Assembly: GCF_004117075.1 (NCBI RefSeq)
Contig: NZ_CP026721.1
Span: forward strand, 1,798,001 to 1,862,000
Origin: Fervidobacterium changbaicum
Lineage (GTDB): Bacteria > Thermotogota > Thermotogae > Thermotogales > Fervidobacteriaceae
DNA: 64,000 nt
Direction of reading: 5' to 3'
Of this stretch, positions 1 to 64,000 are shown piece by piece (position 1 is the stretch's first letter; each line of letters starts with the position of its first letter). Below the pieces are notes generated by a model. The model had not been told where the DNA came from and ran no database searches. It was given only the letters and a program-made list of their open reading frames with translations. Both the position numbers and the translations under genes were made by a program.

Positions 1-456
1 ATCGAAAAAGGCGGTCCTTTGACCATAACTGATCCAAGGATGAAGCGCTACTGGATGAGCATCCCAGAAGCTGTCTCCTTGGTCATACAATCCGGTGCCT
101 TTTCAAACAGCAGGGAACTCTACGTACTGGACATGGGTGAACAGATCCCCGTTGAGAAAGTAGCAAAAACGCTGGCGAAACTCATGGGAAAACCGGACAT
201 ACCGGTTGTCTACACAGGAGCAGTGCCCGGAGAAAAGTTTGAAGAAGAACTATTTTACGAATTCGAAATCCCGGAACCAACCGACCATCCCAAGATCTCT
301 CGTGTCAGATACACCGAAATCTCACTAACATCCGACCAGATAGAAACAATAGTTAAACAAGCGATGGAACTCTTCGTTATTGGAAAGGAAAAAGAGGCAG
401 TTGAATTACTAAAGACAATCTTGGATGCGGTAGTACAAAGCGAACAGCAAAAATAA
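1..456 (+). CDS. CapD/FlaA1-type nucleotide-sugar 4,6-dehydratase, C-terminal part (cut by window edge)
   Basis: The reading frame is open from base 1, so the gene starts outside the window; about 151 codons are visible. The segment with TDPRMKRYWMSIPEAVSLV and, further on, ELYVLDMGEQIPVEKVAK is the typical C-terminal signature of the polysaccharide-biosynthesis CapD/PglF/FlaA1 short-chain dehydrogenase family. These act as UDP-N-acetylglucosamine 4,6-dehydratases (or epimerases) in making UDP-sugars for surface glycans. The NAD-binding and catalytic parts are not in view, so substrate and C4/C5 specificity cannot be judged. The acidic/basic tail ending SEQQK is unremarkable. It ends just before a hairpin shared with the convergent hslO gene. 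Confidence 0.85.
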   Translation: MEKGGPLTITDPRMKRYWMSIPEAVSLVIQSGAFSNSRELYVLDMGEQIPVEKVAKTLAKLMGKPDIPVVYTGAVPGEKFEEELFYEFEIPEPTDHPKISRVRYTEISLTSDQIETIVKQAMELFVIGKEKEAVELLKTILDAVVQSEQQK

Positions 457-459
457 AAA

Positions 460-490
460 ATCGGCAGGGTTCAACCCTGCCGATTCAATC
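460..490. terminator. Bidirectional intrinsic terminator
   Basis: A 10-bp perfect stem (460-469 with 475-484) closes a TTCAA loop. It is followed by CTTTT on the plus strand and by a long T-run on the minus strand (complement of AAATAAAAAA at 451-460). It lies between the convergent CapD-like gene and hslO and is stronger for hslO. Confidence 0.85.
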
Positions 491-492
491 TT

Positions 493-1374
493 TTAACTCT
501 CTTGGCTTTCTATTTTCTTCTTTTCCTCGATCGCCATCTTAATCTCATCTGGCCCGAATGTATAAGTTGTTGAACACCACTTACACGTCACTTCCGCTTT
601 ACCTTCCCCGAGCATCTCATCCAAATCGCTGAGGTCTAAAACCTTGAGAGACTCAAAAGCCTTTTCCCTACTACAAAGGCACTGAAACACAACGTTCATC
701 TCTTCAAGCAACAACTTCTCCGTTCCAAGCACGTGTTTAGCGATCTCTTCTAAACTCTTTTCTCCTAAGAAATTCGTAATCGCAAAACTGTTGAGCCTTC
801 CTTCGATACCGGATATTACCTGTTCTGGTATACTTCTATCCAAGATCTGAACAGCCAATCCACCTGCCTTTGCGACACCTTCCTTGTCCATCAACACACC
901 AAGAGCGAATGCAGATGGAATTTGCTCGGATTTTGTATAATAATACGCAACATCTTCCGCTATCTCACCTGAAACAATGGGTACTTTTGAAACAAATGGC
1001 GTCTTAAGCCCCACATCCCTCACAACAGTGAGGTCTCCGCCACCGATAGCACTCTTCACATCGAACTTTCCAAATTCGTTCCTTTCCAACTCAAACGACG
1101 TATTCGTTATATACCCCCTAACCGTCCCTTTCCAGGTCGATTGTGCGACCACGGTTCCTGCCGGTCCGTTGCCACTGATAACGAACGTGATAGTCTCTCT
1201 TTCTCCAAGCCACGGGATGACCAACATCGAAGCGCTTATCAACCTTCCAAGCACCACAGTGGGAAGGTACGATAGCTTGTGTCTTTCCCTCAACTCCTGA
1301 ACAACATCCTTTGAATCGGTGACTGAAAACCTAATCATTCCGTCGTACGCAGTCCCGTAGATCAACCTTGCCAT
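493..1374 (-). CDS. hslO: Hsp33, redox-regulated molecular chaperone
   Basis: The 293-residue product matches Hsp33 in length and pattern. It has an N-terminal substrate-binding/core domain (about 1-180), a flexible linker, and a C-terminal zinc redox switch with C232-x-C234 and C264-x2-C267, separated by 29 residues. In this family the four cysteines bind Zn when reduced. Under oxidative stress they form disulfides and the linker unfolds, which activates the cytosolic holdase. The gene ends at a bidirectional hairpin. An oxidative-stress chaperone fits an anaerobe facing occasional oxygen. The start ATGGCAAGG lies just downstream of GGGGAGGCG. Confidence 0.95.
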   Translation of the reverse strand: MARLIYGTAYDGMIRFSVTDSKDVVQELRERHKLSYLPTVVLGRLISASMLVIPWLGERETITFVISGNGPAGTVVAQSTWKGTVRGYITNTSFELERNEFGKFDVKSAIGGGDLTVVRDVGLKTPFVSKVPIVSGEIAEDVAYYYTKSEQIPSAFALGVLMDKEGVAKAGGLAVQILDRSIPEQVISGIEGRLNSFAITNFLGEKSLEEIAKHVLGTEKLLLEEMNVVFQCLCSREKAFESLKVLDLSDLDEMLGEGKAEVTCKWCSTTYTFGPDEIKMAIEEKKKIESQES

Positions 1375-1499
1375 CCTTTCGCCTCCCCTTGGACTTCCTA
1401 TTTTCTAAAACAAGTTTAGCAATTTCCATCGAAAATAGCAAGTGTTGATAAACTCTTATCATAGAACCGAAAAAAACTGGCACCTTTTCAGAAAGCGTG

Positions 1500-1508
1500 T
1501 GGTATAAT
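1500..1508 (+). promoter_or_regulatory. Extended -10 promoter TGGTATAAT
   Basis: TGG directly precedes a perfect TATAAT (1503-1508), 46 bases upstream of the next start codon. No good -35 box is visible at 16-18 bases, so it appears to rely on the extended -10. The same TGGTATAAT motif occurs upstream of three other genes in the window. Confidence 0.7.
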
Positions 1509-1554
1509 TCAATCAGAGCGAAAAAGCTCACTGTCCCAGAATGGGGGGTATAAC

Positions 1555-2163
1555 ATGCCGGTGGTAGATGCTGTCAAAATCGAAGAGTTGATATCTAAAG
1601 TTCCCGGTGTAAAAGCGGTTAAAGTTGTGGGAGACGGAGCAGGATTGCACGAAATTCACGTGATCACGACGAGCGATAAAAGTCCAAAACAGCTTGTCAG
1701 GGACATTGAAACCGTTGTCCTTGCAAGCACAGGCATCAGGCTCGACAGAAAAATCATCTCGATAGCCCAGGTCGAATCGGATGTGAAGACACAAAAAGTC
1801 CTTCCTTACCAAATTTCAAACCTAAAGGTCGAGCACGTAGACGAGCGAAACATCCGCGTAACGGTCACGATAGAACACGGTGAAGAGGAGTTCTACGGCG
1901 AGTACAGTGGTCCTAAGACATCGCGAAACATCCCGAGGGTTATCGGCAACGCCGTTCTCAACGCCCTTTCGGAAATTCACGATTTTGCACTCTCATTCGA
2001 CGATATCGCCGAGGTCTACTTTGTTGGGAAAAGATACCTTCTTGTGCACATCACAAAGCAGTACAACAATGTAGAAGAAGGCATAATCGGAACAGCCGTC
2101 ATCGAAGGAAACTACGAAAGAGCTGTAGCGGAGGCGGTACTCGATGCGTTTAGGAGGATTTAA
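1555..2163 (+). CDS. Conserved hypothetical protein with ACT-like N-terminal segment
   Basis: 202 residues, with no signal peptide or membrane segment. The first ~70 residues have a beta-alpha-beta pattern around EIHVITTSDKSPKQLVRDIE that resembles small regulatory or ACT-like folds. The rest is a second alpha/beta region (IRVTVTIEHGEEEFYGEYSG, then a helix RNIPRVIGNAVLNAL). I do not recognise a named family and assign no function. It has its own extended -10 promoter and a GGGGGG ribosome site. Its last 20 bases overlap the start of the next gene, so the two are translationally coupled. Confidence 0.75.
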   Translation: MPVVDAVKIEELISKVPGVKAVKVVGDGAGLHEIHVITTSDKSPKQLVRDIETVVLASTGIRLDRKIISIAQVESDVKTQKVLPYQISNLKVEHVDERNIRVTVTIEHGEEEFYGEYSGPKTSRNIPRVIGNAVLNALSEIHDFALSFDDIAEVYFVGKRYLLVHITKQYNNVEEGIIGTAVIEGNYERAVAEAVLDAFRRI

Positions 2164-3661
2164 GAGAATAGTACTTGTTTTTCTTTTCAGCGTCTTATTC
2201 AGCACCTCATTTGCTCACTTGGTTATCCCAGCGATACCGGAAGTCTATTTCACAGGGGCTTATCCCCTTCCAGAGAGTTGGTTGAGCAATCAGTTGATAC
2301 CTAACAACACCGTGAAGCTGGAGCTCAACTTTTCATTGTACACAGCCAGTTGGCCTACGACAGTAACAACGAAATACAGTGGATGGTGGGGTGTTCCCGC
2401 AAACCCTGCTGAAAACATCTTCTATCTCCCAGAAGAGATACCGCCGTTCGTAAATTTAGTACTTGACTACAAATTGGACAACTTCTCACTATACTTGGAG
2501 TTACCTTTTGAAAAAGAATACCGGAACAAACTCGTGACCTTATCAGAGCACACGAATCTACCTTTTAGCCTGTTCAATCCGCTTGATATGTCGAAGCTCT
2601 CAGTTGATTTGAATTTCCCGCGCATAGGTTACATATACTTCGCCAGCGACAATCTCTACTTATCAGTCGGCAGATTTCCACTCAAGTGGGGCGATGCGAA
2701 ATACCCCGTCCATATCTCACCAACAACGTACCAGGACAACATAACGTTTGCGCTGAGATTCCCTGGAATGACCTACACATTCCACGCGATAACTTCGTAT
2801 CCTCTATTGTCACCGCAAGAATACGCTGTCCAATCGAATTATTCAGACCAACATACCGCTGGCAGGTATTTCAATGAACCATCGAAATGGATAATTGCTC
2901 ACCGATTTGATTTTTACAACACGTTTGGAGATGCAAATCTAAGGATTGGGTTTGGCGAGCTCAACGTTGTCGGTGGTAAATACCTGGACCTAACCGACTT
3001 CAGCCCGATACTCATCTACCACAACACGTACGGTGAAGGCTACAGCAACGTGACGGGCAGTGTGGATTTTTCTCTCAAATGGAAATTTCTTAGTTTATAC
3101 GGCGAATATGTTCTTGACGATATAGTTGGTCCAACAGAAGTTGGATATGGTTACAAGCCTGGTGCATCCGCTTACGACATCGGTGCAGAAGTGGATTTTG
3201 GTAACGTCTTGTTGTGGGTGGAGTATGCCGAAACATCGGAGTGGATGTACGTAACAAACTATCTGCCGTATCTCAGAATTAGCGTGCGGCATTTTGATCT
3301 GGAAAACAACCCATCCGGGCGACTCATGTTCGACTATCCGCTTGGCTTTATCTACGGTCCCGATGCCAAGATGCTATCGTTTGGTTTAAAGGGAAACTTT
3401 TTAGGTGTAGATTTAGAAGCTGTGTACAACATGTTGACAAAAGGACTTGTAGATGACAACGGTACAATACGTTGGAAATGGTTCTGGGATGGCTGGCCAG
3501 GAAATGTTGCAGAACCGGGCGCAACAACACCACAGCGCGCAGGTGAAGAAAACTACAACATCCTTTCATTGAAAGTGTCCTGGAATAATCTCACATTCTT
3601 CTACAAAACCGTTGATTTAAATAACTACTTCCTTTCTGTGAACTACAAAACAACGTTCTAA
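2144..3661 (+). CDS. Wzi-like outer-envelope beta-barrel protein
   Basis: 505 residues with a clear Sec signal peptide (basic MRLGGFKR, then a hydrophobic stretch ending near TSFAH). The mature part is rich in alternating aromatic/hydrophobic strands and has few charged helices, typical of an outer-membrane or toga-associated barrel. Motifs such as YLSVGRFPLKWGDAKYP, RIGFGELNVVGG and LYGEYVLDDIVGP resemble the capsule-anchoring Wzi family. It ends in a phenylalanine-containing C-terminus (KTTF). The role is inferred to be anchoring or organising surface polysaccharide, which fits the large glycan locus downstream. Alternatively it is a Thermotogota-specific toga barrel of unknown job. It overlaps the upstream gene by 20 bases. 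Confidence 0.65.
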   Translation: MRLGGFKRIVLVFLFSVLFSTSFAHLVIPAIPEVYFTGAYPLPESWLSNQLIPNNTVKLELNFSLYTASWPTTVTTKYSGWWGVPANPAENIFYLPEEIPPFVNLVLDYKLDNFSLYLELPFEKEYRNKLVTLSEHTNLPFSLFNPLDMSKLSVDLNFPRIGYIYFASDNLYLSVGRFPLKWGDAKYPVHISPTTYQDNITFALRFPGMTYTFHAITSYPLLSPQEYAVQSNYSDQHTAGRYFNEPSKWIIAHRFDFYNTFGDANLRIGFGELNVVGGKYLDLTDFSPILIYHNTYGEGYSNVTGSVDFSLKWKFLSLYGEYVLDDIVGPTEVGYGYKPGASAYDIGAEVDFGNVLLWVEYAETSEWMYVTNYLPYLRISVRHFDLENNPSGRLMFDYPLGFIYGPDAKMLSFGLKGNFLGVDLEAVYNMLTKGLVDDNGTIRWKWFWDGWPGNVAEPGATTPQRAGEENYNILSLKVSWNNLTFFYKTVDLNNYFLSVNYKTTF

Positions 3662-3697
3662 GAGTTACCATTTTTTCAGTTTTAATACTCATGATGA

Positions 3698-3730
3698 GCC
3701 CCATCACTTCGGATGGGGCGTTTCTTTATT
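3698..3730 (+). terminator. Intrinsic terminator after the barrel protein
   Basis: An 8-bp GC-rich stem GCCCCATC / GATGGGGC (3698-3705 with 3712-3719) with loop ACTTCG, followed by GTTTCTTTATTT. Confidence 0.9.
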
Positions 3731-3794
3731 TAGTTCATGTTAGTCCTTGTAACATTGTAACATTTAAACTATGCTCAATGATATAAAAAAACTC

Positions 3795-3824
3795 TTTACA
3801 AAAGGTAAACGTTTGTGGTATAAT
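3795..3824 (+). promoter_or_regulatory. Sigma-A promoter of the two-component operon
   Basis: TTTACA (3795-3800) and TATAAT (3819-3824) are 18 bases apart, with TGG directly before the -10 giving an extended -10. It lies 38 bases upstream of the response-regulator start codon. Confidence 0.85.
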
Positions 3825-3862
3825 CTTAAAGAAATTCAATATCATTTTAAGGAGGGAAAAGC

Positions 3863-4585
3863 ATGGCAAAAAAGACGATTATGGTTATCGACGACCAGCC
3901 AGAGATTCTCGAATTGGTGAGCTTCACTTTACAAAAAGAGGGATACGAGGTCATCCCTGTTGAGGATGCAGAAAAGGCGTTGCAGGAACTTAAAGACAAA
4001 GATGTGGACATGTTCATTGTTGATATCATGCTTCCAAACATGGACGGTTTTGAGTTCGTAAGGCACATCCGCGCCTCTGAAAAGCACAAATTGACACCGG
4101 TAATATTCCTCAGTGCGAAAGGCGAAGAGTTTGACAAGGTTCTCGGATTGGAACTTGGTGCTGATGACTACATCGTTAAGCCGTTCAGCATCAGAGAATT
4201 ACTTGCAAGAATCAGAGCGGTCTTCAGAAGAATGCAGCTTGGAAACGTTGTAAAAGAAGAAAAGCCAAAGAAGATAGTTGCGAAAGACCTTGAAATCGAC
4301 ATCGACAAGTACGAAGTCAGGGTAAAAGGAAAGAAAGTTAGCCTGACACCACTTGAATTTGACCTGCTCAGATTCCTTGCCGAGAACGAAGGTAAGGTCT
4401 TCTCCAGGGACGTTCTCCTTGACAAACTCTGGGGCTACGATTATTTTGGTGATACAAGAACCGTTGACGTGCACATCAGAAGATTGAGAACGAAGATCGA
4501 AGAGGATCCATCAAACCCAAGGTACGTTGTAACGGTACGCGGAAAAGGATACAAATTTAGAGATCCTGGAAAGGAAGAACAATAA
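3863..4585 (+). CDS. OmpR/PhoB-family response regulator
   Basis: 240 residues. Residues 1-120 are a receiver domain with acidic pocket D10-D11, phospho-acceptor D54 (in FIVDIMLPNMDG), a conserved threonine/serine in IFLSAKG and the lysine in VKPFS. Residues ~140-235 are a winged-helix DNA-binding domain ending with the typical RTVDVHIRRLRTKIEEDP and VTVRGKGYKF. It is phosphorylated by the kinase encoded 4 bases downstream and then acts as a transcription factor. The target regulon cannot be deduced; by family it could be phosphate, cell-wall or envelope control. The ribosome site AAGGAGGG is near ideal. Confidence 0.95.
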   Translation: MAKKTIMVIDDQPEILELVSFTLQKEGYEVIPVEDAEKALQELKDKDVDMFIVDIMLPNMDGFEFVRHIRASEKHKLTPVIFLSAKGEEFDKVLGLELGADDYIVKPFSIRELLARIRAVFRRMQLGNVVKEEKPKKIVAKDLEIDIDKYEVRVKGKKVSLTPLEFDLLRFLAENEGKVFSRDVLLDKLWGYDYFGDTRTVDVHIRRLRTKIEEDPSNPRYVVTVRGKGYKFRDPGKEEQ

Positions 4586-4589
4586 TTAG

Positions 4590-5882
4590 ATGACAATAGT
4601 TACGATTATTAGTATCGTCCTTGCGATTACATTTGCTGTCTTGTACGCTCTGGCAAGGAAAAACGAAAAAACATACGCAAAATACATGGACAAAATCGCT
4701 TTAAGTATAGGAGAGGAGGCAGGTACTCCTCCCCTATACATTTACGAGCGCGTTAGGAAAAAATTGGAAGAGCTGGAAAAGAAGATCACGGAAACAGAAC
4801 GCGAGAGGCGGAACATATTTACTATTCTCAACAACATAACGGACCCGATAATAATCGTTCGCGGTGACGGTGTCGTGACATTTGCCAACATAGCCGCTCG
4901 CGATATCACACGTCCAGGCATCGAAGGTCGAAGGGTTTACGACATCATCGAAAACTACCATCTGCTGGAACTGTTCGAAAGGGCGCTCGCAACAGGCGAG
5001 ATTCAGAGTGCGGATGTCTCTTTAGTTGTCGATGCTGAAACACGTTATTACGATGCAAAGGTCGTACCAATAAAATTCGACGAAGAGAGCGAACGTTACA
5101 TCATCGTATTGCACGATACAACGAAAGAAAAACAACTCGATAAATTGAGAAGGGAATTTATCTCAAACGTTTCCCACGAACTCAGAACACCGCTCACCTC
5201 TATCCATGGTTATGCAGAAGCGCTCCTTGAAGACGACCTATCAAACAAAGAACTCGTTAAAAAATTCCTAAAGGTCATCGAAAGCGAATCCGCACGTATG
5301 ACAAGGCTCATAAACGACCTGCTTGACCTTGAGAAACTTGAGTCCGGTGACACGAAATTCAATTTTGCACCTATTGAAATGTGCGAGGTGATGGACAGAG
5401 TTTACAGCATCGTTGAACCACTTGCACACGACTACGGTGTGGAACTGGAGATGGAGTGCGATGAGCCGAAAGTCGTCTACGGTGATTTCGACAGGCTCGT
5501 CCAAATGGCTCTGAACCTCGTTGACAATGCTGTGAAATACACATCCATAAAAGAATCCGGTGAGAAGAAAGTTGTTGTAAGGTGCTACGAAAAAGAGGAC
5601 AAAATCGTCTTTGAAGTCAGAGATACGGGACCTGGTATCCCAGAAGATGCGCAAAGAAGACTCTTCGAAAGGTTCTACCGCGTCGACAAAGCCAGAAGCA
5701 GAAAAGTTGGTGGCACCGGTCTTGGACTTTCTATCGTAAAAACAATCGCAGAGCGCCATAACGCAACCATCACATTTGAAAGCAAAGTCGGAGAGGGTAC
5801 AACGTTCAGAGTGTTTTTCAACAAATACAAAGAACAAGAAAACCAGGTAGAAACAGCAGGCAATCAAAAGCAGGGAAGATGA
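4590..5882 (+). CDS. Membrane sensor histidine kinase (PhoR/WalK type)
   Basis: 430 residues. One N-terminal membrane segment (~3-21) is followed by a coiled-coil helix (50-75) and a PAS domain (~75-180), with no extracytoplasmic loop. HisKA has phospho-acceptor H196 in FISNVSHELRTPLTSIHGYA. The ATPase domain carries the N box NLVDNAVKY, G1 box DTGPGIP, F box LFERFYRVDKARS and G2 box GGTGLGLSIVKT. All catalytic motifs are intact. With no periplasmic sensor it probably senses through the cytosolic PAS or the membrane. It lies 4 bases after the regulator and shares its promoter. Confidence 0.95.
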   Translation: MTIVTIISIVLAITFAVLYALARKNEKTYAKYMDKIALSIGEEAGTPPLYIYERVRKKLEELEKKITETERERRNIFTILNNITDPIIIVRGDGVVTFANIAARDITRPGIEGRRVYDIIENYHLLELFERALATGEIQSADVSLVVDAETRYYDAKVVPIKFDEESERYIIVLHDTTKEKQLDKLRREFISNVSHELRTPLTSIHGYAEALLEDDLSNKELVKKFLKVIESESARMTRLINDLLDLEKLESGDTKFNFAPIEMCEVMDRVYSIVEPLAHDYGVELEMECDEPKVVYGDFDRLVQMALNLVDNAVKYTSIKESGEKKVVVRCYEKEDKIVFEVRDTGPGIPEDAQRRLFERFYRVDKARSRKVGGTGLGLSIVKTIAERHNATITFESKVGEGTTFRVFFNKYKEQENQVETAGNQKQGR

Positions 5883-5930
5883 AATAACATCAAACGTCGT
5901 AATCAAAATTTGGAGATTTTGGAGGCGTAG

Positions 5931-7238
5931 ATGATGCGAGCGTACGATATAATACTCAAAAAGAGAAATGGTGGAAAGCTCTCGAAAGAAGAGATAGAAT
6001 TCATGGTTAGCGGATACGTAAAAGGTGATGTTCCAGACTACCAGATGGCCGCATTCCTAATGGCCATTTACTTTCGTCATATGGACCCAGAGGAACGTGC
6101 GATACTAACAGAGGTAATGGCGAATTCCGGTGACCGGATAGATTTGTCTTCGATACCTGGGATCAAGATAGACAAACACTCGACTGGCGGTGTCGGAGAC
6201 AAAACGACGCTAGTAGTAGGGCCTATTGTTGCCTCACTCGGTGTGCCCGTTGCGAAGATGTCCGGTAGGGCACTCGGCCACACAGGTGGCACGATAGACA
6301 AACTCGAGTCGATACCTGGCTTTCGCACAGCGCTTTCCGAAGAGGAATTCTTCGAAAACGTACGGAAGATAGGTATCGCAATCGTAGGCCAGACGGCAAA
6401 CCTTGTCCCTGCCGACAAGAAGATATACGCACTCCGAGATGCAACGGCGACCGTTGATGAGGTATCTTTAATAGCATCGAGCATAATGAGTAAAAAGCTA
6501 GCTGGTGGAGCAGACGGCTACGTGCTCGATGTGAAAGTTGGTAGCGGTGCGTTCATGAAAACTTTAGAGCAAGCAACGGAACTCGCCGAAGCCATGGTTG
6601 GAATTGCGAAAGCACACGGTAAAAAAGCGGTTGCTGTTCTTACAAACATGGATGTCCCACTTGGAAAAATGGTGGGGAACTCACTGGAAGTATTGGAAGC
6701 AATCGAGACGTTGAAAGGCAACGGTCCTGATGATTTTACCGAGCTTTGCTTGAATTTGGCTGCATGGATGTGTCATCTTGCAGAAAAAGGCACATTTGAA
6801 GAATGTCTAAAAATGGCGCAAGAAGCACTGGAGAGCGGAAGGGCACTTGAAAAATTTAGACAACTTGTTGAACATCAAGGAGGCAATCCGGAAGTAGTCG
6901 ACAGGCCCACCGAAGTATTACCGATGACGGATAGAACCGTAGAATTCACCGCACCGCAGAATGGATACATAACGGCCATAGATACAGAAAAAATAGGCAT
7001 CGCCTCAAACTACCTCGGTGCTGGTAGAAAGACGAAAGAAGACACAATCGACTACCGTGTTGGTATTGAAATACTTAAAAAGCTTGGCGATTACGTGGAA
7101 AAAGGTGAACCTATTGCAAAACTCTACATCTCAGAAAAGAGTGATGTAGAGTCTGCACTGAAACTACTTTTGGAAAGCTACGAATTCAGCAGCGAAAAAC
7201 CCGAGCACAAACCGATAATCCTCGGAATCGTGCAGTGA
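5931..7238 (+). CDS. pdp: Pyrimidine-nucleoside (thymidine) phosphorylase
   Basis: 435 residues, the usual length for the family. It contains the glycosyltransferase-family-3 signature MSGRALGHTGGTIDKLES (residues ~106-123), the phosphate-binding stretch KIDKHSTGGVGDKTTL, and SSIMSKKLAGGADGYVLDVKVG. The C-terminal domain starts near DRPTEVLP and ends GVEILKKLGDYVEKGE-like, as expected. It phosphorolyses thymidine, uridine and deoxyuridine to base plus (deoxy)ribose-1-phosphate in nucleoside salvage. Two adjacent ATG codons (5931 and 5934) follow GGAGG; either may be used. Pdp and DeoA cannot be separated with certainty by eye. It sits 48 bases after the histidine kinase and ends at a clear terminator. 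Confidence 0.9.
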   Translation: MMRAYDIILKKRNGGKLSKEEIEFMVSGYVKGDVPDYQMAAFLMAIYFRHMDPEERAILTEVMANSGDRIDLSSIPGIKIDKHSTGGVGDKTTLVVGPIVASLGVPVAKMSGRALGHTGGTIDKLESIPGFRTALSEEEFFENVRKIGIAIVGQTANLVPADKKIYALRDATATVDEVSLIASSIMSKKLAGGADGYVLDVKVGSGAFMKTLEQATELAEAMVGIAKAHGKKAVAVLTNMDVPLGKMVGNSLEVLEAIETLKGNGPDDFTELCLNLAAWMCHLAEKGTFEECLKMAQEALESGRALEKFRQLVEHQGGNPEVVDRPTEVLPMTDRTVEFTAPQNGYITAIDTEKIGIASNYLGAGRKTKEDTIDYRVGIEILKKLGDYVEKGEPIAKLYISEKSDVESALKLLLESYEFSSEKPEHKPIILGIVQ

Positions 7239-7289
7239 TGTGCTTAGCATTGTCTAATCGTTCAGAATACTACGCAATATTGATAATTC

Positions 7290-7330
7290 ATGGGCGGGTG
7301 GAATAATACATCCGCCCATTTTCATTCTTT
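7290..7330 (+). terminator. Intrinsic terminator after pdp
   Basis: ATGGGCGG (7290-7297) pairs with CCGCCCAT (7312-7319) around a 14-base loop, followed by TTTTCATTCTTTC. Confidence 0.85.
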
Positions 7331-7352
7331 CATCTTGTTGTTTTACCGGTTC

Positions 7353-7381
7353 TTGAAATAGTGGTTTAAACATGGTATAAT
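7353..7381 (+). promoter_or_regulatory. Sigma-A promoter, consensus-like
   Basis: TTGAAA (7353-7358) and TATAAT (7376-7381) have a 17-base spacer, and TGG precedes the -10. It drives the phosphodiester glycosidase gene. Confidence 0.9.
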
Positions 7382-7434
7382 AATTCAGCAAGTTATCAAT
7401 TTAGAAAAATAAAGCCCAAGGGGTGTTTGCTTCC

Positions 7435-9012
7435 GTGCTTTCAAAATACTCGAAGCTCTTGAAATTCATTTCTATCATTTTTCTAACTTTGGCAACCTTT
7501 TTGGCTGCCCAAATTTTTTTAATCAACAACAAAGTCTTCGAACCTTCGAATGGCTACTTCACGGAATCGCAACTCCGAGACATGGGGTTTAACATCGTAA
7601 AAAACGAAAGAGTCTACCTTATTTACAACAAGAAACTCATCATCGGTTCCGACGGTGATTTTCTTGTCGATTTCGACCAGTATGTACCAAAAACTTACAT
7701 ATTGTCGAATAATGTGGTGCAGGTAAAGGCGGATTTCATTGCAAACTTCCTTAAATTGACCAAAATCAACGACGTGTATTACGACAAGCCATTTACAATA
7801 ACAAGTATCAGCTATGAAGACGACGTTCTAACTATCACGCTTTCTGTGAGCGCAAGAAAAGAATTTCTCAGTGCGTCGCTTTCCAACAACGTCCTGTCAC
7901 TTAAACTCTCACCTGCACAGGGTGATGTAAAGGTCCCTTCCGGTGTATCGATTTCTAAGACGAATCACACCATTTCATTGGGAGTTGCAAAGGCGATATC
8001 GAGTTACAAAGTAACGTACTCGGGGAACAACATAGTCGTTGAGATGGAACCTGTCATTAAAAGGATAGATTACATCCAGCGTACAGAGACCTTTGCTGGA
8101 AGAACATTCACGGTCAACTACATCATCGCAGACCCAAGGTACACCAACATAGCACCTTTACTGCCGTCAAAGGGCATAGGTTCTACGGCGACCTTGGCGA
8201 CAATTCTATCTCAAAACGGTTATTCAAACGGTGTGAATGCGAATTACTTCGACCCGTCAACAGCATTGCCGATAGATATAGTCATTGCGAACGGGAAAGT
8301 CCTCTCGCACAGGTACGGATTAAGGCCGATGTTTATCCAGACAGTTGATGGTAAAGCATTCATTAAGAAGGCATATGTCGACATCACGATAAGGATTGGG
8401 GGAACTTTGCTCTTGGTTAAGGGTGTTAATACCACATCATTAAGCGAAGTCAACCTCTACACCTCCGAATTCGCACTCAGGATACCAAACGACAGGACAA
8501 AAACTTACATCGTTGTGAGAAGCGGAAAGGTATCGTCTATAGGGTATGTTGCAAGTGTACCTGCAAATTCAGAGGTTATCATGCTCAGCAACGATGTAAA
8601 GAATAAGTTCTTGCCCGGTCTGTCCGTTGGTCAGAGTGTCTCTATTGAACTTTACACGGACGAGGGTTACCAGATCAAGAACGCTGTTGGTGCTGGTCCT
8701 TTGCTCTTGCAGGACGGCAACATTATTCCCGATGCGGCTGAAGAGAAGCTCCGTTACGGTGGAGGTATACCAACAACACGTGCCGATAGAACGATAATAG
8801 CTATAAAGGATGGCAAAGTGCATCTAATAACGATAGAAGGCAAAAACGGTTCTGGAATGAACTTCGATGAGGCTGCCCAGTTCCTGAAATCCAAAGGTTA
8901 CGAATCTGCGATGATGCTCGACGGCGGTAGCTCAACCTCGATGGTCTACGCGGGAAAATACGTAACAAGCGGCACACCTCGAAACATACCTGTAGCACTT
9001 GGGGTGAAATAG
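7435..9012 (+). CDS. Phosphodiester glycosidase (NAGPA/DUF2233) family exported protein
   Basis: 525 residues from GTG at 7435. I prefer this start to the GTG at 7423 because AAGGGGTG at 7418-7425 is then a ribosome site with proper spacing. An uncleaved or cleaved signal segment is seen at residues ~9-30 (FISIIFLTLATFLAAQIFL). Residues ~35-215 look like a beta-rich AMIN/copper-amine-oxidase-N-like envelope-binding region. The C-terminal ~300 residues match the NAGPA domain: NGVNANYFDPS, GAGPLLLQDG, and the family end motif ESAMMLDGGSSTSMVY with RNIPVALGV. The family removes N-acetylglucosamine from phosphodiester-linked glycans, or acts in exopolysaccharide processing. The exact substrate is unknown. 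It is single-gene transcribed with its own promoter and terminator. Confidence 0.85.
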   Translation: MLSKYSKLLKFISIIFLTLATFLAAQIFLINNKVFEPSNGYFTESQLRDMGFNIVKNERVYLIYNKKLIIGSDGDFLVDFDQYVPKTYILSNNVVQVKADFIANFLKLTKINDVYYDKPFTITSISYEDDVLTITLSVSARKEFLSASLSNNVLSLKLSPAQGDVKVPSGVSISKTNHTISLGVAKAISSYKVTYSGNNIVVEMEPVIKRIDYIQRTETFAGRTFTVNYIIADPRYTNIAPLLPSKGIGSTATLATILSQNGYSNGVNANYFDPSTALPIDIVIANGKVLSHRYGLRPMFIQTVDGKAFIKKAYVDITIRIGGTLLLVKGVNTTSLSEVNLYTSEFALRIPNDRTKTYIVVRSGKVSSIGYVASVPANSEVIMLSNDVKNKFLPGLSVGQSVSIELYTDEGYQIKNAVGAGPLLLQDGNIIPDAAEEKLRYGGGIPTTRADRTIIAIKDGKVHLITIEGKNGSGMNFDEAAQFLKSKGYESAMMLDGGSSTSMVYAGKYVTSGTPRNIPVALGVK

Positions 9013-9030
9013 ATTAAATAATAAGCTAAA

Positions 9031-9062
9031 AAGCTGCCCCACTCAGGGCAGCTTTGATTTTA
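9031..9062. terminator. Bidirectional terminator overlapping the end of the RNase H gene
   Basis: AAGCTGCCC (9031-9039) pairs with GGGCAGCTT (9046-9054) across loop CACTCA. T-rich tracts occur on both strands. The last two or three codons and the stop of the minus-strand RNase H gene lie inside the hairpin. Confidence 0.85.
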
Positions 9063-9525
9063 AAATTTGGATTTCTCTTAAGAACTCATCAAGGTGCGGT
9101 GCGAACGTCCAACCTTCAAGTACCTTCTTAGCCAACTTATCCGCAAAATTGTTCAAATGGTTACCTTTATGTGCTTGAACCTTCACAAATTCAATATCTA
9201 TGTATCTTTTATAACGTTCAATGAAAGTCTTGTACAACCTTGTTAGCTCAGTTTTCGTCCTCCACTCACCACCGATCCAGAACGCAAGTCCGGAATAATC
9301 GTGGAATATCCGCAATTTCTTTATACCTTCCTTCCAAGCGTAAAAAATTGCATACATCACAGCATAAATCTCACCGGAAACATTTCTGTGTGCTGCCAAT
9401 TCTTCTGATTCGATACTGAAAGCAAATTCTTCAATCCTATCGCCGCAAACAAACACAACACCACTTCCAATGATACCGTCTTTGTAACTCCCATCTGTGT
9501 AGACATCGCAGCTTATCTTGTTCAT
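9043..9525 (-). CDS. rnhA: Ribonuclease H (type 1 family)
   Basis: 160 residues forming one RNase H domain. The four carboxylates expected for two-metal catalysis are present: D in YTDGSY (~10), E in SGEIYAV (~51), D in FHDYSGLAFW (~74) and D in NNFADKLAKK (~128). It degrades the RNA strand of RNA-DNA hybrids such as primers and R-loops. The motif SGLAFWIGGEWRTK and an otherwise compact form resemble the RNase HI branch in Thermotogota and Clostridia. Its start codon overlaps the stop of the upstream permease by 4 bases (ATGA), so it is the last gene of the minus-strand operon. Confidence 0.88.
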   Translation of the reverse strand: MNKISCDVYTDGSYKDGIIGSGVVFVCGDRIEEFAFSIESEELAAHRNVSGEIYAVMYAIFYAWKEGIKKLRIFHDYSGLAFWIGGEWRTKTELTRLYKTFIERYKRYIDIEFVKVQAHKGNHLNNFADKLAKKVLEGWTFAPHLDEFLREIQILKSKLP

Positions 9526-10586
9526 TTTTTACCACCCTGTTGCGTTTGGTAACTTGACTTTCTATTTCTCAGTGGCAGCACGTAGAACTTCCAATATTCT
9601 CGTATAAAAAGCAGAATTGGAAGTGCAATCAACACACCGGCAAACCCCAGCACACTTCCGAAAACAAATATCGAAAGCAGTATTACAAACCAGTGGAGCT
9701 TCAAATTGTTCCCCTGTATCCTCGGCCCATAGACCCAAGATTCCGTCTGATTCACAACAACAAGCAGAACTGTGAGCCAAATCATGCCCTTAACGCCTTG
9801 CGAAGTGAACGCCAAAAGGTACATCGGCACAGCCGTGATCAGCAATCCGACAAATGGGAAAAACCCGCCTATGAAAGACAAAATCCCCAAAGTCATTGCG
9901 TACGGCACACCGATGACGTAAAGCCCTATCGTCGTAAGTGTCGCGCTCAGAAAAGAAACAAGCACTTGTCCGCGCAAGTACCTTTTCACTGCACCGAAGA
10001 AATGAAGGATGAACTGTTCTCCGTACCCTGGATCGTCGACAAACAACAAATTGAGCCTTTCTTTGAAATAGAACCTGATGCTCTCTATACCCGCCATCGT
10101 AACGATGAGCAGCACGATCATAGTGAAAAGCGATGGCAAGACGTTTGCAACGTACTTCAACAACTGTGTAAGGAACGAAGAGATGTTGGTTTTAAACTCG
10201 TTCAAATAATTAAGCACCCAGGGTGGCAGGGCTAAATTAAACTGTGCTGACTGTGCACTCTGGAGCACAGAACTGATTTGATTCACAACTATCGGGAAGA
10301 ACGAACCAATTGCGTACGCAAAAATCAACACGACAATCACGTAAGCAACTACGGCAAGATAACGTTGCTTTGTCTTTTTCAGCACGTAATCGTATGGCAC
10401 ACTCAGAATCACTGAAAAATAATAGCCCAATATGAGCGCACCAACAACAAAAGGCACCTTCCAAGCAAGGAAGATGAAAAAAACAAAATAAACCAAAACT
10501 AGCCACGTATCCCTGAAAACTGACCGTTCAGGATTCCCGACATTCTCTCCAACCTTTGATTTCTCATTCTTTTCCTTCATCCTCAT
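9522..10586 (-). CDS. AI-2E family transporter (PerM-like permease)
   Basis: 354 residues. The start is placed at ATG 10586, which follows AAGGAG; an upstream in-frame extension would cover half of mgsA without a ribosome site. The protein has about eight hydrophobic segments in the AI-2E/PerM arrangement: paired helices at the N-terminus, a soluble loop, then helices ending in [20 protein letters not shown]. The family signature region [21 protein letters not shown] is present; it corresponds to the conserved N-x3-P-x-I-x-G block. Substrates in this family are poorly defined (autoinducer-2 export or Na+/H+ antiport are reported for members), so no specific cargo is assigned. It overlaps mgsA by about 20 bases. 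Confidence 0.85.
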
Positions 10587-10977
10587 TGGACTCCTTAACA
10601 ATTTTCTTTTCAATTTCCAGCACAAGTGCTTCCGCGGTAGCGAGGTTTGTTGCAAGCGGAATATTGTGCACATCGCACACCCTCAAAAGAGCGCTCACAT
10701 CAGGTTCGTGCGGCTGAGCGGTGAGTGGGTCTCTTAAGAAAATCACAAAATCGATTTCTCCGTTAACAATCATCGCACCGATCTGCAAATCGCCACCGTA
10801 CGGACCTGAGTGGAACTTGTTCACCTTCAGCCCGATTTTCTCCTCAATCACCTTTCCCGTAGTGCTTGTAGCGAAAAGTTCGCACCTTTCGAAAACGTTT
10901 TTCCACTCCTTAACAAACATCGCCAAGTCTAGCTTCTTCTTATCGTGCGCAATAAGTGCTACTCGGATTTTTGCCAT
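10564..10977 (-). CDS. mgsA: Methylglyoxal synthase
   Basis: 137 residues from ATG 10977, chosen because GGGAG lies 8 bases upstream. It shows the full MGS pattern: N-terminal [22 protein letters not shown], then [34 protein letters not shown] and the end [15 protein letters not shown]. The conserved aspartates and the histidine of the catalytic pocket are in these motifs. It converts dihydroxyacetone phosphate to methylglyoxal plus phosphate, a bypass of lower glycolysis when phosphate is short. It lies in an operon with a radical SAM protein, an oxidoreductase, a permease and RNase H. Confidence 0.95.
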
Positions 10978-10991
10978 ACACATCGCTCCCA

Positions 10992-11972
10992 TTACCCTAA
11001 ATTTTCATTGACAAAAACGTACGAATTCTCCAACTTGCGTTGCGCAGCCAAATGCCGCTGGACATACTGACCGCAGTTGCTACCTATCTTGTTTTCTTCC
11101 AACTCGCCAACACTGATGATAACTTCATACCCATTCCTTTCCAATTCCTCAACGAATTTCCTGTGTTTCAACACAAGCCCGCGTTCATCCACATCCGAGT
11201 TCAACCCGTTCTCAACGGCTCTGTAGGTCGGATTAACCGGAGTAATCTTTACTAAAAACTTCTCCGGAGCAAAGTACCTCATTATAACCGATGCATCTGC
11301 CTCATTCTCCTGGGCGAGTGCGAAATTCAGCGTTACTTTTCTATCGCCTTTTTGCACAAACCGTTCACCGTACTGCGCAATCTTTTCAAATCCCCATTTT
11401 TTAACTGGAATGATCTTATCTCTTTGCTCTACACTCGTGCTGTGGATGGAAAACTGTATCTGGAATTTTCCGATATAGTACTTATTTTTAATCTCAAGCA
11501 GTCTTTCAAACCAAATCTCCCTACCAATTGGTGCGACGGTACTTATCGAAGGCATCAACCCGGGAGCATCGAGCAGTTGCGGAAGATCTTCAAGTGCGCC
11601 GAGCACATGGTCGTTCAGTGCAGGTTCCCCAACGCGCGCAAACTGGATTTTGAACTTTTCAACTGGAACGTGCGTGCCGAATCGTTTATTAACTAAAAAC
11701 AGAATCTGCGCTAAAATTTCCTCTTTCGTCAACTTCCTTTTGTAATACCCACCTGCATCGCACATCGCACAACCCACCGGACATCCATCCATTGTAGAGA
11801 CGATCAAGACCCACTTTTTCTCCCTTGGTATAGGTGGCTGGACAGACTCAACAAACTCTATCAGGGCGCCGTTTTTACTTTCAGCCAAGTAAACCATAGC
11901 GATATCTTCCTTACCGTAGCTGGCAACGATCTTCAAATCGTTCAGAACATGCTGAACATCGGAAAGTTTCAT
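10992..11972 (-). CDS. RlmN-like radical SAM protein
   Basis: 326 residues from ATG 11972. GGAGGTG lies just upstream, whereas an earlier GTG overlaps that ribosome site. The radical SAM cluster motif is C64-x3-C68-x2-C71 ([18 protein letters not shown]). The TIM-barrel pattern continues with [10 protein letters not shown] (the GEP motif), STVAPIG and [16 protein letters not shown]. The C-terminal GSNCGQYV resembles the resolving cysteine region of RlmN (CGQL). RlmN proper methylates A2503 of 23S rRNA and A37 of tRNA and has an N-terminal helical RNA-binding domain. Here that domain is short and divergent, so this is more likely an RlmN paralogue with a different substrate. Confidence 0.8.
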
Positions 11973-12006
11973 AACCTGAAACACCTCCAGCCAAGCATTT
12001 TATTTT

Positions 12007-12801
12007 TTATCTAATTAACTGTTCAACAATCTCCATCGCACACCTAATTCCATCGCCGATAGCGATCGAAGACTGCCGGATATCTGGATGCGCCGCATCA
12101 CCGATCACATGCACAGGCATAGACTTTGCTGTTACCTTGGGCATTTTTCCTTCTCTGCCGATGGCGATCAAGAGTCCATCTGCGATGTATGAACCGCCTT
12201 TTGTGTAGATGTACACCTTCTCGCCCTTGTGCTCAACGAAGGCTACTGGTTCTTTGAGTTTGATCACAATACCCCTTTGCATTGCGTACTCAACCAACCT
12301 GCTAACAGCTTTCAACCTATCACTTCTCACAAAAACAATTGGTTCCATTCCATCTTCCTTTGCATGAATCGCGTAGTCCAGCGCAACGTCTCCCCCACCG
12401 TAAATCGCTACACTGCCGATATCTTTAGGAAGCTCTACATATTCATAGAACGTCTTTGGACCTTCCAGCTGCTCAATTCTTTTTGCCTCTGTACCTGTTG
12501 CGACAACTGCGATATCGCACTGGTATCTCCCATTTATCCCTGCAAGCTTGTATTCATCAACGCTTAAAATCTCATCTTTAACAACTTCTATTTTGTAGTC
12601 CTCAACGTACCACTTCAACCGATTTGCAAATTCAATGCCGGATATAAATCCAACGGGTGGGAAATTCTCAACTCGCCACGCGTTCCTTATCAGACCGCCG
12701 ATCTCTTCTTTCTCATAGATTGTAACATCAACGCCGTATCTTTTCAACAAAACCGCGCAGGCAACGCCCGCAGGCCCACCGCCGATTACTCCCACCTTCA
12801 C
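12007..12801 (-). CDS. NAD(P)/FAD-dependent oxidoreductase, thioredoxin-reductase-like but lacking CxxC
   Basis: 264 residues. The N-terminus has the FAD-binding GxGxxG form VIGGGPAGVACAVLL. A second dinucleotide-binding motif is AIYGGGDVALDYAIHA (~135-150), and the C-terminal VHVIGDAAHPDIRQSSIAIGDG is the FAD-ribityl GD motif. The ATGTEA motif is present. The redox CxxC of thioredoxin reductase is absent, and the protein is shorter than the usual ~310 residues. It therefore cannot reduce thioredoxin in the usual way. It could be a ferredoxin/NAD(P)H oxidoreductase-like flavoprotein or a partner for a separate redox protein. It is first in the minus-strand operon. Confidence 0.8.
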   Translation of the reverse strand: MKVGVIGGGPAGVACAVLLKRYGVDVTIYEKEEIGGLIRNAWRVENFPPVGFISGIEFANRLKWYVEDYKIEVVKDEILSVDEYKLAGINGRYQCDIAVVATGTEAKRIEQLEGPKTFYEYVELPKDIGSVAIYGGGDVALDYAIHAKEDGMEPIVFVRSDRLKAVSRLVEYAMQRGIVIKLKEPVAFVEHKGEKVYIYTKGGSYIADGLLIAIGREGKMPKVTAKSMPVHVIGDAAHPDIRQSSIAIGDGIRCAMEIVEQLIR

Positions 12802-12830
12802 ATTGAACCACTCCTGTTTTAAGCTCGTTT

Positions 12831-12856
12831 AAAAAAACCGTGGCGGAAAGCCACGG
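12831..12856 (-). terminator. Intrinsic terminator of the fibronectin-repeat lipoprotein gene
   Basis: Read on the minus strand, CCGTGGC (12856-12850) pairs with GCCACGG (12844-12838) across a 5-base loop and is followed by seven T residues (12837-12831). Confidence 0.9.
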
Positions 12857-12884
12857 CCTTGTGATTTTACCGACTGCGAAGGTT

Positions 12885-15080
12885 CTATTGAGACCTCACC
12901 TCAAATTCCCAAGTCTTGCTCTTTGTCTCTTCACCGTGCCTATCTCTTGCCACAACGTACCAGTAGTACTTTCCAAGGACGTTGATTGGTACAACCACAG
13001 ATTTATTAGTTGTCGTATAGGGTGTGACCGACGAGAAATCATCGCTGGTATTTATATAAACCTCGTACGTTAGACTATCTCCGTCAGGATCCGAACAATC
13101 CCAGCTCAGAGTAACCGTTGTGGGCACACCTGAAACGGGAACCTGACTGCCATCAGCTGGGTTTGGATTTAGTGGTATGTTAGGTGCCTCGTTGGGCTTT
13201 GTTTTGAGACTCCATGTGGTGCTGTAGGCGTAGTTACCGAACGAATCTTTCACTTCCACCCTCCAGTAGTACGTCGTAGCAGGTGCAACTGAACTGATCG
13301 TATGGAAGATCTCATCATCTGTCTTACCAGTCACCGTGGCAACCAGTTCCATGTTATCGGCTTTACCAAAGTACACTAAGTACACAAGCCTATCCAGTGC
13401 GGTTTCTTTATCTGTGCTAGCCCTCCATCTGAGTGTGATGTTGTTAAACGAAATCCCATTCGCTCCATTCGACGGCGACAACAGTACAGGTGCTGTTGGT
13501 GGCCTATCCTCGTCTGTTATCGTGAAGCTCCAGACTGGCCCTTCCACCGGTGGGTTATACCCATCGCTTACAACCACTTTCCAATAGTACGTCTTCCCAA
13601 AATCAAAAAGTCTGGACGTGCTGTAGGTTTTTGTTGTCAAATTACTGGCTTCAAGCTTCAAATTGTCAGGGCTCTCACCTATGTACAATTCAAATTTCAG
13701 GGCATCACCATCGGGATCCGAACAATCCCAAGAAAAACGCTCGATCCTATTTGGAAGATTGCGCGCACCGTTAGCCGGATAGGGCGATGTAGGAACACTT
13801 GGCGGAGTATTTCTGTAGGTCTCAAACGTAAACCTGTCACTTTCCGTTCTGCCCCCGTGCCTATCTTTCGCTGCAACGTACCACGTGTAAGTTTTTCCAA
13901 CATCGAGCAGACTATTTACATCGATTGTATAACTATTTGAAAGCACAGCACTTCTTTTGTGCACTATCTGCGAACCTGAAACCAGAACGAACTCGTAATC
14001 CACGTCATCTTCGTCTGGGTCTGTAGCGTTTGTCCACGTAAAGGTGATCTGCTTAGCACTGACGAAATTCACCCTTGCATTATTTGCCGGATTGGTTAAC
14101 TCAGGCTTGGTTGGTGGGGTATTAACCTTCGTTGTGAACTGAAAACTCTCGGTTCGTGTTTCACCGTATTTATCCACCGCCGTAATAGTTAACGTGTACA
14201 ACGTACTTGGACTGAGTCCTGTGACTTTGTACTCAGTGAGAGTGGAATTAGAAAGCAGTGCTTGGCTCTCGGCACCACTCGCCTTGAGTGTCACGGTAAA
14301 CTTCAGGTCTTCGTAATCTCTGTCGTAGGCCTGCCATTTCAACAACAAATTATTGAACTTCACATTCGCTTCGCCGTTCTTAGGGTTCATTAAATCTATC
14401 CTGTCGGGCGGTTCGTTCTGCTTGGTTTTGAAGGTTGCTTCAGAAACCCCACTTTTCGCGCCCCATGGGTCAATTGCCTCAACGGTCCAGCGGTAATTTG
14501 TCAGCTGTTTCAAGTCCTTAACAACAGCCGAATTTGTTGCGCTGGTCGTCTCGTAAACAGGTACATCTTTTCCAACCTCAAAAACCCTTACAACAAACGT
14601 CAGCGTATCATCGTCTGGATCGTTGGCATTCCAAGTCAGAGCAAGTGCGCCGAATGGATGTCCTTCGGTCTTGTCAGGTTTCAATCCATACACACTCGGT
14701 AGAGAATTCTTCTTTGTGGTGAAATACCACATCGAACTTGCTCCGGAATCGTTGCCTTTGCGCCTAACGTACCACTTGTACTTCGTGTCGGGTTTGAGCC
14801 TTCCTTTTGGAACCACAACCGAAATGTTTTGCCCTCCGTTCACCACTTGCCTAAAAACCTCGGCGTTTGTATCTGCTTCTTTGACGATCACTTCGTACTC
14901 TCCGTCACTCGGTGTACCAAAAAGCAGCGTGGTATTATTGAACGGGACGCTCTGCGCGTTGTTTTTAGGTTCCAACAATTCGGGACCACTCTTTTGAGGT
15001 GTTACACAAGCACTTAAGAAGACCAAAATAAGGACGTAGGAGCATAAAAGCAAAGTTGAAGTTTTGAACTTACCAAACAT
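12885..15080 (-). CDS. Surface lipoprotein with seven fibronectin type III-like repeats
   Basis: 731 residues. The signal peptide ends in lipobox LSAC with lipidated C25. Seven beta-sandwich repeats of ~95 residues follow, each opening with a form of P-x-N-G-A-x-N-x-F-x-N-x-x-L-x-W and carrying a D-x-D-D or D-P-D-G-D turn and a Y-x-W-x-V strand: they start near residues 35, 133, 230, 325, 430, 530 and 625. No enzymatic domain is seen. It is probably an outer-envelope or toga scaffold, or a glycan-binding protein. It has its own extended -10 promoter on the minus strand and a good terminator. Related repeats in clostridial and thermotogal proteins accompany polysaccharide-degrading systems, but no catalytic neighbour is present here. 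Confidence 0.85.
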   Translation of the reverse strand: MFGKFKTSTLLLCSYVLILVFLSACVTPQKSGPELLEPKNNAQSVPFNNTTLLFGTPSDGEYEVIVKEADTNAEVFRQVVNGGQNISVVVPKGRLKPDTKYKWYVRRKGNDSGASSMWYFTTKKNSLPSVYGLKPDKTEGHPFGALALTWNANDPDDDTLTFVVRVFEVGKDVPVYETTSATNSAVVKDLKQLTNYRWTVEAIDPWGAKSGVSEATFKTKQNEPPDRIDLMNPKNGEANVKFNNLLLKWQAYDRDYEDLKFTVTLKASGAESQALLSNSTLTEYKVTGLSPSTLYTLTITAVDKYGETRTESFQFTTKVNTPPTKPELTNPANNARVNFVSAKQITFTWTNATDPDEDDVDYEFVLVSGSQIVHKRSAVLSNSYTIDVNSLLDVGKTYTWYVAAKDRHGGRTESDRFTFETYRNTPPSVPTSPYPANGARNLPNRIERFSWDCSDPDGDALKFELYIGESPDNLKLEASNLTTKTYSTSRLFDFGKTYYWKVVVSDGYNPPVEGPVWSFTITDEDRPPTAPVLLSPSNGANGISFNNITLRWRASTDKETALDRLVYLVYFGKADNMELVATVTGKTDDEIFHTISSVAPATTYYWRVEVKDSFGNYAYSTTWSLKTKPNEAPNIPLNPNPADGSQVPVSGVPTTVTLSWDCSDPDGDSLTYEVYINTSDDFSSVTPYTTTNKSVVVPINVLGKYYWYVVARDRHGEETKSKTWEFEVRSQ

Positions 15081-15124
15081 TCCAAAACCCCCTTTTAGTT
15101 ATTTTTTCTACTGTTCTTACCGTT

Positions 15125-15133
15125 ATTATATCA
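15125..15133 (-). promoter_or_regulatory. Extended -10 promoter of the lipoprotein gene
   Basis: On the minus strand TGATATAAT (15133-15125) gives a perfect -10 with a TG extension, 45 bases upstream of the ATG. A convincing -35 is not visible. Confidence 0.65.
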
Positions 15134-15170
15134 CAAAACCAAAAATTATCATACCACCACCAATAGCTTG

Positions 15171-15200
15171 CAAAGCAAAACACCCCGACGGACGTCGGGG
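15171..15200 (-). terminator. Intrinsic terminator after the UDP-sugar dehydrogenase gene
   Basis: On the minus strand CCCCGAC (15200-15194) pairs with GTCGGGG (15189-15183) around a 4-base loop and is followed by TGTTTTGCTTTG. Confidence 0.8.
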
Positions 15201-15240
15201 TACTGAACAAATTGTCTATTTTTGAAAAATTCAAGAGAAC

Positions 15241-16539
15241 TCAGAGCAAAATCACATTTTCGTACTTTCCTTTCGTTACGTTCTTTGTATCGAACACAAA
15301 CGGTACGTGCTTTGCAACAAATTCGTAATCGATGCCTATCGTATGCCCGGAAGTTACTATCGCTCCGTCCATCGTTCTTAAATTTTCCTCAGTTAACTCA
15401 ATTCTCTTGTAGTGCTTTCCGTTGTGTGTGAATTCCGGAACGAACGGGTCGTAGTAGAAGACATTTGCTTTCTTTTTCTCAAGAATCTCAATAACCTTCA
15501 ATGCCGGGCTTTCCCTCAAATCGTCTATATTCCCCTTGTACGTCACACCGAGCAGCAAAATGTTTCTTCCGTTCAAGCACTGTTTCCTTTCGTTGAGGAT
15601 ATCTGTAAGCCTGTCAACCACATAGTACGGCATACCGTCGGAAATCTCGCCTGCTACCTCAACGAGCATCATGTGCAGGTCGTACTCTTTCGCCTTGTAC
15701 ACCAGATAGAACGGGTCAATTGGTATACAGTGCCCACCTATCCCAGGTCCTGGGTAGAATGGCATGTAACCGAACGGCTTCGTCGCTGCTGCATCGATAA
15801 CCTCCCAGATATTTATCCTCATCTTTTCGGCAACTTTTGTCATCTCCTGAACGAGCGCGATATTCACGAGCCTGAACGTGTTTTCCAAAATCTTCGTCAT
15901 CTCCGCAGCCCTTGGCGAGGATACAGGAAAGACGCCTGCTTCAAGCACGTTCTCATACAGCGCAACAGCGTGCTTTGTACATTCCGGTGTGACCCCACCA
16001 ACTACCTTAGGTGTGTTTCTTGTTTTGTACCTTGGATTGCCCGGATCGACCCTCTCTGGGCTGAACGCCAAATAGAAATCCTGCCCCACCTTTAGTCCTG
16101 TTTCCTGCAAGATGGGGAGCACCACCTCTTCTGTTGTGCCAGGATATGTTGTACTTTCGAGCACCACCAACTGTCCTTTCCTTAAGCGCCTTTTTATCTC
16201 ACTTGCACTGTTGGTTATATAACTCAAATCCGGCTGCTTGAACTTATCAAGCGGTGTTGGGACACATATACTGATCACATCGCAATTTCTGAGCTCATCG
16301 AAATCCGTCGTTGCGCGCAATCTTCTGGCCTGAACAAGTTCTCTCAACTCGTTGTTATCCACATCCCCTATGTAGTTCTCTCCTCTATTGATCATATCAA
16401 CGCGCTTTTGCTGGATATCAAATCCGATAACCTTGTACCCAGCTCGTGCCTTTTCAACAGCCAAAGGCAGTCCAACATACCCCATTCCAATCACGCCAAC
16501 TACCGCTTCCTTGCTCAGTATCTTCTCGTACAAACTCAT
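15241..16539 (-). CDS. UDP-N-acetyl-hexosamine / UDP-glucose-type 6-dehydrogenase
   Basis: 432 residues from ATG 16539, 8 bases after GGAGG; the open frame upstream of this is not coding-like. The NAD-binding motif is VVGVIGMGYVGLPLA. The catalytic cysteine lies in GIGGHCIPIDPFYL (~263), with the supporting lysine/asparagine in AEMTKILENTFRLVNIAL. The C-terminal domain has LLLGVTYKGNIDDLRESPAL. Such enzymes oxidise C6 of a UDP-sugar to the uronic acid in two NAD+ steps. The pattern is closer to UDP-GlcNAc/ManNAc dehydrogenases (WbpA/WecC) than to UDP-glucose dehydrogenase, but this is not certain by eye. It supplies a uronic acid for surface glycans. Confidence 0.88.
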   Translation of the reverse strand: MSLYEKILSKEAVVGVIGMGYVGLPLAVEKARAGYKVIGFDIQQKRVDMINRGENYIGDVDNNELRELVQARRLRATTDFDELRNCDVISICVPTPLDKFKQPDLSYITNSASEIKRRLRKGQLVVLESTTYPGTTEEVVLPILQETGLKVGQDFYLAFSPERVDPGNPRYKTRNTPKVVGGVTPECTKHAVALYENVLEAGVFPVSSPRAAEMTKILENTFRLVNIALVQEMTKVAEKMRINIWEVIDAAATKPFGYMPFYPGPGIGGHCIPIDPFYLVYKAKEYDLHMMLVEVAGEISDGMPYYVVDRLTDILNERKQCLNGRNILLLGVTYKGNIDDLRESPALKVIEILEKKKANVFYYDPFVPEFTHNGKHYKRIELTEENLRTMDGAIVTSGHTIGIDYEFVAKHVPFVFDTKNVTKGKYENVILL

Positions 16540-16612
16540 CTCCATCCCCTCCAACACACCATTTTCTGATTTTCCCACAATTGCGTCTCTACAAAATTCA
16601 TTCACTGAATGA

Positions 16613-16641
16613 ATTTTACCATATCCCTTATCGTCCGTCAA
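16613..16641 (-). promoter_or_regulatory. Sigma-A promoter of the UDP-sugar dehydrogenase gene
   Basis: On the minus strand TTGACG (16641-16636), a 17-base spacer, then TGG-TAAAAT with the -10 at 16618-16613. It is about 70 bases upstream of the start codon. Confidence 0.8.
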
Positions 16642-16720
16642 TCGGAAAACTTTAATCGCGAGCTGAACGCTTGGACTACTTGGCAACATCCCTGTAAGCA
16701 TATATTAACGAAAAATTTTC

Positions 16721-16747
16721 TTGAAAAAATAAACTCGATGGTAAAAT
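16721..16747 (+). promoter_or_regulatory. Promoter of the rplU operon
   Basis: TTGAAA (16721-16726) and an extended -10 TGGTAAAAT (16739-16747). The spacer is short (15 bases); using the overlapping AATAAT (16745-16750) it is 18. Transcription would produce a ~120-base leader before rplU. Confidence 0.6.
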
Positions 16748-16779
16748 AATACACGTACGCAAAACGCACATGCAAAACG

Positions 16780-16848
16780 GGCACTTAAAACGCGTCGCAA
16801 ACGGTTGGGGATCCCCCGCACGTCTCCAACCTACGTTGTTTTAGTGCC
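16780..16848 (+). ncRNA. Structured rplU leader (L21 leader-like regulatory RNA)
   Basis: A long-range stem pairs GGCACT-U-AAAAC (16780-16791, one bulged U) with GUUUUAGUGCC (16838-16848). It encloses an inner hairpin GGTTGG (16803-16808) with CCAACC (16826-16831). The element ends 12 bases before the AGGAGGTG ribosome site of rplU. Its place and shape fit a ribosomal-protein autoregulatory leader of the L21 type described in Firmicutes. Whether L21 itself binds is inferred, not shown. Confidence 0.6.
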
Positions 16849-16874
16849 TGTAAAACTGGTAGGAGGTGAACTTT

Positions 16875-17192
16875 GTGTACGCGATAGTGGAAAGCGGAGG
16901 AAAGCAGTACAAAGTCGAGGCAGGTCAGCTACTGCACACAGAAAAGCTCAACGTGGCCCCAGGCGAAACTGTAGAACTCGACAAGGTCGTCATGGTCAAA
17001 ACCGACGACGGTAAGGTCCTCGTTGGACAACCATACCTCACAAACGTGAAGGTCACAGGTACAGTTGTTGAACACGCAAGGGCTAGAAAAGTCCTCGTTG
17101 GTCAATTCATCCCGAGAAAGGGCCACAAGACGATCAAAGGTCACAGGCAGTGGTACACCACTATCAAGATCGAAAAGATAGAAGTCAAGTAA
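16875..17192 (+). CDS. rplU: Ribosomal protein bL21
   Basis: 105 residues from GTG 16875, 6 bases after AGGAGGTG; this gives the canonical start [21 protein letters not shown] at 16866 overlaps the ribosome site and is rejected. The C-terminal signature [21 protein letters not shown] matches bL21, which contacts 23S rRNA in the 50S subunit. It is the first gene of an operon with prp and rpmA, preceded by a structured leader that probably controls it. Confidence 0.97.
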
Positions 17193-17205
17193 TATAAGTG
17201 CTGAA

Positions 17206-17517
17206 ATGATAGTGTGCAAATTCACTGTAAGAAACGGATTCTACGATTCTTTCACAATCACAGGACACGCACTGTACGCAAAAAAGGGAAAAGATATAGT
17301 CTGTGCAGCGGTCAGTACGGTCTCTCAGCACACAGCAAGGGCTCTGAACATAAACGGTGCAAAAGTGGAAATAGAAGAAGGTTACCTGAACGTTACGGAT
17401 ATTCCTAAAGACGAAATCTCGCAAAGATTCGTTGAAGAACTGAAGACAACACTTGAAGATATCGCGAGTCAGTATCCAAGATACGTAAGAGTGGAGGTGA
17501 ACGATGATGCGCATTAA
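17206..17517 (+). CDS. prp: Ribosomal-processing cysteine protease Prp
   Basis: 103 residues. The catalytic histidine is in [13 protein letters not shown] and the catalytic cysteine in [11 protein letters not shown], the hallmark pair of Prp (YsxB). It sits between rplU and rpmA, the conserved place. Its substrate is the N-terminal leader of bL27, which this genome also encodes (see rpmA). The last 14 bases overlap the start of rpmA, so the two are translationally coupled. Confidence 0.95.
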
Positions 17518-17773
17518 TATACAACTGTTCGCAAAAGCCAGTGGCGCAGGTAGAAACGGAAGGGACAGCAATCCAAAGTACTTGGGATTCAAAAAATACG
17601 ACGGTGAAAAAGTTATCGCAGGCAACATCATACTCAGACAAAGAGGCACAAAATTCTGGCCAGGTCAGAACGTCGGTATGGGTAGAGACTTCACGCTCTT
17701 TGCCCTCAAAGATGGAGTAGTGAAGATAATAGAAAGGAACAACAGAAGGTACGTCACAGTTGTTGAAGAATAA
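17504..17773 (+). CDS. rpmA: Ribosomal protein bL27 with Prp-cleavable leader
   Basis: 89 residues. The mature bL27 begins [18 protein letters not shown] and continues with [19 protein letters not shown]. It is preceded by [10 protein letters not shown], which fits the Prp leader consensus ending in Q-x-F-A; cleavage is expected after that alanine. The mature N-terminus reaches the peptidyl-transferase centre, which explains why removal is needed. It overlaps prp. GGAGGTG precedes two consecutive ATG codons. Confidence 0.97.
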
Positions 17774-17812
17774 TCTGATAGCAGCGTTTTTGCGCAACCA
17801 GGGGGGAACCTG

Positions 17813-18340
17813 ATGAAGAAGAATTCTGCAGTTAGAATAGCAACGATCGGAATAATGTCAGCCCTTGCAACAGGCTTGATGTTTTTGGAATTTCCCATAT
17901 TTCCATCTGTCAATTTCCTAAAATTCGATCCAAGCGACATACTCCCATTACTTGCAGGATTCATCTTCGGACCAATTGACGGGATATTGGTGCTGCTGAT
18001 AAAAGACATACTCTTCTTCTTACTAAAATCCGGCGACATCGTGGGCATTGCGATGAATTTTGCAGCAGGTGCATCTTTCTTACTACCAGCTATCTACATA
18101 TACCGAATCAGGGAGAACAGAGCGTTTGAAATAATCGGCTACGTCGTCGGTGTGGTCGTAGTTGCAGGCGTCATGACCGTACTCAACATGATTGTTGTAC
18201 CGTTGTACTGGAAGATCCCGTTGCAGGAAACTTTGAAGTATCTTCCGATTATCGCTGCTTTTAATGCGATAAAGTTTTCAATCGATGCGGTTGTAACAAG
18301 CTTAATCAGAGAACGAATAGCGAGAATTTTTGAAAATTAA
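17813..18340 (+). CDS. ribU: RibU-type ECF transporter substrate-binding (S) component for riboflavin
   Basis: 175 residues, six hydrophobic segments and a basic N-terminus. Characteristic RibU stretches are [35 protein letters not shown] and [17 protein letters not shown]. RibU captures riboflavin in the membrane and needs the shared EcfA/A'/T energising module, which must be encoded elsewhere. No FMN riboswitch is visible upstream. Its place inside the ribosomal block between rpmA and rplM recalls the Thermotoga arrangement. The start follows AGGGGGGAACCTG. Confidence 0.88.
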
Positions 18341-18384
18341 AATATTCGAAACGATTAGAAGGAAAGCGAAGGGAGGAAAGTGAA

Positions 18385-18828
18385 ATGGCAAGGCCATTAC
18401 CCATACAGAAAACCACATTTCCAAAAGTAGAAAGAAAATGGTATCTTGTCGATGCCGCAGACAAGCCACTTGGCAGGCTTGCAACCAGAATTGCCCTTTT
18501 GCTCCAGGGCAAGAACGAACCCACGTGGTCACCACACCTCGATAACGGCAATTTTGTGGTTGTGATAAATGCAGAAAAGGTGAAACTCACAGGTAAGAAA
18601 GTGAAACAAAAAGTCTACTACCACCACTCTGGATACCCCGGTGGTCTCAAATCCCAGACCGCAGAACAGATACTCGAAAGCCACCCAGAGAGGCTCATCG
18701 AACTTGCGGTTAAGAGGATGCTTCCAAAAACAACGCTTGGTAGACACCAATTCAAGAGATTGAAAGTGTACACCGGCGAGCATCATCCACACGAAGCGCA
18801 AAAACCTGAGAAGGTAGAACTTCTCTGA
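18385..18828 (+). CDS. rplM: Ribosomal protein uL13
   Basis: 147 residues with [19 protein letters not shown], a [19 protein letters not shown] segment, [16 protein letters not shown] and the end motif [17 protein letters not shown]. Ordinary length. It forms an operon with rpsI 15 bases downstream. The ribosome site is GGGAGG. Confidence 0.97.
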
Positions 18829-18843
18829 TAGGGAGGGAAATAA

Positions 18844-19242
18844 ATGGCTGACATCTACATGGGCACAGGTAGGAGGAAGACTTCAACCGCCAGAGTTTAC
18901 CTCAGACCAGGAACAGGAAAAATAGAGATCAACGACAAAGTCTACAACGACTTCAATGAGTACTTTGAGAATAAAGTATGGACAATGCACGCAATTGAAC
19001 CACTCAAAGTCACAGGCCTTGAGGGCACGTTCGATATTCAAATCAGAGTTGAAGGTGGCGGTAAGAACGGACAAGCCGGCGCTGTCAGGCTCGGTCTTGC
19101 AAGGGCACTTGTTGCATTCAATCCTGACCTTAGAAAGACACTCAGGGACAGAGGATTCCTCACAAGAGACCCAAGAATGGTCGAAAGAAAGAAATACGGT
19201 CTCAAGAAAGCAAGAAGGGCTCCACAATTCTCCAAGCGTTAA
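18844..19242 (+). CDS. rpsI: Ribosomal protein uS9
   Basis: 132 residues: [19 protein letters not shown] at the N-terminus, [19 protein letters not shown] in the middle, and the basic C-terminal tail [12 protein letters not shown], which reaches the decoding centre. Complete. It is followed by an intrinsic terminator. Confidence 0.97.
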
Positions 19243-19296
19243 TTTTGCATTCTCAACTGGCTTCACTTTGCAATTAGCTCGCATGATTCCAAATTA

Positions 19297-19335
19297 GGTG
19301 GCGGATGGCACGTTCCATCTGCTACCTTTATTTTC
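19297..19335 (+). terminator. Intrinsic terminator after rpsI
   Basis: A 12-bp stem with two G-U pairs (19297-19308 with 19315-19326) around CACGTT, followed by TTTATTTTC. It separates the ribosomal operon from dnaG; no clear promoter is visible between it and dnaG, so partial readthrough is likely. Confidence 0.8.
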
Positions 19336-19383
19336 ATGATTTTCCCACTTGTCTGCCCCGCTTCAAGAAAGGAGCGGAACGGT

Positions 19384-21081
19384 ATGATACCGAAGGATAT
19401 AATCGAAAAAATTAGGGAGAAAAACGACATCGTCGAAGTCATCTCAGAATACGTCAACCTCCAAAAAGTCGGTTCCAACTACCGAGGTCTTTGCCCGTTT
19501 CACCTTGAGACCACACCTTCGTTCTACGTGAGCCCGCAGAAGGGCATATACCACTGTTTCGGTTGCGGAGCTTCCGGGGATGTTATCAAATTCGTCCAGG
19601 AAATAGAGAACATCTCGTACGTGGAAGCTGTAAGAAAACTTGGAGAGCGCGTCGGTATAGCCGTTTCTTACACACAAGAAGACGAAATCAGAAATAAATA
19701 CTACACATTCTACAAAGAACTGCACCAGCTTTACAAATCAAAACTGAATCAAAGCACAGTTGCTTTTGAATATCTTAAAAAGCGTGGGTTTGATGCAAGG
19801 GAGATATCACTTTACGAATTCGGCTTCTCACCGTCTGATTCAAAACTCCCACAACAAGTTGCGCAAAAATTGAGGCTTAGTAAGGATGAAATTGAAAAAT
19901 TCGGCTTTTCTAACACAGATCCGTTCGCTGGCAGGCTCATCATACCGATAACTGATGATTTTGGCAGGGTGATAGCGTTCGGTGGAAGGCTCATTGGCGA
20001 AGGTGTACCAAAATACCTCAACTCCCAAGATACACTGCTTTTCAAAAAATCCTCCACGTTCTACATGCTCAGCTTTGCCAAAGAGCATATAAAGGAAGTC
20101 GATTACGTTATCATCTGCGAAGGCTATTTCGATGCACTTGCGTTCCACAGAGCGGGTATAAAGAACGCGGTGGCAACACTCGGAACTGCCCTAACGAAAC
20201 TTCACATATACAAACTCAAAAAACTCACAACGAATATCGTACTTGCATACGATTCAGACAGTGCAGGGATAAAGGCGGCCCTCAGAAGTTTGGAGATGCT
20301 CATCCCAGAAGGTTTCAACGTAGTCATCGCAAGCTTCGAAGAGGCAAAGGACGCAGATGAGACGTACTCGAAATTCGGAACCAAAGGGCTTGTTAAGGTC
20401 CTTGACAGTAGCGTTGGCGCAGAACAGTTCGTTGTTGAAAGCCTTGCCAAACAGTACGATTTATCGAACCCCAGCGGGTTCAACACATTTGTGAAAGTGC
20501 TGAAAAATTGGGAGCGCATCTTCTCCACGAACCCAAAAAGCATCGAAAAATTCTATGAGCACGCAGCCGCAACGGCAGGTGTAACAAAAGAAGAACTCAA
20601 AAACTTACTTTCTTCCCAGAGCATTCAAACACCAAACCAGCAGCAAAGATATCCGCAAAACCAAAACGTCCAACTTCCCAAAACGCCCGTGAAAAAAGTC
20701 CCAACAACCGAAGACTACCTTGTCTATATGTACTTCAACTACCCGGAACTTTTCAAGCAAATCGAATTCACACCCGATTTACTCGAGGGCAAGGCAAGGG
20801 AATTTTTCCTTATCGCAAAAGATTTGAACGTTTCGCTCGATTCGTTGTCTAAATATATGGGAGATTTCGTTAAAGAGGTTTTTGACAAAATCGATTTCGA
20901 AGTGGACGACAAAGTAGTGGAATACATAAAGAAAGACCTCGAACTCAGACGCATAGACAAGCGCATTGCAGAAATCGACTCCCTCGTTCTCAAAGCAACA
21001 TCCGAAGATGAAAAACGCATACTTTTGAAAGCACGCACAGAATTGGTTCGCCAAAAGATGAGAATCAAAAATCAAAAATAA
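19384..21081 (+). CDS. dnaG: DNA primase
   Basis: 565 residues from ATG 19384 (after GGAG; the frame upstream overlaps the terminator). The CHC2 zinc finger (about 37-62) reads [20 protein letters not shown] then HCFGCGASG. The TOPRIM domain has [13 protein letters not shown] with the glutamate and [14 protein letters not shown] with the DxD metal site. The C-terminal ~130 residues form a helical DnaB-interaction domain, after a Q/N/P-rich linker near residues 425-450. It makes RNA primers for replication. It forms the macromolecular-synthesis pair with rpoD downstream. Confidence 0.96.
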
Positions 21082-21119
21082 AAATAAAGTCCCTCAATAC
21101 AGTGAGGAGGTGTTTTTGT

Positions 21120-22235
21120 ATGTCAAAAACAGCGGTAAAAGACAACACAGAACTCCAGAAAAAGCTCGAAAAACTCATCGAACTCGGCAAAAGAAAAGGC
21201 TACATCACCTACGATGACATCGACCGCACCTTCCCGCCGGGAGAAAGCGATGTGGTTGACGGAAATCTGGATTTTGTTTACGAAACACTTGAGAAGAACA
21301 AAATAGAGATTAGAGATACAACCGACTTTGCCAGCATGGAAGAAGAGCTCAAGCACTACCTAAGCGAAGGACCTGAGGTTTTTGATAGCACCGAGCCGAA
21401 AGACCTGATAAAGATGTACCTGCGCGATATAGGAAAAATTAGGCTCCTTACACCATCCGAAGAACGAAGACTGGCGCAGAGAGCTCAGATGGGAGATAAG
21501 AAAGCGAAAGAAGAACTCATTATATCAAACCTCAGACTTGTTGTCAGCATGGCGAAAAGATACCTTGGAAAAGGCCTTTCGTTCTTAGATCTCATCCAAG
21601 AAGGCAGCTTGGGTCTAATCAAGGCGGTTGAAAAATTCGACTGGTCGAAAGGTTACAAATTCTCCACCTACGCAACATGGTGGATAAGACAAGCAATCAC
21701 AAGGGCGATCGCAGACCAGGCAAGAACGATCAGAGTTCCGGTCCACATGGTGGAAACGATAAACAAGATACAAAAAATCAAAAGAGAATACATGCAAGAA
21801 CACGGTGAAGAACCACCACTGGAATACATCGCAGAGCAGGTTGGAAAACCGGTTGAAAAAATAGAGGAAATCTTGCAATCAACTCCTGAAATACTCTCTT
21901 TGGAAACACCTGTAGGCGAAGAAGAAGACTCTTCTATGGCTGATTTTGTTGCCGACGAATCCGTTGGTTCACCTAAGAAAGAAGCAATAAGAACGCTCAT
22001 GAAAGAAGAAATCGATAAATTATTGGAAACACTCAACGACAGAGAAAAGATGGTTTTAAAAATGAGGTACGGTATACTCGATGGGAAGCCCAAAACACTT
22101 GAAGAAGTAGGTCAGTACTTCGGTGTCACTCGTGAAAGGATAAGGCAGATAGAAGTCAAAGCGCTAAGAAAACTCAGACATCCTTCACGTAGCAGATACT
22201 TAAGGTTACTCCAGAAACTCGCCGAAGAAGACTAA
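21120..22235 (+). CDS. rpoD: Primary sigma factor (sigma-A/RpoD)
   Basis: 371 residues from ATG 21120, preceded by GAGGAGGTG. Region 1.1 is short. Region 1.2 is [20 protein letters not shown]. Region 2 has [20 protein letters not shown], then [20 protein letters not shown] for -10 recognition and melting. Region 3 begins [17 protein letters not shown]. Region 4 is [20 protein letters not shown] for -35 binding. The intact region 3.0 fits the extended -10 promoters seen in this window. Confidence 0.97.
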
Positions 22236-22255
22236 AAATATTAAGGAATGAGACC

Positions 22256-24901
22256 ATGATAAGACAAATTTACGACACGATATTAAAAATCTCCTTCAGA
22301 AACTTCATCAAACACTGGAAAGTAGGCTTACTTGCAATCCTTGGCACGATGGTGGCCACCATGCTCCTTGTTGGTGGCCTTTCTTTAAATGATTCTGTTT
22401 CCGCTTATTTGCATGAAAAACTTACGAAAAACTTCGGAGAAGTTGATTTAATAATCAAAGATAAGGCAGATACGATATTCTTGCCAAAGGCTGTTAATGC
22501 AGAATCTGTCGAGTCATTGCTCAAGCAATACCCTCAAGTAAAAAAATACGTTTCTGTCAAACTTGCCCAAGTAACTGCTAAGATAAAAGGAAAATACGTT
22601 GACCTATTTGCAATAGCGATTAACAAGAACTTTGAAAAATTTCTTGGGCAGAAGGTTCAGCCGTTCACCATCAGTGAAGATACAGCAAAAGCATTTGGAA
22701 TTAACATCGGTGATGAGATAGAGATAATCACGGCGAAAACCTCTTTCAACATCAAAATTGGAGCCTTTGGTAAAGGTATACTCAATTTTCGTGGCGAAAC
22801 AGCCTCGGCAAACGGGACTATCTTTTTGCCAGAAAGTTATTTTGAAGAATACGGCGTTTATCCATTGAAAGACCCGAACGTCTATTTTGTCTCCACGAAT
22901 TTGCTCGTCGAACAACACAAAACATTTGCTAAAGAATTGGAAGGGAAAGAAGGCTCAATACGAATCACCGCTGGCAAATACAGATTATCAACTTCCCCGT
23001 TGAATAAAATTATCGGCTATCTCTTCATTGGATTTTCCGGGTTCACAGTTATTTCAAGCTTTCTTTTCGTCTCCTCGTTCTTTGGCATTATCGTTGAGGA
23101 ACGCAAACGTTCACTTGGTGTATTAAGGGCGTTGGGTTACACAAGTCTTCGCATGTTCTCAGTCCTATTTGTTGAAGGATTGCTTTACCTGATATCTTCA
23201 GAAATCGTTGGTGCAGTTGCTGGGATATTTTTCGGTATCTACCTACTTGATAAAATCAACTCATTCAGAAGAGAAGACCAGCTCTTTGCATTTGTCCAGG
23301 ATAGAATACCTTTCAGCATATCGCTCTCAACCATCGTCCTTGGTATCCTTATTGCCATGATTGTTCCTATCATTATCCTTGCCTACCGTAGCATGGAATT
23401 TTCCCAAATTTCCCCATCCGAACTGTATGGTGATAGACCTGTTGAAAAAAGGAAAAAGAAAGGAAAAGTAAAGAAAGTTTTCGTTGCGATTGCAGGAATT
23501 CTTCTTTTCCTCTTTCTTTTGCGTACATCGTACGTCTACGCACTTTTGGGATTACTTTCCATCGTTCCTCTATTCTACCGCAATTCCTTAGTCACATTTA
23601 TATACGGACTTTCCATCCTTGCTTCGGTCTACCCTCTTGTAGGCTCTGGTGGAGCGAAAGATTTACTTATCCGCTCAGGTTTTGTGCTTGTTGGAAGTAT
23701 ATACTCTATCTTTGCTTTCATCCCATATGCCAAAGTGTTTTTCGAACGCTTCAAAAATGTGTCCGTTGTTTTGGCGTTATCTTACATCGACAAACACAAA
23801 ATGCGCAACTTTGCGATGTTTGTAATATACGCCGTCACACTTATTTTAATTCTTGTGAGTGCAATAGTTCCAACGAGCATTTCTGAATACATAAAAGAAA
23901 AGAAGGAAGAAGGCGCGTTTGGTTACAACTTCATCATCGTTGAAAACCCCATTAAAACATTCTTCGGTTCCTACAAATACCTCAACGATGAACAATTCGT
24001 CTCAAAATTCCAAGCACTTGTTCCTATCCAACTTGTCCAAGCATCGTTCCCAAATGACAAAAAGAAGTACACAATAATCGTTTCAGACGAGAGAATATTC
24101 CAACACCTAAAGCTCCCGAGTGAAAAGTTAATGAACGATATCCGAAAAGAAAACTGGTCAAAAGTACCAGATAAAACATTGTACCTGTCAAACAAAATCC
24201 TAAAAACTCCTGGCGTAGAAGTCACAATGGTTTTAAAAGGTGTTTTGCCTGGCATCTCACCAAAAATTGTTGAAACGCTTTACATAAAAGGTGTCTACGA
24301 CCCCCAGGAAACCTTGCTCCCCATGGACGGCGTTCTCATCTGGAGAAACAAAAAATTCTTCGGTGCCATCAGCGGTTACGCAGGCGTTATCAATGACCCA
24401 CAAAAGGCACTCGAAGCCCAAGAATTTGTCACAAGAAAGCTTGACGGTGCGTTTTATATAACCGGAGAAATCGAAAAACTATACGCATCTATCAACAACC
24501 TTGTTGACTTATCTTTGCAGCTTTTCCAACTCGGCTTTATCGCTGGTTTTGCCGGCTTGGCAATAATTACCTTTAGAAACGTTTATGCGCGTAAGAAAGA
24601 AATCGGTATGCTAAGAGCCATAGGGGCGGATAGCAAAGTAGTTTATCGAATGTTCATCTACGAAGCAGTGGCTATAGTACTCATTGCAACAATCGTTGCG
24701 ATACTCGCAAGCATATTCGTTGTCAAAGACCTCGTTGCCTTTGTCCAACCTTTGCTCAGTTCATTCAAGGTAGTGATACCGTTTTGGAAAGTATTTGTAA
24801 CCTTAGCTGGCGTTTTTGGAATTACAATAATATTTGTCTCACTTCCTGCGAGTATATCGCAGAAGATTCCACCCTCAGAGGCGTTGAGGGTGTTTGATTG
24901 A
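22256..24901 (+). CDS. Large FtsX/MacB-type ABC permease
   Basis: 881 residues. One N-terminal membrane helix (~22-42) is followed by a ~200-residue MacB-like periplasmic domain, then an FtsX domain with three helices (~255-385) carrying ERKRSLGVLRALGYTSLRMF. Several hydrophobic helices follow (~405-510), then a second extracytoplasmic region and a second FtsX domain (~750-875) with ARKKEIGMLRAIGADSKVVY. The layout is that of 8-10-helix LolC/MacB-type permeases. The partner ATPase is not in the window. Substrate unknown; lipoprotein or antibiotic export or envelope stress are typical for the family. It starts 20 bases after rpoD with no promoter between. Confidence 0.85.
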   Translation: MIRQIYDTILKISFRNFIKHWKVGLLAILGTMVATMLLVGGLSLNDSVSAYLHEKLTKNFGEVDLIIKDKADTIFLPKAVNAESVESLLKQYPQVKKYVSVKLAQVTAKIKGKYVDLFAIAINKNFEKFLGQKVQPFTISEDTAKAFGINIGDEIEIITAKTSFNIKIGAFGKGILNFRGETASANGTIFLPESYFEEYGVYPLKDPNVYFVSTNLLVEQHKTFAKELEGKEGSIRITAGKYRLSTSPLNKIIGYLFIGFSGFTVISSFLFVSSFFGIIVEERKRSLGVLRALGYTSLRMFSVLFVEGLLYLISSEIVGAVAGIFFGIYLLDKINSFRREDQLFAFVQDRIPFSISLSTIVLGILIAMIVPIIILAYRSMEFSQISPSELYGDRPVEKRKKKGKVKKVFVAIAGILLFLFLLRTSYVYALLGLLSIVPLFYRNSLVTFIYGLSILASVYPLVGSGGAKDLLIRSGFVLVGSIYSIFAFIPYAKVFFERFKNVSVVLALSYIDKHKMRNFAMFVIYAVTLILILVSAIVPTSISEYIKEKKEEGAFGYNFIIVENPIKTFFGSYKYLNDEQFVSKFQALVPIQLVQASFPNDKKKYTIIVSDERIFQHLKLPSEKLMNDIRKENWSKVPDKTLYLSNKILKTPGVEVTMVLKGVLPGISPKIVETLYIKGVYDPQETLLPMDGVLIWRNKKFFGAISGYAGVINDPQKALEAQEFVTRKLDGAFYITGEIEKLYASINNLVDLSLQLFQLGFIAGFAGLAIITFRNVYARKKEIGMLRAIGADSKVVYRMFIYEAVAIVLIATIVAILASIFVVKDLVAFVQPLLSSFKVVIPFWKVFVTLAGVFGITIIFVSLPASISQKIPPSEALRVFD

Positions 24902-24909
24902 AAAATTCT

Positions 24910-24937
24910 TTGGAAGTTTGTTTGGACATGGTATAAT
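24910..24937 (+). promoter_or_regulatory. Promoter of the polysaccharide export operon
   Basis: TTGGAA (24910-24915), a 16-base spacer, then TGG-TATAAT with the -10 at 24932-24937, 51 bases before the SLBB-protein start. Confidence 0.85.
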
Positions 24938-24988
24938 CTAATGGTATAGTAGTTTAAAATTAAACATAAAAAGGGGTGTACACAAGGC

Positions 24989-27900
24989 ATGAAAAAAGTC
25001 TTCATTGGTACAATCTTACTGCTCACACTAACTACTATTTTTGCCTACGCCGTTCGGGTAGGAGATACTATTGCTATCGAAGTTTTTGGTCAAACCGAAT
25101 TCAGTAGGACGGTTAAGGTAGCTTTTGATGGAACGATTCCTTATCCATACGCCGGGAATGTGAAAGTTGTGGGACTCACTACAGACCAAATCAAATCGAT
25201 AATCGAACAGACAGTGCGCAGGTTTATAAAAGACCCCGTTGTTACCGTTTACGTTGTCGACTACGGACCTATGTACGTATACCTCCAAGGAGCTATCAAC
25301 CGTACATTTGATATTTCGAACTACAAAGAAGTCACTCTAACCCAGCTGTTCTCACTCTTGGGGCTATCCCCGTCGTCTGAGATAGACTTTGAAACAATTC
25401 AACTGAGACGAGCAGGAAAAACGCAAACGTTGAATATGCTTTCGTATTTTTACGATGGGACCATCACAGACGACCCGAAGCTCCAAGAAGGTGATGTAAT
25501 TTACTTCCCGCCTTTGAAATATAGCCAAACAATCCAAGTTAGCGGTGCTTACACTTACATTGGCAGATACGAGCCTGGCATGACTTTAAAAACATTAATT
25601 TTACGCCTTGGAACACTTGATAAAGAAAAAGCGGTCCTCGAAAGTTCATACCTTACGATTTCAGGAAAAACAATAGTTGTAAACCTCGAGGATGTTATTA
25701 GTGGAAAAATCGATTACCCAATTTTGTCTGGTTCATCGCTATACATCCCAAAGCGTGAAGAACGATTCATTTACGTTGTTGGCTTTGTGCCTTCTCCTGG
25801 TCCAAAAACTTTCCTTTCAACAGAACCTCTAACTCTTGCATACGCACTTGCCAAATCTGGTGGCATCTCTCCAGATAACGAAAAATGGATAGAAAAAATC
25901 ACAATAACAACCCCTGATGGGAAAACACGAGAATACACGCCAGATATCATTAAATCATCGGAAAATCTCCTATTGCAAACGGGTTCTATCGTGAACGTTG
26001 TAAAGTACCCAGAGTTTAAAGTATACCTAACAGGAGATTTCTCTACAGGTTTAATTGTCTTTGAACCAACTGAACCAAAGACACTTAAAACATTACTTAC
26101 AAAAGTAGGTGGCTTAAAGACAGACCAGCTCAAATGGATAGAATGGATAAAGATAAATAACAAACTTGTGGACCTGGCAAAGCTCGATGATTACACACTT
26201 TCAAACAACGACAGTGTCGAAATCAAGAAATACCCAGAATTCAGAGTGTATGTCACAGGTGATTACAAACCGGGCATAGTATCATTCGAACCAGACGAAC
26301 CAAGAACACTCGAAGGGTTGTTGACAAAACTTGGTGGAATACCCGTAAACGAACAAAAATGGATAGAGAGTGTAACGATAAACGGACAACCAGCTGACAT
26401 ATCAAAAGCTGCAAGCTATATGTTGAACAATGGGGATAAAGTAGAGATAAGAAGGTATGCGGAATTTAAAATCTACCTCAGTGGAGACTTTGAAACTGGA
26501 GTAATCAACTTCGAACCACAAGAGCCAAAGACATTGAAGACATTACTTACAAAGATAGGTGGCCTAAAAACAGACCAGCTCAAATGGATAGAGAGTATAA
26601 AGATAAACGATAAGGCGATAGAATTAAGCAAACTTGAAACCTACACGTTGAGAAATGGAGATAGTGTAGAGATAAAGAAATACCCGGAATTTTACGTTTA
26701 CGTCCAAGGTTATGCAAATGCAAAAGGAAAAATTGTATTTGAACCACAGGAACCAAAGACACTAAAAACCCTTATTAACAAAATCGGACTCACATCGCCA
26801 GATGTAGAAAATGAAGGTCAAGCAATAATTAATAACGCCACGGCTGTTGCACTCAAAGATGTTGTTTACTCTAATAAAGATGTTCCGCTTTCACTCGGTG
26901 ATACCGTTCTTATTTCATACGAGCCGTTCTTAGTTTACGTAACAGGTTCTGGCATGCCCGGTGTTGTTCAATTGTCTTACTATGAGCCAAAAACTCTTAG
27001 CTACATCTTCAAAAAGCTTGTTAACACGCCCGAAAACATCGAACAGGTTACACTTGTACGCAATGGAAAAGAAACCGTCTATTCACCAAACGACTTACTC
27101 TACGGACTCAAAGACTCAGTAATTGAAAGAAACGACACTGTTGTCTTCAAACAAGCACACGTCAACGCCGTCTACCTTATTGGCGATGTCTCTTCATATG
27201 TCTCGTTTGCACTCAACGAACCGATAACAATCCAAAGAATTCTTGCTAAGGTTGGCTTGAGTGATTTTAGAAGAATCGAAAGCATAACCCTTGATGGGAC
27301 AAATGTGAACTTCACATCCGATATCTCAATACCAAAAGGTGCAATTCTTAACGTCCAACTCAAGAAGCCAGTCTTTGTAACGGCAATGGGATACATCAGA
27401 AACACCGGCAGAGTGCAATTTGATTACTACGAAACACCTGATTTAAAAACACTCTTTGCCAAACTCGGTGGACTCATAGTTGGACCGGAAAATTACTACG
27501 CATCTGACAAAGTACTCGTAATACGTGAAGGAAAATTAATAGGACAGTTCGATGCGGAAAATATCTTCAAAGGCATAGAAAACGCGGAACTTAAAGATGG
27601 CGACTTCGTCTACGTAACCCAAAAAGACCCGAACCAAGTATATGTCTTCGGTAAAGGTGTTCCAAACGGGTTATTCAAATTCACACAAGGTGAAGAATTC
27701 GACCTTAGAACGCTTATCGGCAAGCTGGGCGGAATTAAAGAAGGCGTTAGCAGAAAACTGACAATCGTCACTGGTGATAAGGTCGAAAGCATCAAATGGG
27801 ACGAATATACAAACTTCAAACTTACAAGCAATAGTATCATTCTCTTCGATGTAGACAAAGAAAACTATGTCTACATCATCCGTCAAGACGGAAGACCAGA

Positions 27901-28435
27901 TATGATATACACAGACAAACCAACAACCCTTTACGAAATACTCACCAAAGTAGGAATCGACAAAAATTACAGAAAAATTGAACTCACACGCGGAACAGAG
28001 AAACAAACACTTGAACTCAAAGACCTTGCTCAAGCAAGAGGATATAATGTTTATCCAGGAGATATTGTCAGAGTGCTCGACGTTTTGCAGAACTACGCCT
28101 TCGTGTTTGGCGAAGTTAATCAGCCTGGTATAATTAAGCTGACTGAAGGAATGACCGTACTACAAGCAATACTCCTATCAGGTTCATTTACTCAAAAAGC
28201 GGCACCATCGAGCGTGTGGCTTTACAAAGGTGGAGTTGAAGGTAAACCGATACAAGTAGACCTCTCCGCCACAGTTTCTGGAGGAGTAATCAAGTTTAAC
28301 CCTGTTGTTGAGAATGGGGATATCATATTTGTACCGTCTGATCCTTGGAGAAGTGCTCTCGATTGGTTGCCTGTTATTACGAGCTTATTGGGATTTTACA
28401 CGTACACAACTAATTTGTTCGGCGGCAGCAAGTGA
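24989..28435 (+). CDS. Giant Wza-like polysaccharide export protein with many SLBB domains
   Basis: 1148 residues, about three times a typical Wza. A signal peptide (1-20, ending FAYA) is followed by the Poly_export domain (about 21-95: VRVGDTIAIEVFGQTEFS...). A long chain of ~75-residue SLBB units follows, each with a V-Y-V/L-x-G-x-F/Y opening, x-F-E-P-x-E-P-K-T-L-K and L-L-x-K-x-G-G-L. Units near residues 340, 415, 490 and 565 are close copies of each other. A hydrophobic stretch near the C-terminus (WLPVITSLLGFYTYTTNLF) may anchor it. There is no lipobox. It probably forms the envelope-spanning export conduit for the polysaccharide, working with the Wzz protein encoded next. The length suggests it bridges the wide periplasm under the toga; that is inference. 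Confidence 0.88.
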   Translation: MKKVFIGTILLLTLTTIFAYAVRVGDTIAIEVFGQTEFSRTVKVAFDGTIPYPYAGNVKVVGLTTDQIKSIIEQTVRRFIKDPVVTVYVVDYGPMYVYLQGAINRTFDISNYKEVTLTQLFSLLGLSPSSEIDFETIQLRRAGKTQTLNMLSYFYDGTITDDPKLQEGDVIYFPPLKYSQTIQVSGAYTYIGRYEPGMTLKTLILRLGTLDKEKAVLESSYLTISGKTIVVNLEDVISGKIDYPILSGSSLYIPKREERFIYVVGFVPSPGPKTFLSTEPLTLAYALAKSGGISPDNEKWIEKITITTPDGKTREYTPDIIKSSENLLLQTGSIVNVVKYPEFKVYLTGDFSTGLIVFEPTEPKTLKTLLTKVGGLKTDQLKWIEWIKINNKLVDLAKLDDYTLSNNDSVEIKKYPEFRVYVTGDYKPGIVSFEPDEPRTLEGLLTKLGGIPVNEQKWIESVTINGQPADISKAASYMLNNGDKVEIRRYAEFKIYLSGDFETGVINFEPQEPKTLKTLLTKIGGLKTDQLKWIESIKINDKAIELSKLETYTLRNGDSVEIKKYPEFYVYVQGYANAKGKIVFEPQEPKTLKTLINKIGLTSPDVENEGQAIINNATAVALKDVVYSNKDVPLSLGDTVLISYEPFLVYVTGSGMPGVVQLSYYEPKTLSYIFKKLVNTPENIEQVTLVRNGKETVYSPNDLLYGLKDSVIERNDTVVFKQAHVNAVYLIGDVSSYVSFALNEPITIQRILAKVGLSDFRRIESITLDGTNVNFTSDISIPKGAILNVQLKKPVFVTAMGYIRNTGRVQFDYYETPDLKTLFAKLGGLIVGPENYYASDKVLVIREGKLIGQFDAENIFKGIENAELKDGDFVYVTQKDPNQVYVFGKGVPNGLFKFTQGEEFDLRTLIGKLGGIKEGVSRKLTIVTGDKVESIKWDEYTNFKLTSNSIILFDVDKENYVYIIRQDGRPDMIYTDKPTTLYEILTKVGIDKNYRKIELTRGTEKQTLELKDLAQARGYNVYPGDIVRVLDVLQNYAFVFGEVNQPGIIKLTEGMTVLQAILLSGSFTQKAAPSSVWLYKGGVEGKPIQVDLSATVSGGVIKFNPVVENGDIIFVPSDPWRSALDWLPVITSLLGFYTYTTNLFGGSK
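26008..26790 (+). repeat. Tandem ~225-bp repeats inside the SLBB gene
   Basis: Four successive ~75-codon units. Units starting near 26008 and 26456 are almost identical at DNA level over about 60 bases, for example GGTGGCTTAAAGACAGACCA versus GGTGGCCTAAAAACAGACCA at the matching place. This indicates recent duplication or gene conversion of an every-second-unit period. Confidence 0.8.
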
Positions 28436-28480
28436 TGAAAAACCAAATGATTTATAAATGGACAAAGGAGGAAACCTAAT

Positions 28481-30502
28481 ATGGAAGCAAGAGAGCTGCA
28501 ACAAGATGTCATTAACGATGAAATAACACTGAGCGATATAATCCAAATACTCAAAAGACGAAAATGGCTTTTAATTGCAACATTTGTTATCACGGTTGCA
28601 CTAACTCTTGTCTACTTATTTTTCATTGCAGCACCTACATACGAAATAACTGCAACGATAAAGCTTCCAAAATCTTCGGAAATGAGCCTTTCTGGTGCGG
28701 CGGCACTCGTACCGGGAGGTTCAACAACCTCTCCAGCTGTTGATGAGCAGATAGAGATAATCAAGAGTAGAAAAGTTCTTGGGAATGTTGTAAAAGAGCT
28801 AAACTTACTGGATTACTTCAAAAAAAAGGCAAAGAATCCTGAAAAAGTTGAATTAACAGAAAACCAGGTTATTAAGATGCTCGCTAAAGACATAGTAACT
28901 GCAACATCTAAGAATAATACATCACTTATCAGTCTTACAGTCGCCCTTGACGACAAAGAACTTGGTTACAAAATCGCACAATCGGTTATAAAGAACTACA
29001 TCGAAGTTGCAAAAGAACTCAACAAGGATGAAAATTCGTACCTGTATGATTTTGTAAGGCAGCAACTACCTATAGTTGAAAAAGAACTTGCCGAAGTAGA
29101 AGCCAAGCTTCAGGAATTCCAAAAGACAAAATCGCTCATGCCAACGAAAGAAATAGAACAGTTGATCCAAAGCTATAGTGACATAACAAAACAAATTGTT
29201 GACACACAGCTTGCAATTCAATCGGCAGAGGCTCAAATAGCGGAGCTAAACAAAAGGATTTCGGAAGTAAAAGGACTGGCAAAAGCACAGTCATACACAC
29301 CAACCAGTGACCAACTTGAAGAATTAAAAAAGGAACTATCTCAACTTGAAATTCAACGCAGTTCTTTACTTTTGAAATACACAGAAGAAGCAGAACCTGT
29401 GAAAGATGTTGAAAAACAAATAGAAGTTATTAAGAAGATGATAAATGACGAGCTAAACAGAATAACATCAGCAAAAGTTGAAGCTCAAGACCCTGTGCTC
29501 AGTGAACTTTACGCTTCGCTTTCAAAAGCAATCACAGAAAAAGAAAGCCTAAAAGCTGCGCTCCAAGGACTTCAAAAGACAAAAAATGACCTTGACAACC
29601 AACTTTCAAAGTACCCAGAAATCCAACGTGAATATGTTGCCTTGCAAAGAGATTTCACTGTCAAACAACAGACATATACAGCTCTTAAAGCCAAGGAGGA
29701 AGAACTCCGCCTTTCAACTGCTGGAATGAACTTCAACGTACCTGTTGTTATCGATGAACCATACATTCCAGAAAAACCCGCCAAGCCAAATAAAAAACTA
29801 ATGCTTGCTGTTAGCGGGGTTCTTGGTATTTTTCTTGGTATTCTTGTTGCCTTTTTACGAGAAGCAACAGACCAAAGAATTCTCGATAAATACCAACTTA
29901 CCGCCATCACTGGAGTTATACCAACCGAATTCAAACTACCAATTGATAGTGCAAAGAACACTGAAGCAATGAAAGAGTTGTACGTAAAACTCTTTGGCAA
30001 TAACTTTTCACATGAAGAATCAAATAAAACTGCCAAAATGATCCATATCACATCGGTAGGAAGAATAACTGAGAAAAACAGCATCAGCTACGAGCTTTCA
30101 AAATTTTTCTCCGCACTCGGTAAGAGAACCTTAATTATAGATACCACCGGTGATTTTAGTGATCTCATCGATAAATCAAAAGCACTATCTTTTGCTCAAT
30201 TCATTTCACAAAGCGACTTAGCTCAGTACAAGGACACGCTGTCTTTTGTTATCAAGAGCAAAGATGACGAACCTTATGCATTTTTCAATGAAACCTTCTT
30301 AGAGAAGGTCAATTTACTTAAGGATACAATGGATGCAATAATGATAATTACACCAGACTCTGATTCTGCTGAAGCAAAGTATTTCGAAGATATCGCAAAC
30401 AGTTCTGTTGTTGTTATAAAACCAAGCATTTCAGAAAAACCAAAGTTGCTCTTTGGTAGTTTATTCAAAAACGTCCACTTCGTTTGGATTGACAAGAAAT
30501 AG
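28481..30502 (+). CDS. Wzz/GumC-type polysaccharide co-polymerase with degenerate BY-kinase domain
   Basis: 673 residues. Cytosolic N-terminus, first membrane helix ~34-56, a long extracytoplasmic coiled-coil region (about 100-420), a proline-rich second helix (PAKPNKKLMLAVSGVLGIFL, ~428-455), then a cytosolic ~200-residue domain. That last domain follows the BY-kinase fold (VGRITEKNSISYELSKFFSA; GKRTLIIDTTGDFSD; AIMIITPDSDSA). However, the Walker A GxxGxGKS/T is replaced by SVGRITEKNS, the Walker A' DxD is missing, and there is no tyrosine cluster at the C-terminus. It should control chain length but not phosphorylate itself. Encoded directly after the export protein. Confidence 0.9.
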   Translation: MEARELQQDVINDEITLSDIIQILKRRKWLLIATFVITVALTLVYLFFIAAPTYEITATIKLPKSSEMSLSGAAALVPGGSTTSPAVDEQIEIIKSRKVLGNVVKELNLLDYFKKKAKNPEKVELTENQVIKMLAKDIVTATSKNNTSLISLTVALDDKELGYKIAQSVIKNYIEVAKELNKDENSYLYDFVRQQLPIVEKELAEVEAKLQEFQKTKSLMPTKEIEQLIQSYSDITKQIVDTQLAIQSAEAQIAELNKRISEVKGLAKAQSYTPTSDQLEELKKELSQLEIQRSSLLLKYTEEAEPVKDVEKQIEVIKKMINDELNRITSAKVEAQDPVLSELYASLSKAITEKESLKAALQGLQKTKNDLDNQLSKYPEIQREYVALQRDFTVKQQTYTALKAKEEELRLSTAGMNFNVPVVIDEPYIPEKPAKPNKKLMLAVSGVLGIFLGILVAFLREATDQRILDKYQLTAITGVIPTEFKLPIDSAKNTEAMKELYVKLFGNNFSHEESNKTAKMIHITSVGRITEKNSISYELSKFFSALGKRTLIIDTTGDFSDLIDKSKALSFAQFISQSDLAQYKDTLSFVIKSKDDEPYAFFNETFLEKVNLLKDTMDAIMIITPDSDSAEAKYFEDIANSSVVVIKPSISEKPKLLFGSLFKNVHFVWIDKK

Positions 30503-30634
30503 AAAAATTTTTGAAATTCGGGAGAAAAATTAATGATTAAAAATGGTAGTAAAATATAACTGATGAACGGAATATCATCAAAGAAAGTCTAAATTAATGA
30601 AAAGAGTTAAATCATTGGAATTGGGGGGGCTTTC

Positions 30635-31870
30635 TTGAGCCTGCAGTTTATAGCAAATTACGTCATTTTAGCAACATCTGGGTTACTTGTGACCAAAAAC
30701 TACTATATGTCCCTTTTATACCCATTTTTAATTATCACAACTTTGTATGCTTTTAAATTCTATGAATACTCAGACGACTTAAACGAGGCGCTCTCAAGAA
30801 GTATTTTTGGAATTACTATTGGTTCGCTCTTTCTTTTCGCATTCTGTAAGCTCTTTGATATACAATTTTTCACAAAAAAACTTATGCTTATATTACTTAT
30901 CTTCATTTTCATCCTCCCATTTCTCAATTACATATTATCAAAAATATCATCGAAGACAATTAAGCCAATTCGCTATCTTGTGGTTGGAAGAAAATCAGAA
31001 ATTTATAGCATTCTTAAGGAAATCGAAGAAAAATCAAAGGGAAAGTATCAATTTGTAGAATACATTAACCCATCACCGGTGACATTCAAAGAGAAAATAG
31101 CACAATACGATAATGTTCTCATAACAGACCCGCAACTTGAAAAAGAAATCGGAAACGAACTGGAGCAAATTAGGCAAACTCACAAAATCGAATATCTTCC
31201 AAACTTAGCAGAAATGGTTTTAAAACGCATCCCTCTTGAAGTTATGCAAAAATTCGAAGAATACTACAAAGTTTACTTTGACAACATCAAAGAATCTCCG
31301 GCAAAAAGAGTAATGGACATATTCTTTTCACTCATCGGGCTGGTTGTGTATTCGCCAGTGATACTGATTTCGGCGATATTTATAATGATAGAAGATGGTT
31401 TGCCCGTCGTTTTCAAACAAATTCGAGTTGGAAAAGATGGAAAAGAATACTGGATGATAAAACTAAGAAGCATGAGAAAACAGAAAACAGATGGTCCGAA
31501 ATTCGCTGATGATGAAAAACACAGAATACTGAAAATAGGCAGATTAATCCGTCCAACAAGAATCGATGAGTCGCTCCAGTTTGTAAACGTGTTGAAAGGT
31601 GAAATGAGTCTTGTAGGTCCCAGACCAGAGCAAGTGCCATTTGTTAGGATGTTTGAACAACAAATACCATACTATTCCTTGCGTCACAAGGTCAAACCCG
31701 GCATTACTGGCTGGGCACAGATATGTTACCAATATTCCTCCAGCGTTGAGGAAACAGAGATAAAACTGAGCTATGATTTGTATTATGTAAAGAACAGGAC
31801 AGTGTTTATGGATTTGAAGATACTTTTGCTAACGCTTGAGACATTGATATTCAGAAGAGGGGCGAAGTAG
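30635..31870 (+). CDS. Initiating polyprenyl-phosphate sugar-phosphate transferase (WbaP/ExoY family)
   Basis: 411 residues. The N-terminal half has four hydrophobic helices and a degenerate Rossmann-like region. The C-terminal half is the bacterial sugar-transferase domain with reentrant helix AKRVMDIFFSLIGLVVYSPV, then FKQIRVGKDGKEYWMIKLRSM, RIDESLQFVNVLKGEMSLVG, PRPEQVPF and KPGITGWAQI. It transfers a sugar-1-phosphate from a nucleotide sugar onto undecaprenyl phosphate and so starts each repeat unit. It starts with TTG after a G-rich ribosome site. Which sugar is used cannot be told. Confidence 0.93.
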   Translation: MSLQFIANYVILATSGLLVTKNYYMSLLYPFLIITTLYAFKFYEYSDDLNEALSRSIFGITIGSLFLFAFCKLFDIQFFTKKLMLILLIFIFILPFLNYILSKISSKTIKPIRYLVVGRKSEIYSILKEIEEKSKGKYQFVEYINPSPVTFKEKIAQYDNVLITDPQLEKEIGNELEQIRQTHKIEYLPNLAEMVLKRIPLEVMQKFEEYYKVYFDNIKESPAKRVMDIFFSLIGLVVYSPVILISAIFIMIEDGLPVVFKQIRVGKDGKEYWMIKLRSMRKQKTDGPKFADDEKHRILKIGRLIRPTRIDESLQFVNVLKGEMSLVGPRPEQVPFVRMFEQQIPYYSLRHKVKPGITGWAQICYQYSSSVEETEIKLSYDLYYVKNRTVFMDLKILLLTLETLIFRRGAK

Positions 31871-32012
31871 GACTACTCATTTAAATATCCTCGTATAAGT
31901 TCTCGAGAAGAATAGGATATGAAACATCTGTTGGCCTCCGAGTTTGGAAATAAGAAGAAAAAGATAGTTTCCGACAATTAATTTAGAAAAAAACACAAAG
32001 GGGTGTTTAATC

Positions 32013-33182
32013 TTGGGTGGCGGTATAGATCAAGGTAAGAGCTTACGAGTACTCTTAGCGGTTACTCACGCTGGTTTTGGAGGTGTTGCAAAGCACGTCA
32101 TAGATCTTGCGAATCTGCTGAGAGAACATGGATGCAAGGTTGACATTGCAACTGGCAGTGAAAGAAACGAATTGATGCAAGAATATGAGAGAGTATCCGA
32201 TAATGTTATAAAACTAAAATACTTGAAAAGGAGCATTAGTCTTCTGGACGATATTCTTGTATTCAAGGAAGTAGAAAAAGTTCTTAAAAGCTCGTCTTAT
32301 GATATTATTCATGCTCATGGTCCAAAAGCTGGCTTTGTCTTTAGACTGGTAGCTGCAAAGTTATCTATACCTTGTGTTTATACTCACCACTTAATAGTTT
32401 ACAAACAATTTAAATCTTTGTTGAACCCGTTATATAAAATCCTGGAAAAGATTGCAAGCTCTGTTGGTGACCATGTAATAGTTGTAACTAAGATAAATAA
32501 AGATATTTTGGTTTCAGAAAAAATTGTTAAACCCGAGAAGGTTTCGGTTGTTTATAATGGGTTGATTGATTTTTCAACGAAGTATACAAAAAAACAAGCT
32601 CGTGAAAAACTAAATATCTCCCCGGACGATTTTGTCGTAGTCTATGTGGGACGGCTGGAACCACCTAAAGATCCACTCACACTTGCTAAGGGTTTTCAAG
32701 ATTTCTGTAAACGTTACAACGACGGAACTAAGAAATATTTGTTTTTTGTAGGAGACGGACCGTTAAAAGCCAAATTACCAAATGATGGTAATATAACTGT
32801 TACAGGATTTACGAATGACGTAGAACTATACTTAGCCGCTGCTGACGTTTTTTGTTTGACAACAACAAAGGAAGGGTTGCCGATATCAATTTTAGAAGCC
32901 ATGAAATATTCGCTGCCGATAGTGGCAACAAATGTAGATGGCATTGCTGAACAGGTCTTTCAGAGAGTTAACGGCTTTCTTGTAAAACCGTTTTTCTGGC
33001 AAGAGATATCGCATGCATTGGGAGAGATTTATACAAACGGTGAGCTTAGAGAAAAAATGGCTCAGGAGTCCAGGCGACTATCCGAAGAGAGATTTGATAT
33101 GAGAAAGAATATTGTGCAAATATTGCACATCTATAGAAGCATAACTGAAAATTATTCCATTTCTAAGAAAAGTTTGAGGTGA
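32013..33182 (+). CDS. Glycosyltransferase family 4 protein
   Basis: 389 residues, GT-B fold. The N-terminal acceptor half has VTHAGFGGVAKHVIDLANLL and IIHAHGPKAGFVFRLVA. The C-terminal donor half has VVYVGRLEPPKDPLTL, FFVGDGPLKAKL and the E-x7-E-like TTTKEGLPISILEAMKYSLP. The TTG start follows AAAGGGGTG by 7 bases. It adds one sugar in the repeat unit; donor unknown. The stop overlaps the region of the next gene's ribosome site. Confidence 0.9.
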   Translation: MGGGIDQGKSLRVLLAVTHAGFGGVAKHVIDLANLLREHGCKVDIATGSERNELMQEYERVSDNVIKLKYLKRSISLLDDILVFKEVEKVLKSSSYDIIHAHGPKAGFVFRLVAAKLSIPCVYTHHLIVYKQFKSLLNPLYKILEKIASSVGDHVIVVTKINKDILVSEKIVKPEKVSVVYNGLIDFSTKYTKKQAREKLNISPDDFVVVYVGRLEPPKDPLTLAKGFQDFCKRYNDGTKKYLFFVGDGPLKAKLPNDGNITVTGFTNDVELYLAAADVFCLTTTKEGLPISILEAMKYSLPIVATNVDGIAEQVFQRVNGFLVKPFFWQEISHALGEIYTNGELREKMAQESRRLSEERFDMRKNIVQILHIYRSITENYSISKKSLR

Positions 33183-33187
33183 GAGGC

Positions 33188-34312
33188 GTGAGAATTGTAA
33201 TCATAAACTTTGAGCACCATGGTGGAATGAAAGCTTTCACAGAAGGAATAGTAGAGTTTATGACTAAACTAAGAGATGTTCAAATCTCGCAAATTTTAGT
33301 TGTCTTTACAAATGAAAGAAAAATTGGAATTTCGAGGAGCAGTAACACCACTGTTATTTCTCTTCCAAGAAAGTTCAAATTATTGTACTATATCTTCCCA
33401 AAACTCCTCAAGAAGTTATTTACTCAGCTTATATTAGAGAATGTAGACGTAGAACTTTACATTGTAACATGGGGGAGTCATTTTTCAGACCTACTGTTAC
33501 AATTTCGAGAAAGATTAGCAATTTTTGTTCACGATGCAAGGCCACACGATAACAAAAGAATCTTAAAAATGTTTAATGATTTTTTGCTCTACAAGAGAAA
33601 TATTAAACTTGCCAAATCATCAGCCTTTATAATTACAAATAGCGAAACACAGGCGATTTATTTGAGAGAGAAACTGAGAAAAACTGTATTTTTCCTTCCG
33701 CATCCACCATTTACCTACAGAAGTAACCTAAAAGAAGTAACGGTAGGTTTAGAGAACTACTACCTTTTTTTTGGACGAATTGAATACTATCGGGGTGTAG
33801 ATATATTCTTAAAAGCAATTAGAATTCTTCGGGATCAATATTCTTTGGAACCCAAAGTGGTTATTGCTGGTCGTGGGACGTTTTCAAGAGAAACGCGAAA
33901 ACTCATCAATAAGTATAAATTATTAAACGTTCATTTTATTGATAGATTTATCGATGATGACGAAATTCCTTGGCTGTTTGAGCACTGCAAATGTGTTGTA
34001 TTGCCTTATCGTTCGGTAACACAAAGTGGACCTCTTCAGTTGGCATATAAATTTCATAAGCCAGTGATTGTAAGCGCTCTAAGTTACTTTCTTGAAAACT
34101 TTGACTTCGAAAATAGGCCAGGTTTTTTGGTAGATCCAGGAAATCTTGAGAACCTGGTGTTGAACTTGCTGAACTTCGAAAGACTCTCGAAGGAAGAGCT
34201 CGAAGTTTTTGAAAAAAACGCTGGAATGAATTACGAAAAGTATTATTCAGAGGAAAAATTCCTATCTGAATTAAATACTTTAATGCAAAGAATCCAAAAC
34301 TTACTCAATTAA
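33188..34312 (+). CDS. Glycosyltransferase family 4 protein
   Basis: 374 residues from GTG 33188, 7 bases after GAGGTG; the GTG at 33179 lies inside that ribosome site. GT-B fold features: IINFEHHGGMKAFTEGI at the N-terminus, LAIFVHDARPHDNKRIL in the acceptor half, then YYLFFGRIEYYRGVDIFLKA, VVIAGRGTFS and the donor-site segment CVVLPYRSVTQSGPLQLAY. This is a conventional GT4, donor not predictable. It follows the previous glycosyltransferase with a 5-base gap. Low GC and short spacing fit one operon. Confidence 0.88.
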   Translation: MRIVIINFEHHGGMKAFTEGIVEFMTKLRDVQISQILVVFTNERKIGISRSSNTTVISLPRKFKLLYYIFPKLLKKLFTQLILENVDVELYIVTWGSHFSDLLLQFRERLAIFVHDARPHDNKRILKMFNDFLLYKRNIKLAKSSAFIITNSETQAIYLREKLRKTVFFLPHPPFTYRSNLKEVTVGLENYYLFFGRIEYYRGVDIFLKAIRILRDQYSLEPKVVIAGRGTFSRETRKLINKYKLLNVHFIDRFIDDDEIPWLFEHCKCVVLPYRSVTQSGPLQLAYKFHKPVIVSALSYFLENFDFENRPGFLVDPGNLENLVLNLLNFERLSKEELEVFEKNAGMNYEKYYSEEKFLSELNTLMQRIQNLLN

Positions 34313-34481
34313 TTGTTTGAAGGGGACAGTACGTGCTCTTAATTCAAGAAAATCTTAGGTTTTGTATTATTATTGTGGCTACTTATAGAAATTTTAGATA
34401 GGTATGCATTCGGGTGAGGAGTATGCTTTTTTCGTGGAGTTCATTACGTAAAATCAAGTTTTGAGTAGAAGGCGGAAATGT

Positions 34482-34550
34482 ATGATAAATGTTGAATTTC
34501 TCTCGCTTTTCATCTTAACAAATATCGTTTACTATATTTACACTTATTAG
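34482..34550 (+). pseudogene. Possible start of a membrane-protein gene cut off by the IS110 relic
   Basis: An ATG with AGGCGG upstream opens a 22-codon frame with hydrophobic residues (SLFILTNIVYYIYTY) and then a stop where the IS110-like sequence begins. It looks like the N-terminus of a membrane protein, for example a polymerase. The evidence is slight. The bases 34313-34481 hold no other gene I can see. Confidence 0.25.
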
Positions 34551-35198
34551 CCAAACTACTCGTCTCGGATGGGCATGGGCTCCTTTAGATATTGTGGGTT
34601 TTTGAGTAAGTGAAGCACATGTGCAATATTCTTTGAGCATTTCATCAAACTGATTAAGTTGCTCTTGCAAAAATCGAAGTTCTTTGATAGTTTGAATAAG
34701 AATCTTCTCTTTCATTGGTCATCACTGAGCAATGGAGTTGTTAGCAAGTTCTTTAAGAGTTTCTGGGGAAAGTTTTAACTTTCTACCGGTTGTCTTTGAA
34801 AAGAAAACAAGTAAAGAATCAATAGGGGCTTTTTGGATAGCTTTAGCAGAAGGGAAAGAAGAAAGCAAATCTAAGATAGTATCATTGTAGATGTTGGTCG
34901 CTTTTTCAAGTTCAGGAAAGAGAAGAGAAAGAAGCTTTTCAATGTCGTTTTTGACTTTTGAGATTTGATGAGTGATACTTTCTTTTTTTCTTGCAATATC
35001 CCGAAAATCGGAGTTGAGGAAAGAAGACGCAGGAAGAAGGTAATGAGTGTAAAAGATGGTAAGAGCGATAGAGCGAGCATCGATTTTGTCAGTTTTAGTT
35101 TTCCTAAGTCCGACAGAAGTTGGGTTTTGGATAGCATAGGCGTTGAACTTATCCTTGGAGATGTCAATACCGACAAAGATGGAGAAGTTTTGAGACAT
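34515..35198 (-). pseudogene. IS110-family transposase relic
   Basis: Starting at 35198 the protein reads IFVGIDISKDKFNAYAI, the DEDD active-site start of IS110 recombinases. It then jumps to KTKTDKIDARSIALTI, so about 50 residues that normally lie between are deleted. The RuvC-like domain continues with IARKKESITHQISKVKNDIE. A stop occurs at 34728, and a shifted frame continues (IKELRFLQEQLNQFDEMLKE) to about 34570. The C-terminal domain with the catalytic serine (IPGIGPxTA) is absent. The element is inactive. Confidence 0.85.
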
Positions 35199-35345
35199 AC
35201 TAAAACCTCCTTTCGGTTGATTTGGTTAAAAGGCGAGGGCAGGAGCCTGCAGAACCAAACCTCCAGGGTGACAAGGGTTAAAAACCCAACCAACTCATCA
35301 TGGTTAAAGGCAGGCGACAGACTCCTATAATGGCTTGAAAGCCAA
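35199..35345 (-). ncRNA. Candidate IS110 bridge-RNA leader
   Basis: The 147 bases directly upstream of the IS110-type transposase start (minus strand) are non-coding and rich in short inverted segments: GGGTTTTTAACCC at 35275-35288, CCTGGAGGTTTGG, and GCAGGCTCCTGCC around 35236-35252. IS110 elements of this arrangement carry a bridge RNA in the leader that binds target and donor DNA through two loops. Position and foldability support it; loops and guides were not derived. Confidence 0.35.
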
Positions 35346-35422
35346 GGATGAATAAGTCGTCCTGCCTTGTCTACTTTTTGACTAAAATATTTATATCATA
35401 TTTTTACGTAGGAGGTTTAAAT

Positions 35423-36553
35423 ATGAAGATAACATTTATTACACCCCAGCCACCTGAAAGATTCGGAGGAGGTTCCATTGTAATATTATCGCATTTGATA
35501 GCTCTGAGAGGACTTGTAGGTTCCTCATCAATAAAATATATAGGACCAAAAAGTAATACCATTGACTTGCGTGACTTTGTGTCTGAGTACATATATGTTC
35601 CAAGCTCGAGCATGGTGCTAAAGTTTATTTCCGTATTAAAACAAGACAGTTTTTTGAGTGTGGATAAGTTTATTCTTTCTAATATCAAGGACTTAAAGGG
35701 TTTCTTACGGGATAGCGATATTATTTGGATTGAAACCACAAAGCTTGGAAACTCTCTAAGAATTTTAAGGGACTATATTGGGAAAGCGAAAGTTATATTG
35801 TCAGTCCACAATATTGAGCAGCTTTACTATAAACAATCTGAGAAAATAACAGGAATGCTACTCAAAAAGGCTATTTCTCATTCTGAGAAATTTTGTGCTG
35901 AATTTAGTGATTTAATGCTTTTTCCAACCGAGGAGATTTATAAACTTTACGAGAAAATTACAGAGACAAGGATTCGGAACGTGGCAATAGTGAATTTCTT
36001 CTTGAATGATGACCAAGTACATGTAACTGACGATATATTGCGAGGAGCTTGTATAACTGGCAGTTACCGATATGGTCATAACCGGCAGCCGTTGGACACA
36101 CTCATAAGCGAATGGTCTAAAAAGAGCCACAGTTTTAAGCTGTTTGTGTTTGGATCTAACATACCTGTGAAGACGATGAAAAAATCTAGTAACTGTAAGG
36201 ATATCGTATTTGTAATTAATCCTGTTGACGACACGGACATATTACCAAAGATACCAATAGCCTTAAATCCTGTTATTAGTAGCGGAGGAGTCCTTGTGAA
36301 AAACATAGTAGCGCTTAAAAATGGTCAGGTAGTAACCGGTTTCCCTGGTAGCTTTAGAGGAACTCGTGTTGGAAAGTATTTTGAAGTTGTTACAAGCTTA
36401 GAAGACATGCTCGAACGAGTAGAAGCTTTACTTGATGATAGGAAAACTCTCAAGGAGAAACGAGAAGCTGCAGCTGAGTATTACATTACCCAACACTCAT
36501 TAAGTTACGGTTTGGAAGCTTTTCAACAGATTATTGATAAAATTGTGTGGTAA
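35423..36553 (+). CDS. Glycosyltransferase (GT-B, family 4-like)
   Basis: 376 residues from ATG 35423, 7 bases after GGAGG. The N-terminus FITPQPPERFGGGSIVILSH is typical of a donor/acceptor glycine loop. It continues with VILSVHNIEQLYYKQSEK, a motif of GT4 transferases with N-terminal HNxE. The C-terminal half is divergent: KIPIALNPVISSGGVLVKNIVALKNG fits the donor site with G-G-V-x-x-K. Donor sugar unknown. It overlaps no gene; 13 bases before the next GTG start. It lies downstream of the IS110 relic and possibly depends on read-through. Confidence 0.82.
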   Translation: MKITFITPQPPERFGGGSIVILSHLIALRGLVGSSSIKYIGPKSNTIDLRDFVSEYIYVPSSSMVLKFISVLKQDSFLSVDKFILSNIKDLKGFLRDSDIIWIETTKLGNSLRILRDYIGKAKVILSVHNIEQLYYKQSEKITGMLLKKAISHSEKFCAEFSDLMLFPTEEIYKLYEKITETRIRNVAIVNFFLNDDQVHVTDDILRGACITGSYRYGHNRQPLDTLISEWSKKSHSFKLFVFGSNIPVKTMKKSSNCKDIVFVINPVDDTDILPKIPIALNPVISSGGVLVKNIVALKNGQVVTGFPGSFRGTRVGKYFEVVTSLEDMLERVEALLDDRKTLKEKREAAAEYYITQHSLSYGLEAFQQIIDKIVW

Positions 36554-36566
36554 GGAGGATTTGAGC

Positions 36567-37790
36567 GTGGGCATTGTTCGTGACAAGGTTTTAGCATTTG
36601 GTTACCATGTTTACGGCAACACAAAACGACGTGGAGGGTTTCCCGCTATACTGGAACAAATTGCAAGCTTTGGTTATTTTGTGGATTATTTCACAACACC
36701 TATGAGTTATGGATGGCTCTATAAAAACACAGATAGGGAAAACATTAGGAACTTTTTTAAGCTTATTGTTGGTACTGAATTTAATATTGGACATGGGAAG
36801 ATTATCAATAGAGGATTGCTAAACCTTCTACCATGGAAAATTTCGCGATTCATCTTTTCAAAAAAGTTTTTATGTTTTGCGCCAACTCTTGATCAAGTAG
36901 TTCGTGTTGCTAAGCAGAAAGTATATGACCTCGTAGTCTTAGAGAGTGTTCCTGCAGCATTATATGGACCTGTAATAAAGGAAAATACAAGAACTCCTTT
37001 AATTTACAGGGCATCAGATCCCTTAATTGCATGGTTTTCAACATACTTTAGCGATACGGATAAGATGGAGAAGGATTTATTTCAAGTTTCAGACGAAGTT
37101 TGGGTTCCTAATGAAATATGTTATAGGTACTACATTGAGCACGGATTTCCAAAAAATAAAATGGTTATTATAAAAAACCCGCTGCTGACAGTTTCCCAGC
37201 TCGAGAATATTGAAAATAACACCAAACTCTCCAACGAAGGAAACGAACTTCGAAGATCTATCTTACAAGGTAAGTATAGAAAAATAGGTCTTTACTTTGG
37301 TGCTGTAGAAATAGATTATCGATTGATAGATATTATAGCAAAGAAAGTTAAAGATGTTGTTTTTGTTATTATAGGTCCTTACAGAAAAAAAATGGATATG
37401 GCACATAATGTTGTTTTTCTCGGCCCTTTGGATAATACTAAGATAGATCAGTTTGTTCAAATATCTGATTTTGGATTCTTACCGTATAAAAAGGTTGGGG
37501 ACATGGATGTGTTAAGGACGGCACCAACTGGTAAGGTTGTGAGATTTCTTCTACATTTAAAACCTGTTTTTCAGTTTTCACAATACGACATCAGTTTTCC
37601 CTATATCTACTCTGTAAAGGTCGAAAGTGAGTTTGTAGAAAAAATTCAAGAAGTTCATAGAGAAGCCGAGAAAATGAAAGAGGACAAGAATTTATTGCGG
37701 TTAAAGGAGTTCTTGAAAGATTATACTGTAGAAAATTTTATCCAGAATGTGCGCTTAAGGCTTAGCAATTATATAAAGGTACCTAAATGA
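36567..37790 (+). CDS. Glycosyltransferase, possibly GumK-like
   Basis: 407 residues from GTG 36567, 8 bases after AAGGAGG. GT-B signs include FGYHVYGNTKRRGGFPAILEQ at the N-terminus, VVLESVPAALYGPVI, LIYRASDPLIAWFSTYF, a second-domain start IGLYFGAVEIDYRLIDIIA and DFGFLPYKKVGDMDVLRTAP. The YRASD and VLRTAPTGK stretches recall GumK-type glucuronosyltransferases (GT70), but I cannot confirm this by eye. If right, it would use UDP-glucuronate-like donors and link with the UDP-sugar dehydrogenase at 15-16.5 kb. It is the last gene before a long IS-filled stretch. Confidence 0.75.
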   Translation: MGIVRDKVLAFGYHVYGNTKRRGGFPAILEQIASFGYFVDYFTTPMSYGWLYKNTDRENIRNFFKLIVGTEFNIGHGKIINRGLLNLLPWKISRFIFSKKFLCFAPTLDQVVRVAKQKVYDLVVLESVPAALYGPVIKENTRTPLIYRASDPLIAWFSTYFSDTDKMEKDLFQVSDEVWVPNEICYRYYIEHGFPKNKMVIIKNPLLTVSQLENIENNTKLSNEGNELRRSILQGKYRKIGLYFGAVEIDYRLIDIIAKKVKDVVFVIIGPYRKKMDMAHNVVFLGPLDNTKIDQFVQISDFGFLPYKKVGDMDVLRTAPTGKVVRFLLHLKPVFQFSQYDISFPYIYSVKVESEFVEKIQEVHREAEKMKEDKNLLRLKEFLKDYTVENFIQNVRLRLSNYIKVPK

Positions 37791-37797
37791 CGTCGAT

Positions 37798-38636
37798 GCT
37801 GTTAATTCATAATTATAGTGGAAGCTGATTGTGGAGCGACTATTTTGATATCATCAATGTAAAGCTCTGTCATTATCACACAAAAAGGATCCACATATAG
37901 CTTAATACTTCAATATTTTTGATTCTCGGTTTTATCTTGAATAATATAAGTAAAGTTTTGATTCATGGTTGTTTTTAACGAGTATTTATCAGGTAACGTA
38001 ACTATTGATTGAGTACCCACAACAGGTCTTCAGCGATAAAGCGCACTAAAAGTTTATACGTGCTAGAGTTACCGCCTTTTTTGTGTGTCAAGAAAATTGT
38101 CCGACAATGTCTAAAGTTGTCCCGTACCATGATATTTAGTTCAGAGTCATGTCAAGCAACAATTGGGTTCGTCTTATTCCTTATAAGTAGTACGAAAAGG
38201 ATAAATCGTTGTTGCTACATAGCGAGAGAGCTTTTAAAACAACGAAGAACGAAAGTTTAAAATTTGGGAAAAAATGATAGATGACGTAAGATAAACAGGG
38301 ACATATTCTTTTAAGTAACAAGGTTTTCAACAAAAAGCGAAGAGGGTATTACGGCCTTTGAATTCACATAATGGTTGGCAAAACATTTAGGATAAGAGAA
38401 AATGAAAAGCAGGGGCTTTTTGGAATATGATAGCATGAAAGATGCTTACAATCCAAGTAGAAAATGTTAACTTCCGTATGTGCCGCTACCGTTTTTGTGG
38501 ACAAGGAAGCTATTTGGGGCAGGATGATTTTCAACTCTGCTTGGTGTGCTATCTTCTTTTCAGAAGTACAGATTACGGTATTACCTGTGTAAAAGACAAT
38601 AAGTTCTTAGGTAAGTTTCAATACTTTTGTTTAACG
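37798..38636 (-). mobile_element. Strongly decayed copy of the TGTTAACT-ended IS
   Basis: Nothing here codes, but the whole stretch aligns by eye with the intact IS on its right. The right end GATGCTGTTAATTCATAAT and TTTTGATTCATGGTTGTTTTTAA match the transposase 3' part. GGATAAGAGAAAATG, CCGTATGTGCC and ACCGTTTTTG match the 5' part. The left end GTTTCAATACTTTTGTTTAAC ends at 38636. It is about 840 bases rather than 1024, so some parts are lost. It accounts for the 860-base gene-free gap. Confidence 0.7.
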
Positions 38637-38654
38637 TTATCATGAATTCGATAA

Positions 38655-39678
38655 TGTTAACTTGTAGTGATGAAAGTAGCTAACTGAGAAATGACATTAT
38701 TGATATTGCTCTTGTTGATTTTCCAAAGATTCTTCACTATACAAACATGAATATATAAATCAAGGTTCGCCAACTTCTTCAGACCTCGCTTAAGCCGGAA
38801 AAAGTCTTTCAGTAGTGAGAATTTGGATTCACACATGTTTTTACCAAGCGATACTACTACGTGATTGATATTCTTGAACAATATCTGTGCACTTTCATAT
38901 GCACCAAGACCGTCGGTAATAAGTTCGATACTTTTGTCTTTGGAATTACCTAAGAACTTTTCAAGTAGCACTTTTACCTGACCCATGTCACGATACTTTG
39001 AGACATGCCAGGAAAGGATAAGGTTAGTATCGTGGTCAACTAATAACCAGACATAATACTTTTGGTCTTTGAATACTACAATAGTTTCGTCAGCATGAAC
39101 TCTAAAAACATTTTCGAAAGTTGGAAAAAGCACAGAGAATAAAGCACACAACTTAATAACCCACTTGTAGATAGAAACATGAGAGACTTTGATATTCAAA
39201 GAGTTAGCAATAGTCCTGAAGGAACAATTGCCTTTCATATACAAAACGAAAGCTTCTAAGACAATAAAGATAGGGAAACGGAAGAATTTAAAGTAATCAG
39301 AAACAAAAGAGGCAGGTTCGGGGAGATTAAAAGGTACTCTATCTTTGGTATGACAAGTTCTACAACGGAAGACAACGAAAGAACGATGGGGTTTGTGGAT
39401 TTCCATAGATTTACCGCAAGAAGGGCATTTAGGGTAAGGGAAAGAGAAGATTTTGCGCTTTTGAGAATAAGAAAGTTTGAAAGTACGTTTGCAATTTTTG
39501 CAGAAGAATTGTTGGTTGCCGTATTTGTCATGACCGTTTTTGAAGACAAAGAGCCACACTTTGGGCAAGAAGGTGTTGAGTTATTCATATCGGGATACCT
39601 CCTTAAGAGTAGGTTGGGGGGTGTCCCCTGTTTAAAGGATAATGCGGTTTTTGGATAGTTTCAATACTTTTAGTTACA
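38655..39678 (-). mobile_element. IS with zinc-ribbon/DDE transposase, near complete
   Basis: 1024 bases between TGTTAAC (38655) and the other end GTTACA (39678, expected GTTAACA, one A lost). It has the same size and ends as the copies at 60-62.7 kb. The transposase reads on the minus strand. The left flank carries an 18-base spacer to an older copy. Confidence 0.88.
38657..39588 (-). pseudogene. DDE transposase (IS6/IS240-like with two zinc ribbons), frameshifted
   Basis: The N-terminal frame from ATG 39588 gives MNNSTPSCPKCGSL, the first zinc-ribbon half. The rest (KNGHDKYGNQQFFCKNCKRTF onward) lies in the -1 frame. Relative to the copy at 60751, four bases are missing after GGCTCT, which causes the shift. 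The remainder is intact: a second zinc-ribbon pair (CPSCGKSMEIHK, CRTCHTKD), a helix-turn-helix (TIANSLNIKVSHVSIYKWVI), and catalytic D-D-E in HADETIVV, ITDGLGAY and MCESKFSLL. The insertion separates the upstream glycosyltransferase genes from the polymerase gene. Confidence 0.85.
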
Positions 39679-39707
39679 TTATCATGAATCCTTTTGGGGG
39701 TGAAGTT

Positions 39708-40931
39708 TTGAAACTAATTAGAGCAACTTTTATTCTCAGTTTTGTAATCTTGATTGTAACTCCTTCCATATTGCCTGATTCTGTTGATTTTCTTTTAACA
39801 GTTCTAACCAATAAAAAAATTGGTAGGTTTTACATACCTTATAATCTATATTTTCTTCTAATACTCTTTGCTGCGTATTTTTTGACGTCTTTTCTTTTAG
39901 GTATTGTAAAGGTCGCTTTGGCTAAGACACGTAACCCGATTAAGAAGAGCTACGTTATATTGTGTCTCCTTCTACTTATAGTATTCATCGTTCCTGATTT
40001 TTTTCTGACGAAAGCTTATGATAAGGTACTAATTGCCTATGGAAACGTTTTGTTACCTTTTTTTGTTTTTTATCTTGCTTTCAAGGAAACAAGCAGATGT
40101 TTTAGAAGAACTTTCCTTGGACTTCTTTATTTAGTATACTTTTTCATCGTTTTTCAAGTCATATATTTCTCGTTAGTCAACCCTAGAATATCATGGACAC
40201 ACGAAATTGTACAATTCCTTGGTTTTCGAATACACAGGGTTACAGTCACGTCTGGTCCAGCAACAGCTACCTCATTCATTATTATCGCACTGTACGTGCT
40301 CCTAAAAACCTTAGAAGGTAATACCAAACTAATCAAACTCCTGACTGTGTTAGCTGTTGTTTCAGTTTTTCTAACCCTCACAAGAACAGCACTGATCATC
40401 ATTTCAATTATGGTAGTCAAGGATATTCTGTCATTTAGACTAAGAAAAGCAGATAAGTTGCCATTTTTTGCTGCAATTCTTCTCTTATTCTTACTTATAT
40501 TTTTTTTATTGTTTATTAACAGATGGTTATATGGTCATGGGGTTGAGGGTGACAGGTATAGGTTATTGCGACTTACCGAAGCAGTGCAAATATACAAAAA
40601 GGGCGACATTCTTCACAAGACATTCGGAACAGGCTTTGGAACTTCCTATACGCGACAAATTAGCAACATATCATATCTGGAAAATGTGGAGGATTTTTAT
40701 CTCAAATCCCCTCATAATACTCATGTCATATTAATTAACGAGATTGGATTTTTAAGATTGTCAATACTATGCATTATTTTTGCTTTTTTAGTAAGAAAGG
40801 CAAAAACTCCGCTAAAAGAGTTCATTGTACTAACGCTCGTGGTTGGTATGAATACAGAAGTGATTTATATTTACCACTTTTGGAACTGGGCTTTTATAGC
40901 AACTTTGGCTGGAGCTGCTTTTGAAATGTAA
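39708..40931 (+). CDS. wzy: O-antigen polymerase-type membrane protein (Wzy)
   Basis: 407 residues from TTG 39708, which follows GGGGGTG by 6 bases. An ATG at 39684 lacks a ribosome site and lies at the IS border. Ten to twelve hydrophobic segments cover most of the protein, with a larger soluble loop at ~290-345 (RWLYGHGVEGDRYRLLRLTE, FGTGFGTSYT, KSPHNTHVILINEIGF). The GTG-x-G and SPHNxxL-x-x-x-x-E-x-G motifs are the Wzy/O-antigen-ligase signature. It joins repeat units on undecaprenyl diphosphate outside the membrane. Its upstream end directly abuts an IS, so its promoter may come from it. Confidence 0.88.
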   Translation: MKLIRATFILSFVILIVTPSILPDSVDFLLTVLTNKKIGRFYIPYNLYFLLILFAAYFLTSFLLGIVKVALAKTRNPIKKSYVILCLLLLIVFIVPDFFLTKAYDKVLIAYGNVLLPFFVFYLAFKETSRCFRRTFLGLLYLVYFFIVFQVIYFSLVNPRISWTHEIVQFLGFRIHRVTVTSGPATATSFIIIALYVLLKTLEGNTKLIKLLTVLAVVSVFLTLTRTALIIISIMVVKDILSFRLRKADKLPFFAAILLLFLLIFFLLFINRWLYGHGVEGDRYRLLRLTEAVQIYKKGDILHKTFGTGFGTSYTRQISNISYLENVEDFYLKSPHNTHVILINEIGFLRLSILCIIFAFLVRKAKTPLKEFIVLTLVVGMNTEVIYIYHFWNWAFIATLAGAAFEM

Positions 40932-41335
40932 GGAAACCCAAACAGCACCAAATAAAGGTTTTGCTTAAGCAGACACATATCAGAATAACGAATTTCCGAA
41001 CACAAATTGAGGTAGTTATACGTTACTGTATGAGTTAATACGACAGAAATACGCTGGTACACTAGAAAAGGATAAAAGAAAGACTTTGAATAGAGAGAAT
41101 TTTGAACTTATCCTTGCAGATTCCAACCACATGGAGATGCTCGATGCTCTATGTCTATCTTGAATGCTTTTTCCGATTACTCAAAGTAAAAAGCAGAAGT
41201 ATAGTGTTGCTGAAACAAATTTACAAAGTGACAGTGGCTAGAAAACTGCCAGGTTATCACCATTGAAGGTTGTATAAAAGATTTCAAAAATAGCTTAAAT
41301 GTAAAAATTGGATAAGTTATCCCGCTTATTTTCTA
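40932..41335. other. Gene-free stretch with a short IS110-like scrap
   Basis: No coding frame is supported. At 41101-41140 the sequence TTTGAACTTATCCTTGCAGA and what follows resembles the IS110 transposase N-terminus on the minus strand (compare 35147-35185). The remainder is unrecognised. Confidence 0.4.
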
Positions 41336-42022
41336 AGCTTAACTAGTAGTAACTATAGAATCCGATTGTGCAATGCTGCTGTTAATATTTCTCTTATGGT
41401 TTTTACAAAGATTTTTAATTACACAAGAACTTTGAATGTATATTGAGTGTATCTTGATAGATTCTTCGTATTCTTAAGTCCTTGCATGAATCGAAAAAAA
41501 TCTTTCAGTAATGCGAATTTAGATTCACACATGTTTCTACCAAGCGACACTACTAACTGATTGATGTTCTTGGACAATATCTTCACTGCACTTTCATATT
41601 CACCAAGTTGTTTTGTAGTGAGTTCAATACTCTTGTCTTTTCAATCATCCAAGAACTTTCAAACAACTCTTTTATTTGACTCATGTCACGTTACCTTGAG
41701 ACATATAAGCAAAGGACGAGGTTAATATCGTGAACAATTAATAGCCAAAAATAATACTTTAGGAAAGTCATTTAGGGTAAGAGAAAGAGAACTTTTTGTA
41801 CTTATGAGAATGGGAAAATTTGAAAGAATGTTGGCAGACTTTGCAAAGGAATTGTCGGTTACAATATTTGTCGTGACCATTTTTGTAGACAAAGAACCGT
41901 ACTTTGGGCAATAAGTAGTTGAGTTATTCATATCGGGAAAGCTGCTTTTGTTAAGACTTGGCGGGGATGTCCCCTATTTAAAGAATAATGCGGTTTTTGG
42001 AAGTTTCGGTACTTTAGTTAAT
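41336..42022 (-). mobile_element. Decayed, internally deleted copy of the IS
   Basis: The right end (TTAACTAGTAGTAACTATAG at ~41338) and the left end (CGGTACTTTAGTTAATATTATC near 42010) are recognisable. In between, segments such as CTTTCAGTAATGCG, GATTCACACATGTTTCTACC and the N-terminal frame MNNSTTYCPKYGSL are present. About 330 bases of the central DDE region are missing near 41752. Many stops; inactive. The N-terminal frame has the same 4-base shift as the copy at 38657-39588. Confidence 0.8.
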
Positions 42023-42065
42023 ATTATCTTCTATTTAACATTATTTTCACTACAATCGGGAGGTA

Positions 42066-42359
42066 GTGTTGAAAGCTAGAGAGTATTGCGCCAGAGGCAT
42101 TTTGTTTGTGATTTCATACGATGATGTTGGCTTTCCAAATGATTTTCCATATATGCTAAAAGTACCAGCAGATGAAAGCGCGGTTGATATAGGACAGATT
42201 TTGCAATTTTATGATAGAATAAAAGACAGGGATATTATAAAAGAAATGAGAGACTACGCAGAAAAGAATCTGAGCTGGGAAGCAAAGTTAAAGCCAGTGA
42301 TAGATGAGATAAATAGACTTCTTGATGAGAAAGAGAGAGTTGGTAAAGGTCGAAAGTAA
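42066..42359 (+). pseudogene. C-terminal fragment of a glycosyltransferase
   Basis: 97 codons starting LKAREYCARGILFVISYDD, then GFPNDFPYMLKVPADESAVD and AEKNLSWEAKLKPVIDEINR. This is the last quarter of a GT4-type enzyme: the donor-binding E-x-C-A-R-G-I-P-F element and the C-terminal helix. The first ~300 residues are gone, replaced by an IS relic that ends 44 bases upstream. A ribosome-site-like GGGAGG precedes a GTG, so a peptide might still be made, but it cannot be a transferase. Confidence 0.75.
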
Positions 42360-42364
42360 GAAAA

Positions 42365-42927
42365 AACATAGGGAAATGTAAAATTCTCAGCAGTAAATAT
42401 TCGAAGCGCTTTTCCATTAGTAGGAGGCCTGTTAAGATTTTCACTACACAAAATCGAATCTCTGCGCACCCAATCATGTAGTTACATATTAATTCAAGTT
42501 ACGAAATGACGCATTTTTAGGAATAGAAGTGCTGAGGGTATGAGAAAACAATAAGATAGTGGTTTATAAACGCCTGTAGTACGTTAGGTGCATTTCGAAT
42601 GGGAAAGGACAAAAGTTTGTATTTACTGGAATCGAAAAGTTTGAGGGTTCGTATGAAATCTGTGCAAAAAACTGTCAGACTCGTATTTACCATAAGCGTT
42701 TTTGTGAGTACTATCGAACACACGTTCAGCGCAAGAAGATATCTGACTGTTCATAGTGAATTACGTAGTTGTTAAAGAGTTCGGCAGTAGTGTATCGCAC
42801 ATTAAAAAAATAAAGCAGTGTGCGGAAAGCTTTAAAAATTCTAGTCAGCGCTATCCAAAAGTTTCTTGACAAGTCTACTCTGTCTAAACTGTAATGCAAT
42901 CTTGGAAGGTTTCAACACTTGTTGGCA
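42365..42927 (-). mobile_element. Strongly decayed IS copy
   Basis: GATTTTCACTACACAAAATC at 42438 matches the 3' part of the transposase gene. GCATTTCGAATGGGAAAGG through CGTATTTACCATAAGCGTTTTTG (42591-42707) matches the 5' part, and AGGTTTCAACACTTGTTGG near 42910 the left end. The centre is missing. No reading frame survives. Confidence 0.6.
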
Positions 42928-43469
42928 GCAGAATTGAACAACTGCTGGAAATTACATTGTGAGGAATTGAAAACATCATCAAAAGAATAACTCAAGAGAT
43001 TTAATGTTTTTCTAGAACTCTTTTACCAGGATTATTAGAATTCGATTCTTAGTTATTAAGCGATACGAAGGGTGAAAGGTTTGTTAAAAAAGAGAATTTC
43101 GGATTGGCTGCTTGCACTTACAGTCGTGATTGAAAGCCCGCAAGGACAGCCAAATGCAAAAAAGACCATAGCTAAAAGTTATGACATATGATATATATAT
43201 ATATTTCTAATCAGGCGAAAATCAGAAGACTCACAATATTTGTTGTAAATAGAGCCAACTTTTTCGTTACAACTATCGGATTAGGCTTCTTATACTTACA
43301 AAATGCACCGGCAACACGGAAATGCTGGTTATAAGAAAAGTTTTTTGAAAAAGCTTTATTAGCATCACAAAGGACTTAAGTTTAGACGCGAATACCAGCG
43401 AAACGGCTGCATCTGCTGAATAAAGCAAGACATGAGTTGTCCAGCTTGAAGCATGGCATAATAGCTAAA
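42928..43469. other. Gene-free stretch before the GT56-like gene
   Basis: About 540 bases without a supported frame. It holds a short (AT) run at 43189-43205. Weak IS-like resemblance near 43300 (AATGCACCGGCAACACGG) is not enough to call. No promoter-like TGGTATAAT is seen. Confidence 0.4.
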
Positions 43470-44642
43470 ATGTACTTCATCGTAACTAAATTTTTGGATG
43501 ATTCACAAATTAAAGCTGAACAATACCAGAAAACAAGATCATACCTGCTTAACAGAGGTGATTATGTGATAGTACATTTGATAACAGGGGTATTGAATTC
43601 TAACTATACAACAAAGTTTGCCAAATTTGTTAATCAAAACTTCGAAAAAGAGGCTCATGTGTTTATTGGTATTACAAAAAATTTAGCACTACTAGACAAC
43701 GTATCCAAAACAGGCGTAAAAACTTTTAGTGTAGGTTCGGTTAGAGAAGCTAAAAAAGTTTTTTCTATCTTTAGAAGAGCTGAAAAAATAGTTATACATA
43801 GCCTATTCTCCATAAGCGATGTTGTTTGGCTTTTGCTCAATAGTCGGCTTCTCAGTAAGACTGTTTGGGTACTCTGGGGAGGCGATCTGTATAACTACTG
43901 GTTACAAGAAAAGCACTCGCTCAAGGAACTAACAAAAGAAAAGCTAAAGAGACTTGTAATTAAGCAACTTGGAGGGATAGCAACCTTTGTTGAAGGTGAT
44001 TATAATTTAGTCAGGGAGAAATATAAGACAGAAGCAAGGTACTTCTATACTTTTTATCCAAATCCTGTTAACTTTGAGCTGTTGGATAATGCAAACTCCA
44101 ATACACAAATAGCACACAGTGGCTTAAGAAAAGTTCTGCTTGGGAACTCAGCTACATGGACAAACAATCACTTTGAGATTCTTAGTGCCTTATCGCGTAT
44201 AGATGACAAATCTTTTAAAATTATATGTCCTCTTTCTTATGGAGATTCTGCGTATGCAGAGGAAGTGATAAAGTTCGGATACGAATTATTTGGGGATCGT
44301 TTTGCCCCACTAACGCAATTTCTTAGTTCAGAAGAATATGCTAAGGTGCTTGCTTCTGTTGATGTGGCTGTTTTCAACCACAACAGGCAGCAAGGACTCG
44401 GAAATATACTTGCACTTCTTTATCTTGGTAAGAAAGTTTACATTCGTGATGACATAACGACTTTTGAGTTTTTTGATAAACACGGAATAAGAGTTTACAA
44501 TACAAAGGATATATTGAAGAAACCTAACGTTGATATTTTTGAATACAATGAAGAAATCGGGAAAAGAAACAGAGATGTAATTGCTACGGAATTCTCAGAG
44601 GAACGATGTATCGAACTCTGGAGAAAAGTTTTTTATGAATAA
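43470..44642 (+). CDS. WecF-like Fuc4NAc/4-amino-sugar transferase (GT56)
   Basis: 390 residues from ATG 43470 (an upstream TTG at 43437 is possible; neither has a good ribosome site). Signature motifs of the TDP-Fuc4NAc:lipid transferase family are present: [46 protein letters not shown] and [20 protein letters not shown]. In E. coli, WecF moves a 4-acetamido-4,6-dideoxy sugar from dTDP onto a lipid-linked oligosaccharide. Directly downstream lie rmlA-vioA-vioB-rmlB, which make such a donor, so this enzyme probably transfers dTDP-Qui4NAc or dTDP-Fuc4NAc. Confidence 0.88.
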
Positions 44643-44671
44643 ACAAAACTTATCAGGTCGAGGTGATTAGC

Positions 44672-45544
44672 ATGAAAGGCATAGTTCTCGCTGGTGGTTC
44701 AGGTACAAGGTTTTATCCAGCAACGATAGCTGTCAACAAACAACTGTTGCCTCTATACGATAAACCACTTATATACTATCCTCTGTCTGTTTTAATGCTC
44801 GCTGGCATCAGAGAAATTCTCGTTATTTCCAGCCCAGAATATTTGCCACTCTATCAAAAACTACTCGGAGATGGCTCTCATCTTGGTGTGCAGTTTGAAT
44901 ATCAAGTCCAGGCAAAACCAAGAGGGATAGCCGATGCGTTTATCGTTGGTGAAGAGTTCATAGCAAAAGACAATGTCTGCCTTGTGCTAGGAGATAATGT
45001 CTTTTTTGGGCAAGGTTTTTCTCCGATTTTGCAAGAAGCAGCTAAGCTAAAAGAAGGTGCGATAATCTTTGCTTATCCAGTGAAAAATCCAAGAGATTTT
45101 GGAGTTGTTGAGTTTGATGGAAATTTCAATGCGATAACCATAGAGGAAAAGCCAGAAAAGCCAAAGTCGAACTATGCAGTGCCTGGGTTGTATTTTTACG
45201 ATAACAGAGTGGTTGAAATAGCCAAAAGTATAAAGCCATCTTGGAGAGGAGAACTTGAGATTACAGATGTGAATAAAGAATATCTTAAGATGGGGAAATT
45301 AAAGGTAATACCGCTTGGTAGGGGTTTTGCATGGCTTGATACAGGAACACCGGAAAGCTTTTTGGAAGCTGCGAATTTCGTCGCAACGATACAAAAACGC
45401 CAGGGATTTTACATCGCATGTTTGGAAGAGATTGCTTACAGGATGGGGTTTATTTCAAAAGAACAACTATTAGAACTTGGCAAGAAGATGGAGAAAACAG
45501 AATACGGAAAATATTTGATTGAGATAGCTGGTGAGGAGAAATGA
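44672..45544 (+). CDS. rmlA: Glucose-1-phosphate thymidylyltransferase
   Basis: 290 residues from ATG 44672, 6 bases after GAGGTG. The N-terminal nucleotide loop is [81 protein letters not shown] and [17 protein letters not shown] are RmlA hallmarks, and the length matches. It makes dTDP-glucose from dTTP and glucose-1-phosphate, the entry to the dTDP-viosamine branch. The stop overlaps the vioA start (ATGA). Confidence 0.97.
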
Positions 45545-46620
45545 TAAACGTAACCAGAAGCATGATGCCGGATTTTGAGAAATATCAAGAGAAAATCAAA
45601 AAGCTCTGGGAGACACGGTGGTTGACGAATAATGGTGATTATTTGGTCGAACTTGAAAGGCGACTATCTGAAAGGTTTGACACTCAATGTGTGATAGTTT
45701 CAAATGGAACGCTTGCACTCTTGATAGCAATTGAACTTTTTGATTTCCCGAAAGGTTCCGAGATAATCGTTACTCCGTTCACATTTGCAGCGACTGTTGA
45801 GGCGATAATCTGGCAAGGTTACAAACCGGTATTTGCAGATATTGATCCAGAAACATTTAATATATCTCCAGAAGAGATAGAAAAGCGCATAACAGAGAAA
45901 ACAGTTGCGATAATGCCTGTTCATGTGTTTGGTAATCCTTGCAACGTAGAGGAAATTCAGGATATTGCTGAAAAGCATAATCTAAGAGTAATCTACGATG
46001 CAGCACATTGTTTTGATGTTTTTTATGAAGGAAAGTCTGTATACAAATTTGGAGATATTTCAGTTGCAAGTTTTCATGCGACAAAAGTATTTCATACAAT
46101 AGAAGGAGGGGCTATCTTTTCGGATAATTCAGAACTGATAGAAAAAGCCAGACGACTGAGAAACTTTGGATTTAACCAAAAAGTTGAAATTGTAGACGTC
46201 GGGATAAATGCAAAAATGAACGAATTTCAAGCAGCGATGGGGTTATTGAATCTTGAGATTGTCGATGAAGAAATCGAAAAGAGGAAAAGAGTCTTCGAAA
46301 AATACAGAGAGCTTCTCGGTGATGTAGTTGATTACCAAAAGCTGAGTGAAAGACTCACCAAGTACAACTATATTTATATGCCTGTACTGTTTGCAGATGA
46401 GAAAACAAGAGATAATGTTTTTGAAGAACTCAGGGCTAATAGCTACAACACGAGGAAGTACTTCTATCCATCTTTAAATAGCATATTTTCAAGGCAGAGC
46501 TGTCCAAACTCAGAGAGTGTGTCATCGAGGATATTGCACTTACCATTGTACGGCGACTTAGAGGACGAGCATATTGAGAATGTATGTATCATAATAAAGA
46601 GAATAGTAGGAGGGAAATGA
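45541..46620 (+). CDS. vioA: VioA-type sugar aminotransferase (dTDP-4-keto-6-deoxyglucose)
   Basis: 359 residues, DegT/DnrJ/EryC1/StrS family. The PLP lysine is K182 in [19 protein letters not shown], and [15 protein letters not shown] forms the phosphate cup. The opening [10 protein letters not shown] and the F-H-A-T-K-V-F-H motif are typical of VioA, which transfers an amino group to dTDP-4-keto-6-deoxyglucose to yield dTDP-4-amino-4,6-dideoxyglucose (viosamine). Making the galacto epimer (Fuc4N), as WecE does, cannot be ruled out from sequence alone. It overlaps rmlA by 4 bases. Confidence 0.85.
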
Positions 46621-46622
46621 CA

Positions 46623-47198
46623 ATGTCGATCAAAACTTCCTTTTACACAAGAGAGGAACTCGAAGAGATAGGATTCTCCAAGATAGGGGAAAATGTGTTA
46701 ATAAGTCGGAAAGCCTCGATATACACGCCGGAGCTTATAGAAATAGGTGATAACGTAAGAATCGACGACTTCTGCATTATTTCAGGTAAGATAAGGATTG
46801 GTAGCTATGTACATATAGCAGCTGGTTGCTATCTTTTTGCGGGAGAATACGGGATAGAGATGGAAGATTTTTCTGGATTATCAAGTCGTGTGGTGATATA
46901 TGCAGTGACTGATGACTATACAGGGAAATACCTTACAAATCCGACTGTTCCAAGTGAATACAGAAATGTGATCGGTGGGAAAGTGCGCTTGGGTAAACAC
47001 GTTATTGTTGGAACAGGTGCAACAATATTACCAGGAGTAACAATAGGCGAAGGTGCAGCAATTGGTGCAATGAGTTTGGTTACTAAGGATATACAGCTTT
47101 GGAAGATAGCAGTAGGAATACCAGCAAAAGAGATTAAGGAAAGAGATAGGAGTCTTTTGCAACTTGAAGAGCAGCTGAAATCTGGTGGAGGGAAATGA
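46623..47198 (+). CDS. vioB: VioB-type hexapeptide-repeat N-acetyltransferase
   Basis: 191 residues from ATG 46623, 8 bases after GGAGGG. It is a left-handed beta-helix made of hexapeptide turns (IGENVLISRKASIYTPELIE..., GKHVIVGTGATILPGVTIGE). The stretch DDYTGKYLTNPTVPSEYRNV and the loop before it match VioB, the dTDP-4-amino-4,6-dideoxyglucose acetyltransferase. It uses acetyl-CoA to give dTDP-Qui4NAc. It sits between vioA and rmlB with close spacing, as expected for one operon. Confidence 0.85.
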   Translation: MSIKTSFYTREELEEIGFSKIGENVLISRKASIYTPELIEIGDNVRIDDFCIISGKIRIGSYVHIAAGCYLFAGEYGIEMEDFSGLSSRVVIYAVTDDYTGKYLTNPTVPSEYRNVIGGKVRLGKHVIVGTGATILPGVTIGEGAAIGAMSLVTKDIQLWKIAVGIPAKEIKERDRSLLQLEEQLKSGGGK

Positions 47199-47200
47199 TA

Positions 47201-48277
47201 ATGAAATACCTTATCACCGGTGGTGCAGGTTTTATTGGAACAAACTTCATATATTACATGCTCGAAAACCATCCTGAATATGAATACGTTTGCTTGGATA
47301 AGCTAACGTATGCAGGTAACTTGGCAAATTTGCAGAAAGCAATGGAGTATAAAAATTTTCGATTTGTCAAAGGTGATATTGCTGACAGAAAGTTCGTTTT
47401 TGATTTATTTGAGCAAGAGAGATTTGATGTAGTAGTGAACTTTGCAGCAGAATCACATGTGGACAGGTCGATAGAAACTCCTGATGTGTTCCTTGTCACA
47501 AATGTACTCGGTACTCAAGTTTTACTCGATGCGTCCAGAAAATTTGGTGTTAAGAGGTTCCATCAAATTTCCACAGATGAAGTGTACGGTGATTTGCCAC
47601 TTGATAGACCTGAATTGAAGTTCAAAGAGACAGATAACCTAAGGCCATCTTCGCCATATTCAGCATCAAAAGCATCAGCAGATTTGCTTACACTTGCTTA
47701 TTACAGAACGTATGGACTACCTGTGACAATTTCAAGGTGTTCAAATAATTATGGACCGTATCAATTTCCTGAAAAGTTGATACCGCTGATGATAATCAAT
47801 GCATTAAATGACAAAGAGCTTCCGGTATATGGGACAGGACAGAATGTAAGAGATTGGATATATGTGACAGACCACTGTGAGGCAGTGGATATAATCTTAC
47901 AAAAGGGAAAGGAAGGGGAGATTTACAATATTGGAGGAAATTGTGAGAAGAAGAACATAGATGTTGTTAGGACGATACTCGAGAAGCTGGGAAAACCTGA
48001 GAGTTTGATAAAGTTTGTGAAAGATAGGCCTGGACATGACTTAAGGTATGCGATGGACACAAGTAAGATGAAGGAAGAATTTGGTTGGGAGCCCAAAGTG
48101 AGTTTTGAAAAGGGAGTTGAAAAAACCATAGAGTGGTATCTGAATAATGAACAATGGTGGAAAGAAATAATCAATGGGGAATACTTAGAGTATTACAGAA
48201 GAATGTATAACGATAGACTGAAACAAGGTTATACCCTTCCTAAGGAGGCCATAAATGAGCACGAGAAAATACTTTAA
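47201..48277 (+). CDS. rmlB: dTDP-glucose 4,6-dehydratase
   Basis: 358 residues from ATG 47201, 8 bases after GGAGGG. An extended short-chain dehydrogenase: NAD motif LITGGAGFIGTNFIYYM, NFAAESHVDRSIETPDVFL, the STDEVYGDL motif with catalytic D-E, and Y-x3-K in SPYSASKASADLL. The substrate loop is SNNYGPYQFPEKLIPLMI. It removes water from dTDP-glucose to give dTDP-4-keto-6-deoxyglucose, the substrate of VioA. Complete. The last 23 bases overlap the wzx start. Confidence 0.97.
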   Translation: MKYLITGGAGFIGTNFIYYMLENHPEYEYVCLDKLTYAGNLANLQKAMEYKNFRFVKGDIADRKFVFDLFEQERFDVVVNFAAESHVDRSIETPDVFLVTNVLGTQVLLDASRKFGVKRFHQISTDEVYGDLPLDRPELKFKETDNLRPSSPYSASKASADLLTLAYYRTYGLPVTISRCSNNYGPYQFPEKLIPLMIINALNDKELPVYGTGQNVRDWIYVTDHCEAVDIILQKGKEGEIYNIGGNCEKKNIDVVRTILEKLGKPESLIKFVKDRPGHDLRYAMDTSKMKEEFGWEPKVSFEKGVEKTIEWYLNNEQWWKEIINGEYLEYYRRMYNDRLKQGYTLPKEAINEHEKIL

Positions 48278-49685
48278 ATCTTTTCTTTCCTTTTCAATTG
48301 GCACGTGGTTGCGTGCGTTTATTTCTGTTTTCACAACACCAATAATCACTTACTTGATAAATCCTGAAGAATTTGGTAAAAGTGCGATGTATGCAACAGC
48401 TTTTGGTGTAATTAACACAACTGTGCTTTTTGGAACCGACCAGGCTTTCGTAAGATTTTTTTATGACTACGAAGAAGACAGGAAAAATGAACTTCTTTGG
48501 TCATGTCTTTTGCCTTCTGTTTTTATTGCTACTATTCTCTCGCTGTTTGTCTTAGTTCTGTCGGACAGAATCAGCGTAGTGTTGTATGGTCAGAGATATG
48601 ATTTTATAAACCTCATACTCGTTGTAAATATATACCTGTCGTTGTTCCAAAGGTACAACCAATTGATAGTAAGGATGTTAAAGAAAGGGATGCTCTATTC
48701 TTTGATAGATATAGTTGCCGCCATTTCAACAACAGTTTTTACGATAATCTTTGCACTGATCAGTCGCACATTTTACTCGGTAATTTTGGGAGGACTTGTT
48801 GGAACACTGCTTGCACTTTTAGTAGGTATTTCTCAAGGGAAGAGCTATTGGAGGGTAACGAAACCAAGGAAAGAAGAGTTAAAAGAAGTTCTTAAGTATA
48901 GCGCTCCATTTGTGCCAACCATGTTGTTGTTTTGGTTGTTTAGTTCAATAGATCGAATAAGCCTAAGGCAATATAGCACATTTGTGCAGATAGGAATTTA
49001 CAGTGCGGCCTTCAAGGTTGTACAAGTACTAACCTTAGTACAAAGTGGTTTTACCACATTCTGGGTACCAACAGCGTATGAAAGATACTCAAAGGATAAT
49101 CAGGATACATCATTCTTTGTGAGAGCCAATGAAATGGTAAGTTTTGTTATGTTTTCGGTTGGTTTTCTTCTTTTGGGGTTTAAAGATATATTGTTTTTGT
49201 TGTTGGCAAAGTCATATAGAGAAAGTAGTATGGTGTTTCCATTCTTAGCATTCTTGCCAATAATGTATTCTATTTCTGAAACAACGGTAGTGTGGATAAA
49301 CTTTAAGAAAAAAAGTTATTGGCATGTGTTGATAACGATGGTTTCCGCTTTAACAAACTACATCGGAAATACAGTATTAGTCCCGATTTACGGAGCCAGA
49401 GGTGCAGCAATATCAACCGGGGTATCGTATATTGTATTTTTCTGGATGAGGACTTTAGTTGCGATGAAGTTGCATCCGAAAGCAGGATACAATTTGAAGA
49501 AAGTTACACTGGTAACTGTTTTGATGACAACTGTTGCGTTAATTGAGACGTTTCAAAACAACGTTGCGGTGAATATGGTTTTGGGAACATTGGGGATAAT
49601 AATTACGATAATTGTTTACAAAGAACCTTTTACGTTAGTAAAAAAAGAGTTTTTGGATGTTCTAAAGGCGGGACTTTTGAGGTAA
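48255..49685 (+). CDS. wzx: Wzx-type oligosaccharide flippase (first copy)
   Basis: 476 residues with about 12-14 hydrophobic segments. The start, FKSFLSFSIGTWLRAFISVF, and the ITYLINPEEFGKSAMYATA segment are characteristic of polysaccharide-biosynthesis (MATE/MOP) flippases. It carries lipid-linked repeat units across the membrane. The ribosome site AAGGAGG is 6 bases ahead of the start, inside the end of rmlB. Sequence resemblance to the second flippase at 56.4 kb is clear at the N-terminus. It serves the viosamine cassette by position. Confidence 0.9.
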   Translation: MSTRKYFKSFLSFSIGTWLRAFISVFTTPIITYLINPEEFGKSAMYATAFGVINTTVLFGTDQAFVRFFYDYEEDRKNELLWSCLLPSVFIATILSLFVLVLSDRISVVLYGQRYDFINLILVVNIYLSLFQRYNQLIVRMLKKGMLYSLIDIVAAISTTVFTIIFALISRTFYSVILGGLVGTLLALLVGISQGKSYWRVTKPRKEELKEVLKYSAPFVPTMLLFWLFSSIDRISLRQYSTFVQIGIYSAAFKVVQVLTLVQSGFTTFWVPTAYERYSKDNQDTSFFVRANEMVSFVMFSVGFLLLGFKDILFLLLAKSYRESSMVFPFLAFLPIMYSISETTVVWINFKKKSYWHVLITMVSALTNYIGNTVLVPIYGARGAAISTGVSYIVFFWMRTLVAMKLHPKAGYNLKKVTLVTVLMTTVALIETFQNNVAVNMVLGTLGIIITIIVYKEPFTLVKKEFLDVLKAGLLR

Positions 49686-49800
49686 TCATATGAAACCTGA
49701 GGTTAAACCAGGACTTCTGGAGATATTCTTTTGTAGGCAAACAGTTTGATTTTGCAAAGTTTTGGTATACCCCATGAATACAAAGACCACAAACAGCTCC

Positions 49801-50222
49801 TTACCACCCCATTCCAAGCACCCACATCGGGATACAATTTCTAACAGGCAGGTCTATATCGTCTCGGATGGCAAAATCTGCCAGTTTTGGGTTTTTGTTT
49901 GCTCCTCCGATTTCCAAGCGAATCTCGTTGAAAATTAAATCTGCTTTTATTTCGTCTTTTTCAGCCAATAGTGTTCCACGATTTTTCAATGTGAAGACAT
50001 TCTGTTTCTAAGGTTCTAAGGCATTGTAAATAACAGGGTCAGCGAAGAATATCTTTGAACCTTTGGAGCTTGGCTTTTCAGCCGGTGATTTTAAGTAATT
50101 GTAATTAAACCGACTTGCGGCATTGCATAGAGAACTTGGTAGAGTTTTTGTTTGCTCATAGCCCAGTCTTTGCACATGGTCTCGACGTTAATGTTGACTA
50201 TTGCTTTGACGGTTTTCAGTGA
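49801..50222 (-). pseudogene. Fragment of an AAA ATPase (DUF4143-type) gene
   Basis: Reading on the minus strand, ETMCKDWAMSKQKLYQVLYAMPQVGLI (50100-50200) breaks in frame, then KGSKIFFADPVIYNALEP stops, and KNRGTLLAEKDEIKADLIFN and LEIGGANKNPKLADFAIRDD with DLPVRNCIPMWVLGMGW follow. This order is that of the C-terminal DUF4143 region of bacterial AAA ATPases that have an NTP-binding N-terminus, missing here. At least one frameshift and one stop. No function remains. Confidence 0.6.
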
Positions 50223-50501
50223 GTTTCCCAGCAAATCATACAAACATTTATGCATTTTCTAGGGAGGTTTTCTCTCAGTAAAATTTCCTTCCTACTGCTG
50301 GTTTGTAAATTGCCAGTCTGTAATTTGCCCAGACTTTCGTGATCCTAGATCGTTTTTACATTTCTCTTCTGAGCGATTTTCTTAGTATTTGCAAGTTGTC
50401 TTTGCTAGAAACACCTTTCCAAATTTTTAATGTCATTATAGATTTTGCATAATAAAGCTAGAATAACATGATATAATATAATTATCCAGGAGGTGATAGT
50501 A

Positions 50502-50783
50502 ATGCATGAAATTGTACAGTCTTCCGCTATTATTTCAAGTAGAGGTCAGGTGCAGATTCCAGCAAAAATACGAAAGGCAATAGGTGCCCAGACGGGAGAT
50601 TTGGTCATCTTCCGTATGCTTGATGATGGAACTATTCTGATGAAAATAGTGAAAAGGAAAAGACTTTCTGAGTTGTACGGCTCTTTAAAATCAGGTGTGA
50701 AGTTTTCAAGTTTGGAAGATGAGACAGAGAACACCAAAAAGATGTGGACGGCTAAGAGGGAAAGTGAGAGGATGAAGAGATGA
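50502..50783 (+). CDS. AbrB/MazE/SpoVT-type antitoxin
   Basis: 93 residues from ATG 50502, after GGAGGTG. The swapped-hairpin DNA-binding domain lies in the first ~50 residues: SSAIISSRGQVQIPAKIRKA IGAQTGDLVIFRML in two parts, which fits AbrB-type antitoxins of PIN toxins. The basic tail (KRESERMKR) likely binds the toxin. TATAAT runs at 50472-50482 may be its promoter. The stop overlaps the toxin start (ATGA), the usual coupling in a toxin-antitoxin pair. Confidence 0.9.
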   Translation: MHEIVQSSAIISSRGQVQIPAKIRKAIGAQTGDLVIFRMLDDGTILMKIVKRKRLSELYGSLKSGVKFSSLEDETENTKKMWTAKRESERMKR

Positions 50784-51202
50784 AAAAATACTGGATTGAT
50801 GCAAACATCATCCTAAGATACTTGCTCAACGATAACGATGAATTGTCACCAAAAGCAAAGCATGTAATGGATATGGCGGATAAGGGAGAAATTGCACTAT
50901 TAGTATCTGTGATAACCATTGCTGAGGTTGTATGGGTATTAGAATCGTTTTATGAAATTGCAAAATCCCAAATCGCAGATACTTTGTCGGTATTTGTGTC
51001 ATCAAGAGGTATAGAATGTGAGGAAAGGGACAACGTGCTCTTGGCTCTTGAGGGCTACAAGTCAAGGAACGTGGATTTTATTGACGCATACCTTGCGCAA
51101 CATGCTCTAAGCTCAGATGCAGATGGAGTAATAACTTTTGACAAGAAACATTTTGCAAGATTAGGCGTGAAAATATTTGAACCAGACGTTTTTCTAAAGT
51201 AG
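50780..51202 (+). CDS. vapC: VapC-like PIN-domain ribonuclease toxin
   Basis: 140 residues. PIN-domain acidic residues are visible: D7 in YWIDANIILRYLLN, E49 in VITIAEVVWVLE, D98 in VDFIDAYLAQHAL and D116 near the end of GVITFDKKHFARLG. These coordinate Mg2+ for RNA cleavage. It is encoded directly after an AbrB-type antitoxin with a 4-base overlap. No unusual features. It may stabilise this variable region by addiction; that is inference. Confidence 0.93.
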   Translation: MKKYWIDANIILRYLLNDNDELSPKAKHVMDMADKGEIALLVSVITIAEVVWVLESFYEIAKSQIADTLSVFVSSRGIECEERDNVLLALEGYKSRNVDFIDAYLAQHALSSDADGVITFDKKHFARLGVKIFEPDVFLK

Positions 51203-51480
51203 CATCGTTTCTGATAGTCAGAAAGCTCACTGGGGACGTCTGATATTGCTGTAGTTCCTACTAGCTGAAGGGCAATCGTTCTTGGTGTGTTTTTATTGGT
51301 TGTGTTGGCTTATTGAAATAATTCAATTCACTATAGGGGATATTATTGTAAAAGAAAAAGTTATACACAAACGACAAGTTCTACGAAAATCTCGAATCTT
51401 ATACTATCTCCCGGAAAAATGAAAAAGAATGATGTGCTGATGATGAAAAAAATCGAGAAGTATTTCGGAAAAACAGATAG
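51203..51480. other. Gene-free stretch after vapC
   Basis: 280 bases without a supported frame or clear terminator. It leads directly into the MITE-like element. Confidence 0.4.
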
Positions 51481-51810
51481 TGTTAACTTATAGTGATGAA
51501 AGAGTGTAAGTGTGAAAGAATGAGATTGATATTACCATTGTGCGTTTTCCAAAGATTCTTCACTACACAAAAACCTCGAATATGTCTCGCTAAATTCTTC
51601 TTATTCTTCAGTCCTCGCTTGAGTCGGAAAAAGTCTTTCAGCAATGAAAACTTGGATTCACACATGTTTTTACCAAATGATACTGCTTGGCCAAGAAAGC
51701 ATTGAGTTATTCATCTTGGGGGACCTGCTTTTGTCAAGAGTTGGTTGAGGGGTGTCCCCTCTTTAAAGGATAATGCGGTTTTTGGAAATTTTCAATACTT
51801 TTAGTTAACA
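51481..51810 (-). mobile_element. 330-bp MITE-like, internally deleted IS derivative
   Basis: It starts TGTTAACTTATAGTGATGAA and ends CAATACTTTTAGTTAACA, i.e. both IS ends are intact. Inside lie the transposase C-terminal stretch (MCESKFSLLKDFFRLKRGLK on the minus strand) and then directly the first ~10 codons of the N-terminus (MNNSMLSWP). About 700 bases of the body were removed by a deletion. It could still be moved by a transposase acting in trans. Its right end is 31 bases before gmd. Confidence 0.85.
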
Positions 51811-51840
51811 GCATCTCTATAATTTAAGGAGGGATTGATG

Positions 51841-52989
51841 ATGCCAAAAAGGGCACTGATCACAGGAATCACCGGACAGGACGGTTCGTACCTTGCAGAA
51901 TTTCTGCTTTCCAAAGGATATGAAGTTCATGGGATAATAAGAAGGAGCTCAACTTTTAACACACAGAGAATCGATCATATATATGTTGACCCTCACGAGC
52001 CAAATGCCAAACTATTTTTGCATTATGGAGACTTGTCCGATCCAGGTGTTATTACAGAAATCATTTACAATGTTCAACCAGATGAGATATACAATCTTGG
52101 TGCGCAATCGCATGTTAAAGTTTCATTCGATATGCCAGAGTATACGGGTAATATTACCGGTTTAGGTGCTCTTAGAATTCTTGAAGCTATCAGAAGAAGT
52201 GGAATAAAAGCAAAGTACTATCAAGCCTCTTCATCAGAAATGTTTGGTGGAGCACCTGCACCACAGAATGAAAAAACACCATTCTATCCAAGAAGTCCAT
52301 ATGCTGCATCGAAAGTGTATGCTTACTGGATAACGGTGAACTACAGGGAAGCGTACAACATCTTTGCTTGCAATGGGATACTCTTCAATCACGAAAGTCC
52401 AAGAAGAGGGGAGACATTCGTTACGAGGAAAATCACAAGAGCTCTTGCTCATATACTTGTTGGCAAACAGAAGAAGTTATTTTTAGGTAATCTGTACGCA
52501 AAACGAGACTGGGGATATGCACCAGAATACGTGGAAATGATGTGGCTAATGCTCCAGCAAGACAAACCAGATGACTACGTGGTAGGAACTGGGGAAAGTC
52601 ATACAATCAAGGAGTTCCTTGTCAAAGCTTTTGAGTATGCAGGGATTGAGCTCGAGTTCAAAGGTCAAGGTACAGAAGAAAAAGCATTGGTCAAAAGTCT
52701 TGACAAGCAGTGGGAAGGAGTATTAAGAATTGGTGACATAGTAGTTGAAGTTGATCCACGGTACTTTAGACCAACGGAAGTTGAGCACCTGCAAGCCGAC
52801 ATCACAAAAGCAAAGGAAAAACTCGGATGGCAGCCGAGAACGACGTTTGAAGAGCTGGTTAAGATAATGGTGGACTACGATATGAAACTTGCGGGTCTTG
52901 AGCCAATTGGAGAAGGAATAAGGATAAATCTGGCTAAAGGATTTGACTACACAGATCATACATATTCTTTTTCCAGAAATAGCATGTGA
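51841..52989 (+). CDS. gmd: GDP-mannose 4,6-dehydratase
   Basis: 382 residues from ATG 51841, 7 bases after AAGGAGGG (ATG 51838 is also possible). [20 protein letters not shown] is the NADP loop. The [15 protein letters not shown] segment, the catalytic S/T-E in [13 protein letters not shown]-x3-K in [11 protein letters not shown] and [20 protein letters not shown] are unique to GMD, as is [20 protein letters not shown]. It converts GDP-mannose to GDP-4-keto-6-deoxymannose. It begins the colitose-type cassette. Confidence 0.97.
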
Positions 52990-53145
52990 GAATAGTGCCT
53001 TTCGGCAAATTAGTAACCTTAAGAAAGTTGTTTCGTAGCAAATATGGACTATTAAGTGTACAGAACAACCCACTTGTCCTTGCATGTTTTTTAACAGGAA
53101 TACACAACGCGCTATAACTTTATCTTTACGAAGGAGGGGATAATC

Positions 53146-54312
53146 GTGTTTAAGTATCCACTTACCGACGATACGTGGGGTAATGAAGAACTCGAAGCCA
53201 TAAACAGAGTAATTCGTTCAAGAAGGTTTACAATGGGACCTGAAGTTGAAGCCTTTGAGAGTGAATTTGCCAGGAAATTTGGAGTTAAACATGCTGTTAT
53301 GGTTAACTCAGGATCATCGGCTAATTTAATAGCCATAGCTGCTTTGATTTATTCGGGAAGATTAAATAGGGGTGACGAGGTTATAGTACCTGCTGTGTCG
53401 TGGAGTACTACATATTTTCCGTTGCAACAGTACGGGCTTAAGGTTAAGTTTGTTGACATAGACAGAAATACACTGAACATAGATCTGGAAGAGGTTAAGG
53501 ATGCAATTACAGAAAAAACGAAGGCTATATTTGCTGTAAATTTGCTAGGGAATCCCAATGAGTTTGACAAACTTCTCAAGCTATGCAAAGAAAATGATAT
53601 TATCTTGCTTGAAGATAATTGCGAGGCTATGGGAGCGGTCTATAAAGGAAGGTATACTGGTACGATAGGGTTTATCGGAACTTTCTCAATGTTTTACTCA
53701 CACCATATAAGTACCATGGAAGGCGGAGTCGCGGTTACAAACGATGAAGAACTATACCATTATATGTTAGCAATTCGAGCACATGGATGGACACGAAATC
53801 TGCCCAAAAATAGTGCCATTTACCGTAAGTCTGACAATGAGTTTTACGAGAGTTTCAATTTCATTGTTCCAGGATACAACCTTAGACCGCTTGAGATTGA
53901 GGCAGCCATAGGTAGAGAACAGCTCAAGAAATTGGATAGGTTTATCGAACAGAGAAGGAGAAATGCGGAATATTTTAAGGGAAGGATGAAGGAGTTAAAA
54001 GGCTTCTCGATACAACAAGAGGTAGAAAAAAGTTCATGGTTCGGATTTGCCATTATCCTGGACCGTGAAAACAAAGGAAAGCGAGATAGCATCGTGAAGT
54101 TTTTACAAGAGAATCAGATAGAGGTACGACCTATTGTTGCTGGGAATTTTACAAGAAATGCGGCAATCAGGTATTTTGACTACGAAATTCATTCAGAACT
54201 TATAAACGCCGACTATATACATGAGAATGGCTTTTTTGTTGGAAACCACTCCAGGGACTTAACAAAGGAGATAGATATGTTAGTTGAAGTTCTGAGAAGA
54301 GCCATTAATTAG
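53146..54312 (+). CDS. colD: ColD-type PLP-dependent 3-dehydratase (GDP-4-keto-6-deoxymannose)
   Basis: 388 residues, aminotransferase fold (DegT/StrS). It has VNSGSSANLIAIAAL, LLEDNCEAMGAVYKGRYTGT and MFYSHHISTMEGGVAV. In place of the PLP-binding lysine of this family it has histidine (H186-H187), the mark of the 3-dehydratases ColD and E1/DdhC, which use PLP for C3 deoxygenation rather than transamination. Lying between gmd and a reductase-like gene, the likely product is GDP-4-keto-3,6-dideoxymannose. GTG start after AAGGAGGGG. GDP-perosamine synthase is excluded by the missing lysine. Confidence 0.88.
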   Translation: MFKYPLTDDTWGNEELEAINRVIRSRRFTMGPEVEAFESEFARKFGVKHAVMVNSGSSANLIAIAALIYSGRLNRGDEVIVPAVSWSTTYFPLQQYGLKVKFVDIDRNTLNIDLEEVKDAITEKTKAIFAVNLLGNPNEFDKLLKLCKENDIILLEDNCEAMGAVYKGRYTGTIGFIGTFSMFYSHHISTMEGGVAVTNDEELYHYMLAIRAHGWTRNLPKNSAIYRKSDNEFYESFNFIVPGYNLRPLEIEAAIGREQLKKLDRFIEQRRRNAEYFKGRMKELKGFSIQQEVEKSSWFGFAIILDRENKGKRDSIVKFLQENQIEVRPIVAGNFTRNAAIRYFDYEIHSELINADYIHENGFFVGNHSRDLTKEIDMLVEVLRRAIN

Positions 54313-54415
54313 ACTTCTCTTTAAAAACACTCACCCAGCGCTGGCATAGTTAATTCTAAACGATTGAATGGCAGCCAATGATGAGCTTTAAAGATTATTC
54401 AAGCGGGGTGTTGAA

Positions 54416-55552
54416 ATGAGGATTTTAGTTTGTGGTGGAACAGGGCTTGTGGGGAGTTCCATTTTGGCCATGTTAGTTAAGAAAGGGTATACAGACTTAC
54501 ATGCAACGTACATGTCTAGAAGTCCAAGGAATTTTCGAAACGTTACTTGGCACAAGGTTGATTTAAGAAACCAAGCAGAAACTGAAGAACTCTTTGCAAA
54601 TATTAAGCCAGACCACGTCTATCTTGCTGCAGCAAAGGTCGGAGGTATGTTAGCAAACACCACGTACAAAGCTGAGTTCATTTACGATAACCTTGCAATA
54701 GCTCTGAATGTAATCAATTCAGCACGGAAATTTCAAGCGGAGAGATTAATAAGCATTGGATCAGCTACTGTGTACCCAGAGTTTGCGCCTCAGCCAATAA
54801 AGGAAGAATACTTATTAACAGGTTTACTTGATCCCACGAAGGAACCCTATGCAGTGGCGAAAATTTCGGCTGCAAAGCTTGTCAGATACTACAACGAACA
54901 GTATAAAACGAATTATATGTCGGTGATGCCAACAAATCTTTATGGGCCGAACGACAATTTCAATCTTGAAACTTCGCACGTGTTGCCGGCACTAATCAGG
55001 AAGTTTCATCTTGCAAGTTTGCTTGAAAAAAATGACATTGAGGGGATAAAGAAGGATTTCAGAGCAACACCTATCGGTTTTGGTTTAGATGCCCAGGTTG
55101 ACTACGAAAGTGAAGAATCTTTACTCAATGCTCTTGCGAAGATTGGAATTACAAAAACAAACGGGCAAGTCATAGTCACGGTCTGGGGAACAGGTGAAGC
55201 ATATCGAGAATTCCTCTACTCAGAAGATCTTGCTGATGCGTGTGTGTATTTGATGGAGAAAGTCGATGCTGAAGAGATCAGACGACTCTCTCCTGACTAC
55301 TTTGTGAATGTTGGAACAGGGGTTGATATAAAGCTTAAAGATTTAGTAGAAATGGTAAAGCAGGTAACTGGATTCTCAGGCACAGTGGTCTATGACGCTG
55401 CGAAACCTGAAGGGACACCGAGAAGGTTACTGGATGTCAGTAAGATTAATGCGTTAGGATGGAAAGCAAAGACGGACTTAGAGGCAGGCATAAAGATAGT
55501 CTATGAAGCGTACAAACATAGACTTAGAGAAAAAATAGCAAAAAGAATTTAA
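54416..55552 (+). CDS. colC: ColC/Fcl-type GDP-sugar epimerase-reductase
   Basis: 378 residues, short-chain dehydrogenase of the GDP-L-fucose-synthase fold: ILVCGGTGLVGSSILAMLV, KVGGMLANTTYKAEFIYDNL, SIGSATVYPEF, the Y-x3-K in EPYAVAKISAAKLV, MPTNLYGPNDNF, and GTGEAYREFLYSEDLADACV. It carries an extra ~45-residue insertion (about residues 200-245, LLEKNDIEGIKKDFRATPIG...) compared with E. coli Fcl. By position after ColD it should act on GDP-4-keto-3,6-dideoxymannose and form GDP-L-colitose. An ordinary GDP-fucose synthase is the alternative. Confidence 0.85.
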   Translation: MRILVCGGTGLVGSSILAMLVKKGYTDLHATYMSRSPRNFRNVTWHKVDLRNQAETEELFANIKPDHVYLAAAKVGGMLANTTYKAEFIYDNLAIALNVINSARKFQAERLISIGSATVYPEFAPQPIKEEYLLTGLLDPTKEPYAVAKISAAKLVRYYNEQYKTNYMSVMPTNLYGPNDNFNLETSHVLPALIRKFHLASLLEKNDIEGIKKDFRATPIGFGLDAQVDYESEESLLNALAKIGITKTNGQVIVTVWGTGEAYREFLYSEDLADACVYLMEKVDAEEIRRLSPDYFVNVGTGVDIKLKDLVEMVKQVTGFSGTVVYDAAKPEGTPRRLLDVSKINALGWKAKTDLEAGIKIVYEAYKHRLREKIAKRI

Positions 55553-55827
55553 GAGACCCGAGCACGCTATGGCAACAACTCTCTTGTAAAATTGAGGAAA
55601 AAGAGTTTAAAAAAGCACTCTTCCGATCAATTTTTAGGTTCATGACCCCAGTAACTCCTTGAAAAGTTTTTGAGTTTCGAGAATCCTATTTTCTATGAAC
55701 TTGTGAACCCGAGAGATGTCAAAACGAAAGTATTATCCTGGGAGGGACAAATGATATCGATTGGCATCTTTAAATTTACTCTAAGTATAAAGTACGGGCG
55801 CTCTTTTTCTCTTCCTTCCCAAGAAAA

Positions 55828-56395
55828 GAGAACTCGTATCTAGTTATGGCGAGAGCAGATGCATCATATGCGGCCCACCAGGCATTGTCATTGTTATAAT
55901 TTAATGAATTCCGGACTACACAAGATCCGTTCACCTGTTTTGGCAAATTTTCAATGCTCTGTAATCTTTCATGTGCTTAACGTAGTCTATTGGTACTATA
56001 AGTCAAGAACTTCGTAACCAATGTTTTTAAACACTAACTTTGCTGCTTCCATGCAATCAGTTTGCATTCACTCCAAGAAGCTTACTTGATCCGACATTGA
56101 GAGGTATTTTGACCTAGCATAGTAAGCACCGTATAATATTAATACTTTATGTTGTTTCTTGAATCTCTAAGGTTTCACTACTTTTGCCACAAATGAAGAG
56201 AGCTGCTTGCACCTCTGGGGATAGGAAAGTCTGAGAGAAGGTTTACAAACGTTGTCAAAAAGCTTTTGAATATTGCGTTCGTCCGGACCATTTTTGCAAA
56301 GTTTATTAGAATCCCAACTTAACGCATTAAACTTTTTATGAGAAGTGGTGTACCTGCATTGTGCTCTGTTTTGAAAGATAACAATGCTTTGAAAC
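55828..56395 (-). mobile_element. Strongly decayed IS copy
   Basis: On the minus strand, translating around 56080-55850 gives TDCMEAAKLVFKNIGYEVLD and IENLPKQVNGSCVVRNSLNYNND. These match transposase stretches TDGLGAYGAVKILYKNINHI and IENLPMYVNSFCVVRNLLKL of the intact copies, with several stops. The right end falls near 55828, and the left end, degenerate, near 56390. Bases 55553-55827 hold nothing recognisable. Confidence 0.6.
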
Positions 56396-56444
56396 TTTTA
56401 ATACTCGCAGTTTGCAGAATCTAAGAAATTCAGGAGGGGCTGAA

Positions 56445-57881
56445 GTGGAGCCTTTATCGATAAAACGCAAATTCTTGGGGAAGTATCTTTCTTTCTCCGT
56501 TGGTACTTGGATTAATGCAGTCATATCGTTTTTCTCAGTTCCGTTGGTATCTTGGTTGATAGAACCATCTGAATACGGTAAGGCGAACATGTTTTTAATG
56601 ATGTACTCGATGGTACTTTCAATTGTCGTTTTTGGTACTCCGAATGCACTAATGAGGTTTTATCATAAAATAGAAGATAAGGGGAGACTTTTGTGGAGCT
56701 GCTTGATTGTACCGATCATGTTGAGTACGCTCTTTGCCATTTTGGCTCTTATTTTTAAAAAGCAGGTTAATCTTTTTTTAGTCGGTCAAGAATCAACGAG
56801 TACATACTTGTTACTCATTGCATCTGTCTTTTTCGGCGTACTCCAGACGTTCAATCAAACACTGATAAGAATACAGGGTAAGGGGTTTGTTTATTCATCG
56901 TTACAGATAGTTAACTCCGTAAGCAACGTTGCATTCGTACTGACTTGTGCCTTCTTCTTTCGGAGAGATTTCTACGCAATTTTGTATGCTCAAATGCTTT
57001 CTACTTTGATTACGACTGGTATTGGCTTTAGCTTTCAACACGAGGACTGGATACCAGTCAAGATTGACAAGGGGATTCTGACGGAAATTATAGCTTACTC
57101 ATACCCCTTTCTCCTTGTCGGTTTACTTTGGTGGTTGCTGGGATGGACAGATAGAATAATACTTAGAATGTATACGGGCTTTGCAGAAATCGGATTGTAT
57201 TCTGCTGCGTTCAAGCTAATGTCTATAACGAATTTATTTACAACAGGATTTTCAACATTTTGGTACCCATTTGCATACGAACAATACGAGAAAAATAGAG
57301 AGAATAAGTACGTTTTAGCCAAAGTTTTCGATTATGTGTCTTTTGTGATGTTTTCCTTGTCCTTAATAATAATTTCTGCGAAAAGCCTTTTGTTTTTGTT
57401 GTTTGAAAAAAGTTACAGGGAATCTGCCTTCGTCATCCCGTTCTTGCTATTGAATCCAATACTAACGATGATGGCTATTGTAGCTGACCGTGGTATAGAT
57501 TTTCTGAAAAAGACCTACTGGTTTATTGTAAGCGATGGAGCCGCACTGGCTTTCAATTTGGTTGGCAACCTCTTGTTAATTCCTATACTTGGTGCCAAAG
57601 GTGCTGCATTGAGTACAGGTCTCTCTTATGTAATCGTTTTTACGATAGAAAGTACAGTTTCCGAGAAACTATACCCTGTAAAGTACAAACTGAAAAGGGC
57701 CTATTTCTCCACTGTGGTTTTTTCACTCGTCGCAGCAATAAATACGTTCATTGAAAGAGTTGGTATAGGTATTTTGAGCAGTCTAGTTGGTTTAGTAGTT
57801 GTTATTCTTTTATACAAAGATGTTTTCAAGGAAGTGCTCGGTGATCTGTTAAAAATCTGGACCTTTGTTACTCGTCAGTAA
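56445..57881 (+). CDS. wzx: Wzx-type oligosaccharide flippase (second copy)
   Basis: 478 residues from GTG 56445, 6 bases after AGGAGGGG; an open frame upstream falls in IS debris. About 12-14 membrane helices, beginning KRKFLGKYLSFSVGTWINAV. It is a paralogue of the flippase at 48.3 kb: both share the F-L-S-F-S-x-G-T-W start, a W-L-I/E-P-x-E-Y/F-G-K segment and F-S-T/F-F-W-Y/V-P. It is probably specific for the repeat unit containing colitose. The locus thus has two flippases but only one obvious polymerase. Confidence 0.9.
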   Translation: MEPLSIKRKFLGKYLSFSVGTWINAVISFFSVPLVSWLIEPSEYGKANMFLMMYSMVLSIVVFGTPNALMRFYHKIEDKGRLLWSCLIVPIMLSTLFAILALIFKKQVNLFLVGQESTSTYLLLIASVFFGVLQTFNQTLIRIQGKGFVYSSLQIVNSVSNVAFVLTCAFFFRRDFYAILYAQMLSTLITTGIGFSFQHEDWIPVKIDKGILTEIIAYSYPFLLVGLLWWLLGWTDRIILRMYTGFAEIGLYSAAFKLMSITNLFTTGFSTFWYPFAYEQYEKNRENKYVLAKVFDYVSFVMFSLSLIIISAKSLLFLLFEKSYRESAFVIPFLLLNPILTMMAIVADRGIDFLKKTYWFIVSDGAALAFNLVGNLLLIPILGAKGAALSTGLSYVIVFTIESTVSEKLYPVKYKLKRAYFSTVVFSLVAAINTFIERVGIGILSSLVGLVVVILLYKDVFKEVLGDLLKIWTFVTRQ

Positions 57882-58450
57882 AACCAGGGATATTATATCA
57901 GACTACGTTCGAAAAAATTGTAGAAGTGACTGCTATTGAAATGTAGGCTATTTTCATATAAGCTGAAAATCCAAGAGTTGAACGAAATGGTCGTTAGAAC
58001 CGGTTTTAAGAAAAACTCATTATGAACAGAGCTAAACTTTCGTGTGACTCTTATAGTCCCCCTTATCATAAGTACGTAAATAATGATCAACTCCAATGAG
58101 TTGGTATGAGAAACGTGCAACGGTAACCGTATTTTTTCCAGGGGCTTCCCAAAAAGTAGAAATCAAGCTATTTTGGACATCTTCGAAAGCTTAACCTAAA
58201 GGAGAAATGTAGTTTCCTATCCACCTCGCACGTATGACTCTAAAGAGTCAATTTCCGTTAGATGCTTGAGGGTAGTAGAAGTACCTTTAAGATGTTAATT
58301 CTCCGTTGTGTTGAACCAAAGTTTTTACGATTCCGGAAAACGAGTACTATATCTGTTTCATACAGCTCTTCGCTTAGACATTTTGCAAGGCAGATAAACG
58401 GGAGTACCGCCTACGAATTTGTTTTAGACTCTGGGAAATGAGGTGTCCCT
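57882..58450. other. Gene-free stretch between wzx and manC
   Basis: About 570 bases with no supported frame. A faint IS-like string (TTATCATAAGTACGTAAATA near 58064) is not convincing. No terminator or consensus promoter is visible. Confidence 0.4.
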
Positions 58451-59431
58451 ATGAAAGCAGTTATCTTAGCAGGTGGAAGTGGAGAAAGGTTTTGGCCACT
58501 TTCTACGAAGGATACACCTAAGCAGTTTCTAAAACTTTTTGCTGATAAAACACTCATAAGGCAGACGTTCGAAAGGTTAAGCTATAGGCTTTCTCCAGAA
58601 GACGTATATGTGGTCACAAACCAGATGTATGCTCACAAGACATATGAGGAATTACCAGAAGTTCCTAAAGAAAACATTTTACTTGAGCTGTTAAAGAAAA
58701 ACACCGCACCGGCGTGTACTTGGGCTACATTGCAGTTTGATGATGAAGAAACGATATTTATTGTTCCTGCGGACCATTTCATACCGGATGTTGAAAAATT
58801 CTGGAATGCTGTTGAACTCGCCGAGAAGTTTCTTCAGGATAAAGAGGGAATAATAACGTTTGGAATCGTACCAACAAGACCCGAAACTGGGTATGGGTAT
58901 ATCGAAGTAGAAAGTGAGATAAGCGACAATGTATATTCAGTTAAAATGTTCCGAGAAAAGCCGAATTACGAAACAGCAGTTGAATACCTCAACTCTGGTC
59001 GATTTTTCTGGAACAGTGGCATGTTTATGTGGAAGAAAAAATACTTCCTCAAGCAGATGAGAAAACACTCAAAAGATGTGCTTGAGCCATTCTTTGAGTA
59101 CAAAAGCATTGAGGAAACGTATGAAAAGGTACCATCCATAAGCATAGACTACGCACTGATGGAGAAAGCTGACAAGATATACACAATAAAAGCAGATTTC
59201 GTTTGGTCAGATGTTGGTAATTGGAAGTCACTTGAAGAACTTGGAGTTGAAAACTCACCACATAGTGTGTTAATAGACAGCAAAGCATTTGTCCAGACGA
59301 CAAAGCCAACAATAGTGATAGGACTGGAGGACGTGATAGTTGTTGAGACAGAGAACGGGATACTCGTGGCAAAATCAACAGAGCTGGAAAAAATAAGAGC
59401 TGCGCTTGGGAAACTTGATGGTGCGAGGTAG
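58451..59431 (+). CDS. manC: Mannose-1-phosphate guanylyltransferase
   Basis: 326 residues. VILAGGSGERFWPLSTKDTP is the GTP loop, PKQFLKLFADKTLIRQTFER follows; then IFIVPADHFI, GIVPTRPETGYGYIEV, FREKPNYETAVEYLNSG, WNSGMFMWKKKYFLKQM and FVWSDVGNWKSLEE, all typical of GMP. It is the short monofunctional form without the C-terminal phosphomannose isomerase domain. It makes GDP-mannose, the substrate of Gmd. No phosphomannomutase is present in the window. GAGGTG lies 5 bases before the start. Confidence 0.95.
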   Translation: MKAVILAGGSGERFWPLSTKDTPKQFLKLFADKTLIRQTFERLSYRLSPEDVYVVTNQMYAHKTYEELPEVPKENILLELLKKNTAPACTWATLQFDDEETIFIVPADHFIPDVEKFWNAVELAEKFLQDKEGIITFGIVPTRPETGYGYIEVESEISDNVYSVKMFREKPNYETAVEYLNSGRFFWNSGMFMWKKKYFLKQMRKHSKDVLEPFFEYKSIEETYEKVPSISIDYALMEKADKIYTIKADFVWSDVGNWKSLEELGVENSPHSVLIDSKAFVQTTKPTIVIGLEDVIVVETENGILVAKSTELEKIRAALGKLDGAR

Positions 59432-59785
59432 GATGGTAGGTAAAAAGCACACTTGTGATAAGCTACCAGATACTTTTCTCGAATTCTGCGATTCAAGAAG
59501 CAATTTTTCATGTAGGTTCACAACTGTGTGAAGTTACCGGTAAAACAACCAAGTACCTGCTTGGGTGTTTTCAATGATACAGTCACCATTACCATCGAAA
59601 TACAGATTTCATTAACCTGAGCCACTTCATTTGGTGAATCGCTATCGAATTTGGAAATAAGGATAATCCGTATAGATAACAAACATTATTAAATGGTCCT
59701 AAGCTACATGAAAAAGTAATTTGGTTAGTCGGGGGAAGAATCTTTTATATGAAAAAGTTGTATAATCGAATTTTGGACCTGCAAC
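59432..59785. other. Gene-free stretch between manC and the broken DUF3800 gene
   Basis: About 350 bases without a supported frame. A TTGTATAATCG string at 59758-59768 (plus strand) resembles a -10, but no gene follows on that strand. Confidence 0.4.
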
Positions 59786-60622
59786 TTAACCGTGGATTAT
59801 CCCGCATATTCTACTTAGCAAGAACTGTCGTGCTTGCTCGTTTTTTGGCACTTCCACAATTCCACAACCCATAAATTTCCCTTCGGAACTTTTTCGCAAA
59901 AACGGCCGAAGTCTGGTCCTAAAAACTTCGATGGAAGGTGTATAACCTTTCAATACCCCATTGAAAATTCCAGCACAGTAATCACATAGCTGAATTCCAA
60001 AGCTATGATGTGATAACTCGAAAGACAAGCTATCTTTTATATGCTTGTACTTCTTGATAAAGTCTCCGCACAGATAAATCTGCCTGTAAGCTTCTCTTAT
60101 CGAACGGTCGGCTTCGCGCCCAATAGGGTCTAAGAATAAGATAGCTATGTTATCCTGACTATACTGTATCTCCATTTCTACTCTTTGCATAGTATCTTGA
60201 AGATGCATTTCGTATATTTTCTGGGTTTTTATCGGGGGAGTAAATTTAGGGTCGTTCAGTGTGACTGTTTAGAAAATTTTGCAGAAACGACATTTACTAA
60301 GCAAACTCAGAGACTCTATCACAAACTTGAGTAAATGATCTACTGGAATATCTTCCAGAGATAACAAATTTTTAGACTTTAATGGCTCGCCCTTCTCTTG
60401 ATGTTTCTTTAGAATCCACATGTCGGACCATTTTATTTCTATTCCAATAGGTATTTGGTAAGATTCTTTTAGTTTATAAAATTCATCTTTTAACTGAAGC
60501 CAGTCGTTCGAATCCATAATTAAGGAAGCTCTGACATAAAAGGGAGTTTTCTTCACAAATTTGTCGCCTCGGATTTCCTTATAGCTACCCGACTCGTCGG
60601 AAAAGACGAAAAACGTAGCCAT
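59786..60622 (-). pseudogene. DUF3800 protein interrupted by one in-frame stop
   Basis: From ATG 60622 (after GGAGGTG) the frame reads MATFFVFSDESGSYKEIRG, the DUF3800 opening with the conserved D-E-S-G, and runs 116 codons. A TAA at 60269-60271 follows KCRFCKIF. The same frame continues without shift (TVTLNDPKFTPPIKTQK) to the natural end at 59786, including ALSFELSHHSFGIQLCDYCA with the second conserved aspartate. So only one base change separates it from a ~277-residue intact protein. DUF3800 proteins have an RNase H-like fold of unknown role, often near mobile elements. An IS lies 30 bases upstream. Confidence 0.8.
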
Positions 60623-60651
60623 GATTACACCTCCTATCAGCAAGTTGATGC

Positions 60652-61682
60652 TGTTAACTAAAAGTATTGAAAATTTCCAAAAACCGTATTATCTTCTTAT
60701 TAGTGGAACACCCCCCACCATCAATTCTCACAAAAAGGAGGTACTCCACTATGCAAAATTCTGTAGTCTCTTGCCCCAAATGCGGCTCTACCAACATCTA
60801 CAAAAACGGTCATGATAAGTACGGTAACCAACAATACTTTTGCAAAGACTGTAAGCGCACTTTCAGACTTGTTCATTCAAAAAAACACAAGCTCTTCTCT
60901 TTCCCTTATCCTAAATGCCCTGTCTGTGGAAAAACTATGCAAATCCACAAAATCAAAAAAGCCTTCGTTAAGTTCCGTTGCCGTTCTTGCCATACCAGAG
61001 ACGAAATCCCAACTAACTTACCTCAATTTGTCCCTCTTCCTTTCGACTCTTTCAAGTTCTTCCGTTTCCCTATCTTTATTGTCCTTAAAGCCTTCGTCCT
61101 TTATTTCAAAGCTGTGTCCTTGCGTTCCATCAGAGACTCACTTAATATCAAAGTCTCTCATGTCGCTATCTACAAGTGGATCCTTAAGTTGTCTTGTTTC
61201 TTTTCCATCCTCGTTCCTGTAGATGCTTTCAAAGTCCATGGTGATGAAACTGTCGTTTTGTTTAAATCCAAAAAGTACTACGTTTGGTTCTTAGTTGAGC
61301 ACGATTCGAATCTTATTGTTGCTTGGCATGTATCCAAATATCGCGATATGGGTCAAGTGAAGATATTGTTAGAGAAGTTCTTTGGTAACAACGAAAGAAC
61401 AATCGAACTAATTACAGATGGACTTGGTGCATATGGTGCAGTGAAGATACTATACAAGAATATCAATCATATTGTTGTGAGACTTGGGCAAAACAATCAA
61501 TGTGAATCGAAGTTTTCGTTATTCCAAGACTTTGTACGAGCCAAGCGTGGATTTAAGAATATTGACAATCTTCCAATGTACGTGAACAGCTTTTGTGTAG
61601 TGAGAAATCTCTTGAAACTGAACAACAATGATATTGCGCGTGTTATCTGTGTTCTATTGTCTTCCATCACTACAAGTTAACA
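60652..61682 (+). mobile_element. Intact copy of the TGTTAACT-ended IS
   Basis: 1031 bases from TGTTAACTAAAAGTATTGAA to the inverted end CATCACTACAAGTTAACA. Terminal repeats are short: TGTTAACT is perfect, the next ~10 bases partial. It carries one full-length transposase gene. It is followed, after an 18-base spacer, by a second copy in the same direction. Confidence 0.9.
60751..61680 (+). CDS. DDE transposase with two zinc ribbons (IS6/IS240-like)
   Basis: 309 residues from ATG 60751, after AAGGAGG. First zinc ribbon C9-x2-C12 (SCPKCGSTNIY) with C29-x2-C32 (YFCKDCKRTF). Second with CPVCGKTMQIHK and CRSCHTRDE. Helix-turn-helix: SLRSIRDSLNIKVSHVAIYK. Catalytic triad: D in HGDETVVLF, D in LITDGLGAYG (58 residues on) and E in QCESKFSLF (about 29 more). 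Frame is complete and no catalytic residue is missing, so it may be active and able to act on the shorter copies. The nearest family by eye is IS6/IS240, but the double zinc ribbon is unusual for that group. The stop codon TAA lies within the terminal GTTAACA. Confidence 0.85.
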   Translation: MQNSVVSCPKCGSTNIYKNGHDKYGNQQYFCKDCKRTFRLVHSKKHKLFSFPYPKCPVCGKTMQIHKIKKAFVKFRCRSCHTRDEIPTNLPQFVPLPFDSFKFFRFPIFIVLKAFVLYFKAVSLRSIRDSLNIKVSHVAIYKWILKLSCFFSILVPVDAFKVHGDETVVLFKSKKYYVWFLVEHDSNLIVAWHVSKYRDMGQVKILLEKFFGNNERTIELITDGLGAYGAVKILYKNINHIVVRLGQNNQCESKFSLFQDFVRAKRGFKNIDNLPMYVNSFCVVRNLLKLNNNDIARVICVLLSSITTS

Positions 61683-61700
61683 GGATCATCAATTCGATAC

Positions 61701-62724
61701 TGTTAACTAAAAGTATTGAAAATTTCCAAAATCCGCATTATTCTTTAAGAAGGGGACACCCCCCTCAATAATCTTCAAAAGGAGGTATCCCATCATGCAA
61801 AACCAAAAACCTTCCTGCCCCAAATGTGGTTCAACAAACACCTACAAAAACGGCCATGATAAGTACCACAATCAACAGTATTTCTGCAAAGACTGCAAAC
61901 GCTCCTTCAAACTTACTCACTGCCAAAAGCATAAACTCTTCCCTTTCCCTTATCCTAAATGCCCTAAGTGCGGCAAAACCATGGAAATCTACAAAATTCG
62001 TCACGCTTTTGTTGTCTTCCGTTGTAGGCCTTGCCATACCAAAGATAGAATCCCTACCAACTTACCTCAGCCTGTTCCTCTTCCCTTCGATTCTTTCAAG
62101 TTCTTCCGCTTCCCTATCTTCATCGTCCTTAAGGCTTTCGTCTTGTACTTCAAAGGCAATATATCTTTACGCTCGCTCAGAGACTCACTCAATATCAAAG
62201 TATCCCACGTCGCTATTTACAAACGGATCCTTAAGCTATCTTCTTTCTTTTCCATCCTCATTCCTGAGAACGTCTCCAAAGTTCATGGTGAAAATTGTTT
62301 TGTTTAAATCCAAAAAGTACTACGTTTGGTTCTTAGTTGAACACAATTCCAATCTTATTGTTGCTTGGCATGTATCCAAGTATCGTGATATGGGTCAGGT
62401 GAAGATATTGTTAGAGAAGTTCTTTGGTAACAACGAAGGAGAAATCGAACTAATCACTGATGGACTTGGTGCGTATGGTGCAGTGAAGATACTATACAAG
62501 AATATCAATCATATTTTTGTGAGACTTGGGCAAAACAATCAATGTGAATCTAAATTTTCCTTATTCCAAGACTTTGTACGAGCCAAGCGTGGATTCAAGA
62601 ATATTGAGAATCTTCCAATGTACGTAAATAGCTTTTGTGTAGTGAGAAATCTCTTGAAACTGAACGGGAATGATATTGCGCGTGTTATGAGTGTTCTATT
62701 GTCTTCCATCACTACAAGTTAACA
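61701..62724 (+). mobile_element. Second tandem copy of the IS, transposase broken
   Basis: 1024 bases, same direction and same ends as the previous copy, starting 18 bases after it. A separate small-sequence lineage in the first half (MQNQKPSCPKCGSTNTY) but near identical in the last ~400 bases to the previous copy, which suggests gene conversion. Confidence 0.9.
61795..62722 (+). pseudogene. DDE transposase, frameshifted at the first catalytic aspartate
   Basis: From ATG 61795 the frame is good for 165 codons up to SKVHGEN, then stops at 62307. Compared with the first copy (GGTGATGAAACTGTCGTTTT), five bases are missing in GGTGAAAATTGTTTT, which deletes the D of HGDET and shifts the frame. 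The remainder (VLFKSKKYYVWFLVEHNSNL onward to SSITTS) is intact in the other frame. It cannot be catalytic. Confidence 0.9.
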
Positions 62725-62946
62725 GCATCCGCGTTTTGAACGGTTTAGGTGTTACAAGATTAAAAAGTTCAAAAAAACTCGCAGTTAATTAAAAGTGAAA
62801 ACAGCTCTTGTGGTAATTTTGCCATGGCGTTTATTTCAGAGTTATGGTACAGCAAATGTCAAGCTATACATAGGCCAAATGATATGTCTTTACTAAAGCG
62901 ATATTAAACTTACATTAGTTTATCAGAGCTCTACTTATTTTTGTTA
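62725..62946. other. Gene-free interval
   Basis: 220 bases between the IS and the OLD-type gene; no hairpin terminator is visible. Confidence 0.4.
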
Positions 62947-64000
62947 TTAAGAGTTGAGGGCTTTTATTAGAAATTCTTTTATATCTTCCAGTTTTTTCAA
63001 CATCTCCGTACGTTTTTTGAGTTTTTCTGGATCCTCCTCATCTTTCCAAATGCTGTAAAGTGCGTATAGCACGTTAAGAGGCTTTCTGTGACTATCTTTT
63101 GGTTTTTCGATTCCTAAGAAGTTTTCTAAGTCTATCTCAAAGTAGTAGATGCCTTTAGTAAGCTCAGTGAGGTTGTGAGATATAAATTCGTTAACAACTC
63201 TGTGACGGTTTTTGTTTGAGTCTTTGTCGATAATTACCGAATGTGGGATTCCAAGTTTGGTTAATAGGTTGACATACTTGTTGATGTTGTATTTTCCGAG
63301 GCAGTCAAGAAAGTATATACCTTTGTCCTTCAAGTCACTCCATTCATTATTTAACAAGAAGCTGAACAGTGCCTTTTCGGAAGCCCCTTCGCACAGTACG
63401 ACGTGGTTTGAGAAAAAAATCGTTGCCCTTTCTTTGTCGATCCATAGGAAGTACTTAATGGATTCTTGTTCAATTTTCTCTTCTTCAGGAGGTTCATCTT
63501 TGAGTATCTTATTTATTTCGTCGCGTGTGCTTTTATCGCACTCTTGACTATTTGCAAAATCTTTCAGATAGTTAATTAGCTCTGTATTTTCTTGGAGGAG
63601 TGCTTTAATATCTTCCGAGTTAAGCTGATAAACCTTAGTAGTGCCATTCACCCGGTTTACCCTGCACAATCCTTCTAAATCAAGCAGATTTGGCGAGACA
63701 AAAGCTGGCGAATGGGTAGTAACTACCACTTGTATATTGTCCTGTTTTGCCAGTTCTCTGAGTTTCCCATTTAAAAACTCCTGTTGAGTTGGGTGGAGGT
63801 ACACTTCGGGTTCTTCAAACAGCAAAAGGGTGAAGTCTGGATTGAATTCCTTTCGAGCAGATTTCTTTTTGGTGCTTTGCTTCTTTCTAAAGTCAGCGGC
63901 GAGTTTAATTAGCGTAAAGATTAGGTATCTTTGAACTCCCTGACCGCAATTGTTAATGTCGATGGTATCAGCGAGATTTTCATCTTTGATGTACGACTTC
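62947..64000 (-). CDS. OLD-family ATPase/TOPRIM nuclease, C-terminal part (cut by window edge)
   Basis: The frame remains open to base 64000, so the N-terminus with Walker A is outside. About 350 codons are visible. NNCGQGVQRYLIFTLIKLAA is the ABC-signature-like region, LLLFEEPEVYLHPTQQEFL the Walker B with D-loop, and VVVTTHSPAFVSPNLLDLEG the H-loop. The TOPRIM domain follows with NHVVLCEGASEKALFSFLL (glutamate), then HSVIIDKDSNKNRHRVV (DxD). OLD-family members are ATP-dependent nucleases in phage defence; some act with a UvrD-like helicase (Gabija). No partner can be seen here since the neighbour on that side is outside. The internal insert DEPPEEEKIEQESIKYFLWI joins the two domains. Confidence 0.88.
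   Translation of the reverse strand, partial: KSYIKDENLADTIDINNCGQGVQRYLIFTLIKLAADFRKKQSTKKKSARKEFNPDFTLLLFEEPEVYLHPTQQEFLNGKLRELAKQDNIQVVVTTHSPAFVSPNLLDLEGLCRVNRVNGTTKVYQLNSEDIKALLQENTELINYLKDFANSQECDKSTRDEINKILKDEPPEEEKIEQESIKYFLWIDKERATIFFSNHVVLCEGASEKALFSFLLNNEWSDLKDKGIYFLDCLGKYNINKYVNLLTKLGIPHSVIIDKDSNKNRHRVVNEFISHNLTELTKGIYYFEIDLENFLGIEKPKDSHRKPLNVLYALYSIWKDEEDPEKLKKRTEMLKKLEDIKEFLIKALNS

Follow-up and report, generated by a model that had tools for sequence, protein, structure and literature searches.

The question raised by this locus is why two tandem junctions of an insertion sequence (IS) are separated by nearly the same short spacer, and what this says about how the element chooses its targets. 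The window, i.e. the whole stretch of 64,000 nucleotides that was analysed, comprises bases 1798001-1862000 of the Fervidobacterium changbaicum genome, a single contig of 2,266,349 bp with 45 transposase matches, 28 of them near full length. Spacer 1, TTATCATGAATTCGATAA, is located at 38637-38654, and spacer 2, GGATCATCAATTCGATAC, lies where two copies adjoin within 60647-62729, between their TGTTAAC-type ends. Both are indeed 18 bases long and identical at 14 of 18 positions, as had been noticed in a sequence-only reading, which also correctly reported that TTATCATGAAT is present again at 39679-39689, the far end of the copy. It was suggested there that the sites are not random, and that the IS either prefers its own end plus a fixed spacing or extends further than its TGTTAAC ends.

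The last of these suggestions proved right. When all copies were lined up, the true left ends were found to read GATGC, GATAC, GATAA or GATTT, 5 bp outside TGTTAAC, and the true right ends GCATC, GGATC, CTATC or TTATC; the element extends by 5 bp on each side and has 8-bp direct repeats immediately next to it, such as CTGTGGTG, GCTAAATT and GAATTCTT. The TTATC/GGATC and GATAA/GATAC of the two spacers are these outer 5 bp, which occur in other copies as well, and each spacer is made up of 5 bases of right end, 8 of duplication and 5 of left end, i.e. 18 in total. Element ends supply 7 of the 14 matching bases, and the DNA in each spacer that does not belong to the element is reduced to 8 bases, ATGAATTC (38642-38649) and ATCAATTC (61688-61695). 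Likewise, TTATCATGAAT at 39679 consists of the left end of the same copy and its other duplication (GGATTCAT as compared to GAATTCAT). The two 8-mers match at 7 of 8 positions, in opposite orientation relative to their elements. Among the 61 different exact 8-bp duplications, a similarity of 7/8 or better on either strand is reached by 16 of 1830 pairs (0.9%); the likeness is a matter of chance and the 8-mers are unrelated. A derivation of one from the other was rejected, because one is the element's own leader site and the other a local pre-gene sequence in opposite orientation. The 18-mer was also rejected as a distinct target or repeat, since it has a single match in the window at up to 3 mismatches and the gaps of other tandems are unrelated to it. 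The spacer observation itself is thus ordinary, two element ends and one duplication. What causes its fixed length is not, and would lie in the choice of a Shine-Dalgarno motif as target, in a register of almost single-base precision and in a fixed orientation.

The window contains this arrangement at both loci. Intact copy A (1041 bp, 60647..61687, plus strand, ends GATGCTGTTAAC...GTTAACAGGATC) encodes its transposase, TnpA (P0001, about 309 aa), at 60751-61680 on the same strand. To its left lies the 8-bp target copy AGCAAGTT (60639..60646, plus strand), whose partner is missing right of the array, and exactly at -17 to -13 of the left end (60630..60634) stands CCTCC, i.e. GGAGG on the minus strand, where it serves as putative Shine-Dalgarno sequence of a divergent minus-strand ORF with its ATG at 60622 (CAT at 60620-60622). 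Across the 8-bp gap ATCAATTC (61688..61695, plus strand) follows copy B (1034 bp, 61696..62729, plus strand, ends GATAC.../...GCATC); its tnpA is frameshifted and a mosaic, with 77% identity to P0001 in the N-terminal and 93% in the C-terminal part. The leader of copy A carries an internal copy of the target motif, a CCCCCC run at 60711..60716 (plus strand), and ATCAATTC recurs 3 bases past this run, at 60720-60727, which makes the leader a self-target. The second locus is occupied by a copy of a 65% identity subfamily (1034 bp, 38650..39683, minus strand, ends GATAATGTAAC.../...GTTAACATTATC), with its tnpA ORF at 38657-39568 on the minus strand. Its right target copy (GAATTCAT on the minus strand, 38642..38649) is at the same time the gap to a decayed older copy, recognisable over 38383..38641 (minus strand), with its left end GATAACGTTAAAC running from 38641 to 38629 and a remnant of the zinc ribbon at 38383-38529. 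Its left target copy (GGATTCAT on the minus strand, 39684..39691) is identical to the right one at 7 of 8 positions, and GGGGG at 39696..39700 (plus strand), again exactly at -17 to -13 of the left end, is the putative Shine-Dalgarno sequence of an ORF from TTG 39708 to 40931.

The generality of this pattern was evaluated in six genomes of the genus, in which at least 123 copies were found among the matches listed. Second copies of tandems (6), copies inserted in the IS leader (2) and copies at the ends of contigs (2) were removed, which left 113, and dropping of repeated sites with exact or near-identical flanks gave 106 distinct sites; right flanks were counted at 98 of these, because they are absent for the other 8. 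Left out of the counts were L043, L134-L136 (which repeat L042, L053 and L057) and some partial matches. Full copies in the genus are nearly all 1034-1059 bp long and their transposases have about 309-318 aa. An exact 8-bp target duplication is present at 61 of the 106 sites; by the test used, a matching duplication is missing at 39, some of which are accounted for by flank exchange between copies.

Such exchange can be followed in several cases. Flanking 8-mers are swapped pairwise between L040/L046, L062/L065, L064/L068 and L159/L160, and in a three-way cycle among L014, L024 and L026; these swaps would be the trace of chromosome or plasmid rearrangements that came about as one copy recombined with another. 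In the F. changbaicum genome, L009/L022 and L010/L023, near 16 kb and 2239 kb, show the same arrangement of an IS and a truncated IS; as their flanks are identical too, the segment may well have been duplicated. Furthermore, derivatives of approximately 389 bp (L117-L132, L042, L048, L053 and L057) retain both ends and an open frame of roughly 60-100 codons with the double zinc ribbon. They have the same target motif as full copies, and could be non-autonomous passengers or genes for a small zinc-ribbon protein.

Outward from the left end, the flanks show the 8-bp duplication, then 3-4 free bases and then a sharp C-rich block. Over the 106 sites, on which the motif was also defined, C is found at -13 in 92%, at -14 in 94%, at -16 in 88% and at -17 in 77%, and C or T at -15 in 96%. 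CCYCC is perfect at -17 to -13 in 66 of 106 sites and matches in at least four of five bases in 93, as compared to 0.08% (perfect) and 1.46% (at least 4/5) for any position in the window. In the mirrored right flank the C-rich block is absent, with no perfect motif and only one of at least 4/5 among 98 sites. The best match begins at -17 in 76 sites, at -16 in 18, at -15 in 5, at -18 in 4 and elsewhere in 3; hence, 103 of 106 fall between -18 and -15. From centre to centre, motif and duplication are 10.5 bp, one helix turn, apart. By subfamily, at least 4/5 of the motif is present in 18/19, 47/56 and 15/17 sites, and in 13/14 of those of the approximately 389-bp non-autonomous copies. Most of the 13 sites with less than 4/5 in exact register have a C-rich block 1-2 nt off, and L058 is without any. 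The sequence-only reading was thus correct that the sites are not random, the copies favouring CCYCC/GGRGG on their left-end side.

At one locus the motif is older than the insertion: the site of a tandem in genome G000 is empty in G002 and G004 and already carries the C-run and a single target copy there. Moreover, L028 in G000 and L055 in G004 lie before orthologous starts with different duplications, each of them internally matching, and seem to have inserted independently at one address.

On the complementary strand CCYCC reads GGRGG, and at 92 of the 106 sites an ATG, GTG or TTG with an open frame of at least 40 codons follows 3-10 nt past it, mostly 7. Judged from these reading frames, the element sits directly upstream of putative Shine-Dalgarno sequences, with the genes pointing away from it. 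GGGGG and GGAGG occur 31 and 35 times among the sites, as compared to 5 and 19 times among the start regions of the window, and this excess of GGGGG hints at a direct reading of G-runs. A gene start follows just 42 of the 98 GGRGG in the window, as against 92 of 106 sites, so the motif alone does not explain where the element sits; insertions within genes are probably also selected against, or, alternatively, a further signal contributes. The motif is retained at 9 of the 14 sites without gene start. One copy lies with the motif inside a 16S rRNA gene (L067 in G004), and weaker motifs of 3/5 accompany copies in a 23S rRNA gene (L050 in G003) and approximately 10 bp from a tRNA gene (L096). The two rRNA insertions were presumably tolerated thanks to other operons. 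In L006, L008 and L013 the element has inserted into itself, at the CCCCCC run of its leader; together with the insertion into the 16S rRNA gene, these cases indicate that the DNA motif suffices and translation is not needed.

A run of 5-6 C, oriented like the target motif, is present at approximately base 65 of the left end in most subfamilies, and the Cetobacterium leader has one at approximately base 74. As RNA, the leader can also form a hairpin, the right arm of which reaches into the ribosome-binding site of tnpA (60700-60755 in copy A; also in L024, L052, L083, L137 and L147). Its arms are AGTGGA.../...TCCACT in one subfamily and GGGGACACC.../...GGTATCCC in others; as judged by eye and uncounted, they seem to co-vary between subfamilies, which suggests that translation of the transposase may be controlled in this way. 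No outward sigma-70-like promoter was found in the one copy whose left end was examined for it.

Tandems fit the same target choice. Eight distinct junctions were compared, with gaps of 8 bases in six and 7 bases in two of them, the 8-base gaps being TGTAAGGT, ATCAATTC, GAATTCAT, CACGCTTC and TTTAGTTC, and TCACATCG in another genus. Regarding the shared spacer, the fixed length therefore stands, while the likeness in sequence is not general: the gap sequences of the other tandem pairs are unrelated, yet their lengths are constant at 7-8 bases. In L008/L015 an identical 8-mer stands on both sides and between the copies, as it does in L102 when one base is allowed to differ. Tandems would arise because the motif and one 8-bp copy survive the insertion and can serve again. 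The window pair at 38650 matches this re-use: its intact copy has GGGGG (39696-39700) on one side and the decayed copy on the other. Because the outer flanks of the pair at 60647-62729, AGCAAGTT and CGCGTTTT, differ from each other, this pair is best explained by insertion into the leader of an IS and subsequent recombination, a history that we reconstruct from the flanks.

Could selection alone have produced the pattern, in that insertion is near random and only insertions into 5' leaders are kept since there no gene is broken? The 92 of 106 sites before a start codon, as compared to 42 of 98 for the motif in the window, are in line with it, and selection probably contributes. But selection does not fix a distance to 1-2 nt, as seen in the 103 of 106 best matches at -18 to -15, nor an orientation such as that shown by the right flank with its 1 of 98; it does not account for the motif kept at 9 of 14 sites without gene start either. 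Furthermore, ISL3-type copies (G003), another IS of the same genus, mostly with 8-bp duplications, showed no in-register motif (0 of 8 sites); such copies were found in one of the four genomes compared. Hence, we regard survivor bias as a very improbable explanation of the whole pattern.

Even less credit is given to the view, close to the preference for the IS's own end proposed in the sequence-only reading, that a resident copy attracts the transposase, as with IS26, and that the new insertion falls 8 bp from the end of that copy. The eight tandem junctions with gaps of 7-8 bp would be expected from it, and targeted conservative cointegrate formation is described for IS26 in the accessible text of PMC6807381. 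However, most copies are solitary and lie beside the motif, the motif is in place also for tandem copies at the motif side, and the self-insertions in the leader follow its CCCCCC run and not an element end, so that the preference common to the copies is for CCYCC/GGRGG on the left-end side and the proposal found no support. A third possibility starts from the similarity between the target strand and the anti-Shine-Dalgarno tail of 16S rRNA. Targeting could then be RNA-guided or linked to ribosomes or transcripts, with which the identity of the motif and the same-sense C-run in the leader of most subfamilies would agree. But insertions in the 16S rRNA gene and beside a tRNA gene need no translation start, and a protein that reads a short G-run is the simpler assumption, which makes targeting via RNA or ribosomes quite unlikely.

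We therefore favour, with a probability of roughly 0.87, the reading that the ISCpe7-like transposase picks its target by the DNA sequence GGRGG, in fixed register and orientation, and that the site can be used again, which would lead to tandems. Strand transfer would occur at an 8-bp staggered cut centred about 10.5 bp, a full turn of the helix, away from the middle of GGRGG, and the left end of the inserted element would face the motif. Since GGRGG is the Shine-Dalgarno core, most insertions would come to lie just 5' of a ribosome-binding site, which together with the reading frame would stay intact. After insertion the order would be motif, 8-mer, IS, 8-mer, the left part of which is still a full target, and the next copy could enter between motif and old copy to give motif, 8-mer, new IS, 8-mer, old IS, 8-mer. 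The resulting IS-8bp-IS tandems would read as 18-base spacers if the ends are taken as TGTTAAC. The ends, duplications, motif, register and orientation, the motif at the empty sites of one locus and the pattern in relatives are read from the DNA itself. That the transposase itself reads the motif we infer from them, as we do the order of events in tandems; the zinc ribbons would be a guess for the reader. Because the orientation is fixed, left and right ends must be distinguished, presumably in the transposition complex. With motif and duplication one helix turn apart, a DNA-binding part beside the active site could be in contact with the two at once.

The transposase combines two zinc ribbons (PF03811 at 5-34 and PF12760 at 53-81) with a DDE domain of IS240/IS6 type (PF13610, 109 bits against a cut-off of 27); the IS6 equivalog NF033587 scores 69.6 bits, under its cut-off of 125. 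Eight cysteines, D164, D222 and E251 are invariant in five sequences from three genera, down to 30% identity, and CxxC pairs are present in the N-terminal zinc-binding extension. Relatives from other genera were inspected after the motif had been defined. The sole copy in G018, another genus, has CCTCC in exact register. In a third genus (G010), where the relative has 37% identity and about 1313 bp, L147 and L149 show 8-bp duplications and 4/5 of the motif in register before a start codon, and L151 is an IS-TCACATCG-IS tandem with an 8-bp gap. L150, without motif or duplication, and L152, with a C-rich flank and no duplication, do not follow the pattern. Of the remaining matches, L153 and L154 are partial and L148 starts at a contig end. 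On a Cetobacterium plasmid (30% identity, same architecture) CCCCC and CAT precede the left end of all three copies, with an offset of 1-2 nt outwards, and one copy lies before an annotated ggt gene.

A scan of genome contigs with P0001 returned 7 distant or partial relatives. The search for ends by inverted repeats and duplications found both positive controls (L155 and L012) and none for L031-L036, L161, L186 and L187, L037 being left out. The viral contig L161, excluded from the counts, has CCCCC and CAT before its left end, and no duplication was found there. For the 34% relatives L080, L081 and L133 the ends cannot be read, because their flanks are common to three genomes. Phage records gave no transposase match, plasmid records matched only in Cetobacterium, and among solved structures only zinc fingers matched, with weak score.

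Taken more broadly, it seems likely, at a lower confidence than the reading above, that a widespread clade of zinc-ribbon DDE transposases, kept in both Thermotogota and Fusobacteriota, recognises the Shine-Dalgarno core in DNA as its address and integrates at a distance of one helical turn in fixed orientation, sparing ribosome-binding site and frame. It would be the first transposon family known to be aimed at translation-initiation signals. In the open-access literature, with subscription papers largely outside, no earlier report of an IS aimed at Shine-Dalgarno sequences was found. If true, this short, registered and orientation-locked target would make a good model for sequence-guided DDE integration, would help to explain tens of copies in small genomes without broken genes, and might provide a tool that puts a cassette directly before genes.

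The element is an ISCpe7-like (zinc-ribbon, IS6-related) IS, the link to ISCpe7 following the naming in the accessible part of PMC5398504, according to which ISCpe7-like copies are the commonest IS in Fervidobacterium. The accessible text of PMC6807381 treats the zinc-finger members (IS6 family clade VII/h) as distinct from IS26 and notes that experimental data on this branch, its longer bacterial members included, could not be found; there and in the same part of PMC5398504 no target specificity of ISCpe7-like elements is described, and the corresponding part of PMC7986276 names no target for zinc-finger members. ISCpe7-like IS share with this element the zinc ribbons before an IS6/IS240-type DDE domain and the 8-bp duplications, but the members listed in the accessible text of PMC6807381 have 1226-1349 bp and 340-353 aa, a range that describes them and is not a strict criterion, as compared to 1034-1059 bp and about 309-318 aa here. 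With IS26 and IS6 sensu stricto the PF13610 DDE domain and 8-bp duplications are common features. The same text gives IS26-type ends starting with GG and an E-DH/E-SH signature, whereas here the ends start with GAT and E is followed by SK. Instead of the G at positions 1, 2 and 7 of IS6/IS26 ends, GATGCTG/GATAATG have G at 1 and 7 and A at 2. IS26 is not known to have a sequence target. A parallel in target choice is offered by the IS that target REP sequences (ISPsy8, ISPa11, ISPpu9 and ISRm22), which, according to the accessible text of PMC1525189, likewise prefer an extragenic DNA motif; their target is an extragenic palindrome, whereas that of the present element is the Shine-Dalgarno core before many genes.
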